Shown here piece after piece: positions 1 to 64,000 of a DNA stretch of 64,000 nucleotides. The notes beneath the pieces are model-generated. The model saw nothing but the letters and a program-made list of their open reading frames with translations, was not told the origin of the DNA and ran no database searches. The position numbers and the translations under genes are program-made. Position 1 is the first letter of the stretch. Each line of letters begins with the position of its first letter. This DNA comes from Ovis canadensis (taxonomy: Eukaryota; Chordata; Mammalia; Artiodactyla; Bovidae), in the NCBI RefSeq assembly GCF_042477335.2, contig NC_091727.1:120683501-120747500 (forward strand), in the 5' to 3' direction.

Positions 1-744
1 GGAAGGCAGAGGGACAACTTGGAAGCAGCCATCGGGCAAAGGTGAGGGCCTTGGCTTTGACCGCCAGAAATTTCTATCCATGGTGGCACCGCTGAGGTGG
101 TTACCCAGAACATAGGAGAAGGGACATTATATGTACATGCTATCTAAGTGTACATATGTATGTTTACATGTGACATACATATAACATGCTCACATGTACA
201 TGCTATCTAAGTGTACACATGTTTATATACGACATACATATAACACACTCACATCTGGGTTCATTTGTATGTACGAATGGAGGAAGGAACAAGTGAAGGA
301 ACTGACCAACAAGTGGGGGGTTTGAAGCTAGAGCACTAACAGACTCCCATGGAGAGCTCCCCAAAAGGGTCTGCTGAACAACTGGCCCTCATCAAGGACC
401 AAATTTCTGTGTGGATGGCAGGAGCCACTGGGATCTACGCCTGTCCCATGAACTCCAATCCACCAACGCCCCCCACCAACCCTGCAAAGTGACTGCCTGG
501 AGACCCCTGGAGGGGAGCAATCTATGACAGTTCCCTGGGTCCCTGTCAGTTTCTCCAGCTGCCATAGTGGTCTAGACCCTCTCTTGGGCCTGCTCCTAAG
601 TCTGTAAGCCACATGAGGTAGCTGGATGAGAATAGTAGAGAGGCAATCAAGTAGCAAAGAGGACAAACTCAGGTCCTTGTGCCACCTCCAGCTCTGAATC
701 AGTGTCCTGGGAGAGCTAGGATTCTACCCGAGATGACACAGATG
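1..744. other. Unannotated left edge
   Basis: No gene or transposon is recognised here. A short AT-rich tandem duplication (separate entry) is the only visible structure. The sequence becomes the first copy of the 1.8-kb module near position 745. Confidence 0.5.
128..254. repeat. Two-copy tandem repeat, 63-bp period
   Basis: The string CATGCTATCTAAGTG occurs at 136 and 199, and the following TACATATG/ACATACATATAACA-rich sequence is repeated with a few differences. It looks like a simple local duplication in AT-rich DNA. Confidence 0.8.
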
Positions 745-846
745 GATGCACCTCCCCAAGGGTGCAGAAACAGGGTCCTGGTTGCAAGGAAACAGCGCAG
801 GGGTGTGTGTGGAAGGACATGAGGACTCAAAATCTCCTAGAGGGCT

Positions 847-1326
847 GTGGAGATGGACACACAGATGGACAGCTTCCTTTGGATGTCCTTATCAGCACAT
901 TTCTCCTGCCAAGGTGAAGCCCCAAAGGAGGAGATACTGCTTCCCCCAACACACCAGGGGGGCCAACACAGCTTGGCACGCTTGGAAGGCTCCTGCACTT
1001 CCATTGGCTTTTTTGACCTACAAGGGTGGAGGCAGAGGGCATGCTGGAGAGGGTGGTTGGCATTTCTGGAGCAACAGTGCCATCGAGCAGATGCTTCCAG
1101 CCCCTGCCTGTGGATCCCACTGGGGAAGGCCTATGAGGGGAGGAAGGGAAAGTTTGGAGCACTCAGAAGATTCTGGGCGAATCTGGCCGGCCACCTCTCC
1201 ATAGCAGGTGCAGAAGGGACAGGCAATGATGTTCTGGGACGGGGCTCGCCCACCAAAGAGCTCCTGGCTGCCAGGCCCTCGGGGGCGTGGCCTCGGCAGC
1301 TGCCATATTCAGGAACAAGGAGCTGA
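847..1326 (+). CDS. Hypothetical ORF in module copy A (159 aa)
   Basis: This ORF lies in the GC-rich half of module copy A. Its N-terminus (MEMDTQMDSFLWMSLS) and centre (WLAFLEQQCHRADA) match the ORF of copy D (16164-16646: MDMHPEMDGFLCLSLS, WMAFLEQQCHQAEA) in the same frame. No domain, signal peptide or membrane segment is evident. Copy C loses the frame by a one-base difference just after the start, and copy B begins too late to contain the start. The other strand is open over part of the same stretch, as expected for GC-rich DNA, so this may be chance. It is listed only because the frame is kept in two diverged copies. Confidence 0.15.
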   Translation: MEMDTQMDSFLWMSLSAHFSCQGEAPKEEILLPPTHQGGQHSLARLEGSCTSIGFFDLQGWRQRACWRGWLAFLEQQCHRADASSPCLWIPLGKAYEGRKGKFGALRRFWANLAGHLSIAGAEGTGNDVLGRGSPTKELLAARPSGAWPRQLPYSGTRS

Positions 1327-1454
1327 AGCTCCTGCCCCAGGGCCTCTGGCTAGGGGATCCTTGCCCTTCCTGCAGGAAGGCTACTTTGATAGCTTTAAAA
1401 GGTCTCAGGTTACTGAAGTAACCCTGCCTTTGCTCCACCTTAGCATTAAGTATA

Positions 1455-1732
1455 GGAGAAGGCAATGGCGACCCACTCCAGTACTCTTGCCTGGAGACTC
1501 CCATGGATGGAGGAGCCTGGGTGTCTGCAGTCCATGGGGTTGCTAGGAGTCGGACACAACTGAGCGACTTCACTTTCACTTTTCACTTTCATGCACTGGA
1601 GAAGGAAATGGCAACCCACTCCAGTGTTCTTGCCTGGAGAATCCCAGGAACAGGGGAGCCTGGTGGGTTGCCGTCTATGGGGTCGCACAGAGTGGGACAC
1701 GACTGAAGCAACTTAGCAGCAGCAGCAGCAGC
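1455..1732 (+). mobile_element. BOV-A2 SINE with 13-bp target duplication
   Basis: Two BovA monomers are joined by the linker CTTTCACTTTTCACTTTCATGC and end in an (AGC)n tail. The copy is flanked by a perfect 13-bp direct repeat AGCATTAAGTATA at 1442-1454 and 1733-1745, so both boundaries are certain. Confidence 0.95.
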
Positions 1733-1976
1733 AGCATTAAGTATAAACTCGAGTAAAACACTTCAGAAACTCATCTTTGTATAAAACACAGGAGTAAAAC
1801 ACAACACCTGGGAGTTCTGTTCCATACCTATCAGATGTGTGAAATCGGCTCAAGTAAAATAATAGCCTTTTCTGGGCTTTGAGTCTAAACTGAGTTCAGA
1901 ACTTACAAATAACTTGATATTTGAATTGCACAAGCAGAACTCTTCTGATCATTTTGATGAACAACCACAGTGACTA

Positions 1977-2402
1977 CGTGGGAACCATGTTTTGCTGCTT
2001 TCTCAGAAATGTCACCTAGAATTTAATCTTATTCATTCCCTCTTCCTTGCTTGCTTTCCCCTCCGCCCCACCACCACCATCCCCAGCCTTAAGCTAGACA
2101 TTCTGGGTGACACATTAGCATTAATTAGATGCTTTTCTGCACGCAGAACAAACGCCCGTATCTACCAAGTCCTTTCTTTACAACTCTCATATGATTACCT
2201 GTGAACCTCCAGGAGGAAACCTGCTTAATCCCAGAGTTCTGGTCTCTATCTTGCTTTACTGCTCTTAAAGATTACAAGATAAGTTACCAATAAAATATGC
2301 GCTCAGCGTAATCTTGGGGAACTGCTTTTCCATGAGCTCTCCCTGCACTGTCTCTCATAATCCTGGGTGTTTGTGAGAATTATTCAGTGCAAAACTGGCA
2401 CA
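1977..2402 (+). repeat. 5' LTR of the provirus
   Basis: This 426-bp LTR matches 10366-10776 throughout, including GTTTGTGAGAATTATTCAGTG near its end. It holds an AATAAA signal (2289-2294) and ends CA directly before the primer binding site. Its first two bases have decayed (CG where the 3' LTR has TG). Confidence 0.88.
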
Positions 2403-2404
2403 GA

Positions 2405-2422
2405 TGGCACCCAAACAGGCAC
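2405..2422 (+). promoter_or_regulatory. Retroviral primer binding site, Lys-tRNA type
   Basis: TGGCACCCAAACAGGCAC lies two bases after the 5' LTR. It differs at only a few positions from the tRNA-Lys3-complementary site used by many betaretroviruses and lentiviruses. The position is as expected for a provirus. Confidence 0.75.
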
Positions 2423-2438
2423 CACCTGAAGGTCTGCT

Positions 2439-2990
2439 TTGCACCCATTTCTCAAGCCCGAGAGAAAGGGGAAAGTAGGTCCGCTCATCCAGGTGGGAAC
2501 TACAGCCTTGAAGGCTAGCAAGGGAACGAAATCTTCTAGAGGTGCAGTATTTTCGCTTTCACTTTCCCATACAAGTAACTCTCCTCAACAGCTTGCGCAT
2601 AAGCATCAGCTTTCTTGTCTGCTTGTTGCTGCTGGTGGTAAGGTGTCTGACTCAGACTTAACTAAACTTCTTACGGTGATTTATACCCGTTGTCCTTGGT
2701 ATCCACAAGAAAGTTCTGTGAAAGTGTATCATTGGGAGCGAACAGCTCATTAGTTAAGAAATGGTGTAGGTGTTGTTAATGTACAGCAACTAAATACTTG
2801 GAATTTATGTTGTATTGTGGTTTCTGCCATAGAAGAGCAAGAGACTCCTTGGGCTGATCTTATTCCTCCTCCGGAGGCACCTCCACCTTCTCCTCCTATT
2901 ACATCTAAGCCCATTTGGTCTAAGACTCCAGCTGTAAGCAAATTAGTAGAACTTCAACCCAAGAGAGAAAAAAAAAAAAGGGCAGAGACA
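2439..2990 (+). pseudogene. Retroviral gag remnant (matrix region)
   Basis: This is the first coding trace after the primer site. It has a segment with SDSDLTKLLTVIYTRCPWYP resembling the matrix domain of betaretrovirus-like Gag, where a Cys-Pro-Trp-(Phe/Tyr)-Pro element is typical. After a stop and frame change comes a proline-rich stretch (about 2826-2935, with PPPEAPPPSPP) like the region after matrix. Capsid and nucleocapsid are not recognisable downstream. The fragment is broken and noncoding. Assignment to class II gag is by motif only. Confidence 0.6.
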
Positions 2991-3431
2991 TTTTAATTCT
3001 CAAGTGAAAAACTGTAAGATTTCTGTTTGTCTGTCTGGATTTATGTATGTCTCAGTGTGTATCTTTGTTTTTTGTTAATGCTGAAGTTAAGTTGTGAATG
3101 AGCTCTAATTTAATTGGTCTAAAAGAAAGGTAAGCGCTTATAAATCATACAAGAGAAAGAAATTAACCTAAATGAATTTCAGGTTGACATGAACTAGGAA
3201 ATATCTAATATTAACATGTGTTTGCTAATCTAATATAGACATGTCTAAGAGTCATTAAGAATAATATTTTTTTCATTGTGCCTAGGTTTAACATAAGTTA
3301 AATATTGTTATATCTGTTACAAGTTTGTCAGCAAGGAAAGAACTCTGAAGAAAGTTCTGAAAGAAAAAAGTAAATGAGATATGAACTTTCAGATAAACTC
3401 TATTAAGAATAATTATGCTTCATGTTGAAGT

Positions 3432-3502
3432 TTGGCAAAACCAATACAATATTGTAACGTAATTAACCTCCAATTAAAATAAATAAATTTATATTTAAAA
3501 AA
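3432..3502 (+). mobile_element. L1 3'-end fragment
   Basis: The text GGCAAAACCAATACAATATTGTAA, then AATTAACCTCCAATTAAAAT and an A-rich tail, is the 3' terminus of ruminant L1. The same end appears on the opposite strand at about 32150 and 33900. It sits inside the provirus. Confidence 0.75.
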
Positions 3503-4248
3503 ATAATATCTGTCTAAAATAGTCTCTCCAGGTTTTGGTAACGTGAATTTCTAGGGTTATACTAAACTAGGTGATGAAAGTTTATTGAATAGCTAGGTCA
3601 TTTCCAAATAAAATATGATTCTAAAAACATTCATTACTGAACACTAATTTCCTCATACAGAGAAACTAAGAGATTTTGGACTATTAATATGTTTGGTGCC
3701 ATCCTGAAATGTTTTCTATAAGAAAGCAAAGGTCTTTTTAGAAATTATCACTGGTATTTATGTTCACCAATCTAGAATGCTAATATAAAGATCAGTTCCT
3801 GGTTGCTTAAGTAAAATAGGATGTATGTTTTTAATAAAGAAGGTATGAGATTTGAAATTACATTTTATGAAGGGAAAATGAAGTATGTCTGACTTACATG
3901 TGGCTATTTCAAGATGAGAGAACAGAGTGATGGGTACAGAAAGTGATTAGAAGGTTTGTGGAATGTGGACCCTGAGAAAAGAGTTTTTGTGCATGACTAG
4001 GACTGACTAAAATAAATTTAATTAAGTTTACCTAAATGAGTTTAAAAGTAAGCTGGTACAAAAACTTGAATTTGGCTTTTCTCTCTATTAAGAAGCCAGA
4101 CTATCTTCAAATGTTGAACTGCTTCTAATAATTGATTTAAGTTTTTCTACCTCTTAATTGAGCTGTTCCATATTTACATTTGAAATTCTGTTACTTTGGC
4201 TAAGTGAATAGCTGTTGTTTCACAGTGAGCGACCTATATGAGCCTATT

Positions 4249-4666
4249 TGCTGCTGCTGCTGCTAAGTCGCTTCAGTCATGTCCGACCCTGTGCGACCCC
4301 ACAGACAGCAGCCCACCAGGCTCCCCCGTCCCTGGGATTCTCCAGGCAAGAACACTGGAGTGGGCTGCCATTTCCTTCTCCAGTGCATGAAAGTGAAAAG
4401 TGAAAGTGAAGTCGCTCAGTCGTGTCCGACTCTTCGCAACCCCATGGACTGTAGCCTACCAGACTCCTCCATCCATGGGATTTTCCAGGCAAGAGTACTG
4501 GAGTGGGCTGCCATTTCCTTCTCCAGTGCATGAAAGTGAAAAGTGAAAGTGAAGTCGCTCAGTCGTGTCCGACTCTTCGCAACCCCATGGACTGTAGCCT
4601 ACCAGACTCCTCCATCCATGGGATTTTCCAGGCAAGAGTACTGGAGTGGGGTGCCATTGCCTTCTC
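4249..4666 (-). mobile_element. BOV-A2 SINE expanded to three monomers
   Basis: The element is antisense, starting with (GCT)n and the usual two BovA monomers. The monomer plus linker is present twice in exact tandem with a 143-bp period (GCATGAAAGTGAAAAGTG at 4385 and 4528). The repeated units look identical until close to the end, so the third monomer arose by a recent duplication. Confidence 0.9.
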
Positions 4667-4917
4667 TGAAACCCTTTTGAATTCCTAAATAACTTGACTT
4701 CTAGCTAACTTTGGGATGCTTCAGAGGGCCCCTGAGACATCCCAAAGAGAGATACTAAACTACCTAAGTTCATTTGACATGTTAAACTATATGGGAAGTA
4801 TTGTTGGAGGAATGATGAATCTTCTCAAGTTATCTTGTATGGTTGAAGTTACTAATGAAGATATCCTAAAAATTATGTGGAATTCATGAAAATCTGATAT
4901 GTCCTGTTGTCAGTTTT

Positions 4918-5065
4918 AATTCTAATTATCGTGTTAAAGTGTTACAAGTCACAGCAATGACTAGGTTACTCTGTCAATCACAATTTAATCAGATTCTAGT
5001 TATGGTGTTAAAGTATTACAAGTCACAGCAATGACCAGGTTACTCTGTCAATCGCAATTTAATCA
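4918..5065 (+). repeat. Two-copy tandem repeat, 74-bp period
   Basis: The unit containing GTGTTAAAGT, ACAAGTCACAGCAATGAC and GGTTACTCTGTCAATC occurs at 4931 and 5005 with few differences. It lies in the provirus interior, where no function is visible. Confidence 0.85.
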
Positions 5066-5502
5066 GATTTTAAATGTGCCTTCTATGGTTTCACTCTTGA
5101 TGCCTTTGCAAGAATACTGCTACTTCAAGATTTATGCAAAAGACTTTTCTAAGATTAACGAATTTTGTTTGTTTGTTATCTGGTAAGCTGGTACCAGACT
5201 GGAATTTGGTTTTCTCTCCCTGATAAAAAAACAAAGTTTTCTTAAAATGTGCCTAAGACACTAAGACAAAGCTCTTTCTGCTCCCACAAAGTTAACCCCT
5301 CATCAGGAAATTCAAAATGGATCAACAATGGCTATAAATCAAACAGTCAGGGCTATGGGCAGTCCAAGACAGCTGCTTGGCTTTTCCCAGCTCCCTGACA
5401 AACTTCACTTCTATTTGAAGTTAAATTTTAAATATTAAATATTTAAAGCCTTTCCTGGCTACAGTGTTAGTGTCTCACAATGGTGGAAAAAAAGGCTAAA
5501 AT

Positions 5503-5709
5503 GTGTTTTCTACAATCTCCAGTGACTGGGGCACCCACTTTGCAGGACAGGTTGTACAGATATTGACAAAAAACTTCATGAGCTTCTTGGAGACTATCAC
5601 TTTCACTGACGCCCTCAGTCCTCAGGCAAGGACAACAGAACAAAGGGGTCAGTTACATGGGATTAAACAGACTGCTAAGTATGATCACAATTTTCATGAC
5701 TTTGTCTGA
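5503..5709 (+). pseudogene. Retroviral integrase core remnant
   Basis: The fragment contains SSDWGTHFAGQVVQ, which resembles the second Asp block of the retroviral integrase core (Ser-Asp-x-Gly-x-x-Phe). The wording (GTHF, GQ) is closer to gammaretrovirus-like class I elements than to betaretroviruses. Later segments run out of frame. It is a short noncoding relic. The mismatch in class with the LTR, primer site and gag is raised as a finding. Confidence 0.55.
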
Positions 5710-6039
5710 CATATTACTGGCTTCTAATCTTTGTTTTCAGATATAAAGAAGCTCTTCTCAAGTTACTGATGGTTTAAAATAATTTAATGATTTACACCTA
5801 TGGGTAAATCACTTTTCTTTTCTCTCTACCTCATCCCTCCAGAAATTAAAGACGCTTGGGTTCTAAATAGCCTTATCAAGGTAAAAAAGACTGTTCCCCC
5901 ACAAATGAAAAACTCTCAAAGTATACTGGGGAGCTCTAAAAGAAAAATCCACCCAACTGATGTCAGACCCACAGCATCTATTATGTTTCACTAAATATTT
6001 GTTTTGTTAATTAAGGTCCCTGTCTACCAAGCTTATCCG

Positions 6040-6096
6040 CCCATGGGATTTTCCAGGCAAGAGTACTGGAGTGGGTTGCGATTGCCTTCTCCGATT
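6040..6096 (-). mobile_element. BovA monomer fragment
   Basis: CCATGGGATTTTCCAGGCAA and GAGTACTGGAGTGGGTTGC are the antisense core of a BovA monomer. Only about 57 bp remain and no flanking duplication is visible. Confidence 0.8.
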
Positions 6097-7433
6097 TACT
6101 AGGACTCACTTCTGAGATAGTTCCTTGTTGTTATGCTGTATCACTGAGGGGTTTAATTAAGTTATTAAAAAGGACACTCTAGGTTTGTTTCTAAAGCTTA
6201 TCTAAATGACCAATCTTTAAATAAAGATCAGATGCTCCAAGATGTATAACCAGGAGGTTAACAGCAGGCTATAGTCATTTAACAAACTAAATCAGATAAC
6301 CTGAAGATATCACTGGATTATATCTAATGGAAGTTCTTGACTTAAGTTCTTTCTTATGCTTTTACTATTACTGCTAACTATATTATATTGTTTTCTATAT
6401 CACCTGTTTCAAAAGGTGTTGTCCCTTACACTGCCAAATGTGTGACTGAACTACTGATATAATGATGGTATACAGGTCCATATAAAATCAATGATTATAA
6501 TAGTGTGATTCTATATATATTTTAAAAAAAGAGTAAATATTTTTCCTGGACCAAGAGGCTAATAAGACAGGTGTGGTCCAGAGGCCTTTACTACTCACAG
6601 GGCCTAATCCAATAACAGCACAATGAATGGCCTGTCAGTATAGTCTTCAACAGACCTGGGAATGAGCCTTCCCAACACCACATGACACAACAGCTATAAA
6701 ATGCCCCCAAACTATGGTCAAACTCATGGCCATAAAGGGGCCCTGTTACTAAAGGTGCCCTGTGACTAAAAACGAACTTGCCATCTCCCTCTACAAGGAT
6801 TAAATCATTACAACATCCCCTGAAAAGAATTCAGGATGGAAGTAAAAAATTAGGCACTCACTCTGCGTTCTGGGAAAATGGACAAAACAGACCTACAGAT
6901 GGTCAGATATTTTCAGAAAAATTATTTCTTAAGCCTAAATTCTTACATCTTCTCATACCTAGGAAAACACTAACATTTTTAATGGTGACAACTGGCTACC
7001 TAAAATACCTGTCTGCATTGGGTTTCAGACTCATTTTTCTAAAAGAAATGCTTGCTTGGACTGCTGATTACAATAATTCTGTCTTTTTACTTTTTAAGGG
7101 ACACAACAACATAGAGTCGGCGCCACTCACATACAGAAAACAATCAGAGACAGATTTCTCTGCCCCTTTCCCCTCAACAACAATATTCTCCTAAAGAAAA
7201 AAGGGGGAAATGAGAGAGTTAACAGAGGCAGGTTGTTAAGGATTCTAAGCCTAAGGCTCCATTAAGGAGTAGGTAAACATTCTTTCTTTTGTCTTAGACA
7301 GGTAGGCCTCATAGACAACAGTATCTCTTGTTCAAGGACTTGCTTTTTTTGAGCTAAAAATGTATATTATGGGAAAAGGTTTAAGTAAAGCTGCCAAAGC
7401 CTTAAGTTCTGTGTTAACCCATCCCTCCTGGCT
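6097..7433 (+). other. Provirus interior, unassigned (probable env surface region)
   Basis: There is no confident protein match. The longest open stretch (6778-7194) has no retroviral motif I can name. By position between the integrase remnant and the transmembrane remnant it should be decayed env. A purine-rich stretch AAAGAAAAAAGGGGGAAATG near 7192 resembles a polypurine tract but has no LTR after it. Confidence 0.35.
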
Positions 7434-9879
7434 CAGTTCAGTTCAATCACCCAGTCACGTCCAACTCTTTGCAATCCCATGGACTGCAGCATGCCAGGCC
7501 TCCCTGTCCATCACCAACTCCTGGAGTTTACTCCAACGCCATCCAACCATCTCATCATCTGTTGTCCCCTTCTCCTGCCTTCAATCTTTCCCAGCATCAG
7601 GGTCTTTTCAAATGAGTCAGCTCTTCGCATCATGTGGCCATATTGGAGTTTCAGCTTCCAACATCAGTCCTTTCAATGAACAATCAGGACTGATCCCTTT
7701 AGGATAGACTGGTTGGATCTCCTTGCAGTCTAAATGACTCTCAAGAGTCTTCTCCAACACCACAGTTCAAAAGCATCAATTCTTCGGTGTTCAGCTTTCT
7801 TTATAGTCCAACTCTCACATCCATACATGACTACTGGAAAAATCATACCCTTGACTAGATGGACCTTTGTTGGCAAAGTAATATCTCTGCTTTTTAATAT
7901 GCTGTCTAAGTTGGTTGTAACTTTTCTTCCAAGGGGTAAGCGTCTTTTCATGTAATGGCTGCAGTCACCATCTGCAGTGATTTTGGAGCCTAAAAAAATA
8001 AAGTCTGACACTGTTTCCACTGTTTTCCCATCTATTTTCCATGAAGTGACAGGACCAGATGCCATGATCTTTGTTTTTCTGAATGTTGAGCTTTAAGCCA
8101 ACTTTTTCACTCTCTTTCACTTTCATCAAGAGGCTCTTTAGTTCTTCTTCACTTTCTGCCATAAGGGTAGTGTCATCTGCATATCTGAGGTTATTGATAT
8201 TTCTCCCGGCAATCTTGATTGCAGATTGTGCTTCTTCCAGTCCAGCGTTTCTCATGATGTACTCTGCATATAAGTTAAATAAGCACGGTGACAATATACA
8301 GCCTTGACGTACTCCTTTTCCCATTTGGAACTAGTCTGTTCTTCCATGTCCAGTTCTAACTGTTGCTTCCTGACCTGCATACAGATTTCTCAAGAGGCAG
8401 GTCAGGTGGTCTGGTATTCCCATCTCTTTCAGAATTTTCCACAGTTTATTGTGATCTACACACTCAAAGCTTTGGCATAGCCAATAAAGCAGAAGTAGAT
8501 GTTTTTCTGGAACTGTCTTGCTTTTTCCATGATCCAGCGGATGTTGGCAATTTGATCTCTGGTTCACGTGCCTTTTCTAAATCAAGCTTGAACATCTGGA
8601 AGTTCACAGTTCACATACTGTTGAAGCCTGGCTTGGAGAATTTTGAGCATTACTTCGCTAGTGTGTGAGATGAGTGCAATTGTGCAGTAGTTTGAGCATT
8701 CTTTGGTATTGCTTTTCTTAGGGGTTGGAATGAAAACCGACCTTTTCCAGTCCTGTGGCCACTGCTGAGTTTTCCAAATTTGCTGGCATATTGAGTGCAG
8801 CACTTTCACAGCATCATCTTTCAGGATTTCAAACAGCTCAACTGGAATTCCATCACCTCCACTAGCTTTGTTCATAGTGATGCTTCATAAGGCCCACTTG
8901 ACTTCACATTCCAGGATGTCTGGCTCTAGGTGAGTGATCACACCATCATGATTATCTGGGTCATGAAGACCTTTTTTGTGCAGTTCTTCTGTGTGTTCTT
9001 GCCACCTCTTAATATCTTCTGCTTCTGTTAGGTCCCTACCATTTCTGTCCTTTATTGGGCCCACCTTTGCATGAAATGTTCCCTTTGTGTCTCTAATTTT
9101 CTTGAAGAGATCTCTAGTCTTTCCCATTCTGTTGTTTTCCTCTTTATTTTCATTGATCACTGAGGAAGGCTTTCTCATCTCTCCTTCCTCTTCTTTGTAA
9201 CTCTGCATTCAAATGGGTGTATCTTTCCTTTTCTTTTGCTTTTGGCTTCTCTTCTTTTCACAACTATTTGTAAGACCTCCTCAAACAGCCCCTTTGCTTT
9301 TTTTTGCATTTCTTTTTCATAGGGATGGTCTTGCTTCCTGTCTCGCGCAATGTCACAAACCTCCGACCATAGTTCACCAGGCACTCTGTCTATCAGATCT
9401 AGGCCCTTAAATCTATTTTTCACTTCCACTGTATAATCATTAGGGATTTGCTTTAGGTCATACCTGAATGGTCTAGTGGTTTTCCCTACTTTCTTCAATT
9501 TAAATCTGAATTTGGCAATAAGGAGTTCATGATCTGAGCCCACAGTCAACTCCCAGTCTTGTTTTTGCTGAGTGTATAGAGCTCCTCCATCTTTGGCAGC
9601 AAAGAATATAATCAATCTAATTTTGGTGTTGACCATCTGGTGATGTCCATGTGTAGTCTTCTCTTGTGTTGTTGGAAGAGGGTGTTTGCTATGACCAGTG
9701 TGTTCTCTTGGCAAAACTCTATGAGCCTTTGCCCTGCTTCATTCAGTATTCCAAGGCCAAATTTGCCTGCTACTCCAGGTGTTTCTTGACTTCCTACTTT
9801 TGCATTCCAGTCCCCTAAAATGAAAAGGACATCTTTTTGGGGTATTAATTCTAGAAGGTCTTGTAGATCTTCAACTTCT
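7434..9879 (-). mobile_element. BovB (RTE) LINE, nearly complete 3' part
   Basis: The 3' end is at 7434, starting with the antisense CAGTTCAGTTCA tail. Minus-strand fragments cover the endonuclease end (about 9175-9879, with GSDHELLIAKFRFKLKK) and the reverse transcriptase (about 7730-8875, with GDGIPVELFEILKDDAVKVL and the catalytic YADD box in the 7965-8324 frame). Stops and frame changes interrupt it. The 5' UTR and the start of the endonuclease are missing, so it is 5' truncated. It inserted into the env part of the provirus and is therefore younger. Confidence 0.93.
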
Positions 9880-9889
9880 GGCTAATCTC

Positions 9890-10192
9890 ATGCTAATGTC
9901 ATTCCAGAATGTATGTTATGGAAAAGGGTCTAAATATTTTTTTCACAACCTTGAGGTGTTTTTTTTTTTTCTATTCTCAACAGGTAACAAAAAATTATAT
10001 AACGTCCTGCTTAAAACTAACAAAACAGATTCTCTTCTTAACAACTCTGTTACACATTTACAAAATGTTCTCCAAGACCAGATCAGATCTCTTCATCAGC
10101 ATACTTCTGATGCCACTATTCAGACTCTCTCTGACATTACTACCAGGCTTAATCCTAAGAATTGGTCTTCCAGTCTCAATTTGAAGTCATAG
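9890..10192 (+). pseudogene. Retroviral env transmembrane remnant
   Basis: Directly after the BovB insertion an open stretch shows a heptad-like region (LLNNSVTHLQNVLQDQIRSL). It is followed by PKNWSSSLNL and, after a stop, a hydrophobic Phe/Ile/Leu-rich segment (about 10193-10245) that could be the membrane anchor. This order and its position before the polypurine tract fit the end of a retroviral Env. No fusion peptide or disulfide motif is clear. It is broken and noncoding. Confidence 0.5.
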
Positions 10193-10346
10193 ATTTTCCT
10201 TTTAATATTATTCATAATTATTCTTTGTGTTCTATTCTTAGTCTGAGAACTGATTGTTTTCTTGCCTTACACATAATGAGGCCATACTAACCCTATTTCT
10301 ACAGCAAGAACAACAATGGCAAGAACAATGAGATGCCATTTAAAAC

Positions 10347-10364
10347 AAGAGAAAAAGAGGGGAA
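10347..10364 (+). promoter_or_regulatory. Polypurine tract of the provirus
   Basis: AAGAGAAAAAGAGGGGAA ends one base before the TG that opens the 3' LTR at 10366. This is the expected plus-strand primer position. Confidence 0.8.
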
Positions 10365-10365
10365 C

Positions 10366-10776
10366 TGTAGGAACCATATTTTACTGCTTTCTCAGAAATG
10401 TCTTCTAGAATTTAATCTTATTCATTCCCTCTCCCTTGCCTGCTCTTCCTCTCCTCCACTTGGCCTTAATCTAGAAATTATGGCTGACACGTCAGCATTA
10501 GTTAGATGCTGTTCTGCACACAGAACAAACCCCCTTATCTTCAAAGACCTAGCTTTACAACTCTCATGTGATTACCTGCAGACCTCCAGGAGGAAGCCTA
10601 CTTAATCCCAGAGTTCTGGTCTCTATCTTGCTTTACTGCTCTTAGTTAAGGACAAGATAAGCTACCAATAAAACGTGTGCTCAGCCTGTTCTCCAGGAGT
10701 TGCTTTTCCATGAGCTCTCCCTGCTCTCTTATAATCCTGTGTGTTTGTGAGAATTATTCAGTGCAAAACTACCACA
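10366..10776 (+). repeat. 3' LTR of the provirus
   Basis: This 411-bp LTR starts TG and ends CA, with AATAAA at 10667-10672. It lacks a short CCACCACCATCC-type stretch present in the 5' LTR and differs at many single positions, showing age. Confidence 0.88.
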
Positions 10777-10794
10777 CAACTAAGTATACCTGAA

Positions 10795-10994
10795 AGACTG
10801 AAGGGAGGAAGAGAAGGTGACGACAGAGGATGAGACGGTTGGATGGCATCACCAACTTCAATGGACATGAATTTGAGCAAGCTTTGGGAGATGGTGAAGG
10901 ACCAGGAACTCTGGTGGGCTACAGTCCATGGGGTCACAAATAGTCGGACACAACTGAGTCTGGACGGGATTCAGTGACTGAATAACAACAACAA
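10795..10994 (+). mobile_element. BovB 3'-tail insertion
   Basis: The sequence contains ACAGAGGATGAGACGGTTGG, GGATGGCATCACC and the terminal GTCGGACACAACTGAGT, which are the last part of BovB. Flanks ATACCTGAA and ATACTTGAA look like a target duplication. Module copies B and C lack it. Confidence 0.85.
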
Positions 10995-11699
10995 ATACTT
11001 GAACACACTACTAACCAGAGACAAACCTGAGGAAATTCGATGACAGACCTGCCTTGAGACAGGAGCCTACTATAGAGAAGGGGGAAACAGAATCGAAGCA
11101 CAACTGAGGCCTATATTACATACCTATCAGAAGTACGAAGTCAGTGTCTGCTCTTCCTCTGTGCGTTCACTCTGGGTCCACACCAAGGCAATGTATGAGC
11201 TATTGATCATGCCCTTTTATTGTTTTAACAAACTGTGACCTGCAAAGGAAAGAAAATACTGTTGAATACCTTTGCCAAAGATGTGAATTAAGTTCCCTCA
11301 GTAAGAATACAGCAGGAAAAATATGGGAAACAAAACAAAATATAAACAAATCAGTCTTCTATTTCCATTAAAAAAAAAAAAAAACCACCCATCCAGCCAC
11401 ACTACCTACCCTTAGTAGAAACAAGGCTAAATGTACAGATGCTCTGGACTTTATACTGCAAAGCCATTGTGATGTAACCCACTGTGACCATTTAGTCACT
11501 TCATAGAGTAATTTTCTGGGATTGAGGATTGTGGCTTAACACAATGATGAGCCTTTCTGCTTACTTAAACTACTGGCCCTGAGGTTCCTAAAATAAATAA
11601 CCTGCTAGCCTGCCATCCACAGATACAGAAACGTTCTCCCACTTTTAACTTAACAGATGAACAGAATCCTTTACATGTACTAATCTGTATATTCCTACT

Positions 11700-13517
11700 G
11701 TTGAGGAAAAGTCCCCAAAGAGGAGACTCTGCATCCCACAACACCCCTGTGAAGCCAACCAGGCTTGGAGGGCTTAGAAGGCTCTTGGGCCTCTAATGGC
11801 GTTTTTCAACACCCAAAAGGCAGAAGGAGAGGCCACTCTAAAGAGGGTGGTTGGCATTTCAAGAGCAACAGTGCCATCAAGCAGATGCATTTGGAGCATG
11901 GTCTCCGGGCCTTGCCTGTGGATCCCTCCGTGGAAGGCCTGTGAGACTAGGAAGGGAGGACTAGCGCACTCAGAGGATTCTGGGTGAATCTGGATGCTGG
12001 GCACCCCTCCAGGATAGGTGTGGAAGCAATAGGTGGTGGTGTTCTGGGACCAGCTCGCCTACCTAGGAGCCCATGCAAGCCAGGACTAAAGGGGGGTGGC
12101 CACGGCAGAGGGCATGTTCAGGAACAAGGAGTTGAGGCTCCTCCTCCAGGGCCTCTGGCTAGGGGATCCTTAGCCCTTCATGCAGGAAGGCTACTTTTAT
12201 AGCTTTAAAAGGTCTCAGGTTACTGAAGTAAACCTGCCTTTGCTCCCTTTTAGCATTAAGGAAACACCTCCTAGGCACCAGTATAAACTTGATTAAAACA
12301 CTTCAGAAAATCATCTTTGTAAAGCACTGGAGTAAAACACAAAGTACATCTGAGAGTTCTCTTCCATACCTATGAGATGTGTGAAATTGATTCCAATAAA
12401 ATAATGGCCTTTTCTGGGCTTTAAGTTTAACCTGAGTTCAGGGCTGCTGGAACTTACAAATAGGTTGATATTTGAATCACACAGGCAGAAATCTTCTAAT
12501 CATTACGATGAACAACTATGAGCAACTAAGTACACCTGAACATAGTACTAACCAGGCACTAACCCAAGGAAATTTGGTGAGAGACCTGCCTTGAGAGAGG
12601 AGGCTACCATACAGAAGGGGGTAACACAATCAAAGTACAACTGAGGGCTGTATTACATACCTTTTAGAAGTGTGAAGTCAGTGTCTGCTCTTCATCTGTG
12701 CTTGCACTCTGGGTCCACATGAAGGCAATGCATGAGCTGTTGATAATATGCTTTTATTATTTCTGCAAACTGCAACCTGAAAAGGAAAGAAAATACTGTT
12801 GAATACCTTTTCCACAGATGCAGATCAATATCCTTCAGTAAGAACTCAGCTTGAAAAACATAAGAAACAAAACAAAAAACACACCAGTCTTTTTCTAGTT
12901 CCATTAAAAAAAAAAAAAACCGCAATCCAGCCACACTACCTACCCTTAGGAGCAATAAGCCTGAATGTACATATGGTCTGGACTTTATACGGCAAACCCA
13001 TTTTGATGTAACCCACTGTGACCATTTAGTCACTTCAGAGAATACTTTACTGGGATTGTTGTTTGTGGTTTAACCCAATGATGAGCCTTTTTGCTTACCT
13101 AAACCATTGCCCCTGAGGTTCCTGAAATAACCTGTTAGCCCTGCATCCACAGATACAGAAACATTTTCCTGCTTAAAACTTATTGATTCCCATGCCGGAT
13201 GAGTGTCCTGGCACAAGAGACAAATGGCAGTTTGGGGTTTGTTCAGCACTCTCAGTCACGTAGCTAGAAACAACTTACAAAACTCAATAGAGCCACTTAA
13301 GTAAGAATTCTCTGTAAGGACCAATCTTGACACATAATCCAAAAACAATCCATTATTACAGGAGCACACACTTTGTATGCATGGCTAGAACCTGGATTTA
13401 ATCAAAGTGGCAAGGGTCTTCAACAAAACCCTAATATGTGAATTATCAAGGTAATTCTGGCCCTAACCCTGACCAATAATTACAAAGTGACAGAATACAT
13501 CACATCCTGGTCCCCAG
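11700..13517 (+). repeat. Ampliconic module copy B
   Basis: The copy matches A, C and D from GAGGAAAAGTCCCCAAAG onward. It has the landmark CAAGAGCAACAGTGCCATC (about 11859), the GCTTTAAAAGGTCTCAGGTT start of the second half (12201) and the terminal GACAGAATACATCACATCC (about 13489). It keeps the empty site corresponding to the ERV and BovB-tail insertions in copy A. No coding sequence is recognised. Confidence 0.8.
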
Positions 13518-14277
13518 TGAGAGGGTAACAGTTAGGAAGCCTTGGGGCCCCCAAAGGGAGGAATTAGGTTGCAAGTGTTAAGACATTTTTTATCCCTCTC
13601 TTAAGCAGCAGGAGGAAACAAACTAGAAGTGTCAGATTTTTTTATCTTCTCTACACAAAATAAAAGGTTTCCTTTAAAATGCAGTGTTACCATAGCAACA
13701 TCTGGTTCCACCTGAGCTTAACTTTTCTCAAACCTTGAACTAACCAATGCATTTTTCTTATGGAAATGTTCTCCTTAAGCTTTGCTAATGAACTATGTAT
13801 ATACCTTAGACAGTCTTTCTTCAAGTCTGTTCTGCCTGACTCAGAACTGACTTGACAAACGCATGTTTTACTCAGCAAACATTATGTTTCACTCCTGCAA
13901 ATGTTCTCTTAAGGTATGTTAATGAGACTAGGTATTTGCTTGGAAACCTGCCTTTCTTCCAGATTCAAGTCAATTGTTTTCTAGTGCCAGTTTTATCTCA
14001 AAATGCATGTTGTGGGTCAGGGGCCTGGTGCCACTCTCTGAGTTTTGAGACATTTCCTTTCTCTAATTAGCAGCCTGCTAGTAGATATACAACTTCCTGC
14101 TAAAGACTCTTTCTGGCCCCCTCTGATGTCTATGTCAGAAGGTTTCACTATCTCTTTTATACGTTAATAAAACTTTATTACACAAAAGCTCTGAGGGATC
14201 AAGACTCGTCACTGGCCCGAGATTGAATTTCTTTCCTCCAGAGGCCAAGAATACCAGCATCTCACAGTTCAGCAACA
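13518..14277 (+). mobile_element. Solo LTR of a second ERV family
   Basis: This LTR of about 760 bp starts TGAGAGGGTAA and ends AGCAACA, with a late TTAATAAAACTTTATT poly(A) region. The same family is present antisense at 61498-62269, which allowed the ends to be set. It lies at the B/C junction; copies C and D are joined without it. The family name is not known to me. Confidence 0.8.
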
Positions 14278-16110
14278 ACCAAGAAGCAGTGGCCAGGCCA
14301 AATGGCTCAGAATCTCATAGAGTGCTGTGGACATGGACCCAGAGATGGACGGCTCCTTTGGATGTCCTTTTCAGTATGTTCATACTGCCAAGGAAAAGCC
14401 CCCAAAGGGGAGACACTTCTTCCCCAGTACTCCAGTGGAGCCAACACAGCTTTGAGGGTTTGAAAGTTTCTTGGGCCATCATGGGCCTTTTTTGACACGG
14501 CAAAGGAGGGAAAGGCCCACCTTCAGAGGGTGGTTGGCATTTCTGGAGCAACAGTGCCATCAAGCGGCAGTTTTTTGAGCACGGTGTCCAGACCCTTCCT
14601 GTGGAATCTGCTGAGGAAGACCTGTGAGGGGAGGAAGGGAGGGTTTGGAGAACTCAGAGGATTCAAGGCTAAACTGGCCCCCTGGCACCCCACCAAAGCA
14701 AGAGCGGAAGGGACAGGCAACAGTGTTCTGGGGCCTGGCTTGCCCACCAAGGAGCCTCTGGCTGCCAGGCCATCAGAGGTGTGGCCTTGGCAGCAGCCAT
14801 GTTCAGGAACAAGGAGCTGAAGTTCCTTTAAAAGGTCTCAGGTTACTGAAGTAACCCTGCATTTGCTCAGTGTTAGCATTATTGATACACCTCCATGGAA
14901 TCAGTATAAAGTGGATTAAAATACTTCAGTCATCTTTGTAAAAAGCACTGGAGTAAAACACAGAGTACACCTGAGAGTTTTGTTCCATACCTATCAGATG
15001 TGTGAAATTGGCTCCACTAAAAAAAAATGGCCTTTTCGAGGCTCTGAGTTTTAACTGAGTTCAGGGCTGTTGGAACTTACAAATAGGTTAATATTTGAAT
15101 CACACAGGCAAAACTCTTCTCATCATTTGGATGAATAACTATAGCAATTAAGTAAGTATACATGAACACACTACTAACCACACACTAATCCAAGGAATTT
15201 TGGCGAGAAACCTGCCTTGAGAGATGAGCCTACTGTACAGAAGAGGGAAACAGAATCAAAGCATAAGTGAGGGCTGTGTTACATATCTATCAGAAGTGTG
15301 AAGTCAGCGTCTGCTCTTCATCTGTGCTTGAACTCTGGGTCCACACCAAGACATTGTATATATGAGCTGTTGATCACACCCTTTGATTTTCTTACCAAAC
15401 TGACCTGAAAAGAAAATACTGTTGAATACCTTTGCCACAGATGCAGATCAATATCCATCAGTAAGAATTCAGCATGAAAAACATAAGAAACAAAACAACA
15501 ACACATATCATCTTCTAGTTTCATTAAAAAGAAAAAATAGCCAGCCAGCCACTACCTACTCTTGAAAGAAATAAGCCTAAATATACTGATGGACTGGAGT
15601 TTATACTGCAAACCATTTGTGATGTAACCCACTGTGAGCATTTAGTATCATACAGCAATTTGCTGGGATTGAACACGATGATGAGCTTTTCTGCTTACCT
15701 AAACTACTGGTGCTGAGGTTCCCGAAATAAATAACCTGTTAGCCCTGCATCCATAGATACAGAAATGTTCTCCCACTTACAACTTATTGATTCCCATGAG
15801 GGATGAGTGTCCTGGCACAAGGGACAAATAACAGTTTGGGGTTTGTTCAGCATTCTCAGTCACCTAGCTAGAAACAAGTTACAAAACTGGATGGAGACAG
15901 TAAGTAGGAATGTTCTGTAGGGACCAATTTCGACACATATTCCAAAAGGATCCATATTACGGGAGACACACTTTGTATGCATGGCTAGAACCTAGATTTA
16001 TTCCAAGTAGCACCGGTCTTCAACCAATTATTAATTATGTAAAACGTCAAGGTAATTCTATCCTAATCCTGACCAATAAAAATAAAGTGACAAAATAAAT
16101 CACGTCTGGG
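14278..16110 (+). repeat. Ampliconic module copy C (most complete)
   Basis: The copy runs uninterrupted for about 1.83 kb and defines the unit. Landmarks are TTTCTGGAGCAACAGTGCCATC-type sequence at about 14541, GGTCTCAGGTTACTGAAGTA (about 14835), CATACCTATCAGATGTGTGA (about 14986) and GTAACCCACTGTGAGCATTTA (about 15623). It ends at GGTCTCCAGG, where copy D begins. No exon structure is visible. Confidence 0.8.
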
Positions 16111-16690
16111 TCTCCAGGAAATGGGGATCAGGCCATGCGGACTCAGAATCTCTTAAGAGTGTTGTGGACATGCACCCAGAGATGGATGGCTTCCTTTGCT
16201 TGTCCTTATCTTCACATTCTTACTGCAGAGTGGAAGCCCCCAATGGAGACACCTCTTCCCATAACACTCCAGTGGATGGCTTGCAACTCTTGGGCCTCCA
16301 TGGGCCTTTTTTGACCTGCAAAGGGTTGAGGGTGAGGGCAGGCTCCAGAGGGTGGATGGCATTTCTGGAGCAACAGTGCCATCAAGCAGAAGCTTTTTTG
16401 AGCTTGGTCTCTAGGTCTTGCCTCTGGATCATGCTAGGGAAGGCATTTAGGGGAGGAAGGGAGGGTTTGGAGAACACAGAGGCTTCTGGGAGAACCTGGA
16501 CACCAGGCATACCTCCAGAGCTGGTGTGGAAGCAAAAGTGGTGTTCTGGGTCAGGGCTCACCCACCGAGGAGCCCATGGCTGTCAGGGCCTCCGGGGCAT
16601 GGCCTCAGCATCAGTTATTTTTAAGAACAAGGAACTGAAGCTCTAGCCCCAGGGCCTCTGGCCAGGATATCCTCACCATTCCTACAGAAG
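16111..16690 (+). repeat. Ampliconic module copy D (first half)
   Basis: The copy begins GGATCAGGCCATGCGGACTCA and keeps the GC-rich half, including GGCATTTCTGGAGCAACAGT (about 16359). It leaves the common sequence after about 16680. The AT-rich second half is absent and different GC-rich DNA follows. Confidence 0.75.
16164..16646 (+). CDS. Hypothetical ORF in module copy D (160 aa)
   Basis: This is the counterpart of the ORF at 847-1326 in copy A. It starts at the equivalent ATG and shares the WMAFLEQQCHQAEA block and the following CLWIMLGKAF/GGREGLEN segment. The C-terminal third is in a different frame relative to copy A. It has no recognised domain. The sequence is rich in Ser, Gly and Cys, as expected from GC-rich noncoding DNA. 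Retention of the frame in two copies is the only argument for it. Confidence 0.15.
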   Translation: MDMHPEMDGFLCLSLSSHSYCRVEAPNGDTSSHNTPVDGLQLLGLHGPFLTCKGLRVRAGSRGWMAFLEQQCHQAEAFLSLVSRSCLWIMLGKAFRGGREGLENTEASGRTWTPGIPPELVWKQKWCSGSGLTHRGAHGCQGLRGMASASVIFKNKELKL

Positions 16691-18017
16691 CAATGTCTGC
16701 CAGTGGGGTAACTCAGGTCTCAGGGCCACTGGTGACCCAGGAACTATTGCCCTGGTGGAGCCACTGTTCCTGGCCATATGGACAAAGCCAAAAGGGGAAG
16801 AGGTGGCAACCCTGTCAGGGGCGAACATCCAGCAGACAGGATGTGGAATTTTGCCTGACGAAGGCTAGGTCCCAGACCCAGACAAATGCAGGTGCACTTT
16901 ATGTCCGGGTAGAAGTTGAGTTTTTGTTAACTTTTGCTACTGCCAAAGAGTCTGGGTCCCATGCCCCACAGGATCCCGTGAGGCCCTTACTGTGCCCTAT
17001 GACACAGGGTATCCAGGCAGTGGGATGAAACTGGCCCCAGAGTGGTACGCTGAGTTGGGTGTCACCATCTGCAGCCAGCAAGGGGATCCAGGTCTGTTTT
17101 CCTTGGCGTTCTATTTCAGGAATGGAACTGTGAAACCAGGGGAGCCCCTATTCCTCGCCTCCACTGCCCCACCGCCCCAACCGTGGAGGACCCAGGTCCT
17201 CTTCTTGGGGAGGACTGCTGTGATTTTTCATGAGGAGCTCCGTGTTCTGCATGTGCAGACATTGGTCCTGGGCACAGGGGCACAAGGAGACCACCTGTGC
17301 CAGCTGACCCATCAGACCCCCTAGGTTGGTCAGGGCCCAGTCCTAAGGGAGGTTCTAGCCACATAACCTCGCTTGACAACATTTCGGGCAACTCAGTAGT
17401 ATGAAAGAAGGGGCATGGGGTGGGATTCAGCACCCTTCAAGGAGGGGTGAAAGTGAGGGGGTACGTTTGAAAGAGGTAGTGTTCCCGCATGGAAATTTCC
17501 TTCCAGTTGGAAGCCACCCCGCCTCAGCCCTGTCCCTTACCACAAAAACACCCCACCCCCACCCCTCAGACAGGCTAGAGCCAAGTAAAGGGCAAGCATG
17601 AGCTGCCCCAGAGCTTGCTCCAGAAGTGGCACTTTGGGTCAGCCGGGGACTAGAAGGCAGAGCCCTGTGCCCAGCAGGATGCACCAGGCTCCTGGCCTTG
17701 GCAGACAAGCTGGAAGAGTGGTGGTCTTGAAAGAGAGGGAAGTAGGAGGCATTTCTCTCAGTCCAATAGAGGTGAGCTTCAGGCAGCTTCTCCAGACCTC
17801 TTCTTCTTGATGTCCTGCCTGGGCTGCGGGTGCAAGCACAGGGTTGAGACCTGGAGAGCCAGGGCTGAGTGGAAGGTAGGGCCTGCCCTCCTCTCATCAC
17901 TGAACTGAGGCTCAGGGCCTTTTGAGGAGAAAGCTGAAGCCTGCAAAGACGTGGCCTGGGGATCCACTTGGCTGGGCTCTTCTCTGCTCTCTGGGACGTG
18001 GCTCTGGGAGGCCTGGA
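16691..18017. other. GC-rich unidentified sequence
   Basis: The stretch has moderate GC content without strong CpG density. Several ORFs of 60-160 codons overlap on both strands, as expected by chance. No repeat family, exon or RNA is recognised. Confidence 0.4.
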
Positions 18018-18026
18018 GACAAGACT

Positions 18027-18302
18027 GCTGCTGCTGCTAAGTTGTGTCAGTCGTGTCTGACTCTGTGCGACCCCATAGACGGCAGCCCACCAAGCTCCCC
18101 TGTTCCTGGGATTCTCCAGGCAAGAACACTGGAGTGGGTTGCCATTTCCTTCTCCAATGCATGAAAGTGAAAAGTGAAAGTGAAGTTGCTCAGTCGTGTC
18201 CGACTCTTAGCGACCCCGTGGACTGTAGCCTACCAGGCTCCTCCACCCATGGGATTTCCCAGGCAAGAGTACTGGAGTGGGGTGCCATTGCCTTCTCCGG
18301 GG
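18027..18302 (-). mobile_element. BOV-A2 SINE with 9-bp target duplication
   Basis: This is an antisense dimeric BOV-A2 with its (GCT)n tail at the left. GACAAGACT occurs at 18018-18026 and again at 18303-18311. Confidence 0.93.
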
Positions 18303-18311
18303 GACAAGACT

Positions 18312-20310
18312 GGCCAGAGCCAGAATCCTGGACACCCTGGAAGATGACATTGCACCTGCCAATGAGATTCTTCAGCTTAGGACAAGGGCGCCTTCTGCGG
18401 TGCCTCCTGTGTCTGGCGAGTACTGTTGCCTTTGGAGGTTGACTGGGAGCTATCCTTGGGCCTCGGGTTCCTTTGGCACGGGGTAGCCAGGATCCACATG
18501 CCATCTGCACTGGACAGAAGGTCACTAGGCCTGCCTCCACCCCTGATGGCAGCGGAACTCCAGTTGTCCAGGATGGTCTCTGCCTGGGCCACACAGCGGC
18601 CCAGAGAGAGGCTTCTGGGGCTCTGGGCCCACCCAGGCCCATCCTGCTCTGGCTCCTGGGGGAAAGGGGCCTGTGGGCCAATGTCTGCAGCCCTGCACTG
18701 GGTTCCTTCAGAGCAGCTTCCTCTGGTCCCGCCCAGACATGGTGGCTACCAGGGTCCATGGAGACTCCACTTCCTGTACCCCACAGGGCAGGCACCCTGG
18801 CCGTGCCCCTTGTCCTGGTGGCATCCCTGGAGCTTTCACGGCTCCACCCAGCCCTGGGGCCTGCTTCTCGCACCTCTCTGGCAGAGCTTTGCACTTCCCA
18901 GGGGCCACTGTCCCTTGTCCCTTCAATCCCTTATCAGTCCTCCCCAGGAAGGGACTGTACAGGGTTCGTGTATTTGGCAGATCCCTTGTCCTGTTGATGG
19001 CAGCATTGCTCCAGAAATGGCCACCTGCCCTTCCCCTTCCCTCACCCTAAGATGTCTCTCTTAGCCCTTTACTGAAGAAAAAAAGAAACACCAAGCCCTG
19101 TCCAACCTGGCCAAAGACAGATGTCTCAACAGCATGGCCACTTCAGAGGGGCACTCCTCAAAGTCTGTCGCTCCAGTCTGTGGGGCCTGGTCTCCGTGGG
19201 GTCCTTTCAGTCTGCCCTCATCACAAAAGAGCAAAGACTCCCCATGCAGGCACACAGCACTGGACCTGCAGCACTGTCTTTAGCACCTACATCTGCCTAA
19301 GACTTCGGGAAACATCCTGAGTGTGGGCACACAGATCGAGTCACACCTGGCCAGTGGCTGGAGAGCCCCATTCTCATGGGTCACAGAGGGACACAAATGA
19401 TGGCAGCCCAGAGGCACTGGACAGGTGTCAACAGCTGACGTCAACTTTCTTTGGTCGGACGATGGATGGATGGCCACCAAGGACCTGGCTCTTCTCCTAC
19501 AGGGGCCCAGGGAGATTCAGGTATGGATGGCGGCACACACGGGTCAGTCCAGAGTGGCACTGGGCATTGCAAAACAGCAGTTTCCACTAGTCTCGCCCAG
19601 ACATGGTGGCCACCAGGGTCCAATGACTTCACCTCTGGCTATGTGTTATGCGGTAGCACAGTTGGTCATTTTCCTGGAGCCCGGAATTTTCCCAGTTTTG
19701 GCTGCTCTTGGCCTAAACTTTACCAGGCCAGGCCAAGCTTGGACCCTGGGGGTGTGGAGGCAGAGCTGGTCCCTTATCCTGCCTGGGACTCTGACTTCAT
19801 TCTGCATAGTTTCTAAAAGACAGTACTGTGTGCGTGGGATGTGAGGATGAGTTCCTCACGATGGCAGCAGTGCACAAAAAATGCCATCCTGCCCTTCTCC
19901 ACCCCACCTCCCAATCCCTAAGACCTGTCCCTTTGCCCTGTGCGAGGGGGGAAAAACCTGTCTAACCCCAGTCCAAATTGACTCCAACATGGCAGCTCAC
20001 TGTCTTGGCCACATTTGGGGAGCCTTTCCATATGTCAATGAGTGGAGCCTCATCCCTGTTGGGTCCTCGGCCTGACTGGTGACCAGAAAAGCAAAGGTTC
20101 CTCATCCAGGAAGGTAGCAGTAGATCTGAACCTATCCCCTTTCCGTTCCTGTGCCTTTAGCACTGGGGCGGCGCAAGAGACCTCAAGAGACGCACCATGC
20201 ATGGGCCTACCCCCATTTACTAGTGCAGCTGAGGCGCTGTCTCTAGAGTCACAGACATGCCAGGCTGACGGTTGTACACATGGTCCGTCCAGATAAGGTA
20301 GGTTCATATC
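18312..20310. other. GC-rich unidentified sequence with old internal duplication
   Basis: Segments around 18697-18780 and 19557-19640 are related (GCCCAGACATGGTGGCYACCAG in both), so a unit of about 860 bp was duplicated long ago. Near 18985-19025 there is a partial inverted match to the module landmark (CCAGAAATG, GGCAGCATTGCTCC). Long ORFs overlap on both strands and no coding pattern favours any of them. Confidence 0.4.
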
Positions 20311-22308
20311 AGAGACAGCAAAGGAACCAGAGTTGCTGCAGGGTCACTTTGTTTCCCACTGTTTAACACAGTGCCAGAAATTAAATACAAATTCCTCTAA
20401 ATGAGTGACAAAAGCTCCATCCTTAGGTAATGCAAGGTTCTAGCATTTCCTGTTTGAAAATATTTTATGTTTCCCCCCTCTATCCACCCCTAATCACTAA
20501 TGTAGAGTCTGTGTATCATAAAAAGAGATAATATTAATGGAAGTCTTTTAAGAAGAAAATCACCAGTATTTGGTAATTTGTTTCAATAGAGAAGATTTTT
20601 ACCCCTTTTTCTTGGCAATGCAAAGGAAGGGTAACGCAAATATATCAAGGTAATTTTGTTTGGACCTTTTCAATGTCTGGGTCTTAGTCTCCAGAGTTTC
20701 TTGGCCCATCTTGTGATGTACTGGGTAGGATGTCTCTATGCTTTCATTATACATTTATTGAGATATTCATCCTTTTCTGGAATCACTGGATCAAAGTCTG
20801 TTATCAATACTTCTTGTCCATAATAATCAACTGAGTGCCTAATTCCTTGTTTCCGACTGATTTCAAGATCCTCCTGTTTGGAAAGACATCTGGGACCTCA
20901 AGCAGGTGGTCTATCTGGTGTAATTTTATATGCCTAGGTGTTAACTTTGGTCAAAAAGGCACACCTTGTTCACAGCCTTGGGTAGGAAGTTTATGTGGCT
21001 CCAGACTTCTTTCAAATCATTGATTAGAACACAATAATATACCATTCAGTAAAACTGAGAAAGTTAATAAAATTGCTAACAATTAAGTGCCTTATGGATG
21101 GTTTTTATAAGCCAATTTAATAAACAAATATCCAGCTAGTAACATTTACAGGGTTCTAAGTGACCAATGACAAAAGATGCTTAGGATAATGTAAAATCAC
21201 AATAGGAAAATCTACAAGAGGAAAACTTTAAAATTCCTGTAAGACAGAAAAGTAGACTCAAACAGGAATAAAGATGTACTATATTCTCAGATAAACACAC
21301 TTAGGCTCAAGAACATATCGATTCATCAGTAAATCAAGCAATCCATTTGAATCTCAAAGAAAATCTAAAGGCTTTTCAACACTTAGTCATTTTCCATTGT
21401 AAACAAGGCAAAATAAATAGGCAGGGATATCCAAGAGAGTTATGACAAAGAATAGCCACGCTGTGTGAGAACTACTCATACCATACGTGAAAATATGTAG
21501 TAGAACGCAAAGTTCAAGAACAGACCTGAAAACATACCAGAATTGAGTATACAATGAGGCAGCCTCCCAAATCAATGAGAACACAGTCAGCTGTGGGACA
21601 AAGTGATACCCATTTAGAATAGGTTCATAGTGCCACACCTCTCACAATAAACCAGGATAGGCTGTACAGGGATCCAAGAATTAAACGGACAATACACAGA
21701 ACCATACAACTATTCGCAGAAATAATGGGCAACATTCCTTTATAGCTGTGGAGCAAGAAAAGCCTATTATACGTATGACTCAAAAACCCGTTAAAAAAAA
21801 AAAAAGATAAATGTGAACACATAAAATTTACCATGCTAACAACAACAAAAGCATACTCTAAGTTAGAAAAGCACTGACAAATGGGAAAAATATTTAATTC
21901 ACTTCAGTAGTCTTTCTAACATATAGAGAACTAGCGTCTAGATATCCGTTTAGACAGTAACAACCAAGAGAAAAAGAATTAATAGTTCACAAAAAAAGAG
22001 CCACAAAAGGCTCTTAAATATATAAAAATATTCCCCAGCCACATATATGAATATATATTATTTAACATGTTAATATAAAGGAAATACAAACAAAAACTAC
22101 ACTATGGTATAATTTCATACAAAGTATGAATTCCCAACCAAGACCTCCCCTTTCAGACGGGCCTGTATTACCTGACAATCCCTCACCTCTAGAACTGTCT
22201 CAAGTGGCCCCAAAACCTTTTTACCCATGAAATGCTTATAATCCAACTGTAAACAATGTACAGTCCTTTACATGAAAATCCCTGACCATTTTATTTCGAT
22301 TGCCCTCC
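20311..22308. other. AT-rich sequence with old LINE remnant
   Basis: From about 21830 to 22130 the text (GGAAATACAAACAAAAACTACACTATGGTATAATTTCA-like, read in short pieces) resembles the 3' part of an ancient L1 ORF2. On the minus strand about 20640-20990 there is a short open stretch with no family I can name. Nothing else is recognised. Confidence 0.35.
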
Positions 22309-22515
22309 TTCCCTGGTTGGCTCAGTCGGTAAAGAATCTGCCTGCAATGTGGGAGACCCAGGTTCGATCTCTAGGTTGGGAAGATCCCCTGGAGGAAGGC
22401 ATGACAACCCACTGCAGTGTTCTTGCCTGTAGAATCCCATGGACAGAGGAGCCTAGCGGGCACAGTCCATGGGGTCGCAAAGAGTCGGACACAACTGAGC
22501 GACTAAGCACAGCAC
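22309..22515 (+). mobile_element. Bov-tA SINE
   Basis: The tRNA-derived head has GTTGGCTCAGTCGGTAAAGA and GGTTCGATCT (A- and B-box-like), followed by the BovA body ending GTCGGACACAACTGAGCGAC. This is a transposed SINE, not a tRNA gene. Confidence 0.93.
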
Positions 22516-22659
22516 ATTCTTCCACGTGGTTCAATGATACGTGAGAATGGAGCTACATTTTTTTTTTTTAGGTCAAAAACTCATGAAAGGAAATGTTACT
22601 TCTCTAGGGATGCATTCCGAAATGCCCAGTCCCCGTGGTTAGCACATCAGTCTCACTCG

Positions 22660-23395
22660 ATGAAGGTGACTCCAGGGCGGCCACGTAAATGGGGAGGAAG
22701 GGAGAAGTGCTGGCGAGCCTCCCACACTCCTCCGGCCCGCCCCGCCCTCTGCCCACTGGGGACCGCTTCCAGGCCCACCGACCGGGAGGCCCAAGGGGCT
22801 CTACTTGGACCCTGTCCCTACTGGCGCGAGGGCACAGAACACACACGGCAATACAATCCCGGTGCCCACGCTCACCCAGCCCAGCCTAAACGCCAAACCA
22901 CGGCCCAGCCCACTCGGCGCCCCCCTGCCCGTCTCCGCTTTCCCCGGCCGGCCGGGCTGCAGCCAACCCTACCTTGCATGCAGGGTACAGGCTGCTCAGA
23001 CGTTAGAAGATGGGGAGGGTCCCTCCAGCCAGAAAGGCTGCCGGTCCCGGCCCCGCGTCGCCCCGCGTCGCCCCAGGAAAAGGACACGAAGGAGGCCGAG
23101 GGGACCAACGTGGCTAAGGCCACGCTTCGGCGAGAAACACCCGGTCCCCTCATTTTCGCGCGGGAGCCAGCGAGGCTCAACTGCAACCCCCGACTGCGAC
23201 CCCGCTCGCCCTTGCCGTAAAGCGTCGCCTGCGTTTTCCCGCGAATACGACCCCCGCCCCCCGTTGTGGGCGTCTCCTCTGGAGGTAGGGTGCTTAAGAG
23301 AGAGGGCATGGGAATCTGGGTTCCTCTCTGTTGGCCCCGCCCAGGGGAGGGCTGAGACAGCCTCTAGCCGGAACCGCGAGTGCAAGAGGTGAGAT
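22660..23395. promoter_or_regulatory. CpG island, candidate promoter
   Basis: This is the only CpG-dense stretch of the window. It contains CGCGTCGCCCCGCGTCGCC (about 23055), TTTCGCGCGGGAGCCAGCG (about 23155), a GC box GGCCCCGCCC (about 23334) and an ETS-like CCGGAA (about 23369). The CpGs are not decayed, so it is likely protected from methylation in the germ line. AAGAGGTGAGATT at about 23384-23396 matches a splice donor on the plus strand, suggesting a first exon that leads right. No downstream exon is found in the window. ORFs inside it reflect base composition. Confidence 0.6.
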
Positions 23396-23576
23396 TGGGG
23401 ATGTGATAGGAAACATCATGAGAGCCAACTTGTCCCCCTTGTAGGGTCTCTGCCTCCAACAACAGAAGTGAATGAATGGTAAAACGGAAATTTTACTGTT
23501 CAACGGTCTCAAAACTTTTTTTTAGAGAAAAAAGTTTAAATAAGTATACTTTCAGACGATTTTACAAGTTTGTATA

Positions 23577-25235
23577 CTCCATCAGTCGCTCAGTCCATGC
23601 TGCTGTCCAAACAGCAGCATGCCAGGCTTGCCTGTCCATCACCATCTCCCAGAGTTTGCTCAAGCTCAAGTCCATTAAGTCGGTGTTGCCATCCAACCAT
23701 CTCATTCTCTGTGGTCCCTTTCTCCTCCCACCTTCAATCTTTCCCAGCATGAGGGTCTTTTCCAGTGAGTCACCTCTTCGCATCAGGTGAACAAAGTATC
23801 GGAGCTTCAGCTTCAGCATCATTCCTTCCAATGAATATTCAGGATTTCCTTTAGGATTGACTGGTTTGATCTCCTTGCAGTCCTAGGAACTCTCAAGAGT
23901 CTTCTCCAACACTGTAGTTCAAAGGCATCTATTCTTCTGTTGTCAGCTTTCTTTATGGTCCAACTCTCACATCCCTACGTGACTACTGGAAAAACCACAG
24001 CTTTGACTAGACGGACCTTTGTCGGCAAAGTAATGTCTCTGCTTTTTAATATGCTGTCTATGTTGGTCGTAACTTTTCTTCCAAGGAGCAAGTGTCTTTT
24101 CATTTCATGGCTGCAGTCACCATCTGCAGGGATTTTGGAGCCCCCCAAAATAACGTCTGTCACTGTTTCCATTTTTTCCCCATCTACTTGCCATGAAGTA
24201 ATGGGACTAGATGCCATGATCTTTGTTTTTTCAATGCTGAGTTTTAAGCCAGTTTTTTCACTCTCCTCTTTCACTTTCATCAGAGGCTCTTTAGTTCCTC
24301 TTCGCTTTCTGCCATAAGGATGGTGTCATCTGCCTATCTGAGGTTATTGATATTTCTCCCAGCAAACTTGATTCCAGCTTGGGATTCATCCCAAGTACAG
24401 GTATTTCACATGATGTACTCTGCATATAAGTTAAATAAGCGGGGTGACAATATACAGCCTTGACATACTCCTTTCCCAATTTGGAACCAGTTTATTGTTC
24501 CACGTCTGGTTCTATTGCTTATTGACCTGCATACAGATTTCTCAGGCGGCAGGTAAGGTGGTCTGGTATTCCCATCTCTTTAAGAATTTTCCACAGTTTG
24601 TTGTGATCCACACAGTCAAAGGCTTTAGTGAAGTCAGTGAAACAGAAGTAGATGTTTTTTCTTGAATTCTCTTACTTTTTCTATGATCCAAAGGATGTTG
24701 ACAACTTGATCTCTGGTTCCTCTACCTTTTCTAAATCCAGCTTGAACATCTGGAAGTTTTTGGTTCACGTTCTGAACCAAAGCCTAGCATGGTGGAGTTT
24801 GAGCATTAATTTGCTGCTTTGCAAATTTGCTTAATTTACTGGCGTGTGAGATGAGTATAATTGTGCAGAAGTTTGAACATTCTTTGGCATTGCCCTTCAT
24901 TAGGAGTGGAATGAAAACTGACCTTTTGCAGTTCTGTGGCCACTGCTGAGTTTTCCAAATTTGCTGGCATATTGAGTGCAGCACTTTCACAGCATCATCT
25001 TTTAGGATTTGAAATAGCTCAGCTGGAATTCCATCACCTTCAGCAGCTTTTTCATAGTGATGCTTCCTAAGGCCCACTTGACCTCGCACTTCAGGATGTC
25101 TGACTCTAGGTGAGTGATCACATTATTGTGGTTATCTGGGTCATTAAAATCTTTTTTGAATCGTTCTACCATGTATTCTTCCCACCTTTCTGCTTTTGTT
25201 AGATCCATACCATTGCTGTACTTTATTGTGTCCCT
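23577..25235 (-). mobile_element. BovB LINE fragment (reverse transcriptase to 3' end)
   Basis: Minus-strand fragments include GDGIPAELFQILKDDAVKVL (24784-25089) and the C-terminal LGRKVTTNIDSILKSRDITL (23975-24280). Frames are broken repeatedly. The endonuclease and 5' UTR are missing. The extreme 3' tail at the left is diverged. Confidence 0.9.
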
Positions 25236-25577
25236 GTTTGTCTTTTATTGTATCCTTCATATAGTTGAGGTTATTAATACTTGAATTACTCTGACCTTAG
25301 GTGAAAGGAAGTGTCCCAAGAGCAGAAACTCCTTGGCTTCTGTCACCTCCCACTCTTTGTCATGGGCCTGCTAGGGAGCTGCTGCCTCTTAAGTGGGTTT
25401 TCCTGGCGTTTTCTCAGGTGGTGTCCACACCGCCTTGGTTGGGGAGACGTCCTGGGTCCTAAAGAGTCACAGTGACAAACATGTTTCTCCTGCCTGACGA
25501 GTGCCTTGTCTAGTTTTTTCCTGTGGAAGAAAAGAACATTCTCCTCTAGTGAAATAATATTCAAATAAAGGAAACAT
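25236..25577. other. Unannotated spacer
   Basis: The sequence between the BovB fragment and the next SINE shows no recognised element or ORF pattern. Confidence 0.4.
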
Positions 25578-25795
25578 GGGCTTCCCCATAGCTCAGCAGT
25601 AAAGAATCTACTTTCAAATCAGAAGATCAGGGTTCCATCCCTGGGTATGGAAGATCCCGTGGAGAAGGAAATGGCAACCCACTCCAGTATTTTTGCCTGA
25701 AGAATCCCATGGAAAAAGGAGCCTAGCGGGCTACAGTCCATGGTGTTGCAAAGAGTCAGATACAACTGAAATAACTTAGCAGGCAGAGGAGACAC
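25578..25795 (+). mobile_element. Bov-tA SINE
   Basis: The element has a GGGCTTCCCCATAGCTCAGC head, then GGAGAAGGAAATGGCAACCC and the usual CAAAGAGTCAGATACAACTG end. Confidence 0.93.
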
Positions 25796-26702
25796 GTGTA
25801 GCACAAAGAAGAAAAGGAAGATAACAGATAATGCCTCCACTCAGAGATGGCAGATGTTAAATCTGGCCTTATGTCCACCGGATACCTCTGTGTCCACCTC
25901 TGTTCCTTACAGAGGTGTTAGTGGAGCTTAGAAAGCAGGAGATTGATACAAATAAAGATTGTCTCTAGGAGCATGAGTAACCTGCAGCATTTCGGTGGTT
26001 AAAATGATCAAGACTATAAAGATGTTTTTATTAACTGATTATTTCCATTGAAAAATGTAATTCAAGCTTGATTACTTTTTAAGAAGAAACATCATCACAA
26101 ATGCAGTTTTTCAAGGGAGAACTGAAGTCATCCCTACCCAGATCTATTCCCCAGTGTAACCACCCTTCAAAGAAACAATTGAAGTAAACCCGTGGGCTCT
26201 GCACCCACTGCAGGGCAGCACAACTGGCTTGCTGCCTACCCCTAAGGCCTCAGGATTTCCTGCCCCCATTCTGCTCCCCCACACAGGACCTGCACAGGCT
26301 CAGGGCCTCCAAGACCACCTGCTGTCTGGCTAGTCCCAATCTTGACTCAGAATCTGACTCTCAGCCCTTTTTCTCCCCCATTCTGTTTTTTGGGCAGATG
26401 TGGTGGGAATTTCCAGAGCAGAAAGGAGAAGGACAATGAAGCCCCTCATGTGCTTAGTTTTGCCCAGGAAGTTGCCTCCAAGCATTTTAGGTCAACACAG
26501 GAAATTACACGAAACCCTGCAGCCTTCAACTCCTAAGGAGTGAAGGGAGGGTTCATGCCCTGCTACAATTTGCCCACCTTGTTGAGGGTGGAAAGGGAAG
26601 GGGGTGTCCATGTCCTCTCCAGGTGGAATTACCTGACCAGCCCCTGGGCTCTGGATCTCAGCTGCCCTCTAAATTCCTCCATGAGTTTCTTTTCCTTCAC
26701 TC
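25796..26702. other. Unannotated spacer
   Basis: No gene or transposable element is recognised. The sequence is of mixed composition with short chance ORFs only. Confidence 0.4.
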
Positions 26703-26826
26703 TAGTTCAGTTCAGTTCATTTCAGTTCAGTCGCTCAGTCGTGTCCAACTCTTTGCAACCCCATGAATCGCAGCACGCCAGGCCTCCTTGTCCATCACCA
26801 ACTCCTGGAGTTCACTCAGGCTCTAG
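26703..26826 (-). mobile_element. BovB 3'-tail fragment
   Basis: Antisense CAGTTCAGTCGCTCAGTCGT through GCCAGGCCTCCTTGTCCATC and CACTCAGGCTC is the terminal 120 bp of BovB. Confidence 0.88.
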
Positions 26827-27029
26827 TTAGTAGTGGCTATTTCTCCACACAGAGATCCAAGTCAAAGTCTTTTTTTCTGTGTCCCTTCCCTGAATGAACA
26901 CAGATTTAATAACTACTCATTGTGCCTGGAAATCGAGGTCCAAAGAGGCTACATGGTTTTGCCACCTGGTTCATGGTGGAGCTCTCATGGTGCAGATCCA
27001 CTCCTCTCTCCATGCAAATGGCCACTGAG

Positions 27030-27640
27030 TGCAAGAGAAGATGTTCAACATCAGTAGTCATTAGAGAAATCAACATGAAAATCCCAAGAGATACCACTTT
27101 ACATCTACCAGGACAGCTCTAATTTTAAAAATGAAAATAAGAAGCGTAATAAGGATATTCAGAAATTGAACTCCTCGTACACTGCTGGTGAGAATGTAAA
27201 ATGATGGGGACACTCTAGAAAGTAGTTCAGCACTTCCACCAAAATTTCAGCCTAGAGTGACCACATGAGCAGCACTTCTACTCCTAGACGTATATCCCAG
27301 AGAATTGAAATCAAATATTCAAAAAAAGTTGTTCATGAATGTTTATGGAAGCATTATTCAAAGCCAAAAGGGAGGAAACAACTCAGATGTCCATTGACTT
27401 TTGAGTTTTTAGACAAACTAAATTCAAAGCCAAAAGGGAGGAAACAACCCAGATGTCCATTGACTTTTGAGTTTTTATGCAAACTATGCTATACCCCTAC
27501 CATGGATTTTTATTTAACCATAATATGAAACAAAGCAGTGATACATGCTGAAATACAGATTAATCTTGGAAACATGATACATGAGAAAAGCTAGATACCA
27601 AAGAACACACATTGTAAGATCTCATTCACTTAAACTATCC
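27030..27640 (+). mobile_element. Old L1 3' region
   Basis: Sense-strand text such as ATTAGAGAAATCAACATGAAAA and CACTGCTGGTGAGAATGTAAAATG is the conserved end of L1 ORF2 (the latter corresponds to the Ser-Ile-Gly-Glu-Asn-like segment seen in ancient L1s). The copy is highly diverged and contains a 66-bp internal tandem duplication. Confidence 0.75.
27357..27488 (+). repeat. Two-copy tandem repeat, 66-bp period
   Basis: TTCAAAGCCAAAAGGGAGG to GACTTTTGAGTTTTTA is repeated with only a few differences inside an old L1. Because the two copies are much more alike than the L1 is to its family, the duplication is recent. Confidence 0.88.
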
Positions 27641-27946
27641 AGAACAGGGAAATCTACAGAGATAAAACATCAACTCATGGTTGTCAAAGGCTGGTGAGAA
27701 GGGAATGTTGGGAAGAAACCATTTTCTCTACCATTTTAGGTTCAACTGGCTAGGAGCCTGAAAATTAATTAACAGTAAATTAACAGGAGAAAGGTTTATT
27801 AACTATGTAGGAACTTTCAGATGAAGAGTCTCCCTAAAGGGCTAGAGATAGAGGTTTATATACCAGCTTTTCAAGGGGCTTGGTGGATTAGAACTTCAGA
27901 GGATGAAAGCATTTGATGAGGCTTATTTATGCAGTCTTTTGAAATG

Positions 27947-28140
27947 TTCCCTGGTGGCTCAGTTGGTAAAGACTCCACGTGCAATGCAAGACCTGAGTCT
28001 GATCCCTGGGTCAGGAAGATCCCCTGGAGAAGAAGATGGCAACCCACTCCAGTATTCTTGCCTACAGAATCCAATGGACAGAGGAACCTGGCAGGCTACA
28101 GCCCATGGAGTCACAAAGAGTTGGATGGACTTAGCAACTA
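27947..28140 (+). mobile_element. Bov-tA SINE
   Basis: The element has a TTCCCTGGTGGCTCAGTTGG head, GATCCCTGGGTCAGGAAGAT and the BovA body ending near GGACTTAGCAACTA. Confidence 0.93.
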
Positions 28141-30119
28141 AACCACTAAACCAATGTCCAAGTTCAGGCCTCCCTGATCAGAGACATATATCCCACCCCC
28201 ACCCCCACCTCCTGGCAATGTGGGTGAGGTTGTAACAGCTGTCTCTTACGAAGTTCAGCTTTAGTCAGATAAGGCAAATTCAGAAATGATTTATTTCTGC
28301 CTCTCTTGTAGCTCAGATGTTTTCAATTTGAACTTCTCTTTGTACCATTCAGTCATATCAGGAGAATAGGCAGTCATTGATAATAAGTATAGACTTTCTT
28401 TGGGGGTGCTGAAAATGTCCTAAAATTTATTGTGGTCATGGATCCACAATTTTCTGAATATACTAAAAGTCAGTAACCAGTACATTTTAATATTGTGAAT
28501 TATATGGTATGTGAAGAGCATATCAAAAATTTATAGTAAGTCAGCACATACATTTAATAAAATTTCAGTAAAAGGTCGATGGAAAATTTTATAATGTGGG
28601 TGAATTAAGGTTAGAATACTACAACTCACTGATCAGCCTTTACATTAAAGTGTGGGTTACAACGTGGGTGTTCAGATATGATACAATAGGAGTACGAAGC
28701 ATCACATCTAAAATGTTCTTGCTAAAATAACTGAGCCTGCATCTAACCAAGTTCATAGATCTCACTAGGGAATGTTCTGTTTCTAATGGAACCTGTTCAG
28801 GACGGGATACATATAGATGAATACAAAATGTGAGTGATTCTACAGGACAAATAATCCAATCTTTTCATCAAAAGAATAGCAAAAAAAAAAAAAAGAGGAG
28901 CAGGGGCTGTTATAGGTGAAAAGAGGACTAAGTCCTATTTCAATTAGTGCTATGTAAGCTACCTGTTCAGATCCTAATAAGAACAAATCTAATTTAAGAG
29001 AGATATTTAGACCAAATAGGGATATTGGGTATGGATGGCTTCATGTGGCACTAGGGAATAATTGTAATTTTTCTTAGATGTAGTAATAGTATTTTGGTTA
29101 TATATTTTAAAGTCCTATTTGTTATAGTTTATGTTACAGTAGAGTATGTGGAGGAAATAACTTCTTTAAGTATACACATGGTATAGTAAAATACCAGGAA
29201 TATGCTTTGGAATATGTTAGAAAAAAAAAAAAAACTTGACGACATGTTGATTGTTAAAACTGCTTAACTGACATAGAATTTTCGTTATATTGCTGTATAG
29301 GCTTTGTTTGAAGTGATTCATGATAAAGAGCTAAAACTGTCCAAAAGCAACTATGTAATCAAAACTGATAAGTCATAGCATTCTGCGTATGCTATTGAGT
29401 AATATGGGTGAAAATACCAACCTGAAAGAGTTGATTCTGGTTGCATTACCAAAATGTAGTTGGCTGTATCTCCAGTTAGGACTGGAAACAGGTGATTTTT
29501 AAATAGTGTAGAATTATTCAACTGCTTAATTATAGTGTAGAGTATCTATTTCTAATTATCCCTGTGTGAGAATGTAAATATGGAGAAGAAATTCTGGAGG
29601 ATACATACTGTACATTTAACAGGGTCAGCTCTGAGAATGGCATGAACTTTTAGGGCTGGTGGCCAAAGGTAACCTTCATCATTTGCTGAGCACCTACTAT
29701 GGGCCAGCTACTCTTCCTCATGCTGGAAATACAGACACAAAAGAGACATATATGCCTGCTCACATGGGGCTCACATTCTAGTGGGGGAAACTGAAAAGTA
29801 AGCTCAATGAGATACAGGTGTATTCTGATAGATAATGATGCCTGCTGTCACCACAGAAAAGCAGAGCAGGGGAATTGGGCATGAGGAGGGGGAGGGACCT
29901 GCACTTGCAGATAGGTTGTTTGGCCAGGGCCTCCCTGAGAAGGAGACATAAAGGCCTGAGGAAGTGACCAGGTGGTGTGGGGATGTCCCTGTGGAAATCT
30001 GGGGCATCATCCTGTGAGGATCATATCCTGTGTGCCGCTTATGAAGTTATGCTGTTAAATCATTTAGATAGTTATGAATACAAATAGTCATTTACCCTCC
30101 AGTTTTGAAGCAAGAGGAG
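28141..30119. other. AT-rich spacer with one ancient repeat
   Basis: At about 29675-29800 TGCTGAGCACCTACTATGGG and CTCACATTCTAGTGGGGGAA resemble an L2/MIR-age repeat. The remainder is AT-rich and unidentified, with two long A runs (near 28879 and 29221). Confidence 0.4.
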
Positions 30120-31396
30120 CTGTGATGTATTCTGTCAGTTTGTTATTGGTCAGGGTTAGGGCCTGAGTTACCTTGATGATTCACATATTAGGGTTTGGGT
30201 GAAGACCATTGCCACTTTGAATAAACCCAGGTTCTTGCCATGTGTACAAAGAGCGTGCTCCTGTAATATGGATCCTTTTGGAATAGGTATAGAGACTGGT
30301 CCCCACAGAGCATCTTACTTAAGTGGCTCCATCGTGTTTTGTAACTTGTTTCTAGCTACGTGACTGAGAGTGCTGAACAAACCCTAAACTGTCATTTGTC
30401 CCTTGAGTGTCCCCAGAACACTCATCCCTCATGGGAATCAATAAGTTATAAGTGTGAGAATGTGTATCTGTGGATGCAAAGCTAATAGGTTATTTATTTC
30501 AGGAACCTCAGGGTCAGTATTTAAGTAAGCAGAAGGCTTATCAGTATGTTTCACCATAAACCTCAATCCCAGCAAATTACTCTATGAAGTTACTAAATGG
30601 TCACAGTGGGTTACAACACAATGTCTTTGCAGTATAAAGTCCAGACCATCTGTCCATTTAGGCTTATTTCTCCTCAGGATAGGTAGTGGCTGGCTGGATC
30701 TTTTTTTTTTTTTTTTGGGAACTAGAAGACTGGTGTGTTTTTGTTTTGTTTTTTATGTTTTTCTTGCTGAATTCCTACTGAGGGAAATTAATTTGCACCT
30801 GTGGCAAAGGTATTCAACCATATTTTCTTTCTTTTCAGGTGCAGTTAAGAGAATCAAAGGTGTGATCAATAGTCATCCATTGCCTTGGTGTGGACCCAGA
30901 GTGCAAGCACAGACAAAGAGCAGACACTGACTTCACACTTCTGATAGGTATGTAGTACAGGCCTCAGTTGTGCTTTATGTTTCCCCCTTCTGTACAGTAG
31001 GCTCTTCTCTCAAGGCAGGTCTCTCACGGAATTTCCTCGAGTTATTGTCTTGTTAGTAGTGTGTTCAGGTGGGTTCAGTCGCTATAGTTGTTCATCGTAA
31101 TGGTCAGAGGAGTTCTGCCTGTGGGATTCAAATATCAACCTATTTGTATGTTCCAACAGCACTGAACTCACTTTAAACTCAAAGTCCAGAAAATACCAGT
31201 ATTTTACTGGAGCTGATTTGACACATCTGATAGGTATGGAGTATAACTCCTAGGTTTACTTTGTGTTTTACAAAGATGAGCTTCTGAAGATTTTAATTCA
31301 TTTTATACTGATTCCATGGAGGTGGGTTCTTAATGCTAAGACTGTGCAAAGGCAGGGTTATTTCAGAAACCTGAGACCTTTTAAAACTATCAAAAT
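30120..31396 (-). repeat. Ampliconic module copy E (inverted, second half only)
   Basis: The reverse complement matches about 12198-13504 of copy B over its whole length, from the terminal GATGTATTCTGTCAGTT to CCTTTTAAAACTATCAAA. The GC-rich first half is absent. It is separated from the direct copies by about 13.4 kb, giving an imperfect large inverted repeat. Confidence 0.8.
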
Positions 31397-32139
31397 ATCC
31401 TGATATTTTCACAAACCCCAGAGCTAGGAAAGAATTTGAGGTGATCATGTTTGTCCCCTCAGTTTCTGAAGGAAGGACCTTTTTTCATTCTATGCTGGAA
31501 TCCCTGAAGACTATGTGTAACTTCCCACGTGAAACACACTTTGCTATAGGGCCTCCTAGTTAAGAAGCTTTGTTTATTTGTTGAAATCTCTATTGGGAAG
31601 GATCCAGCAGAAACTCATTTGTCGTTTCTTTACAGGAAGAAAACTAGAGCTGTCAAATGCCTGTTCTATCTTATTCTTCTGGTTTATAGCTTAAGGCATG
31701 CACAGTAATATTGAAAGAATAATAGGTTATTATTTATGATGTCCTGTTTGTGATTTGAGTAGTAACACACACAGGTGATTTAGAAATTTATACTAGTTTG
31801 ATGGGGGAGTCACAAGGGACTGTTTTCTAGTAGTTATACTGGCCAATCACCTCTTATGGACCATATCGTTGGCACACTCTCCTGTTGATGTGGGTGAGTG
31901 GATAAGAGTTCAGCAGACATTGACTTTGTATGCTGTATCGTAGCTTTCTATGACATCTATGTTCTTTGAATCAGCAGCTGGAGCAGGGAGAGATGAAGGG
32001 AGAAGAGAGAGGGTGGTCAGCATCATAAACCCCTTATGACCTCATCAACCTCTGACCTCAGATTTGAACTAATCTTTTTACTTCTCCAGGTTTCAATATC
32101 TTCACCTAATTTATGAGTAAATTAATAAAAAGTTGCTAC
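31397..32139. other. Unannotated spacer
   Basis: No recognised element or gene lies between module copy E and the first antisense L1 end. Confidence 0.4.
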
Positions 32140-33890
32140 ATTTTAAAAAAATAATTAATTTATTTTAATTGGAGGATTATTACTTTATAATATTGTGGTG
32201 GTTTTTGCCATACATAGACATAAATCAGCCATTGGTGCACATGTGTCCCCCCATCCTGAACCTCCTCCCACCTCCCTCCCCATCCTATCCCTCTGGCTTG
32301 TCCCAGAGCACTAAGTGCCCTGCTTCACGCATCAAACTTGCATTGGTCATCTATTTTGAAGAAGACTGAGCGCCAAAGAATTGATGCTTTTGAACTGTGG
32401 TGTTGGAGAAGACTCTTGAGAGTCCCTTGGACTGCAAGGAGATCCAACTAGCCCATTCTGAAGGAGATCAACCCTGGGATTTCTTTGGAAGGAATGATGC
32501 TAAAGCTGAAGCTCCAGTACTTTGGCCACCTCATGTGAAGAGTTGACTCATTGGAAAAGACTTTGATGCTGGGAGGGATTAGGGGCAGGAGAAGAAGGGG
32601 ATGACAGAGGATGAGATGGCTGGATGGCATCACTGACTCGATGGACATGAGTTTGGGTGAACTCTGGGAGTTGGTGATGGACAGGGAGGCCTGGCGTGCT
32701 GCGATTCATGGGGTCGCAAAGAGTCGGACACGACTGAGCGACTGAACTGAACTGAATATACACGTTTCAATGCTATTCTCTCAAATCATCCCACCCTCGC
32801 CTTTTCCCACATAGTCCAAAAGTCTGTTCTTTACATCTGTGTGTCTTTTGTTGCCATGCATATAGGATTGTTGTTACCATCTTTCTAAATTCCATACATA
32901 TGTATTAATATACTGTATTGGTGTTTCTCTTTCTGACTTACTTCACTCTGTATAATAGGCTCCGGTTTCAGCCAGCTCATTAGAACTGACTCAAATGTGT
33001 TCTTTTTTTTTATAGTTGAATAATATTCCAATGTGTATATGTACCACAACTTCCTTATCCATGCATCTGCCAGTAGACATCTAGGTTGCTTCCATGTCCT
33101 AGCTATTGTAAACAGTGCTCTGATGAACCTTGGGGTACATGTGTCTCTTTCAATTCTGGTTTCCTCAGTGTGTATGCCCAGCAGTGGGATTGCTGGGTCA
33201 TATGGCAGTTCTATTTCCAGTTTGTTAAGGAATCTCTACCCTGTTCTCCATCGTGGCTGTACCAGTCTGCATTCCCACCAACAGTGTAAGAGGGTTCCCT
33301 TTTCTCCAACCTCTCCAGCATTTATTGTTTGTGGACTTTTTGATGGTGGCCATTCTGACTGGCATGAGATTTTACATCTTTGTGGTTTTGATTTGCATTT
33401 CTAATAATGAGTGATGTTGAGCATCTTTTCATGTGTTTATTAGCCATCTGTATGTCTTCTTTGGAGAAATGTCTGTTTAGTTATTTGGCCCACTTTTTGA
33501 TTTGGTTCATTTTTCTGGTATTGAGCTGGATGAGCTGCTTGTATATTTTGGAAATTAATTCTTGGTCAGTTGTTTCATTTGCTATCATTTCCTCTGATTC
33601 TGAAAGCTGCCTTTTCACCTTGCTTATAGTTTCCTTCGTTGTGCAAAAGCTTTTAACTTTTTTAGCTCCCATTTGTTTATTTTTGTTTTTATTTCCATCA
33701 CTCTGGGAGGTGAGTCATAGAGGATCTTTCTATGATTTATGTCAGAGAGTGTTCTGCCTGTTTTCCTCTAAGATTCCTATAGTTTCTGGTCTTACATTTA
33801 AATCTTTAATCCATTTAGAGTTTATATTTTGTGTATGGTGTTAGGAAGTGTTCTATTTTCATTCTTTTACATGCAGTTGCTAATGTCATT
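32140..33890 (-). mobile_element. L1 3' fragment, split by BovB
   Basis: The antisense L1 3' terminus starts at TTTTAATTGGAGGATTATTAC (32161) and continues through the 3' UTR and the end of ORF2 to about 33890, where a second L1 3' end begins. It is interrupted at about 32360-32757. It corresponds to the right-hand L1 at about 33897-35240, so two related L1 copies lie head to tail. Confidence 0.85.
32360..32757 (+). mobile_element. BovB 3' fragment
   Basis: The fragment runs from CCAAAGAATTGATGCTTTTG to the terminal ACTGAACTGAACTGAA, in sense orientation. It inserted into the 3' UTR of the antisense L1 and is therefore younger than it. Confidence 0.92.
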
Positions 33891-36800
33891 CTTTTTTAAA
33901 TTTATTTTAATTGGAAGCTAATTACTTTACAATATTGTAGTGGTTTTGCCATACATTGACATGAATCAACCATGGGTTTACATGTGTTCCTCATCCTGAA
34001 CGCTCCCCTCCCACCTCCCTCCCCATCCCATCCTTCTGGGTCATCCCAGTGCACCAGCCCTGAGCACCCTGTCTCATGCATCAAACCTGGACTGGCGATC
34101 TGTTTCACATATAATATACATGTTTCAATGTTATTCTCTCAGATCATCCCACCCTCGCCTTCTCCCACAGAGTCCAAAAGACTGTTCTATACATCTGTGT
34201 CTCTTTTGCTGTCTCGCATATAGGGTCATCATTACCATCTTTTTAAATTTCATATATATATGCGTTAGTATACTGTGTTGGTGTTTTTCTTTCTGGCTTA
34301 CTTCACTCTGTATAATAGACTCCAGTTTCATCCACCTCATTAGAATTGATTCAGTTGTATTCTCTTTAATGGCTGAGTAATATCCCATTGTGTATATGTA
34401 CCACAGCTTTCTTATCCATTCATCTGCCAATGGACATCTAGGTTGCTTCCATGTCCTAGCTATTGTTAACAGTGCTGTGATGAACACTGGGGTACATGTG
34501 TCTCTTTCAGTTCTGGTTTCCTCACTGTGTATGCCCAGCAGTGGGATTGCTGGGTTGTATGGCAGTTCTATTTCCAGTTTTTTAAGGAATCTCCACACTG
34601 TCCTCCATAGTGGCTGTACTAGCTTGCATTCCCACCAACAGTATAAGACGGTTCCCTTTTCTCCACACCCTCTCCAGCATTTATTGTTTGTAGAGTTTTG
34701 GATAGCAGCCATTCTGACCAACGTGAGATGGTACCTCATTGTGGCTTTGATTTGCATTTCTCTAATAATGAGTGATGTTGAGCATCTTTTCATGTGTTTG
34801 TTAGCCATCTGGATGTCTTCTATGAAGAAATGTCTGTTTAGTTCTTTGGCCCATTTTTTGATTGGGTCATTTATTTTTCTAGAATTGAGCTGAAGGAGCT
34901 CCTTGTATATCTTTGAGATTAATTCTTTGTCAGTTGCATCATTTGCTATTATTTTATCCCATTCTGAAGGCTGTCTTTTCACCTTGCTTATAGTTTCCTT
35001 TGTTGTGCAAAAGCTTTTAAGTTTAATTAGGTCCCATTTGTTTATTTTTGCTTTTATTTCCAATATTCTGGGAGGTGAGTCATAGAGCATCCTGCTGTGA
35101 TTTATGTCGGAAAGTGTTTTACCTATGTTTTCCTCTAGGAGTTTTATAGTTTCTGGTCTTATGTTTAGATCTTTAATCCATTTTGAGTTTATTGTTGTGT
35201 ATGGCATTAGAAAGTGTTCTAGTTTCATTATTTTACAAGTGCTTGACCAGTTTTCCCAGCACCACTTGTTAAAGAGATTGTCTTTTCTCCATTGTATATT
35301 CTTGCCTCCTTTGTCAAAGATAAGGTGTCCATAGGTGCATGGATTTATCTCTGAGCTTTCTATTTTGTTCCATTGATCTATATTTCTGTCTTTGTGCCAG
35401 TACTATACTGTCTTGATGGCTGTAGCTTTGTAGTATAACTTGAAGTCAGGCAGGTTGATTTCTCCAATTCTACTCTTTTTTCTCAAGATTGCTTTGGCTA
35501 TTCGAGGTTTGTTGTATTTCCATACAAATTGTGAAATTATTTGTTCTAGTTCTGTGAAAAATACCATTGGTAGCTTGATAGGGATTGCACTGAATCTATA
35601 GATTACTTTGGGTAGTATACTCATTTTCACTATATTGATTTTTCCAATCCACAAACATGGTGTATTTCTCCATCTGTTTGTGTCCTCTTTGATTTCTTTC
35701 ATCAGTGTCTTATAGTTTTCTATATATAGGTCTTTTGTTTCTTTAGGTAGATATATTCCTAAGTATTTTATTCTTTTTGTTGCAATGGTGAATGGAATTG
35801 TTTCCTTAATTTCTCTTTGTTTTCTCATTGTTAGTGTATAGGAATGCAAGGGATTTCTGTGTGTTAATTTTATATCCTGCAACTTTACTATATTCATTGA
35901 TTAGCTCTAGTAATTTTCTGGTGGAGTCTTTAGTGTTTTCTACGTATAGGTTCATGTCATCTGCAAACAGTGAGAATTTTACTTCTTCTTTTCCAGTCTG
36001 GATTCCTTTTATTTCTTTTTCAGCTCTAATTGCTGTGGCCAAAACTTCCAAAACTATGTTGAATAGTAGTGGTGAAAGTGGGCACCCTTGTCTTGTTCCT
36101 GACTTTAGGGGAAATGCTTTCAATTTTTCACCATTGAGGATAATGTTTGCTGTGGGTTTGTCATATATAGCTTTTATTATGTTGAGGTATGTTCCTTCTA
36201 TTCCTGCTTTCTGGAGAGTTTTTATCACAAATGGATGTTGAATTTTGTCAAAGGCTTTCTCTGCATCTATTGTGATAATCATATGGTTTTTATCTTTCAA
36301 TTTGTTATTATGGTATATTATATTGATTGATTTGCAGATATTTAAGAATCCTTGCATCCCTGGGATAAAGCCCATTTTGTCATGATGTGTGATCTTTTCG
36401 ATATTTTGTTGGATTCTGTTTGCTAGAATTTTGTTAAGGATCTTTACATCTACGTTCATCAGCGATATTGGCCTGTAATTTTCTTTTTTTGTGGCATCTT
36501 TGTCTGGTATTGGTATTCAGGTGATGGTGGCCTCATAGAATGAGTTTGGAAGTTTACCTTCCTCTGCAATTTTCTGGAAGAGTTTGAGTAAGATAGGTGT
36601 TAGCTCTTCTCTAAATTTTTGCTAGAATTCCACTGTGAAGGGGTATGGTCCTGGGCTTTTGTTTGCTGGAAGATTTCTAATTACAGTTTCAATTTCCATG
36701 CTTGTGATGGGTCTGTTAAGATTTTCTATTTCTTCCTGGTTCAGTTTTGGAAAGTTATACTTTCTAAGAATTTGTCCATTTCTTCCAAGTTGTCCATTTT

Positions 36801-39297
36801 ATTGACATATAGTTTCTGATAGTAGTCTCTTATGATCCTTTGTATTTCTGTGTTGTCTGTTTCACATTGTCCCAGAGGTCCCTGAGATTGTTCTCATTTC
36901 TTTTAATTCTTTTTTCTTTTTTCCTCTCTGCTTCATTTATTTCAACCATTTTATCTTCTACCTCACTTATCCTAACTTCTGCCTCCATTATTCTACCATT
37001 GGTTCCATCCAGAGTGTTTTTGATCTCATTTATTGCATTATTCATTATATATTCACTCTTTATATAGAGGGAGGAAGGAGATAGAGGTGAACAGGAGGAG
37101 AAAAGAGGGAGTCAAAAGGATAGAGATAGATCTAGGCAGTACTCTGTTCCCTAAGTGTTCTCCACAGCCTGGAACACACACAGAGATTCAGAGTTGGGTA
37201 GAGAAGATAAGGGGGAGTGAGGAGATAGAGTTGACCTGGGAGAAAAAAAGGAGAATCAAAAGGGGGAGAGAATAATCAAGCCAGTAATCACACTTGTACG
37301 TAAAAATGGGTATGGAATATTGGATTCTTAAATGTACAGATTGGAGAAGGACATGGCAACCCACTCCAGTGTTCTTGCCTGGAGAATCCCAGGGATGGAG
37401 GAGCCTGATGGGCTGCTGTCTATGGGGTCGCGCAGAGTCGGACATGACTGAAGCGACTTAGCAGCAGCAGCAGCAGCAGCAGCAAATGTACAAAATTGAT
37501 AACAAATACCAAAAAGCAAAGATTAAAAATCTAGAGTAGAGGTTAGACTTTCAAAAATACAACATTAAAAAAACAAACACACAAACAAAATCACAAAAAG
37601 TATAAGAAACATATATGAAATTTTCTTTAAAAATAGGGTCTTTTTTTGCAAGGTAATAGTAGGTTATAAAAATGAAAATTAAAGGAGTAATAGAGGACTT
37701 AAAGAAAAAAGAAAAAAATTTAAAAAATAATAATGGTAAAAATATATCTAGGAATTTCTCTGGAGCTGTTGTGGGCAGTTTGGGGTCGGTTCAGTTTCAG
37801 ATAGTTCCTTGTTCCAGCTTATACTTCTCAGGATCTATAGGCCCCTTCCAATGTAGTCGATGTCAACTACAGGGATTTTAATCTGTTTCACCTGTCACTT
37901 CCAAAGAAGTTCCCTCTGTTTATTTGGCTTCTTGTTTGTAGGTCTCTTCAGTGTCTAATTTCCGCCCTGACACAAGGGGGCGAAGGTGGTCTCTTGTTTA
38001 GGCTCATTTGCTCAGTCATGCTGTGAGGAGGGAGGAACACTGCAAACAAATATCACTGGTGTGTGTGGGGAGTGCTCGCAGTGTCTTGGCCACACTGGGT
38101 TTGCCCCTGCTCACAGCGTGTGTGCTTTCCCAGTCTACACTGCTCAGGTTCCAGGTTGCTCTGCAAGGAACGGGCCCTGTGTTGCGTGCACTTCCCAGGT
38201 CTAAGCCACTCAGGTTCAGGTTCTCCACAAAGGCACAGACTCGGTTGGGCCTGCGTTTTGTGCCCTTCCCAGGTCCAAGCAGCTCAGGCAACCAGGTGCT
38301 TGGCGAGCTCACTCTCCCCAGGCGGTGAGTGCATCTTATCACCTCCCCGGTCCCAGCCGCTCAGTTTCCTGGGTGGCAGCAGGTGTGCCCATCTCCAGTG
38401 TGCCATGTGTCTCTTCTGGGAAGCTGATCTCTGACTGTGACCCTCCCGGCTGATATCAACCTTCCAGAATCCCAGGAAGTCTTGGTTAGAAACTGGAAGC
38501 CTGTTCACAGTTTGGTAGGGAATGCCATCTCTGGGGCCGAGTTTGCCCCTTTCCGGCTCTGGCTGGCACACGCCTGCCCCCTGCCTCTGGCGGGGGATGG
38601 GCCGGTCCACAGCCTGCTAGCTCTCCTGTGGTATTTGCTCAGTCCTTTGTTCTGTAAGCGGGCCGGCAGTGCCTTAGGTTAGGGCTTTTCACGGGAAAGT
38701 TTTGGTTCTCTCTTTTTTTTTCCCTCTCTCTCTGAGAGAAAAAACTCTCTCTGAGAGTTTGGGTTGCTATCTCACGTTAGCTCCCTTAGATTGTCTTTTG
38801 TGCATTCAGGCCTGGTCCTTACCCTAAGCAATGCAGCCCGTGCCTCCCTGTTGAGCCCCTGCTTGCTGGTGCCGGACATGAGCGTCTGGGCTACTTCTCC
38901 GCCGGGAGTTACTGTTAGGAACATATTCTGTGGGTTTTATTTAGTTAGTTTTATTTAGTTAGTTAGTTAGTTTTCCTCCCAGTTATGTTGCCCTCTGAGA
39001 TTCCAAAACTCCCCACAGACCCAATAGTGAGAGGGTTTCCTGGTGTTCGGAAACTTCTCTTTTACGACTCCCTCCCAGGATGGGTGTCCATCCCTAACTC
39101 TTTTGTCTCTCTTTTTATCTTTTATATTTTGTCCTACCTCCTTTCAAAGACAATGGATGCCTTTCTGGGTGCCTGGTGTCCTCTACCAGAGTTCAAAGTT
39201 GTTTTGTGGAATTTGCTCAGCGTTCAAATGTTCTTTCAATGAATTTGTTGGGGAGAAAGTGGTCTCCCTGTCCTATTCCTCCACCATCTTAGGACCA
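33891..39297 (-). mobile_element. Bovine-type L1 with 5' UTR, internally deleted
   Basis: The 3' end is at about 33897 and the 5' end at about 39297. ORF2 is broken into frames at 34131-35228 (C-terminal zinc-binding end), 35403-35897 and 35806-36459 (reverse transcriptase with [14 protein letters not shown] and the catalytic FADD). At about 36840 ORF2 joins directly to an ORF1 coiled-coil piece (36830-37045, [15 protein letters not shown]). The endonuclease, the start of the reverse transcriptase and most of ORF1 are therefore deleted. The long GC-rich 5' UTR (about 37050-39297) with repeated CTCAGGTTC/CCCAGGTC-type blocks is typical of ruminant L1. It is not competent to move. Confidence 0.88.
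37339..37483 (+). mobile_element. BovA monomer SINE with 9-bp target duplication
   Basis: A single BovA monomer ends in (AGC)n. AAATGTACA occurs at 37330-37338 and 37484-37492. It inserted in the L1 5' UTR. Confidence 0.93.
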
Positions 39298-39299
39298 TC

Positions 39300-40619
39300 C
39301 TCTAGTGCCAGGAGCCACCACAGGAGATCCCACCCATGACAAGGTCATGGGGAAGAGAACTGTTAAGCAAGGCTTCAGGACTCAACGGGCTCCCTAGGCT
39401 TTCTCAAGCATCTACACCAAAACCAGAATCTGTCTGTTTTACTATTTCATGACTTTCACCAACTCCTCTGACATTAACAGGAGGCTGTTCCTGACCACCT
39501 TTCTCTGGAAAAAATTAACTTAAGGCTATAGCTAATAAGTCTCCTGGACATGAGAAAAATATTTCCAATCAAAATCCCTCTGTTAGCATTTTAGTTTGCT
39601 TGGCAGGTATATCCAGACTCTTGCAGCTATGCATATGATTATTTACATCCTCCCAACTGTGAGAGGCATGGAAAGCCTAAAACATAGAGCCTTTTAAAGA
39701 GTTAAAAGTTATTAGAGTAGTGCTAGGCATAGGATTTCATTATTGGGCCAATGCTTGTTGCTAAGTTCCCATATCTCTTATCCACTGTGCACCTGAGAGT
39801 GCATTAGTTAACATAGTTGAAAAGTAAGAAAAACAAGTGTAGCCTTAAAATTAACCACGTCAGACTTTTGAGCTAATTGGTTCTTTCTTGTAACTCACTG
39901 CACCTTTGCTTCGTGAAAATGTAAATCTGTTTGATACTTTCTGAGGCTGACATAGATTAAAAATATAAGGAAACACATTTCAAGGGAAAATAAGTTTTCT
40001 GGTTGAACAGCGTTTATCAAAAGAGGGTCATAAAATGTTCACAGGCCTCCAAGGCCAGAAGATAATGTACGCAATATTGTTTTTGGGAAAGGTTTGCAGA
40101 AATAATCCTGGTTTCAATAAAGACAAAACAGATGTAATGTTTGGGCTGACTCTGTATGACTTTGCATCTTTCATTTCCCTCTATGTATAAGACAAGGTAT
40201 AAAAGTACCTTTTAAAAATAAAGCTATTGGGCCTCGCTTGAAAAAGCTTGGTCACCCCGTGTTTTTCTTTTTTCTCTTTTTTTCTGTCTTATTTTCTTTT
40301 TCAGGCTGATCCCTTGGAGCATAGAAGCTTTCTGCGTTCACTTATCTGCCCGGGTTTCTAAGACCTGAACGGGAGGACGTTCTGCGTCTTCACTCCCTCG
40401 GGAGACCAGGAAGGCACCTGTGGCCTCCGTGAACAGGGCAAACTTCTTGTCTCAAAGTTTTATTGGCTTTCTATGTAAACCAAGGAATATCAGCCTCTTT
40501 CTCTCCTCTATTTTCTTATCTACAATATTATTTCCTTATCTCTCTCTAAATCATCCGCTGATGCTGTTTTTCCTTCAGGTTCCCCTGGATCCTGTGGGGA
40601 CTGGACCCCGGCACTCTAG
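39300..40619. repeat. 6-bp target site duplication of the solo LTR
   Basis: CTCTAG is present at 39300-39305 and at 40614-40619, exactly bordering the TG...CA ends of the LTR. Six base pairs is the size made by ERV-K-type integrases. Confidence 0.92.
39306..40613 (+). mobile_element. Solo LTR, ERV-K-like
   Basis: This LTR of 1308 bp starts TGCCAGGAGCC and ends GGACCCCGGCA. It holds a TATAAAAG box (40198-40205) and an AATAAA signal (40217-40222) with a T-rich stretch afterwards, so U3, R and U5 can be placed in plus orientation. No internal retroviral sequence is present, so the provirus was lost by LTR-LTR recombination. It landed within a few bases of the junction between the L1 5' end and a BovB. 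Confidence 0.9.
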
Positions 40620-41704
40620 CTTTATTAACAGCAGTGCTTCCTAAGGCCCTCTTGACCTCGCACTCCAGAATGTCTGTCTCTGGGTGACTGAACACACCAT
40701 CAAAAAATCCGGTTCATTAGGATCTTTTTCGTACAGTTCTTCCATGTATTCTTTCCATCTCTTCTTGATCTCTTCAGCGTTTACTAGGTCTCTGCCATTA
40801 CTGTCCATTACTGTGCCCATCTTTTCCTGAAATGTTTCCTTGACATTTTTGATTTTCATGAAAAGATCTCTATTCTTTATTTTCATGAAGAGATCTCTAG
40901 TCTTTCTCTCTCTGTTATTTTCTTCTTGTTTTATACACTGTTCATCAAGAAAGGCTGTCTTGTGTCTCTTTGATCTTTGGAACTCTGCGTTTAGTTGGAT
41001 GTACCCTTCCCTTTCTCCCTTGGCTTTTGCTTCTCTTTTATCTTCAGATCTTTCAAAGCCTCCTGAGATAACCCCTTTGCCTTCTTGCTTTTCTTTTTCT
41101 TTGGGACAGCTGTTTTTTTGCTGCTGTCCATACAGTGTTATGGAACTCCATCCATAGTTCTTCAGGCACACTGTTAACTAGATCTAATCCCTTGAAACTA
41201 TTTGTTACCTCCACTGCATATTCATAGGGGATTGGATTTCACAGCTACCTGGCAGTCCTAGTGGTTTTCCCAGCTTTTGTTAGTTTAAGCCTAAATTTTG
41301 CTATGAGAAGCTGATGACCAGATCCACAGTCAGTTCCAGGTCTTGTTTTTCCTGACTGCATACAACTTCTCCATCTTTGGCTACAATTTGGATACCAATT
41401 TGACTTTGGTGTTGACCAGCTGGTGATGTCCATGTGTAAAGTCGTCTCTTGTGCTGTTCAGAAGGGGTATGTGCTATGACAAGTGCATTGTCTTGGCAGA
41501 ATTTAGTTAGCGTTTGCCCTGATTCATTTTCTTCTCCAATGCCAAACTTGCCTGTTACTCCAGGTTATCTTTTGACTTCCTACTTTGGCATACCAATCCC
41601 CACTGATGAATAGAACATCTATTTTTGATTTTAATTCTAGGAGGTTTTCTATGTCTTCATAGGATTGATCAGCTTTGGGTTCTTCAGCATCTGTGGTAGG
41701 GGCA

Positions 41705-41788
41705 GTTCAGTTCAGTAGCTCAGTCGTGTCTGACTCTTTGCGACCCCATGAATCGCACACCAGGCCTCCCTGTCCATCACCAACTCCC
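41705..41788 (-). mobile_element. Very short BovB 3' insertion with 9-bp duplication
   Basis: Only the last 84 bp of BovB are present. GTAGGGGCA flanks it at 41696-41704 and 41789-41797, which shows a genuine 5'-truncated retrotransposition event rather than a fragment left by deletion. Confidence 0.93.
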
Positions 41789-42030
41789 GTAGGGGCATGG
41801 ACTTGAATTACTGTGTTGTTGAATAGCTTGCCTTGGAAACGGCCTAAGATCTCTCCGTCATTTTGGAGGCTTCACCCAAGTAGTTCTTATTGGGAATCTT
41901 TTGTTGATTAAGAGGGCTATTTCATTTCTTCTATGGGATTCTTGCCACCATAGTCAATATAATGGTCATCTGAATTAAATTCACCCATTCCTGTCCAGTT
42001 TAGTTCACTGTTACCCAGGATGTTGATGAT

Positions 42031-42725
42031 TATTCTCACTGCCATTAGAGTGAGTATAAAGATGAAGAAAGCTAATAAGTTAATATAGATATGGAAAGTC
42101 CTATTCTAGTTACTAAGAAAATAAAATTTAAAATATAGCATTAGAGCAAACCAAATACTACACTGAGAACATTCATTTATAAATGAAGAACAGTAAAGAT
42201 AAAAAGGACAAAAATTTGAAGTTTTGAAAAAGCAAAAATACAATGCCAGTCATAAATTTGATCATCTAAATAATGATGCAATAGATGAATTGAACAATCT
42301 AATCAAAAAGCAAACATTTTTAGACTCAATAAAAATCAAAGATCCAACTATAGGCTATCTATGGGAGAGATAATTTAGAGTCAAAGATATAGATTTTAAG
42401 TGAAATGACTGAAAACTATATATCAGGCCAACATTAACCAAACAGATAATTGGCTGTACTGTACTAATGTCAACCAAAACTGATTTTTATTAAAAACTGT
42501 TACTAGGGATAAAGGACATTTACAATGATAAACAGGGGAGTCTATTAGAAAGACACTTAACAAGACAACTGAAAAATGCCTGGAGGAAAAAAAAAACCTG
42601 ATAGAAATGAAGAGAGAAATAGACAATTCAAAAATAATTGCTAGACTTTACTGATCCACTTTCAATAAGGGATAGAAAGTCTAGGCAGAAGATTAACTAT
42701 GAAGTAGTTACAGTGTGTTAATGCT
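42031..42725. other. AT-rich spacer
   Basis: The sequence is AT-rich with no recognised gene. It resembles old L1 ORF2-like sequence in composition but I cannot assign it. Confidence 0.35.
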
Positions 42726-42930
42726 GGGCTTCCCTGGTGGCTCAGAGATTAAAGCGTCTGCCTGCAATGCGGGAGACCCGGGTTCGATCCCTGGGTTAGG
42801 AAGATCCCCTGGAGAAGGAAATGGCAACCCACTCGAGTATTCTTGCCTCGGAAATCCCATGGACACAGGAGCCTGGTGGCCTACAGTCCACGGGGTGGAC
42901 GTGACTGAGCGACTTCACTTTCACTTTCAG
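42726..42930 (+). mobile_element. Bov-tA SINE
   Basis: The element has a GGCTTCCCTGGTGGCTCAGA head, GGGTTCGATCCCTGGGTTAG B-box region and a CTTCACTTTCACTTTC end. Confidence 0.94.
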
Positions 42931-43289
42931 AGAACTTGAATGATAATATAAACCAACTGAACCTAACAGATATGTATAGAGCAATTTATCCAATACAGTA
43001 TATGCATTCTTCTTAAGAGTGCAAGGAACATTCTCCAGGATCCCCTATATGCTAGGACATAAGACAAATCTAAATAAATTTTGAAGGGCTCAAACCACAT
43101 CAAGTACATCCTCTGAATATAATGAAATTAGAAAACAAAGCATTTTGAGAGACAGACTGATATGTGGATGTTAAGCAGCATACTCCTAAATAGTCAATGG
43201 GTCAAAGAAAGAATCACAAGTAGAAAATGTACTTGATCCTAGAACAATGTGGGATTTAGGGGACCAACCTTTTCTGCAGTCGAAAATTC

Positions 43290-43460
43290 GTGTATAACTT
43301 ATAGTCGGCCCTCCATCTATGTGGTTCTTCCACACCCGCAATTTCACCTCTGCAGATTCAACCAGCTGCAGATGGTGTAGTGCTGTAGTATTTACCATTG
43401 AAAAATAATATTTGTATAAATGGACCTACACAGTTAATAGTCCTGTTGTTCAAGGATCAA
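43290..43460. mobile_element. Ancient DNA-transposon-like remnant (MER2/Tigger type)
   Basis: AGTCGGCCCTCCATCTATGTG and CTGCAGATTCAACCAGCTGC recall the terminal region of Tigger-related MER elements, and TTGTTCAAGGATCAACT is found in repeats of similar age. The assignment is by recall of the consensus style and needs a library search. Confidence 0.4.
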
Positions 43461-43464
43461 CTTT

Positions 43465-45215
43465 ACTTTGAGAAGAATGAAAGCAAAAACAAACCACACC
43501 TAAGGTAGGGGATGTAGCGAGCCAAACTCAAATAGGCAGCCATAGTAAACAATAAATATTAGAGCAAAATAAATGAAAGAGAGAATAGAAAAACCACAGA
43601 GGTACTCAACAAATGAAAATTTTGTTATTTAAAAAGGTAAAAAAATTGACACAACTTTAACAATATTGTTCAAGGGAGGAAGAAAAATCAAATTACTAAA
43701 ATTAGAAATAAAAAAGGAAAAATTACTACCAACTTTAGAGAAATAAATATAGTTGTAAAGGAATACCATGGCACTAAATAGAAAACTTAGATGAAATGAA
43801 CAGTTTTCTAGAAATACACAAATGACTGAAAATGACTCAAGAAGAAAATGAAAATCTGAAGAGCAAAGGGACAGAATTAATCATTTTTAAACTTCTTGCC
43901 CAACCTACCTCACAAAACTCCCTCCCTCACTCCCTGCACCCTATCTAGACCTAGATAGCCTCTCTGGTGAATTCTACTGAATATTTAAACCAAAAGTCAT
44001 GCCAATTCACCACACATGGATTATAAATGTATTTATAGAATTGGAAAGGAACATTTCACAGCTCATTCTATGAGGCAGTATTACTCAGATGCAAAAACTA
44101 GAGGCCAATTATTTTGTAGAGTGCTCCTGAATTTTGGTTCATCCAGTACTTGCTAATGATGAACTTCAGTTTTGCATCTTTGACAGGAAAATGACAGAAA
44201 TGATGCTGTGTTCATATCATCTCATTTTATCAGGCGGTTCATGATTTTAATGTGTCCCAATATTGATAATATTGATTGGTATCACTTGATTAAAGTGGTT
44301 GCTGTCAAGCTTCTCCACTGTCAAGTTACTCTCCCCTATTCTGTAATTAAAACCTTTTTTTGTGTATTGTAAATTACAGAAATATTTTATTTTTCAATAG
44401 ATGGGGAAACAGTGGAAACAGCGGCTAACTTTATTTTTCTGGGCTCCAAAATCACTGCAGATGGTGATTGCAGCCATGAAATTAAAAGACGCTTACTCCT
44501 TGGAAGGAAAGTTATGACCAACCTAGACAGCATATTAAAAAGCAGAGACATTACTTTGCCAACAAAGGTCCGTCTAGTCAAAGCTATGGTTTTTCCAGTA
44601 GTCATGTATGGATGTGAGAGTTGGACTATAGAGAAAGCTCAGCGCTGAAGAATTGATGCTTTTGAACTGTGGTGTTGGAGTAGACTCTTGAGAGTCCCTT
44701 GGACTACAAGGAGGTCTAGCCAGTCCATCCTAAAGGAGATCAGTCCTGGGTGTTCATTGGAAGGACTGATGCTGAAGCTGAAACTCCAGTACTTTGGCCA
44801 CCTGATGCGCAGAGCTGACTCATTTGAAAAGACCCTGATGCTGGGAGGGATTGGGGGCAGGAGGAGAAGGGGGCGACAGAGGATGAGATGATTGGATGGC
44901 ATCACCTACTCAATGACCATGGGTTTGGGTAGACTCCGGGAGTTGGTGATGGACAGGGAGGCCTGGCGTGCTGTGGTTCATGGGGGTCACAAAGAGTCAG
45001 ACATGACTGAGCATCTGAACTGAACTGAAACTTTAGATTTATTAATTTATTTATATCTATTTAATTAATAGTCTATTATTTTACTAAATGAATCATAATC
45101 TGTCTCTATCATTATTTATTTTGAAGTTCATATTGTTCCAACCTTGGCCAGTGGGAACCTCCTTAAGCTGGTCTCTGTCCTTTTGACATCTCCCCATCAT
45201 TCTTTGAACAATTTG
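43465..45215 (+). repeat. Inverted repeat arm 1
   Basis: The reverse complement of about 51893-52957 matches this arm, for example AAATAGGCAGCCAT (about 43530 and reverse complement near 52912), GAATGAGCTGTGAAA and CTCCCCATCATTCTTTGAA (about 45186). The arm is lengthened by a BovB insertion at 44392-45030 that arm 2 lacks. Confidence 0.85.
44392..45030 (+). mobile_element. BovB 3' fragment inside arm 1
   Basis: The fragment runs from ATGGGGAAACAGTGGAAAC to ACTGAACTGAAAC. It encodes LGRKVMTNLDSILKSRDITL and VVMYGCESWTI, the C-terminal end of BovB ORF2, before a stop. The matching site in arm 2 (about 52080) is empty. Confidence 0.93.
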
Positions 45216-45224
45216 ATGTTTTAG

Positions 45225-47640
45225 TATGAGGTTCATGGGGTTCTCAAAGCAAGAATATTGAAGTTGTTTGCCATTCCCTTCTCCAGTGGACCACGTTTGG
45301 TCAGAACTCTCCACCATGACCAGTCCATCTTGGGTGGCCCTACAAGGCACGGCTCATTGTTTCACTGAGTTAGACAAGGCTGTGGTCCATGTCCTGCAAT
45401 GCGGGAGACCTGGGTTCAATCCCTGGGTCAGGAAGATCCCCTGGAAAAGGAAATAGCAACTCACTCCAGTATTTTTGCCTGGAGAATCCCATGAACAGAG
45501 AAGCCTGGTGGGCCACAGTCCACGGGGTCACAAAGAATGATCAGATTGGTGAGTTTTCTGTGATTGTCGTTTTCAGTCTGTCTGCCCTCTGATGGAGAAG
45601 GGTAAGAGGCTTATGGAAACTTCCTGATGGGAGAGACTGACTGAGGGGGAAACTGGGTCTTGTTCTGATAGGCAGGGCCATGCTCAGTAAATCTATAATC
45701 CAATTTTCTGTTGATGGTTGGGGCTGTGTTCTCTCCCTGTTATTACCTGGGGCCAAACTATGATGGAGGTAATAAAGATAATGGTGACCTCCTTCAAAGG
45801 GTCCCATCCACACACTGCTACACTCAGTGCCCCCAACCCTGAAGCAGGGCACCGCCAACCCACGCCTCCACCAGAGACTCCTGGACACTCAAGGACAAGT
45901 CTGGGCCAGTCTCTTGTGGGGTCACTGCTCCTTTCTGTTGGGTCCTGGCATGCACAAAGTTCTGTTTGTGCCCTCCAAGAGTCTATTTCCCCAGTCCTGT
46001 GTAAGTTCTGGCAGCTTTATGTTGGGGCTATAGGTGACCTCCTCCAAGAGAGTTTATGCCATACCCAAGTCTGCCAAACTCAGCCATACCCAAGTCTGTT
46101 GCACCCAGAGCCCCTGCCCTTGTGGCAGTCCACTGCTGACCTGTATCTCCACAAGAGACTCTTAAACACAGCTCTGTCCCAGTCTCCATCGGAACTCTGG
46201 CTGCTTGTGCACACAAGGTTTGTTTGAGCCCTCTGAGCCTCTCTGACAGGTATATTGCAAAGGAACCTGGAATGTTAGGTCTATGAAGCAAGGCACATTG
46301 AAAGTGATCAAACAGGAGAAGATGGCAAGAGTGAACATCAATATTTTAGGAATCAACAAACCAAAATGGACTGCAATGGGTGAATTAAACTCAGATGATC
46401 ATTGTATCTACTACTGTGGACAAGAATCCGTTAGGAGAATCAGAGTAGTCAACAAAAGAGTCCACAATGCAGTATTTGGATGCAGTCTCAACAATGACAG
46501 AATGATCTCTGTTCGTTTCCAGTGCAAACCATTCAATATCAAAGTAATTCAAGTCTATGGCCCAACCAGTAATGCTGAAGAAGCTGAAGTTGAATGGTTT
46601 TATGAAGACCTACAAGACCTTCTAGAATCAGCACCCAAAAAAGATGTGTTTTTCATTATGGGGACTGGAATGCAAAAGTGGCAAGTCAAGAAATACCTGG
46701 AGTAACAGGAAAATTTGGCCTTGAAGTACAGAATGAAGCAGGGCAAAGGCTAACAGTTTTTCCAGGAGAATGCACTGGTTATAGCAAACACCCTCTTCCA
46801 ACAACACAAGAGAAGACACTACACATGGACATCACCAGATGGTCAACACCGAAATCAGATTGATTATATTCTTTGCAGCCAAAGATGGAGAAGCTCTATA
46901 CAGTCAGCAAAAACAAGACTGGGAGCTGACTGTGGTTCAGATCATGAACTCCTTATTGCCAAATTCAGACTGAAATTGAACAAAGTAGGGAAAACCACTA
47001 GACCATTCAGGTATGACCTTAATTGAATACATTGTGATTATACAGTGGAAGTGAGAAATGGATTCAAGGGATTAGAATGATAAAGTGCCTGAATAACTAT
47101 GGATGGAAGTTTGTGACATTGTACAGGAGGCAAGGATCAAGACCATCCCCAAGAAAAAGAAATGCAAAAATGCAAAATGGTTGTCTGAGGAGGGCTTACA
47201 AATAGCTGTGAAAAGAATAGAAGTGAAAGGCAAAGGAGAAAAGGAAAGATATACTCATTTATTCCTCAGTGATCAATGCAAAGAAATAGAGGAAAATAAT
47301 AGAATGGGAAAGACTAGAGATATCTTCAAGAAAATCTGAGATACCAACAGAACATTTCATGCAAAGATGGGCCCAATAAAGGACAGAAATGGCATGGACC
47401 TAACAGACGCAGAAGATATGAAGAAGAGATGGCAAGAATACACAGAAGAACTATACAAAAAACATCTTCATGAACCAGATAATCACGATGGTATGATCAC
47501 TCACCTAGAGTCAGACATCCTGGAATTCGAAGTCAAGTGGGCCTTAGAAAGCATCATGATGAACAAAGCTAGTGGGGGTGATATAATCCAGTTGAGCTAT
47601 TTCAAATCTTAAAAGATGATGCTGTGAAAGTGCTTCACTC
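45225..47640 (+). mobile_element. BovB LINE with 5' UTR and endonuclease, 3' truncated
   Basis: The element begins with BovB 5' UTR text (GTTTGCCATTCCCTTCTCCAG) directly after arm 1. It continues through the start codon region (MARVNINILGINKPKWTAMG, from 46321) and the endonuclease with EFNSDDH-like and IMGTGMQKWQV segments, and ends at GCTGTGAAAGTGCTTCACTC in the early reverse transcriptase. The catalytic frame is broken near 46676 and later. A Bov-tA piece sits in the 5' UTR. Losing the 3' end is the reverse of the usual 5' truncation. Confidence 0.88.
45385..45537 (+). mobile_element. Bov-tA SINE fragment
   Basis: GGGAGACCTGGGTTCAATCC and the BovA body interrupt the BovB 5' UTR. The tRNA-like head is partly missing. 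Confidence 0.88.
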
Positions 47641-48229
47641 AATATATTTTCTTCAATTATATAAATGGATTCATTTGAATCTCAGTGGAGAAGAGGCCAC
47701 TCTTGAATAATGAGCCTATAGTTTTTCAAAACTACATGAAGAAGACACATAATAAAATCAAGATTCTGATAAAATACATATACGGTTGTAGAAAAACTTG
47801 TAAATGTACAGTTGCAATGGCAACTGGTACTAATACAGATTTGGTTAATATCTAGTAACTATATAAGAGAATCAAAACAAAAAAAAGGCGGAGGGGGGAG
47901 AAATTCGTGCTGAACTTAAACTTTTGTGTGGAGGCACTAAACATTAGTGGACAAAGCAATACTCAGGGAAAGAAAGTGTTGTCAGTGTTCAATTAAAAAT
48001 AAATATTTTCCAATATCCATGATTTCAACTTATCAGTCCTTCAGGAAAAAATAATTAGAAGACTAAGCAAAATAATCAGTGATGGTATAAACAGCAGCAG
48101 AATTCTGGTGAGCAGAAGATCTATTTAAACCTCAGATTAAAGATAAAACACCTGAAGAATTTATGGTAATGAAACACAATAGACATGCTGCAATGGAAAT
48201 ATGGAAATAAGATAACTTTTTAGAGTAGA
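47641..48229. other. AT-rich spacer
   Basis: No element is recognised between the BovB truncation and the old L1. Confidence 0.4.
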
Positions 48230-49005
48230 CTGGTGAAATTAAATAGTGAGATACCACTACATGCTTACTAAAATGGTCAAATAGAAAAATCTGACAAAAT
48301 CAACTACTGGCAAAGATGAGGAACAACAGGAACTCTCATTCGTTGTTAGTGGGATTGCAAAATGGTAGAGTCACTTTGGAAGCAATTTCTTACAGAGCTA
48401 AACATTGTCATACCACATGATCTAACAGTTATGCTCCTAGAGAGTTCAACAATTGATTTGATAGCTAATGCCCACATAAAAACATGCACATGAATTTTAT
48501 AACAGCTTAGTTTATATCTCTCTCTCACACACACACACACAAATTGGAAGCAACCAAAGTGTCCTTTGGCCTTCCCTAGTGGCTCAGATGGTAAAGTGTC
48601 TGCCTACAATGTGGGAGTCCTGGGTTTGATCCCTGGGTCTGGAAGATCCTCTGGAGAAGGAAATGGCAACCCACTCCAGTACTCTTGCCTGGAGAATCCC
48701 ATAGATGGAGGAGTGGGGTAGGCTATAGTCCATGGGGTTGCAAAGAGTCAGACACGACTGAGTGACTTCACTTACTTGGAGTGCCCTTTAATATACGACT
48801 GGATAAACAAACTATGGTACATCAACATAACAGAATATTACTCAAGAATGAAAAGAAATGAGCTATCAAATCACAAACAGAGATGGATGAAACCAAAATG
48901 AATGTTATTAAGTAAAATAAGCTCATCTGTAAAAGGTTATACACTGCATGCTGCCGATTATATGACATTCTGGAAAAGGTAAAACTGTAGAGCGAATAAA
49001 AAATA
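48230..49005 (+). mobile_element. Old L1 3' region
   Basis: GTGAGATACCACTACATGCTTA, GGAACTCTCATTCGTTG and GGTACATCAACATAACAGAA are characteristic of the end of ancient L1 ORF2. It is interrupted by a Bov-tA and ends just before the FAM209-like poly(A) region. Confidence 0.75.
48568..48779 (+). mobile_element. Bov-tA SINE with target duplication
   Basis: This is a complete Bov-tA in sense orientation. AGTGTCCTTT (48558-48567) and AGTGCCCTTT (48780-48789) flank it with one mismatch. It inserted into the old L1. Confidence 0.93.
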
Positions 49006-49013
49006 TCAGAGGC

Positions 49014-49044
49014 TTTTTTTCTCTTGCTTCAGAATAGTTTTATT
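49014..49044 (-). terminator. Poly(A) signal and A-run of the FAM209-like gene
   Basis: On the minus strand AATAAA (49039-49044) lies 58 bases after the stop codon. Eighteen bases later there are seven A residues (49014-49020). The A-run may be a genomic cleavage region or the remnant of a retrocopied poly(A) tail. Confidence 0.6.
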
Positions 49045-49102
49045 ATTTTGTATAAGGTATGTCAATGCTCTACAATTCACCTACTTTGATGCACAAATCC
49101 AC

Positions 49103-49615
49103 TCAATTGGATTCTTCGTTGCCCCAGAGCTCATATACTGTAATGTTCTTGTGTGCATCTACAGAAACGTCGACATTGGAAGGACTGAGGTAACTCCCAT
49201 TTGCCGTGGTGAGTTTCAGATTCTGCATACTGGACACAAATTTTACAAGGTCCATCATGAGCAGGATTAAGGTTTGGAACATGTAGTCTTTGTTGGGAGA
49301 TGCCTTTTCCTTTTTCCTTCTGGGAGAGCAAAATGAAGTGCCCTGATGGGCAGGAGAATTCTGCACATTACTGTAGCCACTTTCTCCTGCCAACTTCACT
49401 GTCAGGTACATCAGCACAGTGAGAAAAATCCAGAACAACGTGATCTCAAGCCAGTTTTGGGCATGCTCTGGTAGATTCTGCCAAATTAAAAAGCGCCCTC
49501 TGCACAGAGCCTTCCCCTGGAGTTCTTCGGCTTTCTCTCTTAGAGAAGTAAAAATTAAGGCAGAAACATAGGTAACACCCGTGGATAAGCACAGGAACCA
49601 TTTGAGGGACCACAT
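49103..49615 (-). CDS. FAM209-like transmembrane protein, intact 170 codons
   Basis: The protein resembles mammalian FAM209A/FAM209B along its length, and 170 residues is close to the human proteins as I recall them (about 171). Residues 1-20 form a hydrophobic signal-like start (MWSLKWFLCLSTGVTYVSAL). The family block LREKAEELQGK lies at 25-35, RFLIWQNLPEHAQNWL at 41-56, a membrane segment at about 57-76, a basic PRRKKEKASPNKD at 98-110 and a helical FVSSMQNLK at 126-134. I chose the ATG at 49615 because family similarity begins there; the frame stays open a further 69 codons upstream without similarity. FAM209 in mouse is a nuclear-envelope partner of DPY19L2 in spermatids and is needed for acrosome formation. 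Here there is no frameshift or stop. The coding frame is uninterrupted, so this is either a retrocopy or an intronless coding design. Function of this copy is inferred, not shown. Confidence 0.85.
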   Translation of the reverse strand: MWSLKWFLCLSTGVTYVSALIFTSLREKAEELQGKALCRGRFLIWQNLPEHAQNWLEITLFWIFLTVLMYLTVKLAGESGYSNVQNSPAHQGTSFCSPRRKKEKASPNKDYMFQTLILLMMDLVKFVSSMQNLKLTTANGSYLSPSNVDVSVDAHKNITVYELWGNEESN

Positions 49616-49699
49616 GGTGAGCTGAGAGGAAAAGGCCCTTGGTGCTGTGGTCTGCCCAGGCACCTGGAGACTGAGGACCAGCCAGGGCTGAGCCCTTGC

Positions 49700-49723
49700 T
49701 GATGTCACAGAGGGCCCCGCCCC
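49700..49723 (-). promoter_or_regulatory. CRE-like site and GC box upstream of FAM209-like ORF
   Basis: TGACATCA on the minus strand (49700-49707) is one base from a full cAMP response element. GGGGCGGGG (49715-49723) is a GC box. They lie 85-108 bp upstream of the chosen start codon. CREM acts through such sites in spermatids, which would fit the gene, but binding is inferred. Confidence 0.45.
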
Positions 49724-49829
49724 AGCCAGAACCCATGTGGCCATTGTGACGACTTCAGGACACAGGATAAGGAGGCTTGCAGAGGTCAACTGGGAGTAGG
49801 GCTTAAAGAGAAATGGCAACATTTCCAGC

Positions 49830-50100
49830 TGCCAATTGAAAAAGAGGTGGGGAATGACAGGATGCTATCTCCTTGCCTGTGTATTATTTCTGAACCTGGT
49901 GCTCTACTGGGAAGGTGAGTTCATCTTCTATTTTTATTTTTCCATTTGTTAAATCCAGACACTGGGTGAGCAGAGCAGACTCGTGGGCATGTGCCCCTGT
50001 GGAGCAGAGCGCCAAGTGGGAAAGAAAGATAGTAAATGAGAGGCCACCAACTAGGAGCCACTGATGTGTTTTCTGTGGCCTACAGTGTTCCTAAAAATGA
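49830..50100. other. Upstream flank of the FAM209-like gene
   Basis: No repeat is recognised. I searched it by eye for a direct repeat of the sequence next to the A-run (ATATCAGAGG) and found none, so a retrocopy duplication is not confirmed. Confidence 0.4.
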
Positions 50101-50104
50101 CTGT

Positions 50105-50228
50105 GCTAAATTGCTAAGTTGTGTCTGGCTTTATGAGACCCCATGGACTATGCCCACGAGGCTCCTCTGTCCCTGGGATTCCCCAGGCAAGAATACTGGA
50201 GTGGGTTGCCATTTCTTTCTCTCCAGGC
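50105..50228 (-). mobile_element. BovA monomer fragment
   Basis: Antisense AAATTGCTAAGTTGTGTCTG through CTGGAGTGGGTTGCCATTTC is one diverged BovA monomer. Confidence 0.88.
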
Positions 50229-51892
50229 ATAGAGGATGTTTTAGAGCAGTGGAACTTTTCTGTATGATGTTATGGTAAATACATGACACTGCATATTTGT
50301 CAAAACCTGTAGAATCGTACAGCACCAAAAGTGAATCAATGTATGTATATATATATAAAAAAAAAACATTTTGACATAAAGAATGGAATACAGAATTTGA
50401 CTAAACAATCTGATTATATTGAAAATGTATACAACCACCTCACTAAGATCTCCTGACTTAAGTAACTGGAAATGAACTGGAGTTTGCAAGACTGAAAGCC
50501 AAGATAAAAGCACTTGATCTAGTTGTTAGTGTTCTCTCTCGTAGGATTACAAGTTAACAATCTTGATACTGTTACACATGCATACTTGAATTAATAGTTA
50601 AGTAGATGGCACATGAGCATACATACATATGTTTCTTCGTTCTGTTAGCTGAAAGGGTCAAAGAGAAATGATACTCCCAAAATATGAAAGAAACAATGAT
50701 GTAGAAATAAGCACAGATCTTGGTGCCTAATACTATTTTCCAAGAAAAGAAACCAGGCTTCTTGGAGAAATTACTGGTTGTAGGGCTCAGAGAAGAAATA
50801 TAGAAGAGGAGTGCAGGGGTTCTTATTGTATCAAAAAGGAAGTGCTAAAAAAAATGCCCTGGAATAATGGGGTTATGTCAAAGAAGACAGGAATGAGCTT
50901 CCAATGGCCAAAACTAGAACAGGATGAACAACATAATTAATTAAGTCATCCTTTAGGATTATACCCCACAGTATAAAGCAACTATTCATAAAGCAATTCA
51001 GTGAGATCTATCAAGACAGGCATCCATGACAGGGGAGCATGGTGCTGTAGTGGGCCAGATGAGAGGGTAGGGGTGAAGAGGATATCCATACAGACAGGGT
51101 ATCCCAGTACAGGGAGTCAGAACTCAAATAAGGTGAAACGATAAGATCCACAAGAACAGGGAAGGGAGGTGTGTAGTATGAGATGTGAGAACTTGAGCAG
51201 GGAAAAAAGGATATCCGTGCTAGGACGTTTCATGGGTATTCAGTGCCAAAGTGGGATTAAGAGGCCTTCACAGAACAGAGAAGCCTGCCACAAGAGTCAG
51301 TTTAGTCCAGAGGATATTAAATAGGAGGCTGGCCAGGCATGCAGAGTAAAATTCTAAGTCCAGAGAAGAGAAAATCCATATGGAGGAGGCAGATTTGTGT
51401 GTGTAGGAAGTCAGAGCCCAAGCAAAAGGAGAAGCGCATGGAAGTGGGGCAGCCCTGTGTAGGCAGTTAGATGCTGAGTGGAACAAGGGGTACGTGGAGG
51501 TGACCCAGTGCAGAGTATCAAAGCCCAAGCAGGGTAAGGGGGGTATATCTATAAAAGAGTTGCCTGGAGTGGGTGCCAGAGTCTGAACATGTTGAGAAAG
51601 CCATTCACATGGGTTGGAGACAATCCAGCATTTTGCGATATCTGAGTCAGAGCTATCTAGGGAGGATACACACACACAGACATGCACACACATGTGTACA
51701 TTTTCCAGACTCTATCAAATGAAAGGAACTGGGAAATAATGAGTATATACAAGTCTCATATATTGGATTCCAAACTCCATTTTCCACTAAAAAATATTGG
51801 TACTTCGTGCAGAAACTGTTCATTCCATGAATCGGTCAGGGAAAGTACAAGGCATGTATAGAATATCTTGTACCAAAAGGATCAATTATTCA
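50229..51892. other. Spacer between FAM209-like gene and arm 2
   Basis: The sequence is mostly unidentified. GGAACTTTTCTGTATGATGT and ACAGCACCAAAAGTGAAT near 50250-50335 look like an old L1-age repeat. A degenerate repeated motif fills about 51050-51600 (separate entry). Confidence 0.35.
51050..51600. repeat. Degenerate tandem motif region
   Basis: Related phrases recur: TCAGAACTCAAATAAGGTGA (51118), GAGAACTTGAGCAGGGAAAA (51188), TCAGAGCCCAAGCAAAAGGA (51412) and TCAAAGCCCAAGCAGGGTAA (51519). Each is close to a GGATATCC or GTATATC-like phrase. Spacing is irregular (about 70-225 bp). It may be an old LINE 5' UTR array. Confidence 0.4.
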
Positions 51893-52957
51893 AAGAATGA
51901 TGGGGAGATGTCTGTCAAAAGGACAGAGAGCCCAGTTTAAGGAGGTTCCCACTATCTGAGGCTGGAACAATATGAATATCAAAATAAATAATGATAGAGA
52001 CAAGTCATGATACCTTTAGTAAAATGAGACTATTAATCAAATAGATTTAATTAATAAATCTAAAGTTTGGTGAGGAATAAAATATTTATATACTCTAAGA
52101 TAGAAAAGAATGTTTTAATTACAACATAGGGGAGAGTAACTTGACAGTGGAGAAGCTTGACAGCAACCACTTTAATCAAGTGATCCAAGGGAAAATCATC
52201 AATATTGGGATACATTGAAATCATGAACCACCTGGTAGAATGAGATGATATGAACACAGTATCATTCCCACCATTTTCCTGTCAAAAATGAAAAACATGA
52301 TATTCATCACGAGCAAATACTGGATGGAGCAAAGTTAAAGAGAATTCTTCAAAATAACTGGTCTCTAATTTTAGCATTCAAGTTATACTGCCTCATAGAA
52401 TGAGCTGTGAAAAGTCCCTTTCCACTTCTATGGATACATTTTGAATGCATGTGTGGCCAATTGGCATGACTTTTGGTCTAAATATAAGGTAGAATTCAGC
52501 AATGAGGCTATCTGTGTCTAGTTATGGTAGGGGGACTTTTGTGAGGTGGTGGGACAAGATGTTTAAAAATACTAATTCTATCACTTTGCTATTCAAATTT
52601 TCATTTTCTTCTTGAGTCAATTTCCGTCATTTGTGTATTTCTAGAAATTTATCCATTTCAACTAAAATTTATAATTAGTGCCATGGTATTCCTTTACAAT
52701 GATATTTATTTCTCTAAAGTTGGTAATATGTTTTCCTTTTTTACTCCTCATTTTAGTAATTTGAGTCTTCTTCCTCCCTTGATCAATATAGCTAAAGTTG
52801 TGCCAATATTTTGACCTTTCTAAATAACAAAATTTTCCTTTGTTGAGTACATCTGTCATTTTTCTATTCTCTATTTCCTTTATTTTGCTCTAATGTTTAT
52901 TGTTTCCCATGGCTGCCTATTTGTATTTAGTTTGCTACATCCCCTAACTTAGGTGTG
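51893..52957 (-). repeat. Inverted repeat arm 2
   Basis: This arm is the reverse-complement partner of 43465-45215 and lacks the BovB insertion of that arm. Identity looks moderate rather than high (many single differences and small gaps), so the inverted duplication is old and not being homogenised strongly. Confidence 0.85.
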
Positions 52958-52974
52958 ATGTATTTTTCTTTCAT

Positions 52975-54137
52975 TCTCCTCAAAGTAATTCAAGTTGATG
53001 CCCCTACCATAGATGCCGAAGAAGCTGAAGCTGATCAGTCATATGAAGACCTAGAAGACCTCCTAGAACTAACACCAAAAACAGATGTATTCATCAGTGG
53101 GGATGGGTATTCCAAAGTAGGAAGTCAAGAGATACCTGGAATTACAGGCAAGTTTGCCCTGGAGAACAAAATGAAGCAGGGCAAAGGCTAACTGAATTCT
53201 GCCAAGAGAATGCACTCATCACAGCAAATACCCTTTCTGAATAACACAAAGGACGAGTTAACACACGGACATCACCAAATGGTCAATACCGAAATCAAAC
53301 TGATTACATTCTTGGTAGCCAAAGATGGAGAAGCTGTATGCAGTCAGAAAAAATAAGACCTGGAGATGACTGTCTCTGCACATTAGCTTTTCATAGCAAA
53401 ATTCAGGCTTAAACTAAAGAAAGCTGGGAAAACCATTAGCAGAGCCAGGTGCAACTGAAATCCAATCCCCTATGAATATGTTAGTGGAGGTGACAAATAG
53501 ATTCAAGGGATTAGATCTAGTTAACAGTGTGCCTGAAGAACTATGGATGGAGGACTGTAATACTGTAGAGGAGGCAGTGAACAAAGCCATTCTAAAGAAA
53601 ATGAAAAGCAAGAAGGCAAAGTGATTATCTCAGGAGGCTTTAAAATAGCAGAAGAAAGAAGAGAAGCAAAAACCAAGGGAGAAAGGGAAAGGTGCATCCA
53701 ACTATAGGCAGTATTCCAATAAGAGCACCTTAGAGACATGAAGGGAGAAGGCAATGGCACCCCACTCCAGTACTCTTGCCTGGAAAATCCCATGGACCGA
53801 GGAGCCTGGTAGGCTGCAGTCCATGGGGTCGCGAAGAGTCAGGCATGACTGAATGACTTCACTTTCACTTTTCACTTTCATGCATTGGAGAAGGAAATGG
53901 CAACCCACTCCAGCGTTCTTGCCTGGAGAATCCCAGAGACGGGGGAGCCTGGTGGGCTGCCGTCTATGGGGTCGCACAGAGTCGGACACGACTGACGTGA
54001 CTTAGCATCAGCAGCAGCAGAGACATGAAGACCGTCATCAATGAACAGTGCATAAAACTAGAAGAAAACAACAGAAGGAGAAAAAATAGAGATCTTTTCA
54101 TAAAGAACTGGAAATATCAAATGAGCATTTTGGCCAT
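52975..54137 (+). mobile_element. Older BovB fragment (endonuclease region)
   Basis: Sense BovB begins at AAAGTAATTCAAGTTGATGC and encodes broken endonuclease text (ITGKFALENKMKQGKG near 53140-53190). It shares the variant ATCCAATCCCCTATGAATATG with the antisense copy at 39297-42030. It resumes after the BOV-A2 insertion up to about 54137. Confidence 0.82.
53744..54018 (+). mobile_element. BOV-A2 SINE with 12-bp target duplication
   Basis: This is a complete dimer with an AGC-rich tail. AGAGACATGAAG occurs at 53732-53743 and 54019-54030. Confidence 0.95.
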
Positions 54138-54295
54138 CAGTTCAGTTCAGTTGCTCAGTTGTGTCGGACTCTTTGCGACCCCACGAATCACAGCACACCA
54201 GGCCTCCCTGTCCATCACCAACTCCCAGAGCTCACTCAAACTCACGTCCATCGAGTCAGTGATGCCATCCAGCCATCTCATCCTCTGTCCTGTAG
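54138..54295 (-). mobile_element. BovB 3'-tail fragment
   Basis: Antisense CAGTTCAGTTCAGTTGCTCA through CCATCCAGCCATCTCATCCT is the last 155 bp or so of BovB. Confidence 0.9.
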
Positions 54296-54884
54296 ACTGA
54301 CTCATGCAGAAGCCACAACCGTTTGGTCATGGAGGTGGGGATGGGAGAGCTTGGCTATTGCTCTGAACCTGGGGCCAGGCCAGTGAGTGGCTCTAGCAAA
54401 CAGCTCTGGGCCATTGCAAGACACTGCCTTTAGCCTGTCCCCAGGTGCCCTAGCTTGCTCCCTAACCCAAGGCCAGAGGATCTGGAGGGCCCTGAGCAAA
54501 GCCTGCAGTATATCTTTAACTAAACTCTTCTGAGAGGCTGACTCTGGTGGAGCTGGATTTCGAACTTCACTAATGGACCTGAGCTCAGTGTGCAGCTCCA
54601 TATTTCTCTACCCTCTTACAGTATCTTCTTTGGTGAGATTATTCAACGTATGACTAAAGTTGGTACCTTGGACCATCATGGTCCATTTCCACTAGCCCTC
54701 GATAACCACATTCAACTCTCTGTTTCTATAACTCAGGTATTTTAGCTAACAATATCATGTGATGAGAAAGTTTTTGTCTTCCTCTAACTGAAATATTTTA
54801 CTTAGCGTAATGTCCCTATATATATGTCCCCATATATAAATGGGGAAACCATTTATTTATTCACTGCTGGAAGTATAGTTGCAT
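54296..54884. other. Unannotated spacer
   Basis: About 300 bp of moderate GC content (to about 54600) have no recognised identity. The rest is AT-rich and LINE-like in tone. Confidence 0.35.
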
Positions 54885-55276
54885 TGTAATATTTTTAAAT
54901 CAATTTTTACTTGAGTATAGTTCCTTTACACTGTTGTATTAGTTTCTGCTGTACATCAGTGTGAATCAATTATATGCTTACATAGATCCCTTCATGTTGG
55001 ATTGTCTTCCCATTTGTGTCACCACAGAGCACTGAGAAGAGTTCCTTGTGCTTTCCTTTCTTATTTTGTCAGTAATTTAAATTGATTTCTTTAACTGGAG
55101 GATGATTACTATACAACATTGTGATGGTTTTTGCCATACATCAAGCTTAGTGAGCCATAGGTACACATGTGTCCAACACATCCTTAAGCCCACCCCACAT
55201 CCCTCCCCACCCTATTCCTCTGGGTTCTTCCAGATCACTGGCTTTGGATGCCCTGCTTCATGCATATGTACACCTG
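54885..55276 (-). mobile_element. Two antisense L1 3' ends
   Basis: An older L1 3' end (about 54890-55050, TGAGTATAGTTCCTTTACAC) is followed by a younger ruminant-type end (55082-55276, AACTGGAGGATGATTACTAT). Both are short 3' scraps. Confidence 0.7.
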
Positions 55277-55279
55277 AAG

Positions 55280-57250
55280 GATGATTTTCCTGCATGAAGG
55301 AACTTTTGTACTTTTCTATGTTTCACATGTGAAAATATGGGTGCAGAGTTTTCTATGTGAAATATGAAATCTGCATTTCACTTTTGAAAATCTAGTTGTA
55401 TATTTCTGGATGTAGTACATGGCTTGTGGGATGTTACACATCTGGATGTCTGTGCACACTTTTTCTTACATGAATACAGAATTGTGTATATCTCACATAG
55501 GACAATTTGATCATACATTTTCCTGCTTGAAGTATAGAATTTTATATATTTTCCATGTGAAAATCTCCATTAAGATCTTCTGACAGGAAGTATGTTCTCA
55601 ATAGTTCAAATATGAAAGCATGATGCAAATTTTCACTCATGAAATAGAAACTTTGTAAATTTCAAAAATGAAAATCAAGGTACAGATTATCTTACCTGAA
55701 ATATGCTATATTTTATACTTCACATAAAGACATTTGGGCCCAGATTTCCTTGATTTACATAGGCAATACTGTTATTTCACATACAAATATATGAGTGCTG
55801 TCATTTCTGCACTAAATATATGTAATTCTCTATAGTTCACATTTGAAAATCTAGGCACACATTGTCCTGCATGATATATGGAATACACTCTATGAAAATC
55901 TGGATAAAGATTTTCTGATGGAAATATTGACTTGTTTATGTTACATTAATGAATATCTATGAGCACATTTTCCTACACAATATATGAAATTCTCCATATT
56001 AAACCTCTGAATATATGGACATTCTTTTTCCTACATTAAATTTTCTCTACAACACATATGAAAATATTACCATGGCTTTTGTGGGCATAGATTTTCAAAT
56101 GTGGAATACAGAATTCTGTATGTTTCACATATGCCAATCAGTGTGCAGATTTTCTTAAATGAAATATGGAATCACATACATTTTACAGATGATAATCAGA
56201 ACAAAGACTTTTCTGCTATATTGATGTGTGGGATTCTGTATATTTCATATACAAAAATCTTAATTAAGATTTCTGACATAAGTATGTAATTTTCTATATT
56301 TCACTTTATAGAAATCAAGGAACAGATTTTCCTACATGAATTAGGACATGTCTACATTTCACATATAGAAATCTGTGAACAGATTTTCATACATGTCATA
56401 TGAGATTTTTCACATTTAATATAAGAAAATCTTGGCCCAGATATTTGTTCAAAAATAAATAAATCTTTATGCTTCATATATGAAAATATGAGTGCCAATA
56501 TTCCTATATGAAATATGGAGTTCTCTACCTATCATATTTGAAATAGGGCCATCCATTTTCTACATAAATATGAAATATCTATGTATCACATATGAACATC
56601 TCTGCTCAAATTTTCCTAAAGGAAGTATTGAACATTATGTGTATCACAAAGGAAAACCTGGGTGCCAATTTCCCCACATGCCTTTTGGAATTCTGTATAT
56701 TTCAGATATGAAAATCATTGTAACACTTTTACTCTATTAAAAATAGAATTCTCTGTATGTTACACATGATAATCTCAATGCTAATTTTACTACATGAAAT
56801 ATTGAATTTTTATTTCACTTTATTAAAATCTGTATGCAGAGTTTTTTACATGAAATATGGAATTCTCTGTGCCTCTTATATGAAAAACTAGGTGGTGATT
56901 TTCTTACATTAAATCTGGGATACTCTACGTTTCACACAAGAAAATCTAGGCATTGCTTTTCTTAAGATATGGAGATCCAGTATGGTATTGGTATTGCCCC
57001 TATTTCACAAGTGAAAATATTGGCACAGCTGTTTCTTCTTGAAATATGGAATTCTTTGTGTTTCTCATACATTATGAAGAAAACGATTTTCTGCCACGAA
57101 ATATGGAATTCCCTATATTTCCTATATCAAAATCTAGGTGCTAATGCTCCTTCGTGGAAGTTGGACTTTGGTACAGTTCACATTTGAAGGTCAGAATGGA
57201 GATTTTCCCATAAGAAATATGGAAATCTCTATATTTTTTATGAACCAGTG
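55280..57250. repeat. AT-rich minisatellite, about 60-bp period
   Basis: A unit containing ATGAAATATGGAATTCTC, TATTTCACATATGAAAATCT and a variable G/C phrase followed by TTTTCCTAC recurs throughout. Instances of the GAAATATGGAATTCT phrase at about 56505, 56685, 56743, 56850, 57040 and 57100, with weaker ones between, give spacings of 52-65 bp. That is about 30 diverged copies. The array ends where the TSPY-like unit begins. Scattered ORFs inside it are by-products of the repeat. Confidence 0.85.
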
Positions 57251-57315
57251 GTTCTTCATGTACTGCCACGTGTTCCCTGTTTGGATTTGTGTCCCTATCC
57301 CTTATACATGTGTGC

Positions 57316-57353
57316 TTGTGTTGCATATGTGTGTGTGTGTGTGGGTGTGTGTG
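57316..57353 (+). repeat. TG dinucleotide microsatellite
   Basis: The run is mostly TG with two interruptions, near the start of the TSPY-like unit. The equivalent place in the next unit (about 63780-63855) is also TG-rich but not a pure run. Confidence 0.85.
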
Positions 57354-57509
57354 CAAGGTTCTTGCCCACTGCAGACGCAGAGAGGAAGGTTACAGAAAAT
57401 GAGATGTGGAGCAACAAGAAGAGGAGGCATGAGGCGTTCACAGACTAGGGGAGACTGGTCCACGCATCTCTGTGATGCCCCTGTCCAGGACAGGAATGAG
57501 GAAAGGATG

Positions 57510-60220
57510 ACAGGTGACAGCTCTGGACAGGGACTCTGCAAATCTGCAGTTACATCAAGAGGCATAACCAAGCTCACAATTTCTGCTGTGTTGTGTTTGT
57601 ATCAGTAAGCAGTGGTGGGGAGTTTGAGGAGTCACTCAGAGAAAATAAATCAAGTGATGTGGGGATTTAGAATCACTGTCTGTGGACCCCTCAGTCTGTG
57701 GTGCATTGGCTATCGTGTGAAAATGCTGGACGAGGCTAGGGCAGGACCTCCGATTTTGAAGAGGCCAGGGTCCTTCAGAAAAAGGAAGAGGCTGGAAGGA
57801 GGAGGAATGGAATGAGAGCCGGCTTCACTGCAGATTGTTCCACACATGTGCGAAGGAGATCTGGGAAAGTCTTGTGCTAGTGCTGCCTAGGATCAGCCTG
57901 TCAGCCAGCACACTCCCTCTCCAAGTGTGTTACATATTGGCACCATGCGAGACAAATGACATGCTAAGCTAGGCTCGCAGAGTGAATCCCCAGGCATCCT
58001 GGCAGAGACAGGTGTGACTGTGGAATCTGACGAGCACCTCCAGCTACCTGGCAGTGCAGAAAGGTGAGCAGAGTGCAGGTGTGGGGTGTGTGCGAGTGCC
58101 CCACTGCCAGTGTCTGCTTGTGAGGGAGGGAACAGGGATGAAGCAAGGATGGCAGGGTGTTTGTATGCAGGGACCCTGGGACAGTGAGAGACAGGTTCTA
58201 GTTCAGAGCCTGCTGTATTTAGGCTCCAGGCATTAGTGAATAGCAGTCATGAGGAAGACACCACATTGCTCGTTAAAAGATGTCCTGTGAATTTCTTCCT
58301 TTTTCCGAGTGTGCTGCTGCACCCCGAATCCCTTGCCAAAAGGACAGGCAGGTAGAAAGCACCAGTGGGAAGTTAGTGACGATGGATAGGAGCCAAGAAA
58401 CAGAATGGGGTGGATTCCCAGGCACAGAATAGCGGGCGGGGCTACAGCCCCTTGGATACCCAGCTACAAAGATCCTTCTGTCCTTAAGTGTAGCAGCATT
58501 CTTTCCCCAAAATGACCAGGGGCATGAGCACACCTTGCATTTTGTGTAAGCTTTGGTTGACTGATGCAACTTGCAGTATAAGCAGCTGCTACCTGCAGAG
58601 TTTGCCAGTTTAAAACATCACTCTTTATACTCTTTGCAGAACGCTTGGATATCAGGACTATACAAAGGATGGCTTCAGTTGATCCTTTGGTGCTCCCGAC
58701 CTCACAGGCCTGGGGAGACAGAGTAGGCTGCAGTGTGTTCTCAACCTGGAGGCTGGACGAGAACAGCACCACTTTGAAAGGGCCTGTATAGGCTAAATTG
58801 GCAGATTTTGATGCCTCTGGCACCGGTGAGTCCTGGCCCTTAATGGAGAGCTGTCCTTAGCGTCTCACTGACTGGCATTCAAGCATGTTTCAGTTAGTCC
58901 CCTCATGCCAGCTAGAGCATGCCCCATTTTCCCCCTGTCCAAAGTGTGGCCAAGCCACCGTTGTCCTTTGCAGTGTTCATGTCTACCATGTGAGGGAGGG
59001 AGGGAGGGATGCCTGTCTCCTTCTGTGGTTCAACGGAGATCGCCTGTGTTTGCCTCTCATTTGCATTCCCCAATATTTGCATTCCCCAGCTGTGTGAACT
59101 GCCAAAGTCAGATCTCCCGTGGGTGCAACTCACACACGAGGAGAGCTTTGGCTTCATGCCTAGGTTAAGCATCTTTTATGAGTGCTGGTGTCCAGAGAGT
59201 GGCAGAGTGAAACAGCACCAGTCAGAGAGACAGAGACACACAGACACAATCCCCTACTACACACAAAGAAAGATGGACAGAGAAACAGTGCGTGCCAGAA
59301 GCAGAGACAGAGACACAGAGAGAGCTCTGTACCCTGTGGCTCTGGTGCCCCTGAGCAAAGGAGATCAACTGTATCAAACTGGGTTTGTACCCACTCTCCT
59401 ATCATCCAGACCGCACTGGACACTCTGCTCAATGGATGAAACTATCCAGCCACATTGCCCCCTGCCTTTCATTGGTCACTTTGGGAGAGCACCCAGAGGT
59501 TAAAGGTCCTGTGGGACACAGGAGTGTCTTTTTTGGATATGGAAGTGGGAATTCACGGTTTGAATTTCTGGAGGCCAAGGAAATGGCAGCTTCCATCTGA
59601 ATTTTGCCAGATGGAAGACAGGCAATGTGCCTGGAGGCGGGCACTCCGGGAAGCAGAGGTATCACGTTGCTCCCTGGAGCCCCCGGAAGCCAGGGGAAGG
59701 GGGTGGGGGTGGGACCGAGGTGATTCCCTTGGTGCTAGGGGCCTGTCCGTGGAGCATGACGCCCACTACCCTCTCTGCCAATGGCTGAGATTGGGCCAGC
59801 AGCCTGGGAGTGGTTCACAGCTCCAGCAGCCTAGGGACCCGATAGCCTGAGCAATCAGGCTGGCCTGTGCACCTTGCGCCAGGTGGTCCCCCACCGCATT
59901 CTTCAGTCTCAGGGCACCCCAGAAGGAGGAGCTATGGCCACTGGGTGAGGGCAGCATTTGCATCGGCTGTGCAGGCCACCTGCTGTGCTGTCATGCACAA
60001 CCCCTTCACAGCTGCTCCAGCTCGAGCCACAGCCAGGGCCACGTCCAGAGTGACGCTGCCAGAGGATGGCGGGAGCACCCCAGGACTCTGGATCTTCCTA
60101 GCTGTGAGGCCAAGTCTTCAGGGGACTGAGGCCCTGGGGCCTGCCCTCACGGTGGGGGCATTGGGGATGTTGCAGGGACCAAGTGGTGCACAAGGCTAGG
60201 AGGCAGCTCTCTTCAGTGTG
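57510..60220. other. 5' part of the TSPY-like unit
   Basis: No exon is confidently recognised here. The promoter and the first part of exon 1 of the TSPY-like gene should lie in about 59.4-60.2 kb, where GC content rises, but I cannot place a start codon. ORFs overlap on both strands. A (GGGA)n run lies at about 58990. Confidence 0.4.
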
Positions 60221-61154
60221 GAGGTGAAGAAAGGAAGGTGAGGCCCTGGAAGAGGGAGAGGTGGCGGGGATTGGGCAAGAGGTCAGGCTGCTGGTGGAAA
60301 AAAACAGCGTGGAGGGGATGGATGACCCCTCCGTGGAGCAGGAGCAGTTGTCCTCGCAGGAGCCAGAAGAGAAGCCGGAGAAGAGGCAAGGAATGTGGAA
60401 GGCCAGGAGCCCCCAGTGATCTATCGGCCCATGCTGGACGGGCTGCTAGTCACCGGTGGCCCTTCAGGCAGTGAGTTTAGCTCTGGGAATGTGAAAGACC
60501 ACAGGGCCTACATTAGTATCAGGTGGAACAACCATCAGAGGAGGAAGGGTCACCTTGCTCAGAGACACGTCATCCACCAAGGCATCACAGGCTTCTGGGC
60601 CCAAGCCCTATCCTGACTGCTGTTCCTTGGAGTCAGCTGCTCAGGAGGAGAAGGACCAGGAGCAGGAATAGAGGTGGGGACAAGGGCACAGGCAAGGTGA
60701 GGGGTGGCCAAGGGAACTGGGTGCTGGGGGTGTGGAGGTCCAAAGATACAGCAGGAGAATAATTCGGGCATGGCCAAAACACCTGTAGGTGTCTGAGCTG
60801 TGACGCTGGGTGACACCTTTTGGCCTGCATCTGAAGAGGAGCAGTACCCGGGGGTGGGTATTCTATATCAGAAGTGCCCAGAAACATTAGGCCAGAGTGG
60901 CATTCCCAGAGAGTTATTACTGTATTTGTGGATAATCCCAGGAAGTAACAGAGACAGTGCAAGTCCCACAACCCCTCCCGGTCAGTCAGAGCCCCTTAGT
61001 TGTTCCCACTAGTGCAGTGCAGAAGCAGGAGGTTTTCCACACCCAAGGTGGAGATGGAAGGGGCTGCTGGCTGGTACGCTGTGAGTGGCAAATGACTCCA
61101 GACACACCCTTGTGAAGACAGGGAGCAGGTCAGAGACCCAGGGCTTTCTTGATA

Positions 61155-61180
61155 CACACACACACACACACACACACATA
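61155..61180. repeat. AC dinucleotide microsatellite
   Basis: A pure AC/CA run of about 26 bp lies in the first intron of the TSPY-like copy. Confidence 0.9.
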
Positions 61181-61497
61181 CTCCCACACAACAGACACAC
61201 TTGTCGGCAGACAAGGTGTGTCAAAGGGACTGCAGTTCCTGACATTCTAAGCAGTGACATGCCACTCTCAGTACACACCAGCCAGTCAAGAGATCAGAAG
61301 TGGTCAGTACACCAGTCAGTCAAGAGATCAGAAGTGGTCAGTAACAGACAACTTCAGATGCTGAAGACCACAGGGGACCAAGAGCATTGAGCATGTCTGA
61401 TGTTACAGCACAGGCTGGGGACATCAGTGGGGTGGGCAGGCAAGCGTCAGTGCCCAGAGCGCTTGCAGAGGCCTGTTCCAGTGTCCCTGTGAAAGGT

Positions 61498-62269
61498 TGT
61501 TGCTCAGCCGTGAAAGACGTTGGGATTCTTGGCCTGGGGAGGAGAGGAATTCAATCCGGGGCCAGTGACAAGGCTTGTTTGCTCAGAGCCTTTGTGTAAT
61601 CAAGTTTTATTAAAGTATAAAAGAGATAGAGTAAGATTCTGACATAGATATCAGAAGAGGGCAGAAAGAGTGCCCCCTGCTAGCCTTTAGCAGGAAGTTA
61701 TATACCGAATAGCAGGCTGCTAATTAGACAAAGGAAATGTCTCAACACACAGAGAGTGGCACCAGGCCCCTCACCCAAAACATGTGTCTTGACATAACAC
61801 TGGCACAAGGTGAGTCATCCTGGGCCATAAAACAATTGACATGAACCTTGAAGAAAGGCAGGTTTCCAAGCAAATACATAGTCTTATTAGCACAGATTAG
61901 GAGAAAAATTGTATGAGTAAAACATACTTGTTTGTTGAGGCATTCGCCCTTCTGAGCCTTAGGTGGAACAAACATGAAGAAAGACAGAGTCAAGTGTAAA
62001 TACACAGTTCATTAACATAGCTTAAGAAAAACATTTCCATAAGAAAAACAGAGGTTAGCTCAAGGTTTGAGAAAAGTTAAGTTCAGGTGGAAACAGGTGT
62101 CATCATGGCAACACAGAATTTTAAAAGAAACCTTTTAATTTTCTATACAGAAAAAATCTGACACTTGTAGTTTGTTTCCTCCTGCTCCTTAAGAGAGAAA
62201 AATGTCTGACACTTGCAGCCTATTTCCTCCATTGGCAGGCCCCTAGCCTCCCTGCCTCTTACCCTCTCA
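61498..62269 (-). mobile_element. Solo LTR in TSPY-like intron 1
   Basis: The reverse complement matches the LTR at 13518-14277 from TGAGAGGGTAA to AGCAACA (772 bp). It contains TTAATAAAACTTG-type poly(A) text on the minus strand. It is antisense to the gene and ends about 80 bp before exon 2. No clear target duplication is seen. Confidence 0.82.
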
Positions 62270-63100
62270 CTTGTTTCTTCCCAGACTAGCCCTGTTGCTT
62301 CTGGATCTACCTGGCCCGGCATGTGGAGTGACTGGATCCTTTACCTGCAGCGGATTGTGAACAACCACCAACTATACATCATGATCAGTGAACAAGATGA
62401 ACTCTTACTTAGCTACATGATTGATTTGAAGGTCAGTGAGGGAGAATGAGGACAGGTGGGTAGAGGGGGCTGGGGAGGGAAGTGGGGGATCATCTTATGT
62501 GGTGTGAGCACTTGGAGTAGAGAAGCAGAAGCTGTTGATGCCTGCCCTGCAGGCAAACTACGGACTCCAGAAACTTGGCAGGTGCAGAAACTGAGGCATC
62601 CCTGGTCCCGCTGCATGCTGCTAAGTTGCTTTTCGGAATAAACCCTACTTTAGGAACACACTGATCGTTAAGGAGTACTACCTTAATATCACTGATACAA
62701 CCTGTCTCCCAGGGTGGTGTGGGTGGGTGGGGAAGGGAGTGGACGCTCCTCCTGTGCGATCCTTCCCTGCCTCGCCTGTTTCCTCCAGGGTATATGCCCT
62801 GTCATTCCACTCCAGCCCACTGGTTCTGGGTTTATAAATGGGGAGCTCCAAGCTGCAGGCTGGAAACCAGCAGCTTTAAATTCCTCAGCTGGTTATTGGA
62901 TCACAACAGCCCAGGATCACACAGGATTGCTGAGATGGGGTTGCTCTAAGCCTTCGCAGAATTGGCGATTTGTGTTGGAATTTTTCGCTGTTCACGAAGG
63001 GTTCAGGTCCTGGTGAGCCCCATGCTGACCTTGTTCGTGCCTCCAGCAGATAATCAGCAAAGTCCTGTGACTCGACCTCCTGCAGTACTTCCCAAGGAGG

Positions 63101-63744
63101 TAGATCCTGCCATGAGAGGTTACTGACAGAAACACAGGTTGTGAGGGAATCAAAGTTGGGCCTTAAAGGGACAGCCACATAGAGGCTGGGACACTCTCCT
63201 TTCCCAAATGGGGATGCTTAGGCTCATGCAGGTTGGATGTGGAGCTTGGATTCAGGTCATACTGGTAGCAAGTGACAGGCTGAGACTGGAGGCTTGGGGA
63301 CTTCATGTGTCCAGGCCTCACTCAAAGAAGCTGTGATTACAAGATGAGAATCCTAGGTGATTCTGATAGAGGCAGGGTGAATCAAGCACCTTAGTCAGAA
63401 TCATCTTTCCCCAGGTTGAGCCACCCCCAGGCCTCCTGCTGCTCACTGAGTTTGAGATTCCCCTGGGCCCTTAAGTCCAGACCTTCCTCTGGAAAGCACC
63501 ACCAGTTGGAATGGGTTTCTCTCCACTGTTGCTTGGTACTTTTGTGCTGACTTTGGGGTCTTCTGTGAATTTCCACATCCACTGATTGGCCTCTCATCAC
63601 CACCACAAAGTCAGAGACGACTTAAGGCTGGCTGGTGATAATACTGAACAGCTGGGGCAAGAAATGGACAGGGATCCCAAAAGGGCAGGACACGGCGCCT
63701 ACTGACACCATCTCCCATATTGCTGGACACAGGCGTCCTCAGCT
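63101..63744. other. 3' flank of the TSPY-like copy
   Basis: The sequence links the last exon to the start of the next unit. No repeat or gene is recognised. Confidence 0.4.
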
Positions 63745-64000
63745 ACTGGAACACCTGTGTTCCCTGTTTGTGTCTCTGTGCCTTCCTCGTGTGTGTTTAC
63801 ACAGGTATGCTTATGTCACCTGTGTTTGCGTGTCTTTCTGTGTGTGTGCATGTGCCTGGCTCACATCAGACACAGAGAGGAAGGTGACAGAACATGAGAC
63901 TTGGAGCAACAAGAAGAGGAGGCACGAGGCATCCACAGGCTCGGGGAGCCTGGTCAGTGTATGTCTGTGGCACCCCTGTCCAAAACAGGAACCAGGAAAG
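63745..64000 (+). repeat. Start of the next TSPY-like unit (cut by window end)
   Basis: The segment matches 57255-57510. GAGAGGAAGGTGACAGAACA corresponds to GAGAGGAAGGTTACAGAAAA at 57380. Differences are frequent, so the two units are not recent identical copies. Confidence 0.85.

What the first reader, a model, noticed from the sequence alone, without database searches (positions are those of the whole stretch)
49103..49723. Intact FAM209-like gene in a probable Y-chromosome amplicon region
Seen: a 170-codon frame without disruption, with signal-like start, membrane segment and the conserved QNLPEH region, a poly(A) signal, and GC-box plus CRE-like motifs within 110 bp upstream. Known: FAM209 is a spermatid protein working with DPY19L2 in acrosome formation, and its usual locus is autosomal. 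Inference: a spermatogenesis gene copied to a male-specific region and kept open while neighbours decay is a candidate male-benefit gene. I am not aware of a described Y-linked FAM209.
Basis: partly seen in the sequence, partly recalled or inferred. Interest (0 to 1): 0.78.

Follow-up and report, generated by a model that had tools for sequence, protein, structure and literature searches.

The report
Ruminant X-type FAM209 gene copy
The window holds an intact copy of a sperm-head gene (FAM209) that belongs to a set of extra copies found in ruminants, which sit, as far as relatives show, on the X chromosome rather than on the Y as first guessed.

Summary
On the minus strand, 49103-49615 is an uninterrupted 170-codon frame matching the whole Pfam FAM209 model (1.5e-66); GC box, CRE-like site and AATAAA are where stated. 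The Y reading is not supported. The nearest named relatives (takin 93%, Reeves' muntjac 85%) lie on 146.7 and 149.6 Mb sequences, longer than any bovid Y. They fall in a 28-row clade whose 15 named rows are all ruminants; its Bos row's longest sequence has the length of UMD3.1 chromosome X, and a buffalo paper lists a 'FAM209B-like' gene on the X. Ruminants also keep a canonical FAM209 and a second paralogue. The CRE-like site looks ancestral: 31 of 38 translated 5' extensions in the family fit it 90-120 nt before the ATG, against 1 of 132 background windows. Both flanks are shared with sister copies, so the copies spread as DNA, with promoter. The protein keeps 26 of 44 positions conserved in 60 non-ruminant FAM209s and changes at a near-neutral pace: function is likely, not shown. 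The window's own chromosome was not tested. Annotated in databases; apparently undescribed as a story.

The parts
49103..49615 (-). coding sequence of a FAM209-like protein, 170 codons plus stop
   Evidence: PF15206, 1.5e-66; 93% to takin P0002
49700..49707 (-). CRE-like site TGACATCA, 92 nt upstream of the ATG
   Evidence: 31 of 38 translated 5' extensions in the family are compatible with it at 90-120 nt, background 1 of 132
49715..49723 (-). GC box GGGGCGGGG, 108 nt upstream of the ATG
49616..50045 (-). 5' flank homologous to the 5' flanks of other FAM209-like copies (presumed promoter and 5' UTR)
   Evidence: P0009, P0046, P0052 to 49822, P0050 to 49876, P0057 to 50045
49039..49044 (-). 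poly(A) signal AATAAA, 58 nt after the stop
48780..49102 (-). 3' flank, partly homologous to other FAM209-like copies beyond the poly(A) signal
   Evidence: P0119 matches 49744-48911, P0146 matches 49130-48780

Best explanation
This is a member of a multi-copy FAM209-like gene set of ruminants on the X chromosome. An early ruminant duplicated the autosomal FAM209 gene together with its promoter; one descendant line moved to or arose on the X and multiplied as DNA segments. The copy in the window is the one-to-one relative of a takin and a muntjac copy, so it is older than the bovid-cervid split. Proposed action: CREM/CREB-family activators bind the conserved CRE-like site in round spermatids, giving a short mRNA and a signal-peptide, single-pass membrane protein of the nuclear envelope/ER that works beside, or competes with, canonical FAM209 (partner of DPY19L2 in acrosome attachment). 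Shown: family membership, intact frame, grouping with takin and muntjac copies, recurrence of the promoter site by back-translation, shared flanks. Inferred: X linkage of the window itself, spermatid expression, nuclear-envelope location, interaction.
For: Tree of 48 rows: window + takin + one unnamed metagenome row + muntjac 100/100; X-type clade of 28 rows 100/100 (window, 15 named rows all ruminants, 12 unnamed); canonical ruminant FAM209 (P0106, P0098) and a second ruminant paralogue group branch outside it. Of 9 rows in that clade on sequences over 50 Mb, 8 are on 146.7-180 Mb sequences; the longest sequence of the Bos row P0019 is 148,823,899 bases = UMD3.1 chromosome X. Buffalo LOC112582031 'Protein FAM209B-like' is listed on the X-chromosome in PMC10740893. 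More than one locus per species: Rangifer P0006 and P0011 both on 157,939,627; M. reevesi P0003 and P0148 both on 149,604,489. The CRE-compatible site recurs in monkeys, orangutan, African wild dog, toothed whales, a bat and deer; both flanks are shared with sister copies, the 3' one past the poly(A) signal. Against muntjac there are two in-frame length changes and no frameshift; neutral chance of no stop and no frameshift 0.5% at 10% distance.
Against: One X-type row (P0014, M. reevesi) is on an 81,078,014-base sequence, not X-sized. The takin, muntjac and deer sequences are called X by size only; my control with the X gene FATE1 returned no named ruminant, and P0148's plastin-3-like part looks like a processed copy, so it does not prove X. 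Identity to muntjac (84.6%) is within the neutral range at 8-10% distance, and the odds of staying open ignore that only open copies are annotated. The window keeps 26 of 44 positions conserved in canonical FAM209, 2 of 6 in the membrane segment, so the DPY19L2 role may be gone. The promoter stretch is GC-rich (65%) but CpG-poor (observed/expected 0.09), as for DNA long methylated in the germ line. The node joining canonical ruminant FAM209 with the other ruminant rows is only 92/91. No expression data.
Confidence: 0.72

Rival explanations
1. A Y-linked FAM209 copy: transposed to the male-specific region and kept as a male-benefit gene.
For: Autosome-to-Y transposition of testis genes is known in Bovidae (ZNF280BY/AY, PMC3032696, title and start of abstract seen). 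The window's own chromosome was not tested.
Against: Nearest relatives are on 146.7 and 149.6 Mb sequences. No FAM209 among the Y ampliconic families in the passages read of PMC11436988. 3 papers hold both FAM209 and 'Y chromosome'; by title and abstract start none is about a Y-linked FAM209.
Confidence: 0.08
2. A non-functional but still open duplicate: one of many decaying FAM209-like copies, caught before its first stop codon. This does not exclude X linkage and overlaps with the best explanation in that part.
For: Some sister copies are cut short or carry stretches that match interspersed repeats of the window (P0012, P0047, P0062). Window-muntjac identity fits neutrality. The takin copy has lost the stop codon; window-takin changes in the CDS (12 of 170) are not rarer than in the 5' flank (1 of 43; Fisher p 0.47), and against paralogue P0009 65 of 170 against 19 of 69 (p 0.14). 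18 of 44 family-conserved positions changed. CpG-poor promoter.
Against: Frame intact in window, takin and muntjac with no frameshift; identity to muntjac (84.6%) is close to that of the canonical gene between buffalo and deer (87.2%) and of the second paralogue between sheep and deer (84.5%); CRE-like site kept.
Confidence: 0.35
3. The ordinary autosomal FAM209 locus of the species.
For: Same family and same promoter element.
Against: Canonical ruminant FAM209 is a different protein (window-buffalo P0106 44%; P0106 keeps 43 of 44 conserved positions, window 26) and a separate branch.
Confidence: 0.02
4. A processed retrocopy of a FAM209 mRNA.
For: No intron in the coding sequence.
Against: The 5' flank with CRE and GC box is shared with sister copies to 50045 and its CRE-compatible site with primates, a wild dog and whales. 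The 3' flank is shared with two sister copies past the poly(A) signal, to 48911 and 48780. Only a 7-A run follows the AATAAA. Whether the canonical ruminant gene has a coding intron, and so whether the first step from autosome to X was by RNA, was not tested.
Confidence: 0.06

Closest known systems
protein FAM209-like, Budorcas taxicolor (P0002) and Muntiacus reevesi (P0003)
   Same: One clade with the window (100/100); 93% and 85% identity; takin shares the 5' flank and frame
   Different: Takin lacks the stop at the window's position and reads on; muntjac has two in-frame length changes
Bos taurus BOS_25692 (P0019), chromosome X of UMD3.1 by sequence length; buffalo LOC112582031 'FAM209B-like', X
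   Same: P0019 is in the same X-type clade; both X-linked
   Different: P0019 is 61% identical over 154 residues, another older paralogue with a different C-terminus; the sequence of LOC112582031 was not seen
Canonical FAM209/FAM209A (mouse Fam209; buffalo P0106)
   Same: Size, signal start, membrane segment, Cys38, Phe42, CRE-compatible 5' flank in relatives
   Different: 44% identity to buffalo; 18 of 44 conserved positions changed, 4 of 6 in the membrane segment
X-ampliconic testis genes of human and mouse (recalled; Mueller et al. 2013 seen only as a reference)
   Same: Testis gene acquired and multiplied on an X chromosome
   Different: Only one FAM209 copy in this 64 kb window

Membership tests
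FAM209 family (PF15206) | Full-length match to the curated model above cut-off | tested here: met
   223 bits against cut-off 27, model 2-149 of 149
FAM209 family (PF15206) | Signal-like start and one membrane segment | tested here: met
   Hydropathy peaks at residues 3-25 and 54-79; a third, weaker peak at 111-130; hydropathy only, no topology program
FAM209 family (PF15206) | Luminal Cys and the Phe whose loss weakens mouse FAM209 | tested here: met
   C38 and F42 kept; Phe from PMC8627553 (passages); mouse numbering F43, matched by eye to F42
[quoted passage not shown]
   Known for mouse FAM209 (PMC8627553, passages)
Y-linked male-specific gene | Location on the Y | tested here: inconclusive
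   Relatives on X-sized sequences; own genome search not answered (10 tries)
Ruminant X-type FAM209-like clade | Inside the 28-row clade | tested here: met
   100/100 for the clade, 100/100 for the window's group of 4
Ruminant X-type FAM209-like clade | The window itself on the X | tested here: inconclusive
   By grouping only; of 9 rows on sequences over 50 Mb, 8 are on 146.7-180 Mb and 1 on 81 Mb
X-ampliconic testis gene | Several near-identical copies nearby | tested here: not met
   tblastn of 148 family proteins finds one FAM209 locus in the 64 kb window; wider surroundings not seen
Processed retrocopy | Homology between copies limited to the mature mRNA | tested here: not met
   Shared flanks upstream of the CRE and past the poly(A) signal; transcript ends themselves not mapped

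The most novel reading that the evidence does not exclude
Ruminants put an acrosome-formation gene on the X, multiplied it early, and kept its spermatid promoter, so that X-bearing spermatids express diverged FAM209 proteins that modulate or compete with the autosomal FAM209-DPY19L2 complex: a post-meiotic X gene family with scope for X/Y sperm conflict.
Probability: 0.2. Interest if true: 0.65.

Novelty: new member of a known kind. Interest (0 to 1): 0.4.

Why it matters
FAM209 loss in mice gives a globozoospermia-like defect (PMC8627553). A clade that includes the main livestock species seems to carry a second and a third set of such genes, one of them on the X, named 'FAM209-like' in databases and not followed up in the papers I could search. 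A buffalo semen-trait study lists one as one of 12 genes for an abnormal-sperm signal spread over 29-127 Mb of the X, which is suggestive at most. Whether these copies are expressed in spermatids, and unequally between X and Y sperm, is directly testable.

Tried and rejected
Y linkage: rejected as the leading reading, see rivals. N-terminal extension to 49822 or 49744 as true protein: rejected, because relatives read the same flank in different frames (P0006, P0011, P0042 in one; P0009, P0031 in another). Neighbouring genes as chromosome markers: Pfam scan of 138 chosen open frames out of 214 of 75 residues or more gave reverse transcriptase, L1 trimerization, endonuclease (0.0016) and Gag p10, otherwise hits of 0.0068 or weaker that I take as chance. 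The 76 frames left out include 13 at 32.9-36.5 kb, taken from their translation to be L1, and the FAM209 frame, scanned apart. X control with FATE1: 59 hits, no named ruminant, so it could not name the takin or muntjac sequence. Loci with DNA: viral contigs and genome contigs gave no relative, so no orthologue DNA and no dN/dS. Structure prediction was not run: it would not decide between the readings. Rows dropped: the tree used 47 of the 148 family proteins held plus the window, chosen for length and origin; 120 of the 244 hits were listed.

Full report
What is there. The reported feature is on the minus strand: ATG at 49613-49615, stop at 49103-49105, 170 codons with no break. It matches the complete Pfam FAM209 model. 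GC box, CRE-like site and AATAAA are as described. Hydropathy shows a hydrophobic start, a strong membrane segment at residues 54-79 and a weaker peak at 111-130.

Relatives. A protein search gave 63 hits. The best named ones are takin 'protein FAM209-like' (93%) and Muntiacus reevesi (85%). Rangifer, Moschus, red deer, other muntjac rows and Bos taurus BOS_25692 mostly lie at 57-68% (over 62-100% of the query), and whales, carnivores and other non-ruminants at 42-51%. A second search from an alignment gave 244 hits, 120 listed, among them the canonical ruminant genes: buffalo FAM209A (P0106) and white-tailed deer FAM209 (P0098).

Tree. In a 48-row tree rooted on two marsupials, all ruminant rows form one group (92/91). 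Canonical FAM209 (P0106, P0098) branches off first. The rest (100/98) splits into a second paralogue (98/96: Bos BOS_15852, sheep, deer, musk deer, a muntjac and an unnamed row) and a 28-row clade (100/100) made of the window, 15 named rows, all ruminants, and 12 unnamed metagenome rows. Window, takin, one unnamed row and M. reevesi form a 100/100 group. It holds a bovid and a cervid, so the copy is older than their split. An earlier 35-row tree agrees on the group (100/100) and the clade (100/99).

Chromosome. The longest sequence of the Bos row P0019 (BOS_25692; 2 sequences in the cluster) is 148,823,899 bases, which is chromosome X of UMD3.1 (table passage in PMC5571935). By the same table the longest sequence of BOS_15852, 81,724,687, is chromosome 16, in a cluster of 5 sequences. 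The other X-type rows on large sequences are on 146.7, 149.6 (two), 157.9 (two), 166.1 and 180.0 Mb; one is on 81.1 Mb. I call the takin and deer sequences X by size; by recalled karyotypes large autosomes are unlikely in the deer. PMC10740893 (passages seen) lists buffalo LOC112582031 'Protein FAM209B-like' on the X-chromosome, one of 12 genes given for abnormal sperm over 29.12-127.08 Mb. A table in PMC6923926 (section 5 read) gives bovid X assemblies of 82-146 Mb and cattle Y assemblies of 15-39 Mb; the T2T cattle Y is about 59 Mb (PMC11436988, passage). The window's own chromosome was not tested: the host-genome search did not complete in 10 tries.

Promoter and flanks. Proteins with a 5' extension let me read flanks of other copies indirectly. 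Of 38 family proteins with 30 or more extension residues, 31 are compatible with TGACATCA 90-120 nt before the ATG, among them New and Old World monkeys, orangutan, African wild dog, two toothed whales, a bat, deer and X-type copies; 1 of 132 coding windows of the same length is. The 7 misses (P0004, P0040, P0057, P0059, P0060, P0062, P0063) are all unnamed metagenome rows; P0060 and P0062 are read in the frame in which an intact site would be a stop codon. The rows are related, not independent, and compatibility is by back-translation, not DNA. Flank homology among copies runs to 49822 in several and to 50045 in one, and on the 3' side past the AATAAA to 48911 (P0119) and 48780 (P0146). The copies therefore spread as DNA segments with promoter. 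The promoter stretch is CpG-poor, which does not favour an unmethylated germ-line promoter. The link to CREM in spermatids is from general knowledge of CRE sites in haploid-cell genes.

Constraint. Canonical ruminant FAM209 keeps 42-43 of 44 positions that are conserved in at least 95% of 60 non-ruminant FAM209s; five rows of the second paralogue keep 29-32; the window 26; 14 other X-type rows 24-27 (two of these lack the start). Cys38 and Phe42 are kept. Identities: canonical buffalo-deer 87.2%; second paralogue sheep-deer 84.5%, Bos-sheep 83.3%, Bos-deer 73.9% over a stretch that includes the frame-shifted flank; window-takin 92.9%; window-muntjac 84.6%. A crude neutral simulation gives 82% mean identity at 10% distance (5-95%: 77-87%), so identity to muntjac alone does not show selection. 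The chance of no stop and no frameshift is 0.5% at that distance and 1% at 8%, with an assumed indel rate of 0.1 per substitution; annotated copies are preselected for being open. Distances between the species are recalled, and the species of the window is not known. Window and takin differ at 12 of 170 coding and 1 of 43 flank residues (p 0.47), and takin has lost the stop.

Surroundings. With 148 family proteins as queries, 147 have a match wholly inside 49040-50220 and the last (P0119) matches the same locus with a longer 3' reach; the few other places hit (by P0012, P0047, P0062) are stretches that recur in the window and look like SINE and L1 pieces. Scans of 138 of 214 open frames found transposon and retrovirus domains and no other clear gene.

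Literature. 58 papers hold FAM209 (40 listed). With 'Y chromosome': 3; 'protein FAM209' with 'X chromosome': 2; with 'X-linked': 6; with 'bovine': 26 (20 listed); with 'ruminant': 1. By title and abstract start, none of those listed is about a ruminant X- or Y-linked FAM209 set; the buffalo table is the one mention I found. Supplements could not be searched, and most subscription journals are not held. Mouse function is from PMC8627553 (passages and one section). FAM209A protein is listed in bull sperm (PMC10629479, passage) and a FAM209B transcript in bull spermatozoa (PMC5343582, passage); which paralogue those are was not resolved.

Verdict. A real gene-like feature; Y setting not supported; member of an annotated set of ruminant X-type copies. 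Function in spermatids is plausible and untested.

Noticed in passing
window 42731-42802: tRNA-like match (Rfam RF00005, 29.6 bits against 29), most likely the head of a Bov-tA-type SINE rather than a tRNA gene (SINE name recalled).
   Followed up: no
window 43485-44368 and 52097-52967: About 880 bases of inverted repeat (81-87% alike, three pieces) flank the FAM209 locus, about 8 kb apart; not identified, possibly two copies of one transposon.
   Followed up: no
window, first 33 kb: One open frame matches retroviral Gag p10 (5.3e-10): an endogenous retrovirus remnant; the summary does not say which frame.
   Followed up: no
proteins P0012 (Moschus) and P0047 (Muntiacus muntjak): Sister FAM209-like copies carry stretches that match repeats elsewhere in the window (four places for P0012; two, at 32.7 and 34.1 kb, for P0047), so repeat insertions seem to break some copies.
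   Followed up: partly
search: FATE1, an X-linked testis gene, gave hits in camels, pigs, hippopotamus and whales but in no named ruminant: possible loss or strong divergence in ruminants.
   Followed up: no
protein P0148 (Muntiacus reevesi): An annotated 'plastin-3-like' model fuses a FAM209-like start with a plastin-3 piece on the same 149.6 Mb sequence as the window's muntjac relative; probably a gene-model artefact over a processed plastin copy (judged by eye).
   Followed up: partly
proteins P0022, P0031, P0035, P0042, P0090: A second, autosomal-looking ruminant FAM209 paralogue (Bos: sequence of chromosome 16 length) keeps 29-32 of 44 conserved positions and branches between canonical and X-type copies.
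   Followed up: partly
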